Source of the DNA: Bacteroidaceae bacterium
GTDB lineage: Bacteria > Bacteroidota > Bacteroidia > Bacteroidales > Bacteroidaceae
Assembly (NCBI GenBank): GCA_024401225.1
Contig: JAKSLM010000018.1
Coordinates: 1 to 48,169 of the forward strand
Length of the DNA: 48,169 nucleotides
Reading direction: 5' to 3'
This document shows positions 1 through 48,169 of this stretch, piece by piece. Positions within the stretch are counted from its first letter, which is position 1. Every line of letters begins with the position of its first letter. The notes under the pieces are model-generated. The model saw only the letters and a list, made by a program, of their open reading frames with translations, was not told the origin of the DNA and searched no databases. The translations under genes and the position numbers were made by a program.

Positions 1-73
1 GGTTGTGCTACCAAGATTCGAACTTGGACTGAGGGAACCAAAAACCCTAGTGCTGCCATTACACCATAGCACA
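1..73 (-). tRNA. tRNA-Gln (UUG)
   Basis: Read on the minus strand, the 7-bp acceptor stem TGTGCTA/TAGCACA pairs perfectly. The T arm is CCAAG-TTCGAAT-CTTGG and the anticodon loop TTTTGGT places TTG at positions 34-36, which reads glutamine codons. The acceptor starts at 73 and ends at 4; position 3 is the discriminator and 1-2 are the first two bases of an encoded CCA tail, whose last A lies outside the window. A promoter lies 57 bp upstream. Confidence 0.93.
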
Positions 74-129
74 ATCCTGGTAGCATTCTGTTGCGTGTCC
101 CCGAGGGGGATATTTCGCGAATGCGGATG

Positions 130-160
130 CAAAGGTAGTAGTTTTTCTTTGATTGTGCAA
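130..160 (-). promoter_or_regulatory. Promoter of tRNA-Gln
   Basis: On the minus strand TTG (158-160) is followed after 20 nt by TACCTTTG (130-137), the Bacteroidetes -33/-7 pattern. It is correctly placed for the tRNA-Gln gene. Confidence 0.65.
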
Positions 161-177
161 AGTTTTTTACAAAAAAG

Positions 178-208
178 TTGTTTTTCGCTGAGAAAAATGC
201 TAACTTTG
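178..208 (+). promoter_or_regulatory. Promoter of psd
   Basis: TTG (178-180), a 20-nt gap and TAACTTTG (201-208) match the Bacteroidetes vegetative promoter. The psd ATG is 27 nt downstream. Together with the tRNA promoter it forms a divergent pair. Confidence 0.65.
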
Positions 209-235
209 CACAAAATTTCCTTAATACATCCTGTA

Positions 236-943
236 ATGGCAAAAGAAAAAACTATAATACACAACAAACGAAGAAATAAGATCAGACTGCATCATGAGGG
301 AACCCATACTCTTGTATATACGGGTATTGTGGGTGCTGTGATAGTATGTCTGGCGTGGTTTGCAAAGGACTCTCTGCAGTGGGGATCGTATGCCATAATC
401 GGCATCACGTTGATTATATACGGCATACTGCTCAACTTCTTCCGCTGCCCAATCCGTATGTACCAGGGACCGACCAACAAGAGCATCGTGGCTCCTGCTG
501 ACGGACGCATTGTGGTGATAGAAGAGGTGGAGGAGAATGAGTATTTCCACGATAAGAGGCTGATGATCTCGATCTTCATGTCGCTCACCAATGTGCATGC
601 CAACTGGGTGCCATGTGAGGGTACGATAGTGAAGGTGGACCATCAGAATGGTAACTTCATGAAGGCTTATCTGCCTAAGGCGAGCACGGAGAATGAGCGC
701 TCGATGGTGGTGATCCGTACTCCGCAGGGTGTGGAGGTCATGGCACGACAGATTGCCGGTGCTATGGCTCGACGCATCGTGACTTACAGCAAGGAGGGCG
801 AGGAGTGCTTCATCGACGACCACATGGGATTCATCAAGTTTGGTAGCCGTGTGGATGTGTATCTGCCTCTCGGTACTGAGGTGCTGGTGAAGATGGGACA
901 GGCTACGGTAGGCGATGAGACGCTGATAGCTCGTCTGAAGTAA
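236..943 (+). CDS. psd: Phosphatidylserine decarboxylase (pyruvoyl enzyme)
   Basis: Decarboxylates phosphatidylserine to phosphatidylethanolamine at the inner membrane. The 235-residue protein has two membrane-spanning segments near its N-terminus (about 27-44 and 51-68), the conserved NVHANW stretch (about 119-124), and the self-cleavage site KFGSRVD near residue 203. There Gly-Ser cleavage would create the pyruvoyl group on the small C-terminal subunit. The short length fits the Bacteroidetes/archaeal-type family. The frame is open from position 5, but the ATG at 236 lies just after the promoter and begins the family-like sequence. The earlier part overlaps the tRNA and is not coding. pssA, the preceding enzyme of the pathway, follows 46 bp downstream, so the two are probably one operon. 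Confidence 0.93.
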
Positions 944-989
944 GGACGAAGTACAAGGTGTGTGTGACACGGTATTTTCATAAAGGATA

Positions 990-1742
990 ATGAAGAAGAA
1001 TATTCCAAACATACTGACATGCTGCAACCTGATATGCGGTTGCATCGCTACTTATGCCGCCTTCCATCATGGACATGGGGTGGCTTTTGTTTTTATTCTG
1101 CTGGGCGCTGTGTTCGACTTTTTCGATGGCATGGTGGCACGTGTGCTGGGTGTGAGTGGCAAGCTCGGCTTGCAGCTCGATTCGCTTGCTGACGACATCA
1201 CGTTTGGTCTGGCGCCTTCGGCAATGGTGTTCACGTTGTTTAACCATGTGGCCTATCCTCAGGTGATGGCTACTGACTTCTTCTTCAACGTGATGCCTTT
1301 CACAGCGTTCATCATGGCTGCCTTCTCGGCCATGCGCCTGGCTAAGTTCAACATCGATGAGCGCCAGCATCTGGGATTCATAGGTATGCCTACTCCTGCC
1401 AATGCTATATTCTGGGGTGGACTGATATCGAGCAGCGAGGCCTGGCTGACTGGTGTGCACTTCAATGCGTTCTTCCTCTTCATGTTCATGATGCTCAGCT
1501 GCTGGCTCCTCGTATGCGAGGTACCAATGTTTGCGCTGAAGTTCAAGAACCTATCGTGGGCGGACAATAAGATTAAGTATGTGTTCCTTGCTTTGTGTGT
1601 AGTCGTACTTGGCGCATGTGTCATATTTGGCAGCGGACAGGGCGCAGTATGGCAGTATTTGTCGCGAGGAATGGCTATGTGTATCGGACTTTATGTCATG
1701 ATGTCGATTGTGGCAAGCTATTTGCCAGAAGAACAGGCATAA
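990..1742 (+). CDS. pssA: CDP-diacylglycerol-serine O-phosphatidyltransferase
   Basis: Makes phosphatidylserine from CDP-diacylglycerol and serine, which feeds the adjacent Psd. The 250-residue integral membrane protein carries the complete CDP-alcohol phosphatidyltransferase motif: D46-G47-xx-A50-R51-x8-G60-x3-D64-x3-D68, where the aspartates bind metal and catalyse. Several hydrophobic helices follow (about 75-100, 150-172, 195-245). The start codon is preceded by AAAGGA, unusually close to a Shine-Dalgarno sequence for this group. The gene is second in the psd-pssA-DUF4834 run. Confidence 0.94.
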   Translation: MKKNIPNILTCCNLICGCIATYAAFHHGHGVAFVFILLGAVFDFFDGMVARVLGVSGKLGLQLDSLADDITFGLAPSAMVFTLFNHVAYPQVMATDFFFNVMPFTAFIMAAFSAMRLAKFNIDERQHLGFIGMPTPANAIFWGGLISSSEAWLTGVHFNAFFLFMFMMLSCWLLVCEVPMFALKFKNLSWADNKIKYVFLALCVVVLGACVIFGSGQGAVWQYLSRGMAMCIGLYVMMSIVASYLPEEQA

Positions 1743-1796
1743 GGCGCGTGTGTTCTACCGGTAAGCGTGGAACTCCGCAATAAAACGTGATACATT

Positions 1797-2093
1797 ATGG
1801 GATTTATCGGAGCAATATTATTCATGTTACTTTCTGCAATTTTGATTATTGCAGTAATGGGGATTAGTCTGCTGGCAAGATTGTTTGGCGGATTGAGCAA
1901 CCTGTGGCGTGTGGTCACAGGCGGCAATCGCGGAACTCAGCAATCGGCATACAGACGCCCTGGCAACAATACGAATAATGGCAGCAATGCTAAAGCAAAT
2001 AGCAATGCTGCCAATCAGGGGGCTCGACCACGGTCGAACGGCAAGGTGTTCAGCGATGATGAAGGCACCTATGTGGATTTTGAGGAGATATAG
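1797..2093 (+). CDS. DUF4834 family small membrane protein
   Basis: A 98-residue protein of unknown function. One long hydrophobic segment covers about residues 3-30. A low-complexity Asn/Ala/Arg-rich linker follows, and the C-terminus ends in an acidic FSDDEGTYVDFEEI tail. That tail with an N-terminal helix is what I recognise as the Bacteroidetes-restricted DUF4834 family. It sits 54 bp after pssA, probably in the same transcript, and converges on proA with a 13-bp gap. The sequence gives no clue to its biochemical role. Confidence 0.75.
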   Translation: MGFIGAILFMLLSAILIIAVMGISLLARLFGGLSNLWRVVTGGNRGTQQSAYRRPGNNTNNGSNAKANSNAANQGARPRSNGKVFSDDEGTYVDFEEI

Positions 2094-2106
2094 AGACTGG
2101 TCCTCA

Positions 2107-3366
2107 TCATTTCCTCACCTGTCCGTTACCTTTTATAATCCATTTGTAAGTTGTGATCTCTTCGAGTGCCATAGGGCCTCGAGCGTGTAGCTTCTGGGTA
2201 GAGATGCCTATCTCTGCTCCGAGTCCGAATTGTGCTCCATCAGTGAATGCTGTTGGAGCATTATGGTATACACAGGCTGCATCGACCTGGCGAAGGAACT
2301 GGGATGCGGTGGCCTCGTTGTCGGTGATGATGCACTCGCTGTGTCCCGATCCGTTGTGGCGGATGTGGCGGATGGCTTCATTGGCCGAGGCAACGGTCTT
2401 GATGGCCATGGTGTAGGAGAGGAACTCGGTACCGTAGCTCTCATCGGTCGATGGGCGCAAAAGTTCGGCAGGGTAGGAACCCTGAAGTGCTGCCAGCGAT
2501 GGAGCATCGGCATAGATGAGTACATTGCTGTCCTGCAGAGGACGGCAGATGGCTGGGAGGTCGGAGAGACGATCCTCGTGCAGAAGCATGCAGTCGAGAG
2601 CATTGCATACGCTGACGCGGCGTGTCTTGGCATTGTTGATGATGGCTGTGCCTTTCTGAAGGTCGGCATCCTTGTCGAAGTAGGCGTGGCAAACTCCGGC
2701 TCCGGTCTCGATGACTGGTACGGAGGCTTCGGTGCGCACGAAGTCGATGAGTCGCTTGCTGCCTCGTGGGATAACGAGGTCGACCAGTCCGTTGGCATGA
2801 AGGAGCTGGGCTGTAGCCTCGTGAGTGGCAGGAAGGAGGGTGATGACATCGGGATTGATGTGCATCTCCGTAAGTATCTGGCGGATGATGCCTACCACCT
2901 TCTGATTGGTAGCATCGGCATCCTTACCTCCCTTGAGTACGCATGCGCTACCCGCCTTGAGGCAGAGCGAGAAGACGTCGAAGGTGACGTTAGGACGAGC
3001 CTCGTAGACCACGCCTATCACACCGAATGGCACGGATATGCGAGTGAGCTCAAGACCGTTAGGCAGTACGCTTTGCTTGAGGATGCGACCGAGGGGCGAT
3101 GGGAGCGAAGCCACATTGCGCATGTCGGATGCGATGGCAGCAAGGCGATCGTCGGTGAGCTTGAGACGGTCGTAGAGTGGATTGTCGGGCGACATCTTTG
3201 CCAAGTCTTCGCTGTTGGCCTCGATGATGGCTTGTGAATGAACATGGATGGAGTCGGCGATGCGCAGAAGGATGCCGTTGATGGTTGCCTCGTCAAGGAG
3301 GGCTATGTCGATTGATGCGTCTTTGGCGCTCTGAAGAAGTGATGTCAGCATAGGAATTCGGTGCAT
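2107..3366 (-). CDS. proA: Glutamate-5-semialdehyde dehydrogenase (gamma-glutamyl phosphate reductase)
   Basis: Second step of proline synthesis: NADPH reduction of gamma-glutamyl phosphate to glutamate semialdehyde, which cyclises to pyrroline-5-carboxylate. The 419-residue length is normal. Visible motifs are [14 protein letters not shown] (about 113-126), the LKGGKDA cofactor loop (about 144-150), ETGAGVCH (220-227) and [10 protein letters not shown] with the probable catalytic C254. Its start overlaps the end of proB by 22 bp on the same strand, indicating translational coupling. It is adjacent to a hydroxyproline dehydratase locus that makes the same P5C. Confidence 0.96.
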
Positions 3367-4109
3367 GGGGTGTTGTCGCGATCGGACATGATACGAATGA
3401 GGATATTGTCGCGCTTGCCGTTGGCAATGATGACTGAGATGCCTTCAGCAGCGGTGTTGGCAGCTACGCTCGATTTGCTCTGCATACCGCCGCGTCCGGC
3501 GCTCGATTTGGCTGTCTGGATGTAGTCGGAGAGGTCCTTGCCTGGTTTTACAATCGAGATGAGGCGCGACTCAGGGTCGTTAGGGTTGCCGGTGTAGATA
3601 CCATCTATGTTGGAAAGGATGATGAGCATCTGCGACTGAGTCATGCGCGCTATGAGGCCTGACAGTTCGTCGTTGTCGGTAAACATCAGCTCGGTGATGC
3701 TAACGGTGTCGTTCTCGTTTACGATAGGCAGAACGGCGTTGTCCAGCATGACGCGGAAGCAGTTCTCCTGATTCTTACGGTGATCGTTGTCGCCGAAGTT
3801 CTCCTTTGTGGTAAGTACCTGACCTACGGAGATGCCGTATTCGCGGAACATCTCAAAGTAGCGGTTCATCAGTTTCGCCTGGCCTACAGCTGAGAAGAGC
3901 TGACGCTGATCGACTGAGTCGAGGTCGTGCTGTATGTGCTTGAGCTCGCTGCGTCCCGAAGCCACGGCTCCCGAGGACACGAGGATCACCTCATGTCCCT
4001 GCTGGCGCAGTATGGCTATCTGATCGACAAGGGCAGACATGCGGGTCACGTCAAGACTGCCGTCCTGGCGTGTGAGTACATTGCTGCCTATCTTTATCGT
4101 GATTCTCAT
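3345..4109 (-). CDS. proB: Glutamate 5-kinase (kinase domain only)
   Basis: Phosphorylates glutamate to gamma-glutamyl phosphate, the committed step of proline synthesis. The 254 residues make up the amino-acid kinase domain alone: KIGSNVL at the N-terminus, the VSSGAVASG phosphate-binding loop, NENDTVS, and [18 protein letters not shown] near the C-terminus. The C-terminal PUA domain of the E. coli enzyme (about 367 residues) is absent; shorter forms exist in other bacteria, so this is not obviously a truncation. It is the first gene of a proB-proA operon, with a -7 element 96 bp upstream. Confidence 0.95.
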
Positions 4110-4204
4110 TTATTCGTTTTTTACCTTGTTAGCAATGTATAACTGTAACTGCTAAATCGCACATTTTATACATCAATATTAATACTTGCAATAAAAAGTT
4201 GGTG

Positions 4205-4212
4205 CAAAGTTA
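4205..4212 (-). promoter_or_regulatory. -7 element, proBA
   Basis: TAACTTTG on the minus strand matches TAnnTTTG and lies 96 bp upstream of the proB ATG. I see no clear -33 TTG at the expected distance, so only the -7 box is annotated. Confidence 0.45.
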
Positions 4213-4243
4213 CATTTTTTTATTTAGATAACGGTATTTTTCG

Positions 4244-4251
4244 TATCTTTG
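4244..4251 (+). promoter_or_regulatory. -7 element, activase gene
   Basis: TATCTTTG on the plus strand lies 87 bp upstream of the activase ATG at 4338 and 31 bp from the divergent proBA -7 box. No clear -33 element is seen. Confidence 0.45.
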
Positions 4252-4337
4252 TCAACAAAAAGTTGCACATTATTAATAAAAAGAAACAACGAAGCGCTTT
4301 TTGCCGCATAAAAATCATAAAATAACGACTCCTGATT

Positions 4338-5237
4338 ATGATATTTGATATCAAACGATTTGCAATCAATGATGGTCCGGGCATTCGCACCACGGTGTTC
4401 ATGAAGGGATGCCCACTCCGTTGCGTGTGGTGCCACAATCCGGAAGGCATCAGTCCGCAGCCTGTCAAACTGTACACAAAGAAGAAGTGCATCGGGTGCA
4501 AGTCGTGTGTGGATATTTGCGAACAGGGCAACCTCGCTCTCACTCCCGATGGAATAAAGGAAGTGGGATGCTGCACGATGTGCGGAAAGTGTGCCGATGA
4601 ATGCCCAACGCTGGCACTTCAGATAGCTGGCAAGGAATGGGAGATGGACCGCCTGATGGAGGTGATAGAGAAGGAACGTCAGGTAATGGAGGACTCGGGT
4701 GGTGGCGTTACGGTGTGTGGTGGCGAACCATTGATGCATCCCGACTATCTGTGTTCGCTGCTCGAGGAACTGAAGCGTCGTGGACTGCACCGAACGGTGG
4801 ATACCACCCTCTATGCTTCGGAGCAGACCATCGATCGCGTACTGCCTCTTGCCGACCTCTTCCTCGTAGACCTGAAGCACATGGATAGCGAGAAGCACAA
4901 GCGTTATACTCAGGTACCCAACGAACCTATACTTCGTAATATACGCCGCATTTCGGAAGCCGGAGCCCGATTCTGGATACGCATACCTGTCATAGTAGGG
5001 GTGAATGCGGACGATGCCAATATTGAGGCAAGTGCTGCCTTCCTGGCTTCGTTGCCTACACATCCAGAGGTGGTCAATCTGCTTGCCTATCACGACATCG
5101 GCATGGGCAAGCATGCAAGAATGGGTACGGAGTACAATCCCGAGCAACTCACTATGGAAGCGCCCGACGATGCTCTGTTGCAGCACGTTCAGGAGATGCT
5201 CGAAAGTAAGGGCCTCACAGTAAAGATAGGTGGTTAA
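4338..5237 (+). CDS. Glycyl-radical enzyme activating protein (radical SAM)
   Basis: A 299-residue radical SAM activase of the PflA type that installs the glycyl radical on a partner enzyme by SAM cleavage. CPLRCVWC (about residues 26-33) is the Cx3Cx2C motif binding the radical-SAM [4Fe-4S] cluster. Two ferredoxin-type clusters follow: CIGCKSCVDIC and CTMCGKCADEC. This insertion is typical of activases for dehydratase-type glycyl-radical enzymes and absent from classical PflA. GGEPLMHP is the SAM-binding GGE region. The evident partner is the HypD-like enzyme at 7191-9683, on the opposite strand beyond a pullulanase gene. The 3' end overlaps pulA by 4 bp, tail to tail. Confidence 0.9.
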   Translation: MIFDIKRFAINDGPGIRTTVFMKGCPLRCVWCHNPEGISPQPVKLYTKKKCIGCKSCVDICEQGNLALTPDGIKEVGCCTMCGKCADECPTLALQIAGKEWEMDRLMEVIEKERQVMEDSGGGVTVCGGEPLMHPDYLCSLLEELKRRGLHRTVDTTLYASEQTIDRVLPLADLFLVDLKHMDSEKHKRYTQVPNEPILRNIRRISEAGARFWIRIPVIVGVNADDANIEASAAFLASLPTHPEVVNLLAYHDIGMGKHARMGTEYNPEQLTMEAPDDALLQHVQEMLESKGLTVKIGG

Positions 5238-7132
5238 ACGATAGATGCAAGTATCATGGCACTCTGTGCAGCAACCCTGACCTTGGAACGGGAGGTGTGA
5301 GCGAATCCTTGCAGGTTGATCATCCCATTGCGGCACACGATGGTGTAGCGTCCCTCAGGAATAGTGATGGTCGCTGCCTTGCGGTTGGAATTCATGATGC
5401 ATACGATGCGTTTCCATGAGTCGCCTACCGCTTCACCATTGAGGGTGAATGCGATGACGCAATCGGGGGTGGGCAGGAACTGCATATTACGGCGAACCAG
5501 TTCGGCGCTTCCCATGCGGAATGCCTTGTGATTACGGCGCATTTCGATGAGTCCCTTGTAGTACATGAATACGTCAGGATGCTTCTGCAGATTGTTCCAA
5601 TCGATCTGGTTGATGCTATCGGGCGAGTTGTAGCTGTTGCGTACGCCCTTCTTGTCGCGTAGCACCTCTTCGCCCGCCCAAAGGAACGGGATGCCCTGGG
5701 AGGTAAAGACAAGGGTCTGGGCCAGCTTGTCGAGACGAATGAGTTCGTCGTCCTTGATGTCAGGGATGCTGGCACGCAGGCGATCCACCAGGCTCATGTC
5801 GTCGTGACATGATACATACGAAACGTGCTGCGATGGTTCGGCAGCCCATGCTACCTTACTATAGTTAACCTTATTCATGTCCACCCCATCGTGCCGTATG
5901 CCTCCCACAAGACCAAATTTTATGCTCTCCTCATGGCCTGCCATGCCTGCAAGGTAGGCGGGCTTGGTGTCGTCTGCAAACGGACCGCGAATAGCATCGC
6001 GCATCTCATCGGCAAAAGCACCGATGCCCTTCATCTTGTAGGTCGAAGCCTTCATGGCGCAGATGTCGTTATCGATGGCTGGTGGATTGGCTGCCCATCC
6101 CTCGCCGTAGATGGTGATGGAAGGATCGATGGAGTCGAGCATGCTGCGTATCTGACGCATGGTCTCCATGTCGTGAATGCCCATGAGGTCGAACCGGAAA
6201 CCGTCGATGTGGTATTCCTCCACCCAGTACCTTACGCTCTCGAGCATGAACTCTCGCATGAGCGGTTGTTCCGATGCTGTCTCGTTGTCGCATCCTGAAG
6301 CGTTGGCGTATCTGCCTCCCTTTGTACTTGCATCGCCCGGTGCGCCCTTTAAGTGGCTCGCCATGCGGAAGTAATAGTCGGGAAAGGTGAGTTGGAAGTT
6401 GGACTGCTCAATGTTCATGCAGTGGTTGTAGACCACATCAAGGATTACCCTGATGCCTGCGCTATGCAGAGCCTGCACCATCAGTTTGAACTCGCGGATG
6501 CGTGTGGCAGGATCGGTGGCGTCGGTCGAGTACGAACCTTCTGGCACGTTGTAGTTGAGAGGATCGTAGCCCCAGTTGTACTGAGGCTCTTCGAGGTGCG
6601 ACTCATCGACCGTGGCATAGTCGAACGAAGGCATGATTTGTACGGCATTGATGCCGAGGGTGTTCAGATACCACAGGTTGCGGGGCTCAGTAAGTGCAAG
6701 AAACTTGCCAGGATACTGGCTCTTGCTCGATGGGTGGATGGAGAAGTCGCGATGGTGCATCTCGTACACCACGAGGTCGGATGGGGTAGCGATGGATGGT
6801 CGCACATCGTCTGCCCATCCATCAGGATCGGTAGTCTTGAGGTCTATCACCGCTGCCCGTTTGCCGTTCACGCCTACAGCCTTTGCAAAGGGGCCGGGAC
6901 ATTCGCCCCTCCCCATGTCGAAGGTGTAGTACTTGCCATTCATGTCGCCTCGTGCAGTACCGGCCCATCGGTTCACTCCGATGCGCTTGAGGCTGATGGT
7001 CTGCGATGGCCTGGATGCCGAGCATGAGTCGTAGAGGCGTACTTTTACTTCCTTTGCAGTACTAGGCGCATTGAGTGTGAACATGGTGCGCGACGGATTG
7101 TAATCCATCTCGTTGAATAGTTTCTGACTCAT
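5234..7132 (-). CDS. pulA: Type I pullulanase (GH13), apparently cytoplasmic
   Basis: Hydrolyses alpha-1,6 branch points in pullulan, glycogen or starch-derived dextrins. The 632-residue protein has an N-terminal CBM48-like beta domain (about 10-100). It carries the type I pullulanase signature YNWGYDP (185-191), DVVYNH (232-237), GFRFDLMG with nucleophile D315, acid/base E344 in YGEGW, and SCHDD with D444. No signal peptide is visible, so it is probably intracellular, acting on imported oligosaccharides or glycogen. It lies between the hypD-like gene (58 bp upstream, same strand) and the convergent activase. Function in the radical system is not implied; the position may be a chance insertion. 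Confidence 0.93.
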   Translation of the reverse strand: MSQKLFNEMDYNPSRTMFTLNAPSTAKEVKVRLYDSCSASRPSQTISLKRIGVNRWAGTARGDMNGKYYTFDMGRGECPGPFAKAVGVNGKRAAVIDLKTTDPDGWADDVRPSIATPSDLVVYEMHHRDFSIHPSSKSQYPGKFLALTEPRNLWYLNTLGINAVQIMPSFDYATVDESHLEEPQYNWGYDPLNYNVPEGSYSTDATDPATRIREFKLMVQALHSAGIRVILDVVYNHCMNIEQSNFQLTFPDYYFRMASHLKGAPGDASTKGGRYANASGCDNETASEQPLMREFMLESVRYWVEEYHIDGFRFDLMGIHDMETMRQIRSMLDSIDPSITIYGEGWAANPPAIDNDICAMKASTYKMKGIGAFADEMRDAIRGPFADDTKPAYLAGMAGHEESIKFGLVGGIRHDGVDMNKVNYSKVAWAAEPSQHVSYVSCHDDMSLVDRLRASIPDIKDDELIRLDKLAQTLVFTSQGIPFLWAGEEVLRDKKGVRNSYNSPDSINQIDWNNLQKHPDVFMYYKGLIEMRRNHKAFRMGSAELVRRNMQFLPTPDCVIAFTLNGEAVGDSWKRIVCIMNSNRKAATITIPEGRYTIVCRNGMINLQGFAHTSRSKVRVAAQSAMILASIV

Positions 7133-7190
7133 GGCGCTAATACTGCATAACGTAACGGAAGGAGTTGCTTACGGACGCCTCCACTTGTGA

Positions 7191-9683
7191 TTAGAATTCC
7201 TCGTTTTCAGTACGAGCTATGATCTCGTTCTGCAACTGCTCGGTCATGTCGTTGAAGTAGTCGGAATAACCTGCTACGCGAACGAGCAGATCCTTGTAGT
7301 CCTCAGGAGTTTGCTGAGCATCGAGGAGCGTCTGCGTATCAACGATGTTGAACTGGATGTGATGTCCACCCATAGAGAAATAGGTACGGATGAGGGATAC
7401 GAGCTTCTTCAGGTCGTCCTCACGCTTGAGCAGGCTTGGGATGAAGCGAACGTTGAGCAGCGTTCCACCCGACTTGGTCTGATCGAGCTTGCCAAGACTC
7501 TTGATGACCGATGTAGGACCATTGGTGTCGGCTCCGTGAGCGGGACTTGTTCCGTCGCTGATGGCAAACTTGGCAAGACGACCGTTGCAGCTTGCTCCGC
7601 ACACGCTTCCGAAGTAGTTGTGGCAAGTGGTTGAGAGCATGTTGAGCTGGGTTGTGCCACCGCGTGTGTTAGGATGTCCTTCGATGGCATCCACAAGGTC
7701 GTCGTATACCTTGACTGCTATGCTGTCTGCATACTCATCATCGTTGCCAAAGAATGGGGTGCGGTTCATGATGAACTGGCGCATCTTCTCATTGCCCTCA
7801 AAGTTCTCGCTTACAGCCTTGAGAATCTCGTCCATGGTGAACTTCTTGTCCTCAAACACGTGCTTCTTGAGTGTAGACAGACAGTCGGTAATGGTGCCGA
7901 GGCCTGTACACTGGATGTAAGTTGTGTTGTATCGGGCACCACCGCTATAGTAGTCGCGGCCTCGTGCCACACAGTCGTCGATGAAGAGGCTGAGGAAGGT
8001 GGCTGGAGCATAAAGCGAGAACATGCGCTCGATGTAATTGTTGACAGCCAGCTTCATGTTTACGAAGTATAGCATCTGCTTATGGTAGGCATCGTACAAT
8101 TGCTCGTACGAGGTGAATGTGCGTGGATCGCCAGTCTCCAGTCCGAGTTTCTTGCCTGTCATAGGGTCGATACCGTTGTTGAGTGTGATCTCCAGAATCT
8201 TAGGAGTGTTCAGATAGCCTGTAAGGATGTAAGCCTCCTTACCGAATGCACCTACCTCGATGCAGCCCGAGCAACCGCCTTCGTTGGCATCCTCCTGGCT
8301 CTTTCCCTGGCGCACCAGTTCCTGAGTGTAGGTGTCGGGGTTGAAGCATGATGGGTAGCCATGGCCCTGTCGTATCACCTTTGCTCCTGCAAGCACAAAC
8401 TCGTCTGGAGTCACCTTGCTCACATGGATTGAAAGGCCTGGCTGCAGTTCGTGAAGTTCTTCCTGAACCTCAAGTATTATGTATGAGAGATCGTTGACAG
8501 CATCGTTGCCGTACTTGTCGATACCTCCGATGTTGATATTCGTGAAGTCGTTGTATGTACCTGATTCAAGAGCTGTGACGCCTACCTTCGGAGGAGCAGG
8601 CTGGTTGTTGAACTTGATCCAGAAACATGATATGAGTTCCTTTGCCTTCTCGCGTGTCATAGTGCCATCCTCAATGCCTTTCTTATAGAATGGGTAGAGA
8701 TGCTGGTCGATGTGTCCAGGATTCATGCAGTCCCATCCGTTGAGCTCAGTCACCGTACCGAGGTGAGTGAACCAGTAGGTTTGAATGGCTTCCTGCATGT
8801 CGCGTGGAGCATGGGCAGGCACCCAACGGCATGTGTCGGCTATTTTACGAAGTTCCAAGACCCTCTCTGCCCTTTGGGCATCTCCCCCTCTATGGGGAGA
8901 GCCATCCGGGTTGAGTCCTTGCTCGAGCATGGCAGCTTGGCGCTCGGCTTCTTCTGCATGGCGCTCAGCGAAGAGAATGGCTGCATCGCACGAGATGTCC
9001 ATAGCCTGCAGCTCCTGCTGCTTGTCGGTAGCCTCAGGATCGTTGATGAAGTCGAGGTTGGCAAGCACTTCTGCAATCTGTGCCTTCACATCGAGCAGAC
9101 CGCGCTGGTACATCTTGCCGTCCATAGCAGTATGACCACCGGCACGCTGTTCCATAAACTCGGTGAAGACTCCTGCATGGTAAGCCTCTTCCCATTCCTT
9201 GCTTACGTGGCTGAAGATGCGCTCGCGCTGCGTACGGCCTTCCCAATAAGGGATAACCTCACGCTCGTAGGTGTCGATGTCCTCCTGCGAGATGTAGTAA
9301 GGCTGCATGTCGCGGTCGTTGAGCGTGTGGAGGTCCTCCACGGTGTGGCAGGTCAGTTCAGGGAATGTAGGTACCGCCTTTGGCACAGGTCCGCGTTCGC
9401 CGACTATGAGTTCATCATCACCTATATATATAGTCTTCTTCTTGCAAATCTCGTAGAAATTGCGGGCACGGAGAATGCAGTTAGGCATTTTGCCATAGTT
9501 CTCCTTGTAGAATGCTGTCTCAATGAGCGCGCGCTCTATGGTCAGGGTGGTTGGAGTGTCGATGCTCTGCTGATGCAGACGCTTGATACGGTCGTTCATG
9601 CCTCCATCATTGCCTGGATACTGGAGTGCATAGTTCATTTTCTGGTGCGGTGCACGGAATGCGCTTTTCTTTACTTCAGTCAT
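7191..9683 (-). CDS. hypD: Glycyl-radical dehydratase, probable trans-4-hydroxy-L-proline dehydratase
   Basis: Predicted to dehydrate trans-4-hydroxy-L-proline to pyrroline-5-carboxylate under anoxic conditions. The 830 residues start at the ATG at 9683; the frame stays open further upstream but without family-like sequence. C474-I-E476 is the Cys-x-Glu of the dehydratase subclass (pyruvate formate-lyase has Cys-Cys), and RVAGYS with G805 is the glycyl-radical site. From memory of the Clostridioides difficile HypD structure, its F152, H160, D278, S334, D339, F340, C434, E436, Y450, T645 and G765 fall here on F176, H184, D318, S374, D379, F380, C474, E476, Y490, T685 and G805. The offset is 24 before and 40 after an insertion at about 261-275. 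The closest alternatives are other CxE glycyl-radical enzymes of unknown substrate. Its activase is at 4338-5237. Confidence 0.8.
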   Translation of the reverse strand: MTEVKKSAFRAPHQKMNYALQYPGNDGGMNDRIKRLHQQSIDTPTTLTIERALIETAFYKENYGKMPNCILRARNFYEICKKKTIYIGDDELIVGERGPVPKAVPTFPELTCHTVEDLHTLNDRDMQPYYISQEDIDTYEREVIPYWEGRTQRERIFSHVSKEWEEAYHAGVFTEFMEQRAGGHTAMDGKMYQRGLLDVKAQIAEVLANLDFINDPEATDKQQELQAMDISCDAAILFAERHAEEAERQAAMLEQGLNPDGSPHRGGDAQRAERVLELRKIADTCRWVPAHAPRDMQEAIQTYWFTHLGTVTELNGWDCMNPGHIDQHLYPFYKKGIEDGTMTREKAKELISCFWIKFNNQPAPPKVGVTALESGTYNDFTNINIGGIDKYGNDAVNDLSYIILEVQEELHELQPGLSIHVSKVTPDEFVLAGAKVIRQGHGYPSCFNPDTYTQELVRQGKSQEDANEGGCSGCIEVGAFGKEAYILTGYLNTPKILEITLNNGIDPMTGKKLGLETGDPRTFTSYEQLYDAYHKQMLYFVNMKLAVNNYIERMFSLYAPATFLSLFIDDCVARGRDYYSGGARYNTTYIQCTGLGTITDCLSTLKKHVFEDKKFTMDEILKAVSENFEGNEKMRQFIMNRTPFFGNDDEYADSIAVKVYDDLVDAIEGHPNTRGGTTQLNMLSTTCHNYFGSVCGASCNGRLAKFAISDGTSPAHGADTNGPTSVIKSLGKLDQTKSGGTLLNVRFIPSLLKREDDLKKLVSLIRTYFSMGGHHIQFNIVDTQTLLDAQQTPEDYKDLLVRVAGYSDYFNDMTEQLQNEIIARTENEEF
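8861..8905. repeat. Palindromic (REP-like) element inside hypD coding sequence
   Basis: Two adjacent hairpins: GCCC-TTT-GGGC (8869-8879) and TCTCCCC-6 nt-GGGGAGA (8881-8887/8894-8900). Paired hairpins of this look are a familiar intergenic repeat in Bacteroidales genomes, as I recall. Here the element is read through in frame and encodes roughly residues 260-275 of the glycyl-radical enzyme (GSPHRGGDAQRAERV), exactly where the residue offset to HypD jumps by 16. Confidence 0.7.
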
Positions 9684-9716
9684 AAAAATTAGCTTGTTAG
9701 GTTTACTATTTGCGTG

Positions 9717-9724
9717 CAAAGATA
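9717..9724 (-). promoter_or_regulatory. -7 element, hypD-like gene
   Basis: TATCTTTG on the minus strand lies 33 bp upstream of the ATG at 9683. It supports that start over the longer open frame. No good -33 TTG is seen. Confidence 0.5.
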
Positions 9725-9767
9725 TAAAATAATTAGCAATTGCGCATGAGGAATTGTAAATTTTTAT

Positions 9768-9775
9768 TATCTTTG
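9768..9775 (+). promoter_or_regulatory. -7 element, GH30 gene
   Basis: TATCTTTG on the plus strand lies 35 bp upstream of the GH30 ATG, divergent from the hypD-like promoter. No -33 TTG is seen at the usual spacing. Confidence 0.5.
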
Positions 9776-9810
9776 CACGCATAAACCTACTAATAAATAC
9801 GACAAAGATA

Positions 9811-11385
9811 ATGAAACTATTACCGAATTTACTTTTTACCGCAGCATTGGCATTAATGCCAGGCACATCCATACATGCACAGAAAGCGCAGCAGTTCACC
9901 ATAACCAGCCGTCAGTGTCAACCGATCGATGGTTTTGGTGCCAGCGATGCGTGGAGTTTCTGGCAGATAGGCACATGGGGTGAACAGATTCAGACGCAGG
10001 TGGCCGACTGGCTCTTCTCGTCCGAGAACGATGCCAATGGCAATCCTAAGGGCATAGCATTGAGCATCTGGCGATTCAATGCTGGAGCAGGAAGTGCATC
10101 TCAGGGCGATTCGGCGCAGATCAATCGCGACACGCGTACCGATTACTATGATAAGCAGGTAGGTCAGCGTAAGTTCCTCCGCATGGCAAAGGAGCGCGGC
10201 GTTCCTACATTCCTGGCATTCTTCAATACTCCTCCTGTCACGATGACCATCAATGGATTAGGAACCAATACCGGTCGTGGTGGTACGTTCAATCTGAAGG
10301 ACGACTGCTACGACGACTTTGCACGCTATACAGCCGATATGATACAGGCAATACAGCGTGAGGACGGAATACACTTTGACTATGTGTGTCCTGTCAACGA
10401 ACCTGATGGCCATTGGAACTGGCAGGGACCTAAGCAGGAAGGCACACCTGCCACCAACCGTGAGATAGCACGCGTGGCACGTGAATTCAATAGCGAATTC
10501 CAGAAGCGTGGCATCACGACAAAGATTCTTGTTAATGAGTCGTCCGACTACCGTTGCATGTTTGGCGAGTATCAGGCAGGATGGGAGCGAGGCAACGAGA
10601 TCCAATGCTTCTGGAATCCCGACTCGACCGATACGTACGTGGGCAATCTGCCAAGCATAGCACGCATCATGGCAGGTCATTCATATTGGACCAACACACC
10701 AATCCTCAAGCCAGGCGATCGCCGCTACGAGCGCGAAGGACTTTATGGCTATCGCAAGCGTATCAAGGATGAGATGGCGAAGGTAAATAAGTATCAGCCA
10801 GTATCGTTCTGGCAAACAGAACTCTGCATTATGTCCAACGATGAGGAGATACATGGAGGCGGCGGATTTGACTTCACTATGGAGGAGGCACTTTATGTGG
10901 CTCGTGTGATGCACTACGACCTCACCGTGGCCAATGCTCAGTCGTGGCAATGGTGGCGTGCTGCAGGAGGCAACTATAAGGACGGACTTATCCGCATGTA
11001 TGTCAAGGGTGAACGTACCGGTGGCAGAGGTCAGCAGAGAGGACGCATAGAGGAAAACTCTGTACGCGATTCGAAATGGATGTGGACACTGGGCAACTTC
11101 AGCCGCTTCGTCCGTCCAGGAGCTGTACGCCTCGATGTAGAGGGGGAACAGCAGATGGAAGGCACTATGGTATCTGCCTACCGTAATGCTGATGGCACCA
11201 CGGCTATCGTAGCCATCAACTACGCAAAGTCCGACTCAAAGGTCAGCCTCAAGGGTCTTGGACGCAGCGCCACCGCCTATCGCACATCGGATGTAGAGGG
11301 TGAGAACCTCAAGAACCTTGGCAGCGTGAAGCTCGCAGAAGCCCTTCTTCCTGCCCGTTCAGTCACAACATTCGTGGTGAAGTGA
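9811..11385 (+). CDS. Secreted glycoside hydrolase family 30 enzyme
   Basis: A 524-residue exported glycosidase. A signal peptide covers residues 1-23 (hydrophobic core then HAQ). The GH30 pattern is clear: IDGFGASDAW near the N-terminus (39-48), acid/base E197 in CPVNEP, nucleophile E337 in FWQTE, and a C-terminal beta-sandwich (about 440-524). The WDAFG-like opening and NEPDGHWNW are closest to what I know of endo-beta-1,6-galactanase and related GH30 members, but substrate cannot be fixed from sequence. Probable action is on plant or host glycans in the periplasm or at the surface. It is monocistronic, ending in a strong hairpin shared with the convergent AraC gene. Confidence 0.88.
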   Translation: MKLLPNLLFTAALALMPGTSIHAQKAQQFTITSRQCQPIDGFGASDAWSFWQIGTWGEQIQTQVADWLFSSENDANGNPKGIALSIWRFNAGAGSASQGDSAQINRDTRTDYYDKQVGQRKFLRMAKERGVPTFLAFFNTPPVTMTINGLGTNTGRGGTFNLKDDCYDDFARYTADMIQAIQREDGIHFDYVCPVNEPDGHWNWQGPKQEGTPATNREIARVAREFNSEFQKRGITTKILVNESSDYRCMFGEYQAGWERGNEIQCFWNPDSTDTYVGNLPSIARIMAGHSYWTNTPILKPGDRRYEREGLYGYRKRIKDEMAKVNKYQPVSFWQTELCIMSNDEEIHGGGGFDFTMEEALYVARVMHYDLTVANAQSWQWWRAAGGNYKDGLIRMYVKGERTGGRGQQRGRIEENSVRDSKWMWTLGNFSRFVRPGAVRLDVEGEQQMEGTMVSAYRNADGTTAIVAINYAKSDSKVSLKGLGRSATAYRTSDVEGENLKNLGSVKLAEALLPARSVTTFVVK

Positions 11386-11400
11386 TACAAATTTAAGAAT

Positions 11401-11447
11401 AAAAACAAACAACGTGCAGATTGTGTGTCTGCACGTTGTTTGTTTTT
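11401..11447. terminator. Bidirectional terminator, GH30 / AraC regulator
   Basis: A perfect 20-bp inverted repeat (11401-11420 and 11428-11447) with a 7-nt loop. Its arms begin with A5 and end with T5, so it works as an intrinsic terminator in both directions. The distal arm overlaps the stop codon of the AraC-type gene. Confidence 0.9.
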
Positions 11448-12504
11448 ATTTCGTCTTTTTCTTCTCCTCTGCCATCCATTCAGCAGGATTCATGCCTACA
11501 AACTTGCGGAAGTTGCGGTAGAACGACTGTTCGCTCGAAAAACCAGCTTTGTCTGCCACTATCCACATCTTCTCCGACTCTGCTGTGCGCATAAGCTCTT
11601 TCGCATATTCGATGCGGTGGCGGTTGATGTACTCAAGAAACGTATACCCGTATTTTGTGTTTATGTAGTTTGATACATACGTCCGACATGAATCAGCCTC
11701 GTTAGCCATGTCTCCAATCTTCAGGTTTTTCCTCAGGTAGATGCTTTTCTCCTTCATCAGCATCTCTATCTTCTGCTCCAGTGCGCTCTTCTCATCAGGA
11801 GTCTCAATCGCAGGAACAACTTCGGCATCATCCTTTGCGTCATCCAGATACTGATTGACCGAAAATGAACGTGTGAATCCGATGTAACTCAATGCATACA
11901 GCATGATGGCAAAGGGTAGCAAAGCCAGCACCAGCCAATCGCTCGTGGTGAAAAACTGTTTTCCAATGGCATTTGCCACCATACTCACTATGGATGTGGT
12001 CACGAAAGCCACGAGGAGCACCTTCACATCCTTCGTCTCCTTGCCCTCCGTGTCGGCGTATACATTTGCCAGTTCCTTGTCAAATGCCACCAAGTCCCTG
12101 TATCCTAAGTAGCAAACCATCACCACCTGAATGGCGAACAGCACCTTCCTTGCCATGTCCGACTCTTCTCCAGGTAGCAGAAACTTTGCCAATGCCACAA
12201 GTGCTCCAGGTAGCAGACATAAGGCAACCGTCTTCCCATCGAAAGGTTTTACAGTCAATTCGCGCAGGTATATATAATAAAGAGGATAGACCGACAGAGA
12301 ACATAAAGCCCAAAGGCTCTCCATCCCAACGGACAGGCCTGCATTTAGGTACAGAGCGTGGCACAGATACAGAACCACGCACGTAGCCAGAAACCACGTG
12401 AGCGTGCGTTTGGGTGAGTCATTCTTTCGGTACTGCAAGGCAAAGGCGACAAACCAACACAGGCATACCATAAACGGAATGGAACTGAGAAATATCTTAA
12501 GCAT
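11446..12504 (-). CDS. Membrane-embedded AraC-family transcriptional regulator
   Basis: A 352-residue protein. The N-terminal 210 residues are six to seven hydrophobic helices, starting directly with LKIFLSSIPFMVCLCW. A short acidic linker and coiled-coil-like stretch (about 215-245) lead to a C-terminal AraC double helix-turn-helix (about 255-348, with ADKAGFSSEQSFYRNFRK). This architecture, a membrane sensor fused to AraC DNA binding, is common in Bacteroidetes. The start is the ATG at 12504, 33 nt from a good promoter; an upstream TTG is in frame but lies inside the -7 box. It is divergent from the BACON lipoprotein and probably controls that gene through the phased repeats between them. 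The signal is unknown. Confidence 0.86.
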   Translation of the reverse strand: MLKIFLSSIPFMVCLCWFVAFALQYRKNDSPKRTLTWFLATCVVLYLCHALYLNAGLSVGMESLWALCSLSVYPLYYIYLRELTVKPFDGKTVALCLLPGALVALAKFLLPGEESDMARKVLFAIQVVMVCYLGYRDLVAFDKELANVYADTEGKETKDVKVLLVAFVTTSIVSMVANAIGKQFFTTSDWLVLALLPFAIMLYALSYIGFTRSFSVNQYLDDAKDDAEVVPAIETPDEKSALEQKIEMLMKEKSIYLRKNLKIGDMANEADSCRTYVSNYINTKYGYTFLEYINRHRIEYAKELMRTAESEKMWIVADKAGFSSEQSFYRNFRKFVGMNPAEWMAEEKKKTK

Positions 12505-12537
12505 AGTTGATGAGGGGGAGTGAATTTTAATATTTTG

Positions 12538-12568
12538 CAAAGGTAATGTCTTTTACTCGTTTTGACAA
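12538..12568 (-). promoter_or_regulatory. Promoter of AraC-type regulator
   Basis: On the minus strand TTG (12566-12568), 20 nt, then TACCTTTG (12538-12545), 33 nt before the ATG. This matches the Bacteroidetes promoter well. A TTTTG sequence on the other strand (12560-12564) overlaps the -33 element. Confidence 0.7.
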
Positions 12569-12610
12569 TAGAAAATGGCCATGAATGACACTTTTTTTGT
12601 TCATAGCGCC

Positions 12611-12673
12611 ACATTTGTACGTTTTGAGAGTACATTTGTATCTTTTGATAGACGCTTTACACCTTTTGTTACA
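12611..12673. promoter_or_regulatory. Three 21-bp phased direct repeats, candidate operator
   Basis: Units start at 12611, 12632 and 12653. The first two share ACATTTGTA-nn-TTTTGA-AG almost completely; the third matches at 13 of 21 positions and keeps CTTTTG. A 21-bp period puts the TTTTG cores (12622, 12643, 12664) on one face of the helix, as AraC-family dimers require. The array lies directly upstream of the lipoprotein promoter. Confidence 0.55.
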
Positions 12674-12694
12674 TCGCGTAAACCTTAATAATTG

Positions 12695-12702
12695 TATATT
12701 TG
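12695..12702 (+). promoter_or_regulatory. -7 element, BACON lipoprotein
   Basis: TATATTTG matches TAnnTTTG, 74 bp upstream of the ATG at 12777. The -33 position is poor, which is consistent with an activator-dependent promoter next to the phased repeats. Confidence 0.5.
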
Positions 12703-12776
12703 CAGACTTGAAAAAATGCATAAACAAACTAAGTGTATCTGCAAAAACGTTAAACAATAAAAACAAACCGTACATT

Positions 12777-13787
12777 ATGAAAAAAGTATTTTTCTTGCTT
12801 TTAGCAATGCTCTCGACCATGTCGTTCATCTCGTGCGAGAAAGCCGACGATTCTGCTTCGGGCGAAATCAAAGACTCTGACGCCACACTCTCCGTATCTA
12901 AAACATCGTTGCAGTACGATGCTGAGGGTGGAACACAACTCATCAACATCACCTCAAATGCCAATTATGCAGGTGCCGAGTGTTACGTGGAATGGATACA
13001 TTTCAAGATGAATGGCACACAGCTGCAGGTTATTGCTGATCCAAACACCAGCACACAAGAACGTACAAGCAAAATCATGGTTTGTGTTGGAGCGACAGCT
13101 GATTTCCGTGAGAAAAAACAGTATCAGAACTACGTTTATGTTAATGTGACACAGAAGGGAGCAAGCAGTAGCAGCCAGATCAAAGGCCCTAAGTGGGTGT
13201 TGGTAGGATATGAAGCTCCAAACTTCACAGCAAAGGACGTTGCTGATGCCAATGCCAATGCATACAACCCGATTTATCACATAGATTCCCTGAAAATGGA
13301 AGCTACAAAGACTACGTGTAGTGGTTTCTACTCCGAAACTGTCTTTGCTAAGGGCGACCCTTGGGATGGAGGTTCCTACTTGTTCCGTTTCGAAATTTCA
13401 CAAATACCTCAAGAACTGAAGGGCGGCAGCACAATAACTCTCTACGACAAATTATCGTTGCCAAGACATAATGGTGCAAAGGATAATAATAACGACTATG
13501 CACAATGGAAATATTTCCACTGCTTCTGCTGGGTTGACTGCCGAATTGACGACAACAAGATTCGCTCTAAAGAAGAGGATTTTGACAAATATAATGGCTA
13601 CAATGTGCCAATTGTATGTATGAAGGACAACCAACCAGACCTCTATGATGCTGAGGGCTATATCTACGGCGAAGTACCAACAGGCAAAAAGGCTGGCGAC
13701 AGGATAAAATTGACCATCGTTGCGACAGGTTTGGGTGCCAATGGTAAATACATGGATGCAGTCTACACTTACGAGTGGAGAGAATAG
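12777..13787 (+). CDS. BACON-domain lipoprotein
   Basis: A 336-residue exported lipoprotein of unknown function. The signal peptide has a lipobox ending at about C20 (SFISC). Residues about 37-125 resemble a BACON domain: LSVSKTSLQYDAEGG, then a WIHF segment and a C-terminal strand ending VTQKG. BACON domains in Bacteroidetes often accompany carbohydrate-active or surface proteins. The remaining 200 residues are not recognised; they contain many aromatic residues and end in YTYEW, suggesting a second beta-rich domain. The long open frame starts at 12585, but the ATG at 12777 gives the signal peptide and lies after the promoter. It is followed by a terminator, so it is monocistronic. Confidence 0.72.
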   Translation: MKKVFFLLLAMLSTMSFISCEKADDSASGEIKDSDATLSVSKTSLQYDAEGGTQLINITSNANYAGAECYVEWIHFKMNGTQLQVIADPNTSTQERTSKIMVCVGATADFREKKQYQNYVYVNVTQKGASSSSQIKGPKWVLVGYEAPNFTAKDVADANANAYNPIYHIDSLKMEATKTTCSGFYSETVFAKGDPWDGGSYLFRFEISQIPQELKGGSTITLYDKLSLPRHNGAKDNNNDYAQWKYFHCFCWVDCRIDDNKIRSKEEDFDKYNGYNVPIVCMKDNQPDLYDAEGYIYGEVPTGKKAGDRIKLTIVATGLGANGKYMDAVYTYEWRE

Positions 13788-13815
13788 CCTTACTACTTAA
13801 TTCAACATAACATTC

Positions 13816-13857
13816 ACGTAAAGCTTCCGCGTCATCACGATGTCGGAAGCTTTATGT
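13816..13857 (+). terminator. Terminator after BACON lipoprotein
   Basis: An 11-bp perfect stem (13819-13829 with 13844-13854), extendable to 14 bp with one G-T pair, and a 14-nt loop. It is 28 bp after the stop codon and followed by a T-rich run. Confidence 0.75.
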
Positions 13858-13918
13858 GTTTCTACGTCGGCATCATGATTCTTGAAATGGAAAGAAGTTT
13901 CAAAACAAACAAACGAAC

Positions 13919-13959
13919 AAACAAACGAGGCGAGTCATCACGACGAACCTCGTTTGTTT
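13919..13959. terminator. Second hairpin with A/T flanks
   Basis: AAACAAACGAGG (13919-13930) pairs with CCTCGTTTGTTT (13948-13959). The left arm grows out of a short AAAC/GAAC tandem repeat. It could end transcription on either strand, or be a relic of a repeat element. Confidence 0.5.
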
Positions 13960-14134
13960 TTCAAATTCATGATTCCAACATTCCAAACGTTCCAACTATT
14001 CCATGAAAAACTTAGATGTTTACATTATGATGCTTCTTTCTGTTTTCTAATCGACAAAGTTGAATATGGTTGGAATATTGGAACACTAACGTCCACATGA
14101 TTTGTAACTGACCGAAAATTAATATTATAACTCG

Positions 14135-14182
14135 TTCCGTCAATGTTCCAAAACCGTTCCAATTGCGTTCCAATCATTCCAA
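14135..14182. repeat. Helically phased TTCCAA array
   Basis: TTCC(A/G) cores start at 14135, 14146, 14157, 14168 and 14177, with spacings of 11, 11, 11 and 9. A second cluster at 13973, 13981, 13990 and 13999 has spacings of 8-9. Inverted TTGGAA copies lie at 14070 and 14078. Regular spacing near one helical turn suggests cooperative protein binding. Confidence 0.55.
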
Positions 14183-14386
14183 ATCAGATTGAAGATGGAT
14201 GTGAAATGCTTTTATCACTCGACTTTAGCATTTGGCTCAGTCGATCAGTTATAAGGTTCTGATGTTATAAGGTTATAATCTCATAACCTAACAGCTTTTA
14301 GCAAATGCAAAAGCTGAGTTGCACTAAAAGAACAGAGATTTCGGTATAAATGGCACGAAAATCCTGTACTATGTAAACCAAGCAAC

Positions 14387-14474
14387 ATATACTATCATAT
14401 TGCATAAGATATACTATCCTAATCCATAAGATATACTATCTTATTCCGTATATGACATAGTCTTATCGCGTACT
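14387..14474. repeat. 22-bp tandem (iteron-like) repeats
   Basis: Three contiguous 22-bp units start at 14387, 14409 and 14431, each opening with ATATACTATC. The first two end in CATAAG. A degenerate fourth copy runs from 14453 to 14474. There are no spacers, so it is not CRISPR. The layout resembles plasmid or phage iterons. Confidence 0.65.
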
Positions 14475-14552
14475 TCCTATTTTGCATGCCGATTATGTTT
14501 TGTCTGCATTCAAATATTGTTTGCGGTAATTTCTCTCATGTAACAATCGTAC

Positions 14553-14792
14553 TCATTGCCTTGCCTCCCAAGATTTCATACACTCAATCATATCAAGTGC
14601 AATGTTTTCACGACTCTCTGTATGAAGTACTCCGTAGTTGGGAAAAATATAGTTTTCTATCATTCCCAAGCGTTTCATGCGCATGAAAACCTCGCGATAG
14701 GATACACCCAACGTTCTTGCAGTTGCTTCTATGCACGTAGCAACAAAAGCAAGTACAATCTGCGTTTGCGGTATGTTTATTCTTTCACTCAT
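14553..14792 (-). CDS. DUF3791 family small protein
   Basis: A 79-residue protein of unknown biochemical role. The pattern (hydrophobic AFVATCIEATARTLG, then EVFMRMKRLGMIENYIFPNYGVLHTESRENI) is what I recognise as DUF3791. In other Bacteroidetes members it often stands beside DUF3990 genes; no such partner is present here, so it is an orphan. The start is the ATG at 14792, since the longer frame opens only with TTG. It lies alone in a repeat-rich stretch with a -7 box 39 bp upstream, suggesting a residue of an accessory cassette. Confidence 0.65.
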   Translation of the reverse strand: MSERINIPQTQIVLAFVATCIEATARTLGVSYREVFMRMKRLGMIENYIFPNYGVLHTESRENIALDMIECMKSWEARQ

Positions 14793-14831
14793 ACAAATGG
14801 TCAATGCGCGTTATATGTTAATATGTATCTG

Positions 14832-14839
14832 CAAAAGTA
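14832..14839 (-). promoter_or_regulatory. -7 element, DUF3791 gene
   Basis: TACTTTTG on the minus strand fits TAnnTTTG, 39 bp upstream of the ATG at 14792. No -33 TTG stands at the usual distance. Confidence 0.4.
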
Positions 14840-15065
14840 CAAATAAATCTGCAATTGTAGGCATGTAAATCTTTGATTTTATTAAAATCGTGGAAGATTT
14901 AACATTTTGGAGGAGGGTTTTGTGGGGAATACCCCTTTTTTTTGCATAGGAACAAAAAAAAGTTTACCTTTGCATTTGACTTTTGCTGTGTTGGAACGTA
15001 TAATGGACAAATGATAACGAAAAAAAGTGCGAGCTGTACGGATAAAATAAGTAATTCTTTTATAA

Positions 15066-15191
15066 CGTGAATGCCCGTGAATTGCCCGCAAATTATTCCG
15101 TAAATTTTATTTTGTTCACGAGTAAAGCAATTCACGATAAAATTGGCTACGCCGAGCTAAAGGTTCGCGGGGAATTCACGGAAAATTCACG
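15066..15191. repeat. CGTGAATT / AATTCACG motif cluster
   Basis: CGTGAAT starts at 15066 and 15076 in one orientation. TTCACG copies follow in the opposite one, as GTTCACG at 15114 and AATTCACG at 15129, 15173 and 15184. The paired copies are 10 and 11 bp apart. Opposed clusters could form a cruciform or an operator upstream of the ECF sigma gene. Confidence 0.5.
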
Positions 15192-15254
15192 TTCGCCGAA
15201 GGCAAAAAAAGAAAAAAACAATTATATTAGCAGGTCGAAAAAAAGTGTAACAGT

Positions 15255-15809
15255 ATGCAAGCATTGAGCAAGGACATAATACAGCGGTGCAGGGAGGGCG
15301 ACAGAGGGGCCTTCCGCCTTCTCGTGCAGCAGTACCAGCGCATGCTGTTTTCGCTGGCGATCAAGCTGCTGGGCGATGAGGAGGAAGCGAAGGATGCTGT
15401 GCAGGATGCCTTTGTCAGGATATGGATGCAGATACGGCAGTACGATGGGCGGGCAGGCCTTTCCACATGGATCTACACCATAGCATCACGCATATGCCTG
15501 GACCGTTTGAGGCAGATGAAACGGATGGTACCGTTGCCTGAGGATGAGGAGGTGATACGCGACTTTTGCTCGCAAGGCAACCTGCAGCGACAACTTGAGA
15601 ACCGTGAATGGGTGTCGATAGTGAGGGTGATGGCTGAGGGACTGAGTGAAAAGCAACGGCTGGTGTTCACGCTGAGTCAGCTCGAGGGGATGGACAATAC
15701 GGAAATAGCCCTGATCACCGGTCTTGATGCCACCCAGATAAAGAGCAACCTGTATGTGGCTCGCAACACGATTAAGGAACGATTAAAACGATTAGGATAT
15801 GAAGAATAA
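15255..15809 (+). CDS. ECF RNA polymerase sigma factor
   Basis: A 184-residue group 4 sigma factor. Region 2 lies at about 20-90 (DAVQDAFVRIW, then TWIYTIASRICLDRLR for -10 recognition). Region 4 lies at about 118-176 (LSEKQRLVFTLSQLEGMDNTEIALITG, helix-turn-helix). A normal-length ECF with no extra domain. It overlaps the next gene by 11 bp and heads a four-gene run with a small membrane protein, a membrane-anchored protein and a large outer-membrane protein. That layout suggests envelope signalling. No classical FecR-type anti-sigma gene is present. Confidence 0.93.
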   Translation: MQALSKDIIQRCREGDRGAFRLLVQQYQRMLFSLAIKLLGDEEEAKDAVQDAFVRIWMQIRQYDGRAGLSTWIYTIASRICLDRLRQMKRMVPLPEDEEVIRDFCSQGNLQRQLENREWVSIVRVMAEGLSEKQRLVFTLSQLEGMDNTEIALITGLDATQIKSNLYVARNTIKERLKRLGYEE

Positions 15810-16194
15810 CAATATAGACAACCTGTTCGCAACACTTAGGACACAGACTCCGCAGGTGGAGGATGAGGACCTGTTTGTCGATAGCATCATGGATTCGCTG
15901 CCAGAGCTGGATGAACAGCCTGCAGCCAGTTCGAAGGTCATCACGATGCTGACTATAGTCCGCACGCTGTCATCGATGGCTGCAGCCGTGCTCATCGGAC
16001 TCTTCTTCTTCGTACATCAAGGAGCTGATGCTTCCACCGAGCGTTGTGAAGCCCAGGAACAGTTCCGCGCTAATTATGGCAATACCTATCAGTCTTTATC
16101 GACAGCAAGCACCCAAAATGACGTCATGGAGCGATATGCCGAGATCAAGGCTAGGAAAAGTAATATCAACCGATTAATAAGCATGTATAAATGA
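15799..16194 (+). CDS. Small single-pass membrane protein, candidate anti-sigma factor
   Basis: A 131-residue protein without a recognised domain. It has an acidic N-terminal cytoplasmic part (about 1-45), one membrane helix (about 47-72, SSMAAAVLIGLFFFV) and a basic C-terminal periplasmic tail with an AEIKARKSNINRL segment. Position and topology fit an anti-sigma factor: it overlaps the sigma gene by 11 bp and the next gene by 4 bp, indicating coupled translation at fixed ratio. The role is inferred from context only. Confidence 0.6.
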   Translation: MKNNNIDNLFATLRTQTPQVEDEDLFVDSIMDSLPELDEQPAASSKVITMLTIVRTLSSMAAAVLIGLFFFVHQGADASTERCEAQEQFRANYGNTYQSLSTASTQNDVMERYAEIKARKSNINRLISMYK

Positions 16195-17327
16195 AACGCA
16201 ATAACATTATAGGACTGCTTGCAACGGTGTTGCTGCTTTCCGCTTCGTGTACCAATCATCATGTGACTATCGACACAACTATCAATGAGGATGGCTCGTG
16301 CATCCGCGAGTACACCATCTCCGTCAAAATTGCAGGGGGGCAGACCATGGACGGAGAGAATATGACTACGGATTACCGTAAATTCAATAAGTTTGAAGAC
16401 TTTACCGACCAAACGATGGCGTTCGACGATTCATGGCAGAAGACATGGTCGCACTTGAACTACACAGCCCGTCATGCATTTCCTGCTGATGCCTCAAGTG
16501 CAAACGATACGCTGCAGGCTCATGCAACCAGACATTTTGTATCGGTTGATGAGATGAACAGCAATATCCCGCTGCTGTGGAACGGAAAGCCATACAGCGT
16601 GAAGGGTGAACTGAAGAAGACATTCAAGTGGTTCTATACCGAATACACATACACGGAGACATATGCGAGCCTTGCTTCCGAATTCTCTGTGCCATGCAAG
16701 GACTATGTCGATGAGGAAACCATGAGATACTGGTTCACCGGCAAACCTGACATGCTGGCAGGAATGGCTGGATACGAGGCAAGCGAGAAGATGAACGATC
16801 TCTCTAACCGTATGGAAGAGTGGGGAATGGCAAATCTCATCTACGACTGGTGCGACATTGTGGCTGAAAACTATGACTCGCTACAGAACGCTCCTCTCAC
16901 AAGGCAGGAGTTCCTCGACAAGCGTCCGGAACTCGTGAAGTATGCCAAACAGGAAAGCTATGGCATGACGATAGGTGGCAAGAGCTGGGAGGACATGATG
17001 AACGAATTCTTCAAGAGCGATGTGTATGGCAAAATGTTTGCAGAAGGCACTCCTTACAGCAATCGATTGGGAGAGCTGATCATGGAGAAATACGGATCGG
17101 ATGCCAACTATGACTATCGCCTCCACATGCCTGGCACCATCATGTCGGTTAGTTCGGGAATGGTTGATAATGGTGTGGCTGTGTTCCGCATCTCACCACA
17201 GTACATGTTCGTAGGCGACTATGTCATTACTGCCACATCGCAGGTGACCAACTACTGGGCCTACATCATCTCGATCTTGGTTATTGCCCTTGCGATAGGA
17301 AGCTTTATATATAATAAGAAAAGGTAA
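16191..17327 (+). CDS. Lipobox protein with C-terminal membrane helix, unknown function
   Basis: A 378-residue protein I do not recognise. The N-terminus is a signal peptide with lipobox LLLSASC (C20). The mid part is hydrophilic and Trp/Tyr-rich, and the C-terminus has a strong membrane helix (about 352-373, YIISILVIALAIGSFIY) ending in NKKR. A lipid anchor plus a C-terminal helix with a basic cytosolic tail implies an inner-membrane protein with a large periplasmic domain. It is translationally coupled to the upstream small membrane protein (ATGA overlap) and 15 bp before the outer-membrane protein gene. It may relay signals or stresses across the periplasm; this is inference. Confidence 0.65.
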   Translation: MKRNNIIGLLATVLLLSASCTNHHVTIDTTINEDGSCIREYTISVKIAGGQTMDGENMTTDYRKFNKFEDFTDQTMAFDDSWQKTWSHLNYTARHAFPADASSANDTLQAHATRHFVSVDEMNSNIPLLWNGKPYSVKGELKKTFKWFYTEYTYTETYASLASEFSVPCKDYVDEETMRYWFTGKPDMLAGMAGYEASEKMNDLSNRMEEWGMANLIYDWCDIVAENYDSLQNAPLTRQEFLDKRPELVKYAKQESYGMTIGGKSWEDMMNEFFKSDVYGKMFAEGTPYSNRLGELIMEKYGSDANYDYRLHMPGTIMSVSSGMVDNGVAVFRISPQYMFVGDYVITATSQVTNYWAYIISILVIALAIGSFIYNKKR

Positions 17328-17342
17328 AAAGACGCTCAACGT

Positions 17343-20300
17343 ATGAAACGATTAATAAGTATCATCTCTTTGCTATTATTGTGCGCTGTGGCTAACGCTC
17401 AGTTCTTCTGGCGCTCAATGATGGATGTGCCCGATTCGCTCAAGGGCAAGGTCCTCATGATGTCAACCACCATAGCCGATCATATCACCCACGAGGGCAT
17501 TACGACTGCCCGATGCCAGTTGCTTGCCGCCGACAGTACATTTGTCGATTCGGTCAGGGTTGATAAATGGAGTGATGATCAATGGAAGGTGTGTATGGTC
17601 ACATTTTTGATAAAGAAGCCAGGCAAGTACCTGCTCATGTGCGAGGCCGACGGCTATACTACCCGCTATGTACCTGTGGAGGTGAAGAAGATCTACAAGC
17701 GTGAGGTCCAGCAGGAAATGAAGACGGTGTATATGCGCAAACTGCCTCGGAAGACGGAGATTGAACTCGATGAGATAGTGGTGAAGGCCACAAAACTCAA
17801 GTTCTACATGAATGGCGATACGCTCACTTACGATGCCGATGCCTTCAACCTCGCCGATGGCTCCATGCTCGATGGGCTCATCAAGAAGCTGCCTGGAGTG
17901 ACCATGGAGAAGGGTGGAGTGATCAAGGTCAACGGGCGCAAGATTGATGCCTTGCTGCTGAACGGAAAGGACTTCTTCGATTCGGACCGCGAACTCATGC
18001 TCGAGAACATGCCTGCCTACATGGTGAAGAACGTGCAGGCCTACGACCGCACACCACGCGATGTGGCAGGTACGGCTCGTGCCAAGACTGCCGAGAAGGA
18101 GTTTGTGATGAACGTGAAGCTCAAGAAGGACTACCAGTCGGGATGGATAGCCAATGCCAACCTTGGTGGTGGATTGCCTCTGCGCGATGCGAAGGGTGAT
18201 GCATCGGAGAAGAGATTCCTTGCCCGCGCCTTTGCCCTTAGATTCTCCAACACCTCGCGCCTCACTTTATATGCCAACGCCAACAATCTGAATGACAACC
18301 GTCAGCCAGGAGAGGATAGTCAGTGGACGCCATCGCAGCAGGCACGAGGGCTGCAGAGTACATACATGGGCGGTGCTAACTATAACTACAGCAAAGGTGA
18401 GAACCTGGATTACAATGCCAGCGTGAATGCCAACTACAGCGAGACCAACAATGCCCAGACTACCAATTCCGCTACTTATCTGGAGGGTGGCGACACCTAC
18501 TCCAAGTCCATGAATGCCGATCGCAGTTACGACTTCTCCGTTGGTACGCACCATAGTTTGAACTACTGGGGACGTTCCGCCACCCTGTGGCATTACTTCA
18601 AGAGTGTGAATTTCCGTCTTGATCCAAACTTCAACTACCGACGTTTCAACCGCAACTCCAATTCGGCATCGGTGGCGCTTGCCGACGATGTAGCATTGCA
18701 ACTGGGCAAAGACTGGCTTGACAGCGTGAAGGTGCAAAATGCTGGCGAACTGCTTCGCAAGTATGCCATCAACCGTTCGCTGACCACAGCCAAGGGCGAT
18801 GGACATTCGACCTCTGCTGATATAAGTATGAATACGGGATTCTCTCCGGCTCACAACGACTTTCTCCAGTTTGGATTGAACGCTGGCTATAGTTTCAGCG
18901 ATAATGCGGATAAGGATTACAATCATTATCGCCTCGACTATCCACGCACATCCGGCACCATGCCTACCGATTTCCGCAACCGCTACAACGACAACTTCAG
19001 CCGCAGCCACAATGCTCATGCAGGTGCTTCATTCTCCGCAAGTCTTGATCACGACATGCGCAATAATCTGCAGCTCAACTATAGCTACTCCTACCTTAAC
19101 AGCGAGTCCAGCCGTTCGCTCTATCTCCTCAATCGCCTCGATTCGTGGCGTGATCCTGAGGCTCATCCGCTTGGCCACCTGCCATCGCACGATGCCATGC
19201 TTCAGGCACTTGACAGGGACAATACATCCATGTCGGCAACTGTCAACTCTACCCATGACATTCGCGTGGGCTACGACCATCGCTTGATCAGCGATTCCAC
19301 GGGCGTGATGGCATTCTTCAATGTCGGTGTCTCCTTGCCATTCCAGCATGAGCAGCTTGACCATCATCAGCGTGGAGTCGACACACTCCTGGTGCGCAAC
19401 ACGTTCCTTCCGTCGCCATCCGTATCCTTCCATTGGAACAACTATAAGAAGTCAAGCAATATGTACGTGTCCTATAATATGAACATGAGTGCACCAGGTA
19501 TGTCCAATCTGCTCAACATCAGAAACGATGCCAATCCGCTCTATGTCACTCTTGGCAACCCAAACCTGAAGAACTCCATCCGTCATTCATTCCACTTCAC
19601 CCTGAGCAGCAAGTGGCGCAAGCTTCTTTACAACGTGGGCAGTTTTGCTTCCATTATGCAGAATTCGGTAGCCTCGAGTCTTATATTCGATAAGCAGACA
19701 GGTGTGAGCACCGTCACTCCGCAGAACATCAATGGCACCTGGAATGCCAGTGTAAATGGAGGCATAGATGTGACTCTCGGCAAGTTTACCATTCGCGACA
19801 ATGCTGACTACAATTATACTCATAGTGTCGACCTTTCTGGTACTGATATCGCTTTGGGAGCCATCCGTTCCGTGGTAAATAATAATAATGTGAACGATCA
19901 TCTTGAACTCGTCTACGAGCCTACTGACAAGATGGAGTTTGCCCTCGATGGCAAGGTGGCCTACCAGCACTCCACTTCCGAGCGCCAAGGATTCCAGACC
20001 ATCCGTGCCTGCGACTTCAATTATGGCTTCCGTGCTCAAGTGGAGCTTCCTCTCAACTTCCAGCTCTCGACCGACCTCACCATGTACTCGCGCCGCGGAT
20101 ACTCCGATCCTGATATGAATACCAACGAACTCGTGTGGAACGCACGCCTCACCAAGCGCTTCCTCCATGGCAACCTCCTTGTCCAGCTCGATGGCTTCGA
20201 CATCCTCGGCAACCTCTCCAATGTGCAGCGCACAGTCAATGCTCAGGGTCGCACCGAGACCTTCTACAATGTCATCCCATCCTACTGCCTTCTTCACGTA

Positions 20301-20345
20301 GCATGGAAACTCAACAAGAAGCCTAAGAAGCAGGCGGTTGAATGA
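17343..20345 (+). CDS. Large outer-membrane beta-barrel protein (TonB-receptor-like)
   Basis: A 1000-residue exported protein. The signal peptide ends near residue 19 (VANAQ). A carboxypeptidase-regulatory-like beta domain occupies about 30-115. A plug-like domain follows (about 140-240: LDEIVVKATKLKF, then LIKKLPGVTMEKGGVIKVNGRKID). The rest (about 245-990) is Asn/Ser/Tyr-rich amphipathic strands typical of a 22-strand-like barrel of the Bacteroidetes outer membrane beta-barrel family. It lacks the SusD partner gene of glycan systems. As the last gene of the ECF operon it is probably the target or sensor of that system. The ligand is unknown. Confidence 0.82.
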   Translation: MKRLISIISLLLLCAVANAQFFWRSMMDVPDSLKGKVLMMSTTIADHITHEGITTARCQLLAADSTFVDSVRVDKWSDDQWKVCMVTFLIKKPGKYLLMCEADGYTTRYVPVEVKKIYKREVQQEMKTVYMRKLPRKTEIELDEIVVKATKLKFYMNGDTLTYDADAFNLADGSMLDGLIKKLPGVTMEKGGVIKVNGRKIDALLLNGKDFFDSDRELMLENMPAYMVKNVQAYDRTPRDVAGTARAKTAEKEFVMNVKLKKDYQSGWIANANLGGGLPLRDAKGDASEKRFLARAFALRFSNTSRLTLYANANNLNDNRQPGEDSQWTPSQQARGLQSTYMGGANYNYSKGENLDYNASVNANYSETNNAQTTNSATYLEGGDTYSKSMNADRSYDFSVGTHHSLNYWGRSATLWHYFKSVNFRLDPNFNYRRFNRNSNSASVALADDVALQLGKDWLDSVKVQNAGELLRKYAINRSLTTAKGDGHSTSADISMNTGFSPAHNDFLQFGLNAGYSFSDNADKDYNHYRLDYPRTSGTMPTDFRNRYNDNFSRSHNAHAGASFSASLDHDMRNNLQLNYSYSYLNSESSRSLYLLNRLDSWRDPEAHPLGHLPSHDAMLQALDRDNTSMSATVNSTHDIRVGYDHRLISDSTGVMAFFNVGVSLPFQHEQLDHHQRGVDTLLVRNTFLPSPSVSFHWNNYKKSSNMYVSYNMNMSAPGMSNLLNIRNDANPLYVTLGNPNLKNSIRHSFHFTLSSKWRKLLYNVGSFASIMQNSVASSLIFDKQTGVSTVTPQNINGTWNASVNGGIDVTLGKFTIRDNADYNYTHSVDLSGTDIALGAIRSVVNNNNVNDHLELVYEPTDKMEFALDGKVAYQHSTSERQGFQTIRACDFNYGFRAQVELPLNFQLSTDLTMYSRRGYSDPDMNTNELVWNARLTKRFLHGNLLVQLDGFDILGNLSNVQRTVNAQGRTETFYNVIPSYCLLHVAWKLNKKPKKQAVE

Positions 20346-20373
20346 TAATTATTAATGTAAGACAATTGTTGTT

Positions 20374-21231
20374 ATGAAGACAGAACTGGAACTGATAAAT
20401 ATCTGCGTACTGAATGCTGGATATGCACGAACGTCTATGCGATGGAGTGGAACAGGACTTTCCTCTCCTTTCGTCCGACTCTACTACATCAAGGCCGGAT
20501 GTGCCGAGATCAGCATGCCCGATGCGCACTTCCGTGCTAAGCCGGGATGTATGTATATCGTGCCCAGTTTCGTTCCACACAGCATAACGTGTGAGGCAGG
20601 GCTTGAATTCTACTACCTTTTTGTCTACGAACGGTATGGCCAACAGACTGACCTCTTTGATATCTACACTTTTCCACATGAGGTAGAGGCAAATGAGGCC
20701 ATCGACTTGCTCTTTGAAAACTATTGCAACTATTATCCCGAGCTTAATCTGCCATACCAGACGGCTGAGGAATTCTATGCTCATCCGTCGTATCAGGAGT
20801 ATGTGGTCCGTTACACCAATATGGATCGTTATGAGAAGATGCAGCTTCAGGGCTTTGTGTGGATTGTCGGTTCATTCTTTATGAAGCATGCCCATAAGCG
20901 TATTGACGACATTGATGACCGTGTGCTGCGGGTGATGGCTTATGTCAAGGATAATATACAACAGGATATGACGACAGAGTCGCTGGCAAGGATAGCCTGT
21001 GTGACAAAGGCTCATCTGGGACGATTGTTCCGCGAAACTCTTGGTCAGTCGCCCATTCAGTTTGTGTTGCGCACCAGGATTCAGCATGCTCAACGCTTGC
21101 TTATGACCACTTCGCACAGCATTGCAGGCATAGCTGCGAAGGTCGGGTTCAATGATGTGTCCTACTTTGTGCGCCTTTTCCGACAAAAGATTGGTTTCAC
21201 GCCTCAAGAATATCGAGAGCAATTGAAGTAG
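20374..21231 (+). CDS. AraC-family transcriptional regulator (cupin-type)
   Basis: A 285-residue soluble regulator. The N-terminal half (about 20-110) looks like the AraC cupin ligand-binding fold: a beta-rich stretch with GCMYIVPSFVPHSI. The C-terminal half has the two helix-turn-helix segments (about 188-283), with LARIACVTKAHLGRLFRETLG and IAAKVGFNDVSYFVRLFRQKIGFTPQEYR. It starts 28 bp after the large outer-membrane protein gene on the same strand and may be read from the same transcript, but its target is not evident. Confidence 0.88.
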   Translation: MKTELELINICVLNAGYARTSMRWSGTGLSSPFVRLYYIKAGCAEISMPDAHFRAKPGCMYIVPSFVPHSITCEAGLEFYYLFVYERYGQQTDLFDIYTFPHEVEANEAIDLLFENYCNYYPELNLPYQTAEEFYAHPSYQEYVVRYTNMDRYEKMQLQGFVWIVGSFFMKHAHKRIDDIDDRVLRVMAYVKDNIQQDMTTESLARIACVTKAHLGRLFRETLGQSPIQFVLRTRIQHAQRLLMTTSHSIAGIAAKVGFNDVSYFVRLFRQKIGFTPQEYREQLK

Positions 21232-21326
21232 TATATTTTATCTTAGGTGTATAACAAAACGAGCAAATATGGCTATGCGCTACTCGGTTTGTAGGATATT
21301 CGGAGCAAAATATGTTTTTTTTGTTG

Positions 21327-21334
21327 TAACTTTG
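21327..21334 (+). promoter_or_regulatory. -7 element, acyltransferase gene
   Basis: TAACTTTG lies 33 bp upstream of the ATG at 21368 and within the longer open frame that starts at 21269. It therefore supports the shorter start. Confidence 0.5.
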
Positions 21335-21367
21335 CAATTCAAATTACTAATTACAAAGTTACACAGA

Positions 21368-22090
21368 ATGATTAAAGAGATAGACAATGTTCAGCCCGTT
21401 GCTGACCGCACCGAAGTGTGCAAGACTGGCTCTAAGACTGAGGAAACCAATTGGGGGACTATCCTCTCTGACGATTCGTCGAATCTGGAATTACCCACCG
21501 ATACATTCGTTGTTATAGCCGAGGGACTTTTCAAAGTGTTCCTCAAGGTTCACAACCGCCTAGAGATAAAGGGCAGAGAGAACATACCTACGGATGGCAA
21601 CTTCATCATTGCTCCAAATCACCAGACATTCCTTGACGGCCAGATAAGCGTTGCGGGCTTAAACAATAGGATTCTCCGCAACACGTTTTATTACGCCACC
21701 GAAGAACATGTCCGTAATCCCGTGATTGTCTATCTTGCCAATCGCCTCAATATAGTCCGCATGGAGCGTCGCAACCTCAGGAACTCCATCCTGAAACTCG
21801 GTGAAGTGCTGAAGAAGGGCAAGAACGTGGTTATCTTCCCCGAGGGCCGACGTACCTTGGATGGTCGTGTGGGAGTATTCAAGAAGACGTTTGCCATACT
21901 GAGTAAGGAACTGCAGGTGCCCATCCTTCCTGTTCGTATCTCCGGTGGATACGAGGCCATGCCACGTGGCAAGAAGTTTCCTAACAGCCACAAGATAACC
22001 ATAGAATATCTCAAACCCATCATGCCTTTGCCCGACGATACGTACGATGAGATATCAGAAAAGGTTAAGGCTACTATCATTGAGGCATAG
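21368..22090 (+). CDS. plsC: 1-acyl-sn-glycerol-3-phosphate acyltransferase family protein
   Basis: A 240-residue acyltransferase probably making phosphatidic acid from lysophosphatidic acid. The PlsC/GPAT motifs are visible: NHQTFLD (H85, D90; the catalytic HxxxxD box) and FPEGRR (157-162; glycerol-phosphate binding). A hydrophilic extension of about 45 residues precedes the catalytic core. The start is the ATG at 21368, preceded by a -7 box; the earlier in-frame ATG at 21269 would include that promoter. It is followed after 3 bp by a hemolysin III family gene, so the two are likely cotranscribed. Some family members act on other acyl acceptors, so the exact substrate is open. Confidence 0.85.
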   Translation: MIKEIDNVQPVADRTEVCKTGSKTEETNWGTILSDDSSNLELPTDTFVVIAEGLFKVFLKVHNRLEIKGRENIPTDGNFIIAPNHQTFLDGQISVAGLNNRILRNTFYYATEEHVRNPVIVYLANRLNIVRMERRNLRNSILKLGEVLKKGKNVVIFPEGRRTLDGRVGVFKKTFAILSKELQVPILPVRISGGYEAMPRGKKFPNSHKITIEYLKPIMPLPDDTYDEISEKVKATIIEA

Positions 22091-22093
22091 ATT

Positions 22094-22732
22094 ATGAAGG
22101 ATGTACCTCAATTGTTCCGGGAGGAATCCTCCAATCATTGGACGCATCTCGTCGGAGTCGTCTTTGCCATATCATGCATCTGGATGGTATGGCCTGCAGT
22201 TTCAATCGGATGGCAATGGGCCATGGGCGTGCTGTTCTTCATCGTCGGCATGTTTCTCATGTTCCTATCGTCCACCATCTATCACTGGCTGCCCGATGGA
22301 AGGGCACGCCGCATCCTGCGCAAATGCGACCATATCAGCATCTACGTCATGATAGCCTGTTCCTACACCCCAATCTGCATTGCTGTAGTGGGAGGGTGGT
22401 TGGGATGGACTATCTTTGGTGTGCTCTGGGCAGTAGTGATAGGTGGTACCATCTATAAGATTCTTGCCTTGGGAAAATATCCCCGCTTGTCGCTCGCCCT
22501 ATATCTCGTCATGGGATGGAGTGGTGTGTTCGTTGCCAAACCTGTCTACGATCAGTTGTCTTCCATCTCCGTATGTATTATTCTTGCCGAAGGGCTACTT
22601 TACACGACAGGCACATATTTCTATGCCAATGACACGAAGCGACACTATCATGCTGTATGGCACGTATTCGTTCTGCTTGGTGCCATCAGCCACTGGGCAG
22701 CCATCTTGTTTGTGATGTTGGATCGATTATGA
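22094..22732 (+). CDS. trhA: Hemolysin III / PAQR family membrane protein
   Basis: A 212-residue protein with seven hydrophobic segments. It carries the family's putative metal-binding residues: EESSNHWTH near the N-terminus, SSTIYHW in helix 2 and HYHAVWHVFV in the last part. These His/Asp/Ser positions match the PAQR superfamily, which has ceramidase-like chemistry; bacterial members have been linked to membrane lipid homeostasis. Three bp separate it from the acyltransferase, which fits a lipid-related role. It converges on the TonB receptor with a 21-bp gap. The name hemolysin is historical and no toxic activity is implied. Confidence 0.9.
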   Translation: MKDVPQLFREESSNHWTHLVGVVFAISCIWMVWPAVSIGWQWAMGVLFFIVGMFLMFLSSTIYHWLPDGRARRILRKCDHISIYVMIACSYTPICIAVVGGWLGWTIFGVLWAVVIGGTIYKILALGKYPRLSLALYLVMGWSGVFVAKPVYDQLSSISVCIILAEGLLYTTGTYFYANDTKRHYHAVWHVFVLLGAISHWAAILFVMLDRL

Positions 22733-22753
22733 ACAAATCATAGTGCCGAGACA

Positions 22754-24850
22754 TTATTCCCCTAATGGAAACAACAGCTTGATGCCTATGTTGCGCCCTA
22801 TGTTGTTGATGCCATGGCGACCCGTTAGAGGGAATGTGTCAGCATATTTCAGACGGCTGAGATGCGACTGGTAGGCTGTGTTCATGAGGTTGGTTGCTGT
22901 GATGCCGACTGAACAGAGTTTGCGACCACCACGAAGATGGATGTCTGTGCCCACAGAGAGGTTCACGAGCGTATAGGCTGGTGTTGGCGTCTCAGTACCG
23001 CCTGCAGTCATCACGTGGTTCTGGCGGAAGTTGGTATCGACTTCGATTTCAGCAAAGAGGTCTCGAACTGCTTTCACGTTTAGCGGAATGTCGTAATGCA
23101 ATGTGGATAGCCAGCGTGGTGCAGGCGTGAAGGGCAAGTAGCCCTTCGACTGGCTCAGGACGGACTCTTGTGCATCGTTTGCATTCAGTTGTCGGGCATC
23201 AACATACGAAATGGCATTTTCGAAATGCAGATGACGGATTATGTGCCATATCAGACGCACTTCACCACCAAGCAGACGAGCATCGCCCGATGTGAACTGG
23301 TATGCAGGGATGTCGTCAACATTGTCCCCGGTACGGCTGAGATAGATGTAATTGCTGATGCGATTGGCAAAGAGAGCTACGGATGCAGAGAAATGTTCAG
23401 CAGAATAGTCCATGCCAAGGTCGAACTGCCAACTGTGCTCTGCCTTGAGGCTATGATTGCCAAGTTCGTAGCGGAAAGTGCCTTCATGCTCTCCATTGCT
23501 TCCTAGCTCGCTCATGTTTGGAGCGCGGAAACCATGCGAGATGTTAGCTTTCAGATCGAGGTGCTCACCCATGTTGAGGATTGCTCCAAGGCTTCCTGAC
23601 AAGGCACCGAAGTGGCGTCTGAAATCAGAGAAACGCTCTTCGCCTTCATCCTCCAAAGCCAAAGAGTGCAGACGGCGGTGGTCGTAGCGAAGTCCGCCGC
23701 TTAGGTGCAATCGCTCGAAGAATGTCTTGCAGACCGTACCGAAAACTCCCACATCAAAGAGGTTGTAGGCAGGAATCAGAAACTCATCACCAAGGTTTTC
23801 CGACTGCTGATACATACCACCTACACCAGCATTTATCTTCCATCCATTCCATTCCGGAGAGACGTAGCGAAGGTCGTAGTTCACAGTATGCAGACGGAAA
23901 TCGAGCCCACATTCATCTGCTTCTTCAAACTCCTGACGGCGATTCTGCTGATAGCCTACAATGGATTTCAGTTGGCCTTCTCCCAAACGGAAGGAGTTGT
24001 CAAGTACCGCCTTGTAGTGCTTCACTTGCTGGAAGGGGGAGGTAATAGTATAGGTGCGCGAACCTTCCTCATAGTCGTCCTCTACCTCCGTCATGCCAGG
24101 CGTTAGATGATAATATCCGAGCTTGAGGTGTGAATATCCCCAACCTTTGTTCATGCCAAGCATACCATTCAGGGCACGTTCGCGAAAACGGCTGTTGGAC
24201 ACATATCCATCCTTGGGAGCATTGTAGTCGTGCGCCCACTTCTGGCTCCATCGCCAGTTCCACACGAAGCCTTGCTGATTGCCAAGGAATGCGAGGGTGT
24301 AGTCAAACAGTCCATTGTTTGTTTGGTATTCCGTTCCTGCTTCTGCCCTCATTTCACCCATAGGCATCACGGGCGCATCGTGCATGATGATGACACCAGC
24401 CATGGCATCCGAACCGTACATCAGCGAAGCGGGACCTTTCAGTATCTCAACCGAATGGACTGCATTACCATCCACCTCTATGCCGTGTTCATCACCCCAT
24501 TGCTGTCCTTCCTGGCGCACTCCATCGTTCACCACAAGCACGCGATTGTAACCAAGGCCACGGATGACCGGCTTTGATATGCCGCTGCCAGTTGTCACTT
24601 GACTTACACCAGGTTGACGACTGATGGCATCAATGATATTTGTATTCTGATGTGTGCGTAGTGATGCGTTTGAAACTACGCTGACGGGAGCGGGTATCTC
24701 CCTGATGCGTGCGCTGCCAGTAACGCCAGTCACCACCACCTCGTCTAGGTGGGCACACGTATCTTGCTCTGCTTTCTGTCCACCAGCCACCAGTGCATGG
24801 GCGTATACGGACGAGCAGAGCAACAGGACGAAAAGTCTTATTGCTTTCAT
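22754..24850 (-). CDS. TonB-dependent outer-membrane receptor, probable metal or metal-chelate uptake
   Basis: A 698-residue receptor with a signal peptide (about 1-20). A TonB-box-like HLDEVVVTG starts at about 34. The plug domain follows (about 50-160, with IRGLGYNRVLVVNDGVRQEGQQWGD and VEILKGPASLMYGSDAMAGVI) and then a 22-strand barrel ending in an aromatic-poor LLFPLGE. Fold and length match the FepA/ZnuD-like group, not SusC glycan receptors. Directly upstream in the operon is a His/Cys-rich membrane protein, which favours a metal such as zinc, copper or iron; this is inferred. A 12-bp inverted repeat brackets the gap before its start. Confidence 0.85.
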   Translation of the reverse strand: MKAIRLFVLLLCSSVYAHALVAGGQKAEQDTCAHLDEVVVTGVTGSARIREIPAPVSVVSNASLRTHQNTNIIDAISRQPGVSQVTTGSGISKPVIRGLGYNRVLVVNDGVRQEGQQWGDEHGIEVDGNAVHSVEILKGPASLMYGSDAMAGVIIMHDAPVMPMGEMRAEAGTEYQTNNGLFDYTLAFLGNQQGFVWNWRWSQKWAHDYNAPKDGYVSNSRFRERALNGMLGMNKGWGYSHLKLGYYHLTPGMTEVEDDYEEGSRTYTITSPFQQVKHYKAVLDNSFRLGEGQLKSIVGYQQNRRQEFEEADECGLDFRLHTVNYDLRYVSPEWNGWKINAGVGGMYQQSENLGDEFLIPAYNLFDVGVFGTVCKTFFERLHLSGGLRYDHRRLHSLALEDEGEERFSDFRRHFGALSGSLGAILNMGEHLDLKANISHGFRAPNMSELGSNGEHEGTFRYELGNHSLKAEHSWQFDLGMDYSAEHFSASVALFANRISNYIYLSRTGDNVDDIPAYQFTSGDARLLGGEVRLIWHIIRHLHFENAISYVDARQLNANDAQESVLSQSKGYLPFTPAPRWLSTLHYDIPLNVKAVRDLFAEIEVDTNFRQNHVMTAGGTETPTPAYTLVNLSVGTDIHLRGGRKLCSVGITATNLMNTAYQSHLSRLKYADTFPLTGRHGINNIGRNIGIKLLFPLGE

Positions 24851-24858
24851 GTTCTTCT

Positions 24859-24946
24859 ATGTCTTTGATAAATATAACCACTGAGCGCAACTCATGGAGG
24901 AGGTACGCTCTAAAATAATTAATGTTTAATGGGATATCAAAGACAT
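24859..24946 (-). promoter_or_regulatory. Inverted repeat before TonB receptor, candidate structured RNA
   Basis: ATGTCTTTGATA (24859-24870) and its exact reverse complement (24935-24946) are 64 bp apart. Between them GAGCG (24883-24887) pairs with CGCTC (24906-24910). In the minus-strand transcript this gives an outer 12-bp stem ending 8 nt before the receptor ATG and an inner hairpin. The upstream arm overlaps the 3' end of the His/Cys-rich gene. Confidence 0.5.
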
Positions 24947-25284
24947 ATTGGAGGCCCACGCAGGAGTGTTGTGCGCTTTGTACGGTAAACGACGCATGCC
25001 GTCCACTTCACAAAGTCGCGATGAAGCACAATCGCCATGGCAGCGAGTGCTATAACTTCTGCGGTAAGATAAGATGTAGAAAGGAAACTACAAAATAAGC
25101 AGTCACCATGTGAAAATCCACCCTCGGTGATGTGCCCACCGTGTCGCACATGACTGATACAGTCTTGACATACGAAGTCCTCACCCTCATGCTCATGCAC
25201 GTGGAGTACGCTTGCTGAGAGTATCGACAGATACACTACCAGCAAGAGGCGTCCTATCCAGAGTCTTCGTATGTCGAGTTTCAT
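24937..25284 (-). CDS. Small His/Cys-rich membrane protein
   Basis: A 115-residue protein not firmly assigned. An N-terminal hydrophobic segment (about 10-27) leads into HVHEHEGEDFVCQDC, HVRHGGH and GDCLFC: eight histidines and two CxxC pairs within about 50 residues, a plausible metal-binding loop. A second hydrophobic helix follows (about 70-90). The C-terminus ends in LLRGPPICL, reminiscent of the RAPP-like ends of DUF2946 proteins. It is 86 bp upstream of the TonB receptor, in the same direction and 62 bp after the esterase gene. It may bind or sense the metal handled by the receptor; this is inferred. Confidence 0.65.
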   Translation of the reverse strand: MKLDIRRLWIGRLLLVVYLSILSASVLHVHEHEGEDFVCQDCISHVRHGGHITEGGFSHGDCLFCSFLSTSYLTAEVIALAAMAIVLHRDFVKWTACVVYRTKRTTLLRGPPICL

Positions 25285-25346
25285 TCCTATTTTGATGGGA
25301 TGCTTTCCCTTAGTCCTTCAGTTTTATTGTCCTCGCGTTGCGTTTC

Positions 25347-26489
25347 CTATTTGAATATTCTTTGTACGTAGTCGTGGAGTGACTTGCGCCACACTTGCCA
25401 TTCATGGTCGCCAGGGAAGGTGTTGAACACGATGTTGAGCCCTTGCGATTTCATTGATTCTACGGCCTTGGTAGTTGGAGTGATGCGTGGATCGTCAGTT
25501 CCTACGGAGATGTAGAGAGTCTGGAGGTCGCGATTGTACTTGGCTGCATTGCTGATGAGTCCAGGCAATGCACTCTCGGCATCGAATGCCTTTGCCTCGC
25601 GGATGCCTCCGAACACTCCGGTGCTGAAGATGCCAAGGTGTGAGAAGAGCTCAGTGTGCTGCAGACCGCCAAAGAATGTCTGACCACCTCCCATTGAGAG
25701 TCCTGCAAGAGCACGACCATGGCGATCGGTCTGTACGCGGAAGTTCTTTTCGATGAATGGTATGAGGTACTGAGTGAGTTCTTGCTCAAATGGTTTCATG
25801 CCCTGAACCGAATAGCCGAAAGGCGAACCTGGGATGTTGAACGTTCCGTTAGCCATGACGATAATCATCTCCTTTGCCTTGCCCTCGGCGATGAGGTTGT
25901 CGAGTATGTAGTTGGTCTTGCCTTGATTGATCCATCCCGTTTCATCCTCGCCTCCTCCGTGCTGAAGGTAGAGCACAGGGTAGCTACGCTTGCTCTGGTC
26001 GTAGCTGGCAGGGGTGTAAACCCACACTCCGATGCGCTGTTTGCGAACAGGAGAGTAGTACTCGGTCTGATGTACCTTGCCGTGTGGCACATCCTTGCAG
26101 TCGTAGAATGTGCAGTCCTTCTCCGGGATATCGATGGCACTTGTCATGCGACCGCATCCGAAGTAACTGCGACTTGCAGGGTCGGACACATCAAGACCTC
26201 CGATGGTGAACCAGTAGTAATGGAAACCCTCCACGAGAGGTTTGGTATGTGCCATCCATGTGCCGTCGTCCTGGCGGGTGAATCGGCAGTTAGGATCGAG
26301 CGACACTTTCCATGAGCTTGCATCGTCGGTGCGAACGCGGAACAGAACGCTGTTGTCGCTGAGAATGCGAGGGTAGGAGTTGCCGATATTGGTTGATGGG
26401 ATGACGTATGGCTGCTGATCAGCCTGTGCCCACGACTGTAGACTAACTGTCAGTATGAGCGAGATGATGAAGGTTCGGAGTAAGTGCAT
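25347..26489 (-). CDS. Exported CE1-type esterase with N-terminal E-set domain
   Basis: A 380-residue secreted alpha/beta-hydrolase. The signal peptide is about 1-22 (QSWAQA). An immunoglobulin-like E-set/CBM48-type domain (about 35-115) precedes the catalytic domain (about 135-380). The catalytic serine S265 sits in GLSMGG; D332 or D333 and H362 (GDHEW) complete the likely triad, and LYLQHGGGEDE marks the oxyanion region. The arrangement matches esterases of the feruloyl/acetyl xylan type (CE1) found with hemicellulose systems, and a GH43 gene lies 1 kb away. The exact ester is unknown. It has its own promoter and could be cotranscribed with the next two genes. Confidence 0.85.
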   Translation of the reverse strand: MHLLRTFIISLILTVSLQSWAQADQQPYVIPSTNIGNSYPRILSDNSVLFRVRTDDASSWKVSLDPNCRFTRQDDGTWMAHTKPLVEGFHYYWFTIGGLDVSDPASRSYFGCGRMTSAIDIPEKDCTFYDCKDVPHGKVHQTEYYSPVRKQRIGVWVYTPASYDQSKRSYPVLYLQHGGGEDETGWINQGKTNYILDNLIAEGKAKEMIIVMANGTFNIPGSPFGYSVQGMKPFEQELTQYLIPFIEKNFRVQTDRHGRALAGLSMGGGQTFFGGLQHTELFSHLGIFSTGVFGGIREAKAFDAESALPGLISNAAKYNRDLQTLYISVGTDDPRITPTTKAVESMKSQGLNIVFNTFPGDHEWQVWRKSLHDYVQRIFK

Positions 26490-26521
26490 GGTTTATTGTG
26501 AATAAATTGTGATTCGTGCTG

Positions 26522-26551
26522 CAAAGATAGTGAATAAAACACAAAAAACAA
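26522..26551 (-). promoter_or_regulatory. Promoter of esterase gene
   Basis: On the minus strand TTG (26549-26551), 19 nt, then TATCTTTG (26522-26529), 32 bp before the ATG. It is divergent from the flavodoxin promoter. Confidence 0.65.
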
Positions 26552-26560
26552 TGTCTGCGG

Positions 26561-26591
26561 TTGCTTTTTGTTAAACATTTATGTATATTTG
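26561..26591 (+). promoter_or_regulatory. Promoter of flavodoxin lipoprotein gene
   Basis: TTG (26561-26563), 20 nt, then TATATTTG (26584-26591), 33 bp before the ATG at 26625. A good Bacteroidetes promoter. Confidence 0.65.
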
Positions 26592-26624
26592 CAGTCGAAA
26601 TCCATAATTCACTAAAACATTTCA

Positions 26625-27464
26625 ATGACTATGATTAAGAAAATGCTTGCTGTAGCAATTGCAGCACTTGCGTTGGTGGCTTGCACTTCGCAGAAAAAGA
26701 CTGAAGATGCACCTGAGCAGAAGGTGCTCGTACTTTACTATTCCCAGACAGGAGCAACCAAGACCGTGGCTGAGGAGATCCAGAAGCAGCTTGGTGCCGA
26801 CATTGAGGCTATCGAGGTCGAGGAGGCTTACGATGGCGACTTCGGACAGACCATTGAGCGCTGCCAGAAGGAGATGGCCGAAGGCGTGACTCCTGCTCTA
26901 AAGGAGATGAAGGTGAACGTGGAGGACTACGATGTTATCTTCCTCGGCTATCCAGTATGGTTCGGCACTTATGCTTTGCCTATCGCAACTTTGGTGAAGG
27001 ACGTGACTTTCGAGGGTAAGAAGGTGGTTCCTTTCTGCACGTTTGGCAGCGGAGGCCTTGGCGCTTCTACAGCAAACCTCAGGACTGCCCTTCCAAAGGC
27101 AGAGGTTCTCGATGGCTACGGAGTTCGCAATGCTCGTATCAAGGCTGTTGAGGCTGAGGTGGCACGATTCCTTATCGAACAGGGCTACAAGGAGGGCGAG
27201 ATCGAAGCTCTTCCTGCATTCATGGAACAGCATCCTGTGAGCGAGGAGGAAGCAGCCATCTTCGACCAGGCTTGCAGCGACTATCAGTATCCTCTCGGCA
27301 CTCCAGTCACCGTTGCAGGACGCACCACATCGACTTCGACCGACTACCTCTACACCGCAGTAAGCAAGAACCAGGCTGGTGAGGAGCAGACCTCATCCAT
27401 CATGGTGACTGTAAGCAAGGAAGAGGGCGCTAAGCCTGAGTTCACCTGGGTGGAAAGAAACTAA
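26625..27464 (+). CDS. Flavodoxin-fold lipoprotein
   Basis: A 279-residue protein. An N-terminal signal peptide carries a lipobox (ALVACTS, C20). A flavodoxin domain follows (about 33-185): VLVLYYSQTGATKTVAEEI is the FMN phosphate loop, and FLGYPVWFGTYALP and TFGSGGLG line the flavin site. A C-terminal part of about 80 residues (200-279, beta-rich, ending FTWVERN) is not part of ordinary flavodoxins. The start may be 26625 or the second ATG at 26631. Flavodoxins are usually cytosolic, so a lipoprotein version suggests a periplasmic redox role or a repurposed fold. The neighbouring genes do not explain it. Confidence 0.8.
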   Translation: MTMIKKMLAVAIAALALVACTSQKKTEDAPEQKVLVLYYSQTGATKTVAEEIQKQLGADIEAIEVEEAYDGDFGQTIERCQKEMAEGVTPALKEMKVNVEDYDVIFLGYPVWFGTYALPIATLVKDVTFEGKKVVPFCTFGSGGLGASTANLRTALPKAEVLDGYGVRNARIKAVEAEVARFLIEQGYKEGEIEALPAFMEQHPVSEEEAAIFDQACSDYQYPLGTPVTVAGRTTSTSTDYLYTAVSKNQAGEEQTSSIMVTVSKEEGAKPEFTWVERN

Positions 27465-27515
27465 GTATATAGAGGGTGACCATAGGTGTTGCAAGGAGCC
27501 CCCCCTGCTTCTTAC

Positions 27516-29150
27516 TTACCTTATGATAAAGTCGTACAATTCGCAGAGCGACTTGTCGGGAGTAGCCGACTCAAACACGAAGTAGAGTGCCTGCTTGCCC
27601 TTCAGGTTCTGCCAACCATGGAGTGGAACGTCGATCGTTGTGGCTCTCTGAGGCATGTTGGCATTGAGGCTGAAGGTGCCGATGGGCGATGCTCCGTCCT
27701 TCTCGGAAGGGGCACCAAGCAGTACCTTGACGGTGCCGTCTACGCCCTGTGGTTTGAGGTTGATGGCAAGAGTGTAGTTCTGCTTCTTGTTGAGCTTGCT
27801 CATGTTGAAATACTTGAAACCTACCGTTGAGCCTGCTGTGTTGTTGATCACAGGGCAGATTGGTTCCTTGAGGGTGTAGGCAGTCTGTTCCTCGCCTCCA
27901 GCGATGCGGGTAGGGTGGATGAAGGATCCGAAGAATGTGTTGTTAGGCCAGTCGTGAGTGGCAGGCTTAGGTCCTGTGTAGTAGCAAGCCCAGCCTGCTG
28001 CCGTGCGGTGGAGAGGATTGAGTCCTTCGGTCATGAAGCCTTCGGATGTGTATTCGCCTTCGGAGATGAATACCTTGCCTCCCTTGCCCTTCTCCACACG
28101 GACCGTGATAGGAGCAACCATTGCCTGGCGAGAGTACTCATCGAGACCACACTGGCGATGGTAGAATACGTACCACTGGCCGTTGATCTGGCAGATGCTG
28201 CCGTGAGTGTTGCCATCAGGATGGGCGGTAGGTGCCGACTTGCCGTTGGCATCGGTAGCAATGGCACGTCCGTCGATGATGGTTCCTCCGTAGGTGAATG
28301 GACCCATTGGATTGTCGCTGTAGGCATAGGCGAGAGTATAGTTGCTGGCTGGCAGACCTTTCTCACCGTCCTTTGTGAAGCGGCTGTAGATGAATACGTA
28401 CTTGTCCTCAATCTTACGCATTGATGATGCCTCAAAGAAACTGAATATGCCATCGTCGTAACGACCGGAGATCATGTCCTTGATGATCTCGGTGCCAGGC
28501 TTGACGGTTGCCATGGTGGCAGGATCGAACTCGGCACAGTATGACTTCTCAAATCCCCAGTAACCGTACACGCGACCATCATCGTCAACAAAGACTGCTG
28601 GGTCGAACTCGAGCACACCATCGGTGCGGGTTGGATTGGTCTTACTCCAGTTGATAACCTTGAATGGACCGTCAGGACGGTCGCTCTTGGCTACCATGCC
28701 GTTGCGTCCGCCAGCCTGATTGTTAGGGTAGAGGTAGTACTCCTTCTTTCCGTCAGGACCAATCTTCATTGTGACATCGGGAGCATACAGCACATCGGCC
28801 TTGAGTTCGGCATCGAGAGGACGGCCGTCAGGACCAAGTTCCGACTTGAAGATGACGCCATCGTAGCGCCACTCGGAGAGGTTGTTGACCGATGCCGACC
28901 AAACGACCTGTTCGCGTCCGCAGTACTCCTTGATAAGGGAGTCGTGCGAACCATAGATGTAGACGCGATACTCGCCTGGCTTGTCGGGATCTTCAAATAC
29001 GTATGGCTCCCCGTCTGGTATGTATTCCCAAAGAGGAAGGTATGGATTCTGTGCCTTGACGTGCGATGTGAGGCATGGGGTGAATAGGAGTAGGAGCAAG
29101 GCAGCGATGCTGCGGGATGCTACTCGTGGGAGGGTGGTGCTTAGTCTCAT
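27516..29150 (-). CDS. Secreted glycoside hydrolase family 43 enzyme with C-terminal CBM6-like domain
   Basis: A 544-residue exported enzyme. The signal peptide is about 1-34 (HVKAQ). The five-bladed beta-propeller of GH43 covers about 38-370: base D46 in PDGEPY, GSHD (67-70), D183 in EFDPAVF and acid E240 in FFEASS. The family acts on arabinan, xylan or galactan side chains. The C-terminal 130 residues look like a CBM6-type beta-sandwich (FKYFNM to LYDFIIR). The start at 29150 puts the signal peptide at the N-terminus; an upstream TTG in frame adds no useful sequence. With the GH30 and CE1 enzymes nearby it points to plant cell-wall glycan use, but there is no susCD pair in the window. Confidence 0.88.
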   Translation of the reverse strand: MRLSTTLPRVASRSIAALLLLLFTPCLTSHVKAQNPYLPLWEYIPDGEPYVFEDPDKPGEYRVYIYGSHDSLIKEYCGREQVVWSASVNNLSEWRYDGVIFKSELGPDGRPLDAELKADVLYAPDVTMKIGPDGKKEYYLYPNNQAGGRNGMVAKSDRPDGPFKVINWSKTNPTRTDGVLEFDPAVFVDDDGRVYGYWGFEKSYCAEFDPATMATVKPGTEIIKDMISGRYDDGIFSFFEASSMRKIEDKYVFIYSRFTKDGEKGLPASNYTLAYAYSDNPMGPFTYGGTIIDGRAIATDANGKSAPTAHPDGNTHGSICQINGQWYVFYHRQCGLDEYSRQAMVAPITVRVEKGKGGKVFISEGEYTSEGFMTEGLNPLHRTAAGWACYYTGPKPATHDWPNNTFFGSFIHPTRIAGGEEQTAYTLKEPICPVINNTAGSTVGFKYFNMSKLNKKQNYTLAINLKPQGVDGTVKVLLGAPSEKDGASPIGTFSLNANMPQRATTIDVPLHGWQNLKGKQALYFVFESATPDKSLCELYDFIIR

Positions 29151-29269
29151 TTTTACTTGTTGTTTTAGTGATTGTAGGACAAAAATCGCCAATATTTTTC
29201 ATTTTACCAAATGTTTCCGTTAAAAATGCCTCTTTTTTAACACTTTTACCATATACCATTTGACATTCG

Positions 29270-29301
29270 TTTGCGTATTACAATAAAAAGGTGTATCTTT
29301 G
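29270..29301 (+). promoter_or_regulatory. Promoter of dsbD operon
   Basis: TTTG (29270-29273), 20 nt, then TATCTTTG (29294-29301): a full match to the Bacteroidetes consensus. The dsbD ATG is 223 bp downstream, leaving an unusually long leader. Confidence 0.7.
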
Positions 29302-29349
29302 TGCACAAAATATAATAACACTCTACAAGTTTTCGCATGCTCAACTTGT

Positions 29350-29472
29350 AAGTGAAGAACGAAGAGTGAAGAGTGAAGAATGGGAATACGCACACTCATT
29401 ACTCTTCATTTAGAGGAGAATTATAAGCCGTGCAATTTGCATTCTTCACTCTTCGTTCTTCACTCTTCACTT
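29350..29472. repeat. Long imperfect inverted repeat in dsbD leader
   Basis: Arms of 33 nt (29350-29382 and 29440-29472) are reverse complements except for four positions, two AC/GT swaps. Each arm is built of GAAGA(G/A)T-type heptamers. Flanking CAAG...TTCGCA-like segments (around 29330 and 29490) also pair partly, extending the structure. This resembles the GAAGAGTGAAGA-type intergenic repeats or MITE-like elements I associate with Bacteroidales. Confidence 0.7.
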
Positions 29473-29524
29473 TCAACGAGAGCAGGTTGGAAACTTGCGA
29501 AAGTTGAATAATACTCGATAATCA

Positions 29525-31609
29525 ATGAAAAAACTATTTTCCATTCTTTTGGCGCTCCTTTGCATGGGAGTAGCAAATGCCCAGTTCGAAAATCCTGTGA
29601 AGGTGACGACCACCATCAAGGAGACTTCGGCAACTGAAGCCGTGATTACATTCCAGGCATCGATCGATGCTGGATGGCACATGTACAGTACTCAGGTGGT
29701 GCCTGACGGCCCTACACCTTGTACCATCACCTTTGAAAAAATGTCCGGAGCTAAGGCTGACGGTCCGCTCAAGACAGGTTCTGCTCCTATCAAGCATTTT
29801 GAGGATATGTTTGATGCCGATGTGTACTATTTCGAGAAGTCGGCAACATTCACTCAGAAGGTCAAGTTGCTCGGCGGAAAGTACGAGGTGGAAGGCTATC
29901 TCCAGTATGGTGCCTGCAACGACATGAACTGTATTCCTCCTACATCGGTCGACTTCAGTTTCAAGGGCGAGGTGGCTGCACCAAAGGATGAACCTAAGAA
30001 GGAAGATGTGAAGGATGAGCCAGTAGAGGAATCTGCTCCAGTAGTGGAGGAAGTGCCTGACACAATAACTGCTGACACAGCGATAGTAGCAGAGGCAGGA
30101 ACTCCTGTTGAGGGACTCTGGGCTCCAGTCATCGATAAACTTCGTGCATTCGATGAGGGTGGTAACGCAAATGCTACCGACAATCCATTGTGGTACATCT
30201 TCATCCTTGGATTCCTCGGCGGACTTGTGGCTCTCGTCACTCCATGTGTCTGGCCTATCATCCCAATGACGGTAAGCTTCTTCCTCAAGAAGGGTACGAC
30301 AAAGAAGTCGACTCCTGAGGAGATTGCAGCTGCAAAGAAGCGCGGTGTGCGCGATGCCATTCTCTATGGCTTGAGCATCGTGGTAATATATGTGGCGCTC
30401 GGATTGATCGTGACAGGTCTCTTCGGCGCAAGTGCACTCAACAACCTTGCTACAAATGCATTCTTCAACATCGTGTTCTTCCTGATGCTTCTCCTCTTCG
30501 GAGCAAGCTTCATCGGAGGATTTGAGATAACCCTGCCTTCGAAGTTTACTAATGCTGTCGACAATAAGGCTAACAGCACTACTGGATTGCTCAGCATCTT
30601 CCTTATGGCGTTCACACTGGTACTCGTCAGCTTCTCTTGTACTGGTCCTATCATCGGATTCCTCCTCGTGGAGATGGTGACAAGCAACATCGTGGGTCCT
30701 ACAGTTGGTATGCTTGGATTCGCAATCGCTCTTGCATTGCCATTCACACTCTTTGCTCTCTTCCCAACAATGCTGAAGTCGACTCCTAAGAGCGGCAACT
30801 GGATGAATGTGGTGAAGGTGACTCTCGGCTTCGTCGAACTTGCGTTCTCGCTCAAGTTCTTCTCAGTAGCCGACCTCGCTTACGGTTGGGGACTCCTCGA
30901 TCGTGAGACATTCCTCGCCCTCTGGATTGCACTCTTTGCTCTGCTCGGTGCTTACCTTATCGGTTGGATCCGATTCCCACACGATGAGGATGAATACGAT
31001 GATGAGGGCAATGTGGTGGTAAACCAGAAGACAAGCGTGCCTCGCTTCTTCATGTCGCTCATCGCATTTGCCTTTGCCATGTATATGGTTCCAGGTCTCT
31101 GGGGAGCACCTCTCAAGGCTGTCAGCGCTTTCGCTCCACCAATGAAGACTCAGGACTTCAATCTCGTGGAGGAACAGGAGGTGAAGCCTATGTTCATGGA
31201 CTACGAAGAGGGTATGAAGTATGCTGCTGCTCACAATATGCCAGTGATGATCGACTTTACAGGCTACGGATGTGTGAACTGCCGAAAGATGGAGGCTGCT
31301 GTGTTTGTTGACCAGACTGTGGCTGACATCATGACTAATGACTACGTGCTCATCCAGCTTTATGTGGACGAGAAGACTAAGCTCGCAGAGCCAATCGAAG
31401 TGAACGATAACGGACAGACTCGCAAACTCCGCACCATTGGTGACAAGTGGAGCTATCTGCAGTCGAGCAAGTTTGGCGCAACAGCTCAGCCATTCTATGT
31501 GCTCCTTGACAACGAGGGCAATCCACTTGAGAAGTCATATTCGTACGATGAGGATGTAGCTAAGTATCTCGAATGGTTGAGAGGTGGTTTGAATGCTTAC
31601 AAGAAATAA
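29525..31609 (+). CDS. dsbD: Thiol:disulfide interchange protein DsbD
   Basis: Carries electrons from cytosolic thioredoxin across the inner membrane to periplasmic thiol partners. The 694-residue protein has a signal peptide (ending VANAQ), an N-terminal alpha domain with YGACNDMNC, and a Pro/Glu-rich linker (about 150-185). A membrane domain of about eight helices follows (about 215-525) with the two redox cysteines in VTPCVWP and FSCTGP. A C-terminal thioredoxin domain carries C583-V-N-C586 in GYGCVNCRK. All three cysteine pairs of DsbD are present, so it should be complete. The HerA-like ATPase gene follows after 10 bp and a desulfidase gene after that, probably one operon. Confidence 0.94.
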   Translation: MKKLFSILLALLCMGVANAQFENPVKVTTTIKETSATEAVITFQASIDAGWHMYSTQVVPDGPTPCTITFEKMSGAKADGPLKTGSAPIKHFEDMFDADVYYFEKSATFTQKVKLLGGKYEVEGYLQYGACNDMNCIPPTSVDFSFKGEVAAPKDEPKKEDVKDEPVEESAPVVEEVPDTITADTAIVAEAGTPVEGLWAPVIDKLRAFDEGGNANATDNPLWYIFILGFLGGLVALVTPCVWPIIPMTVSFFLKKGTTKKSTPEEIAAAKKRGVRDAILYGLSIVVIYVALGLIVTGLFGASALNNLATNAFFNIVFFLMLLLFGASFIGGFEITLPSKFTNAVDNKANSTTGLLSIFLMAFTLVLVSFSCTGPIIGFLLVEMVTSNIVGPTVGMLGFAIALALPFTLFALFPTMLKSTPKSGNWMNVVKVTLGFVELAFSLKFFSVADLAYGWGLLDRETFLALWIALFALLGAYLIGWIRFPHDEDEYDDEGNVVVNQKTSVPRFFMSLIAFAFAMYMVPGLWGAPLKAVSAFAPPMKTQDFNLVEEQEVKPMFMDYEEGMKYAAAHNMPVMIDFTGYGCVNCRKMEAAVFVDQTVADIMTNDYVLIQLYVDEKTKLAEPIEVNDNGQTRKLRTIGDKWSYLQSSKFGATAQPFYVLLDNEGNPLEKSYSYDEDVAKYLEWLRGGLNAYKK

Positions 31610-31619
31610 TTGAAAGCGT

Positions 31620-33275
31620 ATGTATAAAGAAGGTAATCTCTACATAGCACATTGTGCAGAAGGCCCGATCAATCTGATCGGCAAGATGTGTAACAGACAC
31701 GGACTCATTGCCGGCGCTACAGGTACAGGTAAGACTGTAACTCTCCAGGTGATGGCTGAGACATTCTCACAGGCCGGAGTGCCATGTTTCATGGCCGACA
31801 TGAAGGGTGACCTCAGCGGTATAAGCCAAGTGGGCAAGACTTCGGGCTTCATTGAGAAGCGCTGCGTGGAGTTCGGTATAGAGAATCCTGACTATCAGGC
31901 TTGCCCAGTACGTTTCTTCGATGTGTTTGGCGAACAGGGATTCCCAATGCGTACCACAGTTTCGGCAATGGGACCTCAGCTTCTGGCTCGACTCATGGGA
32001 CTCAATGAGACTCAGGCGGGAGTGCTGAACATCGTGTTCCGCATTGCAGACGACGAGAAGCTGCTCCTCATCGACATGAAGGACCTTCGCCTGATGCTCG
32101 ACTTCGTAGGAAAGAACGCATCGCGATTCACAACCCAGTACGGCAACATATCTACAGCAAGTATCGGTGCTATCCAGCGCGCTTTGCTCCAGATCGAATC
32201 GGAAGGTGGCGATAAGTTCTTCGGCGAACCAGCATTCAACGTACAGGACCTCATGGCTCAGGAGGGAGGCAAGGGCGTGATGAACGTTCTCGCAGCCGAC
32301 AAACTGATGATGAATCCTAAGTTGTACAGCACCTTCCTCCTTTGGCTCATGACTGAGCTCTATGCTACATTGCCTGAGGTGGGAGACCTTGAGTTGCCAA
32401 AGCTCATCTTTTTCTTCGATGAGGCCCACATGCTCTTTGAGGGTACATCAGCAGCCTTGGTGGATAAGTTGGAACAAGTGATCCGTCTCATCCGCTCGAA
32501 GGGAGTGGGAATATACTTTATCACTCAATCGCCAACAGATATCCCAGAAAACATACTTGGTCAGCTTGGTAACCGTGTGCAGCACGCTCTTCGTGCTTAC
32601 ACACCTAAGGATCAGAAGGCTGTGCGTACAGCTGCTCAAACCTTCCGTGCCAATCCTGAATTCAGTACGGAGGAGGCTATCATGAACCTCGAGACGGGTG
32701 AGGCACTCGTGTCTGTGCTTGATGCCAAGGGCGCTCCAACCATCGTGCAGCGTGCCCGAATACTGTTTCCTTTGAGTCAGATCGGTGCAATCACACCAGG
32801 TCAGCGTCTCGACATCCAGAATGCCGCTCCAGCCAACATCAAGGCTTATAGCGAATTCTTCGACAGGGAGAGTGCTTACGAGGTGCTTACCGTACAGAAC
32901 GAAAAGGAAGCTGCCGATGCAGAGGCTGCTCAGGCTCAGAAGGAAGCAGAGAAGGCGGAGAAGCAGGCTGAGAAGGAACGTGCTGCAGCAGAAAAGGCGG
33001 AGGCTAAGGAAAAGAAAAAGAGCAGCGGCTGGACACGCACCATCTTTGGCACCTTGATTGGTGCTGTGGTGACAAGCGTGGCCCGCTCGGTCGGCACTCA
33101 GGTCGGTAAGAGCATTACTGGCAGCGGTAGCAAAAGTTCTTCATCATCGTCTTCATCTAAGTCTAAGACAAAGAAGTCGACCGGTGCCACCATCGTTGAA
33201 AGTGCTACTAAGACAGCAACTACTACTGCCGCACGCAAGGTTACGACCGAAATTCTGAAAGGCATCTTCAAGTGA
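31620..33275 (+). CDS. HerA-like ATPase (DUF853 family)
   Basis: A 551-residue P-loop ATPase of the HerA/FtsK-like class. Walker A is GATGTGKT (32-39), Walker B is LIFFFDEAHML (about 266-276), and ITQSPTDIPENILGQLGNR is the sensor-type region. The C-terminus has an Ala/Glu/Lys coiled coil (about 435-465), a short hydrophobic GTLIGAVVTSVARSVGTQVG segment and a Ser/Lys-rich low-complexity tail. DUF853 members are widespread and poorly characterised; DNA translocation or a role in protein complexes has been suggested by fold only. It follows dsbD by 10 bp and precedes the desulfidase-like gene by 39 bp. Confidence 0.88.
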   Translation: MYKEGNLYIAHCAEGPINLIGKMCNRHGLIAGATGTGKTVTLQVMAETFSQAGVPCFMADMKGDLSGISQVGKTSGFIEKRCVEFGIENPDYQACPVRFFDVFGEQGFPMRTTVSAMGPQLLARLMGLNETQAGVLNIVFRIADDEKLLLIDMKDLRLMLDFVGKNASRFTTQYGNISTASIGAIQRALLQIESEGGDKFFGEPAFNVQDLMAQEGGKGVMNVLAADKLMMNPKLYSTFLLWLMTELYATLPEVGDLELPKLIFFFDEAHMLFEGTSAALVDKLEQVIRLIRSKGVGIYFITQSPTDIPENILGQLGNRVQHALRAYTPKDQKAVRTAAQTFRANPEFSTEEAIMNLETGEALVSVLDAKGAPTIVQRARILFPLSQIGAITPGQRLDIQNAAPANIKAYSEFFDRESAYEVLTVQNEKEAADAEAAQAQKEAEKAEKQAEKERAAAEKAEAKEKKKSSGWTRTIFGTLIGAVVTSVARSVGTQVGKSITGSGSKSSSSSSSSKSKTKKSTGATIVESATKTATTTAARKVTTEILKGIFK

Positions 33276-33314
33276 TTCCTGTGTGGCACATCCAAAGCAT
33301 AATAACAAAAAAAA

Positions 33315-34595
33315 ATGGATAAAGAAATACGTGAACGCATCATAGCGCTGGTAAAGAGTGAGGTTGTCCCTGCGGTGGGATGTACCGAGCCGATAGCCGT
33401 GGCTCTCTGTGTGGCAAAGGCTAAGGAAACGCTTGGCTGTCTGCCAGAGAAGATAACTGCCTATCTCAGCGCCAACATACTCAAGAATGCCATGGGAGTG
33501 GGCATACCGGGTACAGGTATGATCGGATTGCCTATCGCCATAGCCCTTGGAGCATCGGTGGGTAAAAGCGAATACGAGCTGGAGGTGCTGAAGGATGTTA
33601 CTCCCGAGGCGGTCGAGGCTGGCAAGCATTATATTTCGGAGAAGCGAATAAGCGTGCAGCTGAAGGCTGATGCTCCAAGCAAACTATACATAGAGATAGT
33701 CGTTGAGGCTGAAGGTCATAAGGCTGTGGCTGTCATCAACGGAGGTCATAAAGACTTCGTGAAGGTGCAGAAGGACGATGAGATCCTCTTCGAACGTGCG
33801 GCTTCAACTACTAATGAAGCTGATGCTGATGATGATTGGCTCACTCTTGAAAAGGTGTATGAGTTTGCCACCACAGCTCCTCTGTCGGAGATTGACTTCA
33901 TCAATCAGGCACGCGAACTCAACGAGAAAGCTGCGGCAGAGTCGCTGCTTGGCAACTATGGACATTCGCTTGGTAAGGCACTTTCGCGTCCTTTGGGACG
34001 AGGCATAATGGGCGATACCATCTTCTCGCATATCCTCAGTTCAACAGCTTGCGCATGTGATGCCAGAATGGCTGGTGCCATGATTCCTGTCATGAGCAAT
34101 TCCGGAAGCGGAAACCAGGGCATCTGCGCCACATTGCCAGTAGTGAAGTTTGCGGAGGAGAATCACAACACGGAGGAAGAACTCACACGAGCTCTGATGC
34201 TGTCGCATCTGACGGCAATCTACGTGAAGCAAAGTCTCGGAAAGCTTAGTGCTCTGTGTGGATGCGTTGTTGCATCAACAGGTAGTAGTTGCGGCATCAC
34301 TTACCTTATGGGAGGAACGTACGAGCAGACGACGTATGCTGTCAAGAATATGATTGCCAACCTTACTGGTATGATTTGCGATGGTGCAAAGCCTTCGTGT
34401 GCTCTCAAGTTGGCATCGGGCGTGAGCACGGCTGTACTTAGTGCCATGCTTGCCATCCAGGGCGAGTGTGTCACTTCGGTGGAAGGCATCATTGATGACA
34501 GCGTAGACAAGTCGATCCACAACCTTACAAAGATAGGTAAGGATGCGATGGATGAGACCGACCGCTGTGTGCTCGATATCATGACAAGCAAATAG
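33315..34595 (+). CDS. cyuA: L-cysteine desulfidase / serine dehydratase-alpha-like protein
   Basis: A 426-residue enzyme of the UPF0597/CyuA family, which degrades L-cysteine to pyruvate, ammonia and sulfide using a [4Fe-4S] cluster. Key motifs are VGCTEP (C23) near the N-terminus, SNSGSGNQG in the middle and LGKLSALCGCVVASTGSSCG towards the end, whose cysteines are the likely other cluster ligands. Related proteins act on serine, so the substrate is likely but not certain to be cysteine. It is the last gene of the dsbD run; thiol chemistry is a common theme with DsbD, although a functional link is not shown. Confidence 0.83.
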   Translation: MDKEIRERIIALVKSEVVPAVGCTEPIAVALCVAKAKETLGCLPEKITAYLSANILKNAMGVGIPGTGMIGLPIAIALGASVGKSEYELEVLKDVTPEAVEAGKHYISEKRISVQLKADAPSKLYIEIVVEAEGHKAVAVINGGHKDFVKVQKDDEILFERAASTTNEADADDDWLTLEKVYEFATTAPLSEIDFINQARELNEKAAAESLLGNYGHSLGKALSRPLGRGIMGDTIFSHILSSTACACDARMAGAMIPVMSNSGSGNQGICATLPVVKFAEENHNTEEELTRALMLSHLTAIYVKQSLGKLSALCGCVVASTGSSCGITYLMGGTYEQTTYAVKNMIANLTGMICDGAKPSCALKLASGVSTAVLSAMLAIQGECVTSVEGIIDDSVDKSIHNLTKIGKDAMDETDRCVLDIMTSK

Positions 34596-34770
34596 GATGG
34601 TTTGTGACAATGTGTCGCTTTCGTGTCAGTCATACTTGTTGTGGCATCATTATTGTAGAGAAGGATTGATGTGAATGCGAAATGTTGCTTACCAACATTA
34701 TGGTTGATGGCATGTATATCATTCAAGTGACAAACAAACTAAAAAAAATAACTAAACTAAATTCCTATTT

Positions 34771-35097
34771 ATGGCAAACGAAAATGAAAAGCAGCTCCAG
34801 ATCGAGCTCAAGCCAGAGGTTGCAGGCGGTACTTACTCTAACCTCGCTATCCTCACTCACTCTAACAATGAATTTGTAATGGACTTCGTACAGATGCTTC
34901 CAGGCATGCCTAAGGCACAGGTTGCAAGCCGTATCATCATGGCTCCAGAACATGCAAAGCGTCTTCTCTTTGCTCTTCAGGACAACGTGCAGAAGTTTGA
35001 ACAGCAGTTTGGCGAGATCCGTCTGCCTCAGGCTCCACAGCAGCCACGCGAGGGCAGCACTATCGCTCCTTTCAACATCAAGAAGGGTGAGGCTTAA
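34771..35097 (+). CDS. DUF3467 family protein
   Basis: A 108-residue soluble protein. The DUF3467 pattern is clear: LQIELKPEVAGGTYSNLAILTHSNNEFVMDFVQMLPG, then AQVASRIIMAPEHAKRLLFALQDNVQKFE, with a Pro/Gln-rich C-terminal tail. In Bacteroides genomes, as I recall, this gene sits between rpoC and rpsL. Here rpsL is 2.7 kb away, with a TonB receptor between, and rpoC is not next to it. Its function is unknown, but codon use is strongly biased, like the ribosomal genes, suggesting high expression. Confidence 0.85.
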   Translation: MANENEKQLQIELKPEVAGGTYSNLAILTHSNNEFVMDFVQMLPGMPKAQVASRIIMAPEHAKRLLFALQDNVQKFEQQFGEIRLPQAPQQPREGSTIAPFNIKKGEA

Positions 35098-35123
35098 TAA
35101 TAAATAAGGTATAAAAGTATATG

Positions 35124-35152
35124 GAGGCAGGTTCCTGTTTGGAATGTGCCTC
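35124..35152 (+). terminator. Terminator after DUF3467 gene
   Basis: GAGGCA (35124-35129) pairs with TGCCTC (35147-35152); an inner TTCC/GGAA stem lies around a TGTTT loop with a 2x2 internal loop. A short T-rich run follows. It separates the DUF3467 gene from the TonB receptor. Confidence 0.6.
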
Positions 35153-35194
35153 TATTTATTAATAAGGTAACGAAGGGTTACCGCATCTCTGCCA

Positions 35195-37222
35195 ATGAAA
35201 CGAATACTCCAATCAGTACTGCTCTCCTTTGCACCTCTTGCTATCGCAGCCCAGACTCCGACTGACACCACGGCTACCGAGTTGGACGATGTTACGGTTC
35301 ATGCTGCGCGTATGCTCAACATGAAGTCGATGGGTGTGGAGAACAAAGAGATAATAGGAAAGACGGAACTGTTCCGCGCCGCATGCTGCAATTTGGGAGA
35401 GTCGTTCACTACCAATCCTTCGGTCGATGTGAACTACTCGGATGCAGCCACGGGTGCAAAGCAGATCAAGCTGCTTGGACTGTCGGGCACTTATGTGCAG
35501 ATGATGACAGAGAACATACCAAACTTCCGTGGTGCGGCAGGGCCTTTTGCTTTGGGCTATGTGCCTGGTACATGGATGCAGAGCATTCAGGTGAGTAAGG
35601 GGGCGAGTAGCGTGAAGAATGGGTATGAGAGTATCACGGGACAGATCAATATCGAGTACGTGAAGCCGCAGCTTACGGATCACCTTAGCGTCAATATGTA
35701 TGCAAATAGCAAGGCTAAGTTGGAGGCTAATGCTGATGCTTCAATACATTTGAACGATAAGTGGAGCATGGGTTTGCTTCTGCACTACGAGGATCAGTAT
35801 GCCAATCATGATGAGAACAAGGATGGCTTTCAAGACCTTCCTCGGGTACGCCAATATCATGGCATGTGGCGATGGGGCTATTTTTCCGATTCGTTTATCT
35901 CACAGTTTGGCGTCAATGGACTGAAGGAATATCGTAAGAGTGGGCAGATGGATATGGATCATTCTGCTTTGCATAGTCCTTATAAGATAAATATAGAAAC
36001 TGATCGTTACGAAGCCTTTGCCAAGAATGCTTTTGTGCTCGACCGTGAGCATAACACCAACATCGCTCTCATCCTTTCAGGAAACATACATAAGGCTGAT
36101 GCCGCGTATGGCAACAAACTATACAACTTGAATCAGAGGAATCTGTATGCAAGCCTGATATTTGAAAACGATTTCTCTGATATGCATAAGCTGTCTGCTG
36201 GTCTTTCGTTCAATCGCGACAGCTATGATGACTGTTTCAACTATTCTGGTTCTTCCTACGGACTTGGTTCTCCGCTGTTATCGGATCCACTGAAGGGCGA
36301 GTCAGTAACCGGTGCTTATGCGCAATACACATTTCTTCTTGACGAGACTCTTACCGTGATGGCAGGTTTGCGTGGTGATGTCTCAAGTGAGTACGGAGGT
36401 TTTGTGACTCCGAGAGCACATGTGAAGTATAAGCCATGCGACTGGTTTTCTCTGCGTGCCTCTGCAGGTAAGGGTTACCGCAGCGTGCATGTGATGCCTG
36501 AGAATCACTTCTTGCTTGCATCGAGCCGACAAATGGACATTGCTCCCGATCTCAAACAGGAAGATGCTTTGAATTGCGGAGCAAGTGCAGCGTTCGACAT
36601 TCCTATTGCAGGCAAGCGCCTCAAGTTGAATGCAGAGTACTATTATACCGACTTTAATAATCAGGTTGTGGTGGATATGGATAGCAACCCGCATGCTGTG
36701 TCGTTCTATAATCTGGAGGGCAAGTCGTACAGTCACGTGCTTCAGGTTGATGCTACCTATCCGCTGTTCGAGGGTTTCAGCATGACTGCCGCTTATCGTT
36801 GGATGGATGCTAAGACCACGTATGGTGGGGTTCTGATGGAACGTCCGCTTACAAGCCGATACAAGGGGCTTGTGTCAGCAAATTATGAGACGCCACTTGG
36901 GTTCTGGAAGTTTGATGTGACGCTTCAGATCAATGGTGGAGGACGAATGCCGACTCCGTATCTGGATGGTGCAGGAAGCGGAGCCACATCTTGGGATGCT
37001 CGCTATAAGGCGTTTCCGCAGCTTCAAGCACAGGTTACACGTGAGTTCCGTTACTTTTCGGTGTATCTAGGCGGAGAGAACCTCACCGGATTCAAACAGA
37101 AAATGCCAATCATCGAAGCATCGAATCCTTGGGGGTACAACTTTGATGCGACTATGGTGTGGGGACCGGTTCATGGTCCAATGGTCTATGCTGGTTTCCG
37201 ATTCAATATCGAAAAATACTAG
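35195..37222 (+). CDS. TonB-dependent outer-membrane receptor
   Basis: A 675-residue receptor with signal peptide about 1-18 (AIAAQ). A short LDDVTVHAAR TonB-box-like stretch (about 29-38) precedes a plug domain (about 55-155) with IKLLGLSGTYVQMMTENIPNFRGAAG and SIQVSKGASSVKNGYESITGQINIEY. The barrel covers the remainder and ends in YAGFRFNIEKY, with the usual aromatic C-terminus. No SusD gene is adjacent. The plug is of a type I associate with small receptors for metals or metal chelates, but the ligand is not defined. It interrupts the DUF3467-rpsL neighbourhood and ends in a hairpin terminator. Confidence 0.85.
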   Translation: MKRILQSVLLSFAPLAIAAQTPTDTTATELDDVTVHAARMLNMKSMGVENKEIIGKTELFRAACCNLGESFTTNPSVDVNYSDAATGAKQIKLLGLSGTYVQMMTENIPNFRGAAGPFALGYVPGTWMQSIQVSKGASSVKNGYESITGQINIEYVKPQLTDHLSVNMYANSKAKLEANADASIHLNDKWSMGLLLHYEDQYANHDENKDGFQDLPRVRQYHGMWRWGYFSDSFISQFGVNGLKEYRKSGQMDMDHSALHSPYKINIETDRYEAFAKNAFVLDREHNTNIALILSGNIHKADAAYGNKLYNLNQRNLYASLIFENDFSDMHKLSAGLSFNRDSYDDCFNYSGSSYGLGSPLLSDPLKGESVTGAYAQYTFLLDETLTVMAGLRGDVSSEYGGFVTPRAHVKYKPCDWFSLRASAGKGYRSVHVMPENHFLLASSRQMDIAPDLKQEDALNCGASAAFDIPIAGKRLKLNAEYYYTDFNNQVVVDMDSNPHAVSFYNLEGKSYSHVLQVDATYPLFEGFSMTAAYRWMDAKTTYGGVLMERPLTSRYKGLVSANYETPLGFWKFDVTLQINGGGRMPTPYLDGAGSGATSWDARYKAFPQLQAQVTREFRYFSVYLGGENLTGFKQKMPIIEASNPWGYNFDATMVWGPVHGPMVYAGFRFNIEKY

Positions 37223-37240
37223 TAGTGGACACATCATGAT

Positions 37241-37323
37241 GTCCTTACAAGGAAATCGAAAAGTCCTTGCAAGGAAAACGAAAAGTCCTTGCAATATGTT
37301 GATGAATATATTGCAAGGACTTT
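37241..37323 (+). terminator. 22-bp repeats ending in a terminator hairpin
   Basis: GTCCTT(A/G)CAAGGAAA-type units begin at 37241, 37263 and 37285, each 22 bp. Part of the last copy (37282-37297) pairs exactly over 16 bp with 37308-37323 around a 10-nt loop. It lies 18 bp after the TonB receptor stop, so it can serve as its terminator. The unit itself contains the palindrome TCCTTGCAAGGA. Confidence 0.65.
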
Positions 37324-37515
37324 CTCGTTTGAGTGCAATAAGAAGAGCCGATGGCTGCATTATGACGACTAATTGTGTATAAAAACCGGCTTTGACTGCT
37401 TGAAAAACGCAATCAAAACGTTAATTAAAATTAAAATATGAGTATTTTAGGGCAAAAACGGACTTCTGCCGAAAAATAATTACCCATAAATATATGTTAT
37501 TTAGCAGAAAAGTCG

Positions 37516-37523
37516 TACCTTTG
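37516..37523 (+). promoter_or_regulatory. -7 element, rpsL operon
   Basis: TACCTTTG matches TAnnTTTG. It is 253 bp upstream of the rpsL ATG. The -33 region is not obvious. Confidence 0.5.
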
Positions 37524-37776
37524 CACCGCTTTTTGGAGTAGTGCGCGCCCGAATGGGTGCACAAGTCACTCTGTGCGAGGCTGGATTTGAGGGCAATGGA
37601 TGCCGAAAATAATCCCTAAGTCCAAAGCAGATGATAAGACTTATATTGCACGAAGACAGCGAGAGCTCACCACAAAAGTAAATACACCTTATATATTATA
37701 TAGGAGTATGGTGGGCGCTCGGAATTGAATGGTAAATAAAAAATAAAAATATAATAATAATAAAAAACAAAACAAA
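37524..37776 (+). promoter_or_regulatory. Long structured leader of rpsL
   Basis: GTGC-GC-GCCC-GAAT-GGGT-GCAC (37541-37562) forms a hairpin with a 2-nt bulge. GGCA-ATGGA-TGCC (37592-37604) forms a second small stem. GCGCCC (37545-37550) could alternatively pair with GGGCGC (37713-37718), about 160 nt downstream. Mutually exclusive pairings and the length suggest a regulatory leader, perhaps for autogenous control by a ribosomal protein. Confidence 0.45.
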
Positions 37777-38160
37777 ATGCCTACTATTCAGCAATTAGTT
37801 AGAAAAGGCCGTAAGGTATTGGTAGACAAGAGTAAGTCTCCAGCTTTGGATTCTTGCCCACAGCGCCGTGGCGTTTGTGTACGTGTCTACACTACAACAC
37901 CTAAGAAGCCTAATTCAGCGATGCGTAAGGTCGCTCGTGTTCGTCTCACAAACAAGAAGGAAGTTAACTCTTACATCCCAGGAGAGGGCCACAATCTTCA
38001 GGAACACTCAATCGTTCTCGTACGTGGTGGTCGTGTAAAGGACCTCCCAGGTGTACGTTACCACATCATCCGCGGTGCTCTTGATACTGCAGGTGTAGCA
38101 AGCCGCACACAGCGTCGTTCTAAGTACGGTGCTAAGCGTCCAAAAGCTGCTAAGAAGTAA
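37777..38160 (+). CDS. rpsL: 30S ribosomal protein S12
   Basis: A 127-residue decoding-centre protein, normal length. [12 protein letters not shown] carries the two lysines (K43, K44) whose substitution gives streptomycin resistance elsewhere; both are wild-type here. [10 protein letters not shown] is the second conserved loop. First gene of the str group after a long leader; rpsG follows after 153 bp. Confidence 0.98.
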
Positions 38161-38313
38161 TTCAAATTTGTGAAGAAAGAACATTTAAGTTTCTAAAATT
38201 AAAAAGATTTGATTTGTTGGACAGCAAAGACGGTTGAGTAAATGCTCATGCGCGAGCGTTGAAGAAACAAGATGCAATGCAGCCTCAAGTCAACAAAAAA
38301 TCAAAACGAAAAA

Positions 38314-38790
38314 ATGAGAAAAGCAAAACCAAAGAAGCGTGTGATCCTTCCAGATCCAGTTTACGGCGATGTTAAGGTTACTAAGTTCGTTAATAACCTC
38401 ATGTATGATGGAAAGAAGAGTGTTGCATACACTATCTTCTACACAGCTCTCAAGAATGTTGAGAACAAGATGAAGAACGAGGAGAAGTCTCCACTCGAAA
38501 TCTGGAAGAAGGCTCTCGAGAACGTTACTCCACAGGTTGAGGTTAAGTCTCGCCGTATCGGTGGTGCTACATTCCAGGTACCAACAGAGATTCGTCCAGA
38601 CCGTAAGGAAGCAATCTCAATGAAGAATATGATTTCTTTCGCTCGCAAGCGCAGCGGTAAGAGCATGGCTGATAAGCTTTGTTCTGAGATCATGGATGCT
38701 TTCAATGAGCAGGGTGGCGCATTCAAGCGTAAGGAAGATATGCACCGTATGGCTGAAGCTAACCGTGCATTCGCACACTTCCGCTTCTAA
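38314..38790 (+). CDS. rpsG: 30S ribosomal protein S7
   Basis: A 158-residue primary 16S rRNA-binding protein of the small-subunit head. [19 protein letters not shown] is the family N-terminus, so the start is the ATG at 38314; the open frame extends 14 codons upstream without family sequence. The 153-bp gap to rpsL is unusually long for this operon. fusA follows after 40 bp. Confidence 0.97.
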
Positions 38791-38830
38791 TCAACATTAT
38801 TCATAAATTAGAAATAACTAAAAATAAGAT

Positions 38831-40948
38831 ATGGCAAAGCAGGATTTGCATTTGACCCGTAACTTCGGTATCATGGCTCATATCGATGCTGGTAAGACTA
38901 CCACATCAGAGCGTATCCTCTTCTACACTGGTAAGACTCACAAGATTGGTGAGGTTCACGACGGTGGTGCAACAATGGACTGGATGGCTCAGGAGCAGGA
39001 GCGTGGTATCACTATTACTTCAGCAGCTACTACAGCTTACTGGAACTACAATGGCAACAAGTATAAGTTCAACTTGATCGATACTCCGGGACACGTTGAC
39101 TTCACAGCTGAGGTTGAGCGTTCACTCCGTGTACTCGATGGTGCAGTTGCAACATATTGTGCAGTAGGTGGTGTAGAGCCACAGTCTGAGACTGTATGGC
39201 GCCAGGCTGATAAGTACAACGTACCACGTATGGGTTACGTTAACAAGATGGACCGTTCAGGTGCTGACTTCTTCGAGGTAGTTCGCCAGATGAAGGAAGT
39301 TCTCGGTGCTAACCCAGTACCAGTTGTTATCCCAATCGGTGCAGAGGAAAACTTCAAGGGTATCGTTGACCTCATCGAGATGAAGGGTATTGTTTGGCAT
39401 GATGAGACTCAGGGTGCTGAATTCGACATCATCGATATTCCAGAAAACCTCCAGGCTGAGGCTGAGGAGTGGCGTAACAACATGCTCGAGTCAGTAGCAG
39501 AGTTTGATGACGCTCTTATGGAGAAGTTCTTCGATGATCCTTCTACTATTACTAAGGAGGAGATCATCTCTGCAATCCGCAAGGCAACTTGTTCACTTGC
39601 TTGTACTCCAATGCTCTGTGGTTCTTCATTCAAGAACAAGGGTGTACAGACTCTTCTCGACTATATCTGCGCATTCCTTCCATCTCCACTCGATACAGAG
39701 GCTGTAGTTGGTACAAATCCTGATACTAAGGAAGAGGATACTCGTAAGCCATCTGAGGATGAGAAGACTTCTGCTCTCGCATTCAAGATTGCTACAGACC
39801 CATATGTAGGCCGTCTCACATTCATCCGTGTTTACTCAGGTAAGATTGAGGCTGGTTCTTATACATACAACACTCGTTCAGGCAAGAAGGAGCGTGTATC
39901 ACGTCTCTTCCAGATGCACTCTAACCACCAGAACCCAGTTGAGGTAATCGGTGCAGGTGATATCGGTGCTGTTGTAGGTCTTAAGGATATCCACACTGGT
40001 GATACTCTTTGTGATGAGGACGCTCCAATCATCCTCGAGTCAATGGAGTTCCCAGATCCAGTTATCGGTATCGCAGTTGAGCCAAAGACTCAGAAGGACC
40101 TTGATAAGCTTTCTATCGGTCTTCAGAAGCTCGCTGAGGAGGACCCAACATTCACAGTTAAGACTGATGAGCAGTCAGGTCAGACAGTTATCTCTGGTAT
40201 GGGTGAGCTTCACCTCGATATCATCATCGACCGTCTTAAGCGTGAGTTCAAGGTTGAGTGTAACCAGGGTAAGCCACAGGTTAACTACAAGGAGGCAATC
40301 ACTAAGACTGTTAACCTCCGTGAGGTTTACAAGAAGCAGTCGGGTGGTCGTGGTAAGTTCGCTGATATCATCGTTAACGTAGGTCCTGTAGATGACGACT
40401 TCGAGGGCACAGGTCTTCAGTTCGTTGACGAGGTTAAGGGTGGTAACGTTCCTAAGGAATTCATCCCATCAGTTCAGAAGGGCTTCGCTGAGGCAATGAA
40501 GAACGGTGTGCTCGGTGGCTTCCCAATGGATAGCCTCAAGGTTACTCTCGTTGATGGTAGCTTCCACCCAGTTGACTCTGACCAGTTGTCATTCGAAATC
40601 GCAGCTCGTCAGGCTTACAAGAACGCTTGCTCACAGGCTAAGCCAGTTCTCATGGAGCCTATCATGAAGCTCGAGGTTACAACTCCAGAAGAGAACATGG
40701 GTGATGTAATCGGTGACCTTAACAAGCGTCGTGGACAGGTTGAGGGTATGGATACTACTCGTTCAGGTGCACGCCTCGTAAAGGCTATGGTTCCACTGGG
40801 TGAGATGTTCGGTTACGTTACAGCTCTCCGTACTATCACTTCTGGTCGTGCAACTTCATCAATGACTTACGATCATCACGCACCAGTATCAAGCTCTATC
40901 GCTAAGGAAGTACTCGCTGAGTGCAACGGCCGCGTAGACCTTGTATAA
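38831..40948 (+). CDS. fusA: Elongation factor G
   Basis: GTPase that drives ribosomal translocation, 705 residues. G1 is [10 protein letters not shown] (about 16-25), G3 is DTPGHVDF and G4 is NKMD; domains II-V follow with the usual motifs ([28 protein letters not shown]). Strong codon bias indicates very high expression. In E. coli tufA follows fusA; here the next gene is rpsJ, the common Bacteroidetes order. Confidence 0.98.
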
Positions 40949-40960
40949 ATAAGATAATCA

Positions 40961-41012
40961 GATTTAGAGGTTCCTCGTCAAGCAAACGACTCTTTGACGA
41001 TACCTCTAAATC
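40961..41012 (+). promoter_or_regulatory. Two-stem hairpin between fusA and rpsJ
   Basis: GATTTAGAGGT (40961-40971) pairs perfectly with ACCTCTAAATC (41002-41012), and inside it CGTCAA (40976-40981) pairs with TTGACG (40994-40999). No T-run follows, so it is less like a terminator than an RNA-processing, attenuation or regulatory element at the str/S10 junction. The rpsJ ATG is 29 nt downstream. Confidence 0.6.
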
Positions 41013-41041
41013 ATTAACAATAAAATAACAATAAAACAATT

Positions 41042-41347
41042 ATGAGTCAGAAAATTCGTATTAAGCTGAAATCTTACGATCACAACCTCGTAGACAAGTC
41101 TGCAGAGAAGATCGTTAAGACTGTAAAGGCTACTGACGCTGTAGTAAGCGGACCTATTCCACTTCCAACTCACAAGCGCATCTTTACAGTAAACCGTTCT
41201 ACTTTCGTAAACAAGAAGTCACGTGAGCAGTTTGAGCTCAACACTTACAAGCGTCTTATCGACATCTACAGCTCTACAGCTAAGACTGTTGACGCTCTTA
41301 TGAAGCTCGAACTCCCATCAGGTGTTGAAGTTGAGATTAAGGTCTAA
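41042..41347 (+). CDS. rpsJ: 30S ribosomal protein S10
   Basis: 101 residues. [10 protein letters not shown] at the N-terminus and [29 protein letters not shown] in the centre are diagnostic. It belongs to the small-subunit head and, in other bacteria, also to NusB-dependent antitermination complexes. It opens the S10 cluster and is preceded by a two-stem hairpin. Confidence 0.98.
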
Positions 41348-41375
41348 TATTGAGAATTATTAAATTATTAAAGAA

Positions 41376-41990
41376 ATGCCAGGATTATTAGGAAAAAAAA
41401 TCGGAATGACTTCCGTTTTCAGTGCCGATGGTAAGAATGTTCCATGCACTGTTATCGAATTGGGTCCTTGTGTTGTAACTCAGGTTAAGACTGTCGAGAA
41501 GGACGGTTATGCAGCTGTTCAGGTTGGCTTCGAAGAGGCTAAGGAAAAGAACACTACTAAGCCTATGATGGGCCACTTCAAGAAGGCCGGTACAACACCA
41601 AAGCGCCACTTGGCCGAGTTCACTTATGAAGAAGAGCACAACCTCGGTGATGTTATCACTGTAGATCTCTTCAATGATGCAGATTACGTAGACGTTGTCG
41701 GAACTTCTAAGGGTAAGGGTTTCCAGGGCGTTGTTAAGCGTTGGGGCTTCAACGGTGTAGGTCAGGCTACTCACGGTCAGGATGACCGTCTCCGCAAACC
41801 AGGTTCTATTGGTGCTTGTGCAACTCCATCTCGAGTTTTCAAGAACCTCCACATGGGCGGACATATGGGTAATGTGCAGGTAACTACACAGAACCTTCAG
41901 GTGATTAAGGTAATTCCAGAGCACAACCTCCTTCTCGTTAAGGGTAGTGTTCCAGGTTATAAGGGTTCAATCGTAATTGTAAACAAGTAA
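41376..41990 (+). CDS. rplC: 50S ribosomal protein L3
   Basis: 204 residues, normal length. [15 protein letters not shown] is the family start; the long loop contains [12 protein letters not shown] and GQATHGQ, the part that reaches the peptidyl-transferase centre. Three bp to rplD. Confidence 0.98.
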
Positions 41991-41993
41991 GAC

Positions 41994-42623
41994 ATGGAAG
42001 TTTCAGTATTAAACATCAAGGGTGAAGATACTGGTAAGAAGGTTGTCCTCAATGACGCTATCTTCGGAATTGAACCTAACGACCACGTTATCTACCTCGC
42101 AGTTAATCAGTACCTCGCTGCTCAGCGTCAGGGTACTCACAAGTCAAAGGAAAGAAGCGAAATTACAGGCTCTACTCGTAAGCTCATCCGTCAGAAGGGT
42201 GGTGGCGGCGCTCGTCGCGGTGACATCAAGTCTCCAGTGCTTCGCGGTGGTGGTCGTGTGTTCGGTCCTAAGCCACGTGACTATTGGTTCAAGCTCAACA
42301 AGAAGGTAAAGACTCTCGCTCGTAAGAGCGCCCTCGCATATAAGGCACAGCAGAATGCTATCGTAGTAGTTGAGGACTTCGATTTCGAAGCACCAAAGAC
42401 TAAGGACGCAACAGCAATGCTCAACAACCTTAAGGTTGCAGGTAAGAAGACACTCATCCTTCTTCCAGAAGTTCAGAAAAACGTATATTTGTCAACTCGT
42501 AACATCCAGCGCGTTAACGTAATGACAGCTTCTGCTATCAATACTTACAACGTAATGAACGCAAACGTTCTCGTTGTAACTGAGAATGCGCTTAAGTTGG
42601 TGGACGAAACACTTAATAAATAA
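41994..42623 (+). CDS. rplD: 50S ribosomal protein L4
   Basis: 209 residues. The extended exit-tunnel loop with [17 protein letters not shown] and [13 protein letters not shown] is intact. In E. coli L4 represses the S10 operon by binding its leader; whether that applies here is unknown. 15 bp to rplW. Confidence 0.98.
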
Positions 42624-42638
42624 TAGGAGACACAGAAT

Positions 42639-42932
42639 ATGGCATACATCGTAAAACCATTGGTAACTGAAAAGATGGCAGCTATTTCAGAGAAGCAGGG
42701 TAACAAGTTCGGCTTCATCGTGCTTCCTAGCGCCAACAAGATCGAGATCAAAAAGGAAATTGAAGCTAAGTATAACGTTAATGTAGTTTCTGTTAACACT
42801 ATGAACTACGCTGGTAAGCGTAAGAGCCGCTACACAAAGGCTGGTGTTATCAAGGGAAGCACTAAGGCTTACAAGAAGGCCATTGTTACCCTTAAGGAAG
42901 GTGAAACTATCGATTTCTATAGTAACATTTAA
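42639..42932 (+). CDS. rplW: 50S ribosomal protein L23
   Basis: 97 residues. [10 protein letters not shown] at the N-terminus and [10 protein letters not shown] in the extended loop are typical. It lies at the tunnel exit and docks trigger factor and SRP in other bacteria. 8 bp to rplB. Confidence 0.97.
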
Positions 42933-42940
42933 TAATTAAA

Positions 42941-43768
42941 ATGGGTATTCGTAAATTTAGACCAGTAACTCCTGGTCAAAGACACAAGGCTATTGGTACT
43001 TTCGATGATGTTACTACATCAGTACCAGAAAAAACTCTTGTTTACGGTAAGCGTAGCACAGGTGGTCGTAACAACTCGGGCCAGATGACTGTCCGTTACA
43101 GAGGTGGCGGTCACAAGAGACTTCTCCGCTTCATCGATTTCAAGAGAGATAAGGACGGTATTCCTGCAGTAGTTAAGACTATCGAGTACGATCCAAACCG
43201 CTCTGCGCGTATCGCACTCGTATTCTATGCTGACGGTGAAAAGCGTTACATCGTTGCTCCTAACGGATTGAAGGTAGGTACTACTATCATGTCAGGTGCT
43301 GAGGCTACTCCAGACCTCGGAAACACTCTCCCACTCGAGAAGATTCCAGTAGGTACAGTAATCCACAACATCGAGCTTCGCCCAGGTCAGGGTGCTAAGA
43401 TGGTACGTTCTGCCGGCAATTTTGCTCAGTTAACTTCACGTGAAGGCAAGTTCTGCGTAATCAAGCTTCCTTCAGGCGAAATTCGTAAGGTGCTCTCAGT
43501 TTGCCGCGCAACTATCGGTAGCGTAAGCAACTCAGACCACGCACTTGAATCTTCAGGTAAGGCAGGACGTAGCCGTTGGCTCGGACGTCGTCCTCACAAC
43601 CGTGGTGTTGTAATGAACCCAATCGATCACCCAATGGGTGGTGGTGAAGGACGTCAGACCGGTGGACACCCACGTTCACGCAACGGCCTCTACGCTAAGG
43701 GTCTCAAGACACGTGCACCTAAGAAGCAGTCAAGCAAGTACATAATCGAAAGACGTAACAAGAAATAA
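42941..43768 (+). CDS. rplB: 50S ribosomal protein L2
   Basis: 275 residues, normal length. [20 protein letters not shown] near the N-terminus and [17 protein letters not shown] near the C-terminus hold the conserved histidines of the peptidyl-transferase region. 12 bp to rpsS. Confidence 0.98.
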
Positions 43769-43780
43769 AGTTAACTGAAT

Positions 43781-44050
43781 ATGAGTCGTTCATTAAAAAA
43801 GGGTCCATACATCAATGTAAAGCTCGAAAAGAAGGTTCTCGCCATGAACGAGAGCGGCAAGAAGAGCGTTATCAAGTCATGGGCACGTGCTTCAATGATT
43901 TCTCCTGACTTCGTAGGACACACCATTGCAGTACATAACGGTAATAAATTTATCCCTGTTTACATTACAGAGAATATGGTAGGCCACAAGCTCGGTGAGT
44001 TCGCGCTTACTCGTACATTCCGCGGTCACGCAGGTAATAAGAAAAAGTAA
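43781..44050 (+). CDS. rpsS: 30S ribosomal protein S19
   Basis: 89 residues. [10 protein letters not shown] at the start and [25 protein letters not shown] in the centre are diagnostic. It forms the head complex with S13. The gap to rplV is 35 bp. Confidence 0.98.
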
Positions 44051-44085
44051 ACAGGCCTTAAACAAGTAAATAAGACTTTTATATA

Positions 44086-44490
44086 ATGGGAGCAAGAAAA
44101 CATTTAATGGCCGAAAAGATTAAGGAGGCCAAGAAGACTACTTACTTTGCTACTCTCCGCAATGTACCATCTTCACCACGCAAGATGCGCTACGTAGCAG
44201 ACCTCGTACGAGGCATGGAAGTAAGCAAGGCTCTCGCAACTCTCAAGTTCAACAGCAAGGATGCTTCTAAGGACTTGGAGAAGTTGCTCCGCTCTGCTAT
44301 CGCTAACTGGGAGCAGAAGAACGAACGTAAGGCTGAAAACGGTGAACTCTATATCTCAAAGATCTTCGTAAACGAAGGTGCTACACTCAAGCGCATGCGC
44401 CCAGCACCACAGGGACGTGGATACAGAATTCGCAAGCGTTCTAATCATGTTACTATTTTCGTGGACGCTAAAACTAATGATGAGAAGTAA
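44086..44490 (+). CDS. rplV: 50S ribosomal protein L22
   Basis: 134 residues with the Bacteroidetes-type N-terminal extension [18 protein letters not shown] before the core [18 protein letters not shown]. The tunnel beta-hairpin [19 protein letters not shown] is intact, with no sign of macrolide-resistance insertions. 2 bp to rpsC. Confidence 0.97.
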
Positions 44491-44492
44491 TT

Positions 44493-45221
44493 ATGGGACA
44501 AAAATGTAATCCAATAAGCAACCGCCTCGGTATCGTTCGCGGTTGGGACTCAAACTGGTTCGGTGGTAACAACTTCGGTGACAATCTTCTCGAAGATAGC
44601 AAGATCCGTAAGTATCTTAACGCTCGTCTTGCAAAAGCAAGCGTTTCAAAGATCGTTATCGAGAGAACACTTAAGCTTGTCACTATCACTATCTGTTCTG
44701 CACGACCAGGTATCATCATCGGTAAGGGTGGCCAGGACGTAGATGCTCTTAAGAAGGAGCTCAAGAAGGTTACTGATAAGGACGTTCAGATTAACATCTT
44801 CGAGATTAAGCGCCCAGAGCTCGACGCAGTAATCGTTGGTAACAACATCGCTCGTCAGATCGAAGGTAAGATTGCTTACCGCCGCGCTATCAAGACTGCA
44901 ATCACTAACACTATGCGTGCTGGAGCAGAAGGCATCAAGATCCAGATTTCTGGTCGTCTTAACGGTGCTGAAATGTCACGCTCAGAGATGTACAAGGAAG
45001 GACGTACTCCTCTCCATACTCTCCGTGCCGACATCGACTACTGTCTCTCAGAGGCTCTCACTAAGGTAGGTCTCCTTGGTATCAAGGTTTGGATCTGTCG
45101 TGGTGAAAAGTTCGGCAAGCAGGATCTCACTCCTAACTTCACTCAGCAGAAGGAGTCAGGCCGCGGTAACAACAATGGTGGTGGCAGAAGATTTAGAAAC
45201 AGAAAGTCTAATCGCAATTAA
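44493..45221 (+). CDS. rpsC: 30S ribosomal protein S3
   Basis: 242 residues. A KH domain with [12 protein letters not shown] (GxxG loop) lies at about 72-83, and the C-terminal domain has [21 protein letters not shown]. The tail is Gly/Asn/Arg-rich and low in complexity. Together with S4 and S5 the family shapes the mRNA entry channel. 11 bp to rplP. Confidence 0.98.
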
Positions 45222-45232
45222 TCAGAAGAACA

Positions 45233-45664
45233 ATGTTACAGCCAAAAAGACTTAAATATAGAAGACCGCAAAAAGGTCGCGGTCGTTTGAACGGTGTCTC
45301 TCACAGAGGTACAGAGCTCGCTTTCGGAAGCTTCGGAATCAAGGCTCTTCAGACACGTTGGATCACAGCTCGCCAGATTGAGGCTGCCCGTGTAGCTATC
45401 ACACGTCACATGCAGCGTCAGGGACAGGTTTGGATTCGTATCTTCCCAGATAAGCCAATCACTAAGAAGCCTGCTGACGTCCGAATGGGTAAGGGTAAGG
45501 GAGATCCATACCAGTACGTATTCCCTGCAAAGCCAGGACGTATCCTTTTCGAGATTGAGGGTGTTTCATACGAGATCGCTAAGGAGGCACTTCGCCTCGG
45601 TGCTCAGAAGCTCCCAACTACTACTAAGTTTGTTGTACGTCGTGACTACGATAAAAACGCTTAA
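45233..45664 (+). CDS. rplP: 50S ribosomal protein L16
   Basis: 143 residues. [16 protein letters not shown] and [10 protein letters not shown] are diagnostic. It helps place A-site tRNA on the large subunit. 2 bp to rpmC. Confidence 0.98.
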
Positions 45665-45666
45665 TT

Positions 45667-45855
45667 ATGAAGAATTCAGAAATTAGAGAACTCAGCACTG
45701 AAGAACTCGCAGAGCGCATCGAAACAGAGGTTGCTAACTATACTAACATGAAGTTCAACCACAACGTTGCTCCTCTTGAGGATAATTCACAGATTAAGAA
45801 GCTTCGTCGTGATATCGCGCGTATGAAGACAGAACTCAGTGCAAGAAACAAGTAA
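45667..45855 (+). CDS. rpmC: 50S ribosomal protein L29
   Basis: 62 residues, two helices, usual length. [14 protein letters not shown] starts the first helix and [19 protein letters not shown] the second. It lies beside L23 at the tunnel exit. Confidence 0.97.
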
Positions 45856-45868
45856 ACAGGAGACGCAC

Positions 45869-46123
45869 ATGGAAAGAAATTTAAGAAAACAGCGTCAGGG
45901 TGTTGTTACTAGCGACAAGATGGACAAGACTATCGTTATCGCTGCTAAGTTCAAGGAGAAGCACCCTATCTATGGTAAGTTTGTCCAGAAGACAAAGAAG
46001 TACCATGCTCATGATGAGAACAACGAGGCTCACGTAGGTGATACAGTTCTCGTAATGGAAACTCGCCCATTGAGCAAAACTAAGAGATGGAGATTAGTAC
46101 AAATCGTAGAAAGAGCTAAGTAA
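45869..46123 (+). CDS. rpsQ: 30S ribosomal protein S17
   Basis: 84 residues from the ATG at 45869 ([13 protein letters not shown]). The frame is open earlier and overlaps rpmC, but only this start gives the family N-terminus, and an AGGAG sequence lies just upstream. [13 protein letters not shown] and [14 protein letters not shown] are typical. Confidence 0.97.
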
Positions 46124-46125
46124 AT

Positions 46126-46491
46126 ATGATACAGGTAGAATCAAGATTACAGGTTGCTGACAACAGTGGTGCACGTGAGGTACTTTGTATCCGCGTCCTC
46201 GGCGGTACTCGTCGCCGTTACGCTACTGTAGGTGACGTTATTGTAGTAGCAGTCAAGAGTGCTATTCCAACGAGTGAAGTAAAGAAGGGTTCAGTATCAA
46301 AGGCTCTCATCGTTCGCACAAAGAAGGAAGTACGCCGTCCTGACGGTTCTTACATCCGCTTCGATGACAATGCATGTGTTCTCTTGAACAATGCAGGTGA
46401 AATGAGAGGTAGCCGTATTTTCGGTCCTGTAGCTCGTGAACTCCGTGCTGCTAACATGAAGGTAGTTTCTTTGGCTACTGAGGTACTTTAA
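46126..46491 (+). CDS. rplN: 50S ribosomal protein L14
   Basis: 121 residues. [22 protein letters not shown] and the C-terminal [13 protein letters not shown] are diagnostic. It forms intersubunit bridges with 16S rRNA. Confidence 0.98.
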
Positions 46492-46513
46492 TTATTTAAA
46501 GAATTACACAGCA

Positions 46514-46831
46514 ATGAGTAAATTACATATTAAGAAAGGCGACACAGTTTACGTAAACGCTGGTAACGAGAAGGGAAAGACTGGTAAGGTTCTTTCAGTT
46601 ATCGTTGACAAGCAGCGCGCTGTTGTCGAGGGTGTTAACATGGTTAAGAAGAGCACTAAGCCAAGTGCTGCACACCCACAGGGAGGTATTATCGAGCAGG
46701 AGGCTCCTATCCACATTTCAAACCTCAACGTAGTTGACCCTAAGTCAGGCAAGCCAACACGTATCGGTCGTAAGATGGGAGAGAACGGCAAGTTAGTTCG
46801 TTACGCTAAAAAATCAGGAGAGGAAATCTAA
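46514..46831 (+). CDS. rplX: 50S ribosomal protein L24
   Basis: 105 residues with a KOW motif ([23 protein letters not shown] at about 7-29). It starts large-subunit assembly in other bacteria. Its stop codon shares one base with the rplE start. Confidence 0.97.
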
Positions 46832-47385
46832 TGGCAACTACAGCACAACTTAAGAATGTATATGCTGAGCAGATTGCTCCAGCACTTATGAAGCAGTTCA
46901 ACTACTCTTCACCAATGCAGATTCCTGTACTTAAGAAGATTGTAGTAAACCAGGGTCTTGGTATGGCTACTGCTGATAAGAAGGTTATCGAGGTTGCAAT
47001 GAACGAGATCGCACAGATCACAGGTCAGAAGCCAGTTGCAACAATGTCTAAGAAGGATATCTCTAACTTCCGTCTTCGTAAGAAGATGCCTATCGGTGTC
47101 ATGGTTACTCTCCGTCGTGAGCGTATGTACGAGTTCCTTGAGAAGCTCGTTCGCGTATCTCTTCCACGTATCCGTGACTTCAAGGGTATCGAATCTAAGT
47201 TTGATGGTCGTGGTAACTACACTCTCGGTATCACTGAGCAGATCATCTTCCCAGAGATCAACATCGACCAGGTTGACAAGATCATGGGTATGAACATCAC
47301 ATTCGTAACATCTGCACAGACTGACGAAGAGGGTTATGCACTCCTCAAGGCATTCGGTCTTCCATTTAAGGACGCTAAAAAATAA
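46831..47385 (+). CDS. rplE: 50S ribosomal protein L5
   Basis: 184 residues. KIVVNQGLG and [12 protein letters not shown] are conserved; it binds 5S rRNA in the central protuberance. One-base overlap with rplX, 5 bp to rpsN. Confidence 0.98.
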
Positions 47386-47390
47386 TTGAT

Positions 47391-47690
47391 ATGGCAAAGG
47401 AATCAATGAAGGCACGCGAGGTAAAGCGTGCAAAGCTCGTAGCAAAGTATGCTGCTAAGCGTGCAGCCCTTAAGAAGGTCGTAGCTACTGGTGATCCAGT
47501 AGAGGCTTACGAGGCAGCTCGCGAACTCCAGTCTATCCCAGCTAATGCAAATCCAATCCGTCTCCACAATCGTTGCAAGATCACAGGACGTCCAAGAGGT
47601 TACATCCGCCAGTTCGGTCTCTCTCGTATCCAGTTCCGTGAGATGGCATCGCAGGGTCTTATCCCTGGTGTGAAGAAGGCTAGTTGGTAG
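47391..47690 (+). CDS. rpsN: 30S ribosomal protein S14 (zinc-free form)
   Basis: 99 residues, the long form. Only one cysteine remains in the C-terminal region ([20 protein letters not shown]), so the CxxC zinc ribbon of the short form is absent. It is the last gene before a terminator that splits the spc part of the cluster. Confidence 0.97.
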
Positions 47691-47718
47691 TCTTTAGCTC
47701 GCCGGTGATTAAAAATTC

Positions 47719-47752
47719 AAAGTTTACCACAAGTTCGGGAGTGGTAAACTTT
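47719..47752 (+). terminator. Terminator after rpsN
   Basis: A perfect 12-bp stem (AAAGTTTACCAC, 47719-47730, with GTGGTAAACTTT, 47741-47752), 10-nt loop, followed by TAATACTTT. It lies 28 bp after the rpsN stop. Confidence 0.82.
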
Positions 47753-47864
47753 TAATACTTTAATTATTGGCAAAAAACGGTATAGGATGTTATATTTTGT
47801 TAAAATTATTGCATTGCGGGCTTTAATAATAACAAACTATAATGCTTAATTAAATAAAAAGATG

Positions 47865-47872
47865 TAAATTTG
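47865..47872 (+). promoter_or_regulatory. -7 element, rpsH
   Basis: TAAATTTG matches TAnnTTTG and lies 150 bp upstream of the rpsH ATG, after the terminator. The -33 region is weak. Confidence 0.5.
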
Positions 47873-48022
47873 CACGCTTTTTGACGGTTAAAAGTCTAAA
47901 GACGTGTAATTTTACGCGTTTTTATGCGTTTAAATACATCCTTCCAAAGGCTTATTTTATTATCATTATTGTTAAATATTGTCGGGCATGATAATCCCAG
48001 TCCCGATTAATTTAATTTTATT

Positions 48023-48169
48023 ATGACAGATCCAATAGCTGATTATCTGACCAGACTTCGTAATGCGATCCAGGCTAAGCACAAGATCGTAGAAGTTCCT
48101 GCGTCAAACCTCAAGAAGGAAATCACTAAGATTCTCTTCGACAAGGGTTACATTTTGAACTACAAGTTC
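48023..48169 (+). CDS. rpsH: 30S ribosomal protein S8 (partial, runs off window)
   Basis: The first 49 residues are visible and start MTDPIADYLTRLRNAIQAKH, the S8 N-terminus. The gene continues past the window edge. S8 binds 16S rRNA helix 21 and, in E. coli, represses the spc operon by binding its mRNA. Here it opens a separate transcription unit after a terminator and a promoter-like element. Confidence 0.95.
   Translation, partial: MTDPIADYLTRLRNAIQAKHKIVEVPASNLKKEITKILFDKGYILNYKF

Follow-up and report, generated by a model that had tools for sequence, protein, structure and literature searches.

The hypD gene of a Bacteroidaceae bacterium very probably carries a non-autonomous palindromic repeat, placed in frame at the turn between two predicted helices, which resembles the Rickettsia palindromic elements (RPE) in its behaviour and is kept where the reading frame stays open. 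The gene lies in the window, that is, the whole stretch of 48,169 nucleotides that was analysed. Sequence comparison establishes the identity of the repeat, its in-frame position, its occurrence in other host genes and the existence of empty and differently filled homologous sites, and the route by which the unit reached the gene is discussed below in conditional terms. An earlier note on this DNA had described a palindromic repeat in frame within a glycyl-radical enzyme gene; the repeat is present, with the unit corrected to 8858-8909 (core 8862-8901) and the gene identified as HypD.

Host gene and its surroundings

7191..9902, minus strand: host gene, trans-4-hydroxy-L-proline dehydratase (HypD, glycyl radical enzyme), an ORF of 903 amino acids assigned by NF043068 and 6vxc

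The ORF scores 1121 bits against NF043068, the curated equivalog model of HypD (cut-off 1100), and its best solved relative is 6vxc. The catalytic Cys loop GCIE (CXE) and the Gly loop RVAGYSD are present and aligned with those of HypD, and ORF residue 547 corresponds, in the 6vxc alignment, to the residue numbered Cys434 in HypD (PMC7077986). The true start is likely Met74 (position 9683), since the alignments of most homologues (best 80 of 554 confirmed places) start between query residues 79 and 102. Outside the loop, the dN/dS of hypD against six relatives is 0.03-0.045, with dS high to saturated, which indicates that purifying selection has kept the HypD protein outside the insert. The same strand continues with a type I pullulanase gene, an ORF matching no family, proB and proA. 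The last two are found at 2107-4109 of the window, downstream of hypD with the pullulanase between, and proBA also act in pyrroline-5-carboxylate chemistry.

The palindromic unit

8858..8909, minus strand: palindromic repeat unit CCGGATGG-CTCTCCCC..GGGGGAG-ATGCCC..GGGCA-GAGAGGGTCT, from the core match, the own-genome copies and the family consensus
8882..8901, minus strand: first hairpin, CTCTCCCC / GGGGGAG, paired in 113-148 of 150 distinct copies
8868..8880, minus strand: second hairpin, TGCCC / GGGCA, paired in 148-150 of 150 distinct copies, with one covarying pair

The unit is 52 bp long (CCGGATGG...GGGTCT), its bounds being set by comparison with other copies, and the 40-base core matches exactly at 8862-8901 of the minus strand (mean of 0.00 in 100 shuffles). 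In hypD it is read in frame as PDGSPHRGGDAQRAERV. The offset between the ORF and 6vxc changes from 77 before the loop to 93 after it, a net gain of 16 residues, as the earlier note had estimated; the HypD offsets of 24 and 40 that it had given would agree with these values, supposing a protein start at Met74 and a 20-residue tag on the PDB chain.

The two hairpins are a feature of the repeat family. Since most stem bases, including part of one arm of the first hairpin, were set by the search pattern, only the unconstrained pair of the second stem, where Y and R were free independently, tests covariation; across the 150 distinct copies this pair is T-A in 96, C-G in 53 and mismatched in 1, a count that subfamily history may inflate. 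Taken by itself, the copy in the window has its best fold as a single longer stem (z -1.98), which 7 of 200 shuffles equalled. No Rfam match was found between 8700 and 9050 at E up to 1. In relatives, many of the copies listed are, by eye, composites of about 120 bases with inverted ends AGACCCTC...GAGGGTCT, of which the window copy represents the right-hand unit only, without the left end.

Spread of the repeat among genomes

The strict pattern found 12 sites in the bacterium's own genome. One of them, the window copy, lies in a gene according to the coding test described below, 10 fail this test and 1 is too near a contig end. The repeat was also present in 24 of 36 congeners (25/37 with the own genome included) and in none of 24 genomes that represent other families within the order. 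Overall, 25 of 61 genomes hold it, and a reversed-pattern control gave 0 matches in all 61. A family-wide draw with a slightly looser pattern found it in 20 of 201 genomes, belonging to 5 of 30 genera. By these matches, the window segment is one copy of a repeat dispersed through a Bacteroidaceae genus. Some of the listed intergenic copies (L005, L013, L159, L186 and others) stop, by eye, just short of a start codon, with GGGTCT followed within a few bases by ATG, as though they lay in leader regions.

Copies translated inside genes

Coding was judged by a codon-usage score on both flanks of each copy. The sample was non-random, combining strict-pattern hits from selected genomes with loci retrieved for leucyl-tRNA synthetase (LeuRS), and 5 of its 161 copies were dropped for lying too near a contig end. 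Of the remaining 156, 37 are embedded in an uninterrupted coding frame. A further 3 are flanked by coding sequence left and right on one strand, but no frame runs through; 63 have coding sequence on a single side, and 53 have none. A count based on ORFs (91 copies: 53 inside ORFs, 14 at edges, 24 between) was set aside as too generous, because it takes in chance and upstream ORFs. The in-gene copies would be translated, judging from their open frames. They use the three forward frames 17, 15 and 2 times and the reverse orientation 3 times, some orthologues being counted more than once, and this preference for two reading frames points to filtering at the protein level.

Regarding the host proteins in relatives, a single family profile spans the insert in LeuRS, SpoU methylase, AroE (shikimate dehydrogenase), topoisomerase I, homoserine dehydrogenase and a PcRGLX-like enzyme; the LeuRS profile score is below cut-off because that locus begins within the gene. 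Altogether, 31 distinct ORF groups had no fewer than 20 codons on each flank of the repeat. A Pfam scan of 29 of these gave a family match for 25, in some cases beside the element and not through it; in L107 the repeat probably stands upstream of the true start, and L109, L112, L133 and L168 gave no match. A MurF-alanine racemase fusion (L164, L170, L188) presents repeat inserts of differing content at one shared site, and more repeat-like segments nearer its start.

Position in the structure model

The model predicts a helix at residues 218-254, a turn at 255-267 and a second helix at 268-287. The insert is thus modelled at the turn joining these long helices, its second half forming part of the second one; the turn would be exposed. 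The 10-residue blocks around the insert have pLDDT values of 74-92 in a model that is middling as a whole (mean pLDDT 68, pTM 0.74). Along the chain, the turn is distant from both the catalytic Cys loop and the Gly loop.

The HypD loop across homologues

The loop was compared in 81 HypD rows, namely the window and the best 80 of 554 confirmed places. It is empty, as a 19-residue segment, in 68 of them and longer in 13, which are spread across the tree, so homologues without an insert exist, as anticipated, whereas the expectation that an insert would be found only in this gene did not hold. By eye, the repeat described here occupies the loop in the window, L027 and L030 (in reverse orientation in the latter). 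Another palindrome is found in L070 and L074, and L073 carries both palindrome kinds; 9-bp repeats are seen in L053 and less clearly in L093, and an AT-rich repeat in L026. This last is the nearest homologue among the best 80 of 554, with a core 95% identical, and bears an unrelated repeat at the same point; the same segment encoded by other DNA, which would have spoken against a repeat, was not seen there.

Nine of the 13 inserts thus resemble genomic repeats and fall into three unrelated kinds; the other four (L036, L075, L076, L083) are unassigned. Pattern counts were made in the genomes of L070, L073, L074, L053, L093 and L026, each with a reversed control of 0. The second palindrome matched 55 times in the L070 genome, 99 in that of L073 and 24 in that of L074. 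The 9-bp pattern matched 74 times in the L053 genome and 115 in the L093 genome, overlapping within arrays, and the L093 insert is itself only a candidate match. The L026 pattern had 6 matches in its genome, the exact one presumably being the insert. By these comparisons the HypD loop is a hot spot for inserts.

A second HypD loop and the LeuRS linker

A scan for further sites was done with the first loop removed, the first 60 and last 20 alignment columns left out, and sparse runs of at least 6 columns considered. It found one site, after VSENFEGN, where 21 of the 81 rows (window and best 80 of 554) have at least 4 extra residues. These rows include L030, L031, L047, L070, L073, L074, L083 and L091, and several of their segments resemble repeat peptides.

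LeuRS was matched in 42 of 45 genus genomes, strongly in 39. Among 30 LeuRS loci, the linker measures 16-23 residues in 25 and 48-54 in 5 (L239, L241, L243, L258, L261); three of the long linkers contain this repeat and two another palindrome-like sequence. Comparison of filled and empty LeuRS sites at the DNA level indicates that the native linker was partly replaced, and no clear target duplication was seen there by eye. Both the second HypD loop and the LeuRS linker seem to behave like the first HypD loop. The idea of a repeat accepted as a peptide is supported by these data, and the earlier note had missed the other genes, the unrelated repeats in the loop and the partly replaced LeuRS linker.

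Search for a mobilising enzyme

Y1 transposases were sought, and no mobilising enzyme could be linked to the repeat: it is absent from all 11 Y1 loci within about 1.5 kb on either side. Y1 hits are lacking in the repeat-holding genomes G007, G013, G014 and G016, and one or two are present in the holders G003, G005, G017 and G020 (G025-G036 were left out of this comparison). A Y1 (RAYT) link was rejected for the own genome too, where the only Y1 transposase is found among copies of another repeat, GATAATCAAAGGGTC... This RAYT-like ORF (L106:1003-2073, contig C11 at about 57.1-58.3 kb) contains its own repeat in frame, GATAATCAAAGGGTC.GACCCCTTGATTATC, read as WIIKGSDPLIIH, and 5 of the 13 genome sites of the GATAATCAAAGGGTC repeat are clustered at it.

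Comparison with known systems

Protein-decorating palindromes are already known. Rickettsia palindromic elements are described as many-copy palindromes that insert in frame into unrelated genes, whose products thereby gain a translated peptide (PMC10969869, PMC3733652), with a length of about 150 bp (PMC10969869). The repeat studied here is likewise palindromic, multicopy and in frame in unrelated genes, its translation being deduced from open frames, so the likeness proposed earlier holds in behaviour. However, its host belongs to another phylum (order Bacteroidales by the nearest HypD relatives, best 80 of 554), it was found in Bacteroidaceae assemblies of 2.1-4.4 Mb, its unit is about 52 bp or, by eye, a composite of about 120 bp, and the loops that host it also hold unrelated repeats. 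It is presumably not a member of the RPE families.

Intragenic REPs of the GTAG and CGTC superfamilies are also short hairpins, often dimers, reported in ORFs of several species, and in two Xanthomonas species the same recB site was struck by REPs that differ from each other (PMC3733652). The present repeat shares with them the short hairpins within ORFs, but no such tag is conserved in its consensus (column make-up of 162 copies) and no RAYT stands beside it in the 11 Y1 loci. The inverted ends seen by eye in composite copies from relatives might recall MITEs, but the window copy is a single unit without the left end, and neither a clear target duplication (in LeuRS) nor a parent transposase among the Y1 transposases sought was found. 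PINSR of Prevotella intermedia, compared by description, is another lineage-specific dispersed repeat of related bacteria, but it is 188 bp long and described as intergenic (PMC4755523), whereas the present one is 52 bp and partly in genes.

Among the matches listed in a search of open-licence literature, there was no account of in-frame palindromes for Bacteroidales, Bacteroidetes, Prevotella or rumen, and one loop with unrelated repeats was not found in the open-licence literature searched. A 2024 review of prokaryotic MITEs presents Rickettsia as unusual for its frequent in-frame palindromes and considers similar protein evolution elsewhere conceivable (PMC10969869).

Origin and persistence of the insert

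Copying of the repeat, either by transposition or by template copying into an already filled loop, may have placed the unit in hypD. Copying into a permissive turn, or exchange at it, would then be followed by the loss of frame-breaking copies. Survival in genes would depend on an open frame and a site at the turn between helices, and the peptide would be tolerated rather than useful. The insert could persist because the frame is open, the peptide is hydrophilic and able to extend a helix, and the turn is distant along the chain from the catalytic loops.

A different route, which concerns how the segment arrived and not its nature, is an old insert-bearing hypD allele, recombined or inherited with many losses, whose content was swapped with genomic repeats, so that the window copy was exchanged and not freshly inserted. 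We regard this as a serious alternative, though somewhat less likely than not. The flanks common to insert rows suggest it: among the 81 rows (window and best 80 of 554), ELRK follows the loop in 11 of 13 insert rows versus 2 of 68 empty ones, and a left [DE]LE extension occurs in 9 of 13 versus 0 of 68. Moreover, the window, L027, L030 and L073 have, by eye, a similar right junction, GGCAGARAGGGTCT followed by GARCT, and L073 is in the other main clade. On the other hand, the window row is without the [DE]LE flank, the left junctions and repeat kinds differ, and LeuRS behaves alike with other flanks. In a quick tree of the 81 rows built without the loop, the inserts need 12 changes, at least 6 of them forced by starred branches, and shuffled labels average 12.3.

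It is quite improbable that the gene retains the segment for regulation, as a hairpin acting in RNA or DNA (an attenuator, a processing site or a protein-binding site). The covariation of one stem pair across copies would fit such a role, as would the number of listed intergenic copies that are, by eye, directly upstream of start codons, but there is no Rfam match, HypD homologues among the best 80 of 554 lack it or have unrelated sequence at the same point, and the two preferred reading frames argue for filtering of the protein. An assembly or binning artefact is less probable still. The own genome is fragmented (105 contigs, 84% complete) and short repeats can misassemble; nevertheless, the reading frame is kept, the same repeat is in the same loop of L027 and L030, and other genes in other genomes are alike, though these are mostly metagenome assemblies too. 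The preferred reading is still that of a non-autonomous palindromic repeat accepted in frame in hypD.

Significance

A broader reading, to which we give about equal chances of being right or wrong, is that a few turns of Bacteroidaceae housekeeping enzymes (two in HypD and one in leucyl-tRNA synthetase) act as standing exchange sites where unrelated genome-wide repeats are copied in frame, swapped and lost. If this is true, several palindromes, 9-bp tandem repeats and AT-rich repeats would take part, and intergenic repeat DNA would continually supply new protein segments. Many cases come from relatives of gut and rumen records; genes for a tRNA synthetase and a topoisomerase are among the hosts, there are close empty sites, and one turn has unrelated repeats. 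This system makes it possible to test the route from repeat DNA to protein, the frames that survive and the cost or gain of the added peptides.
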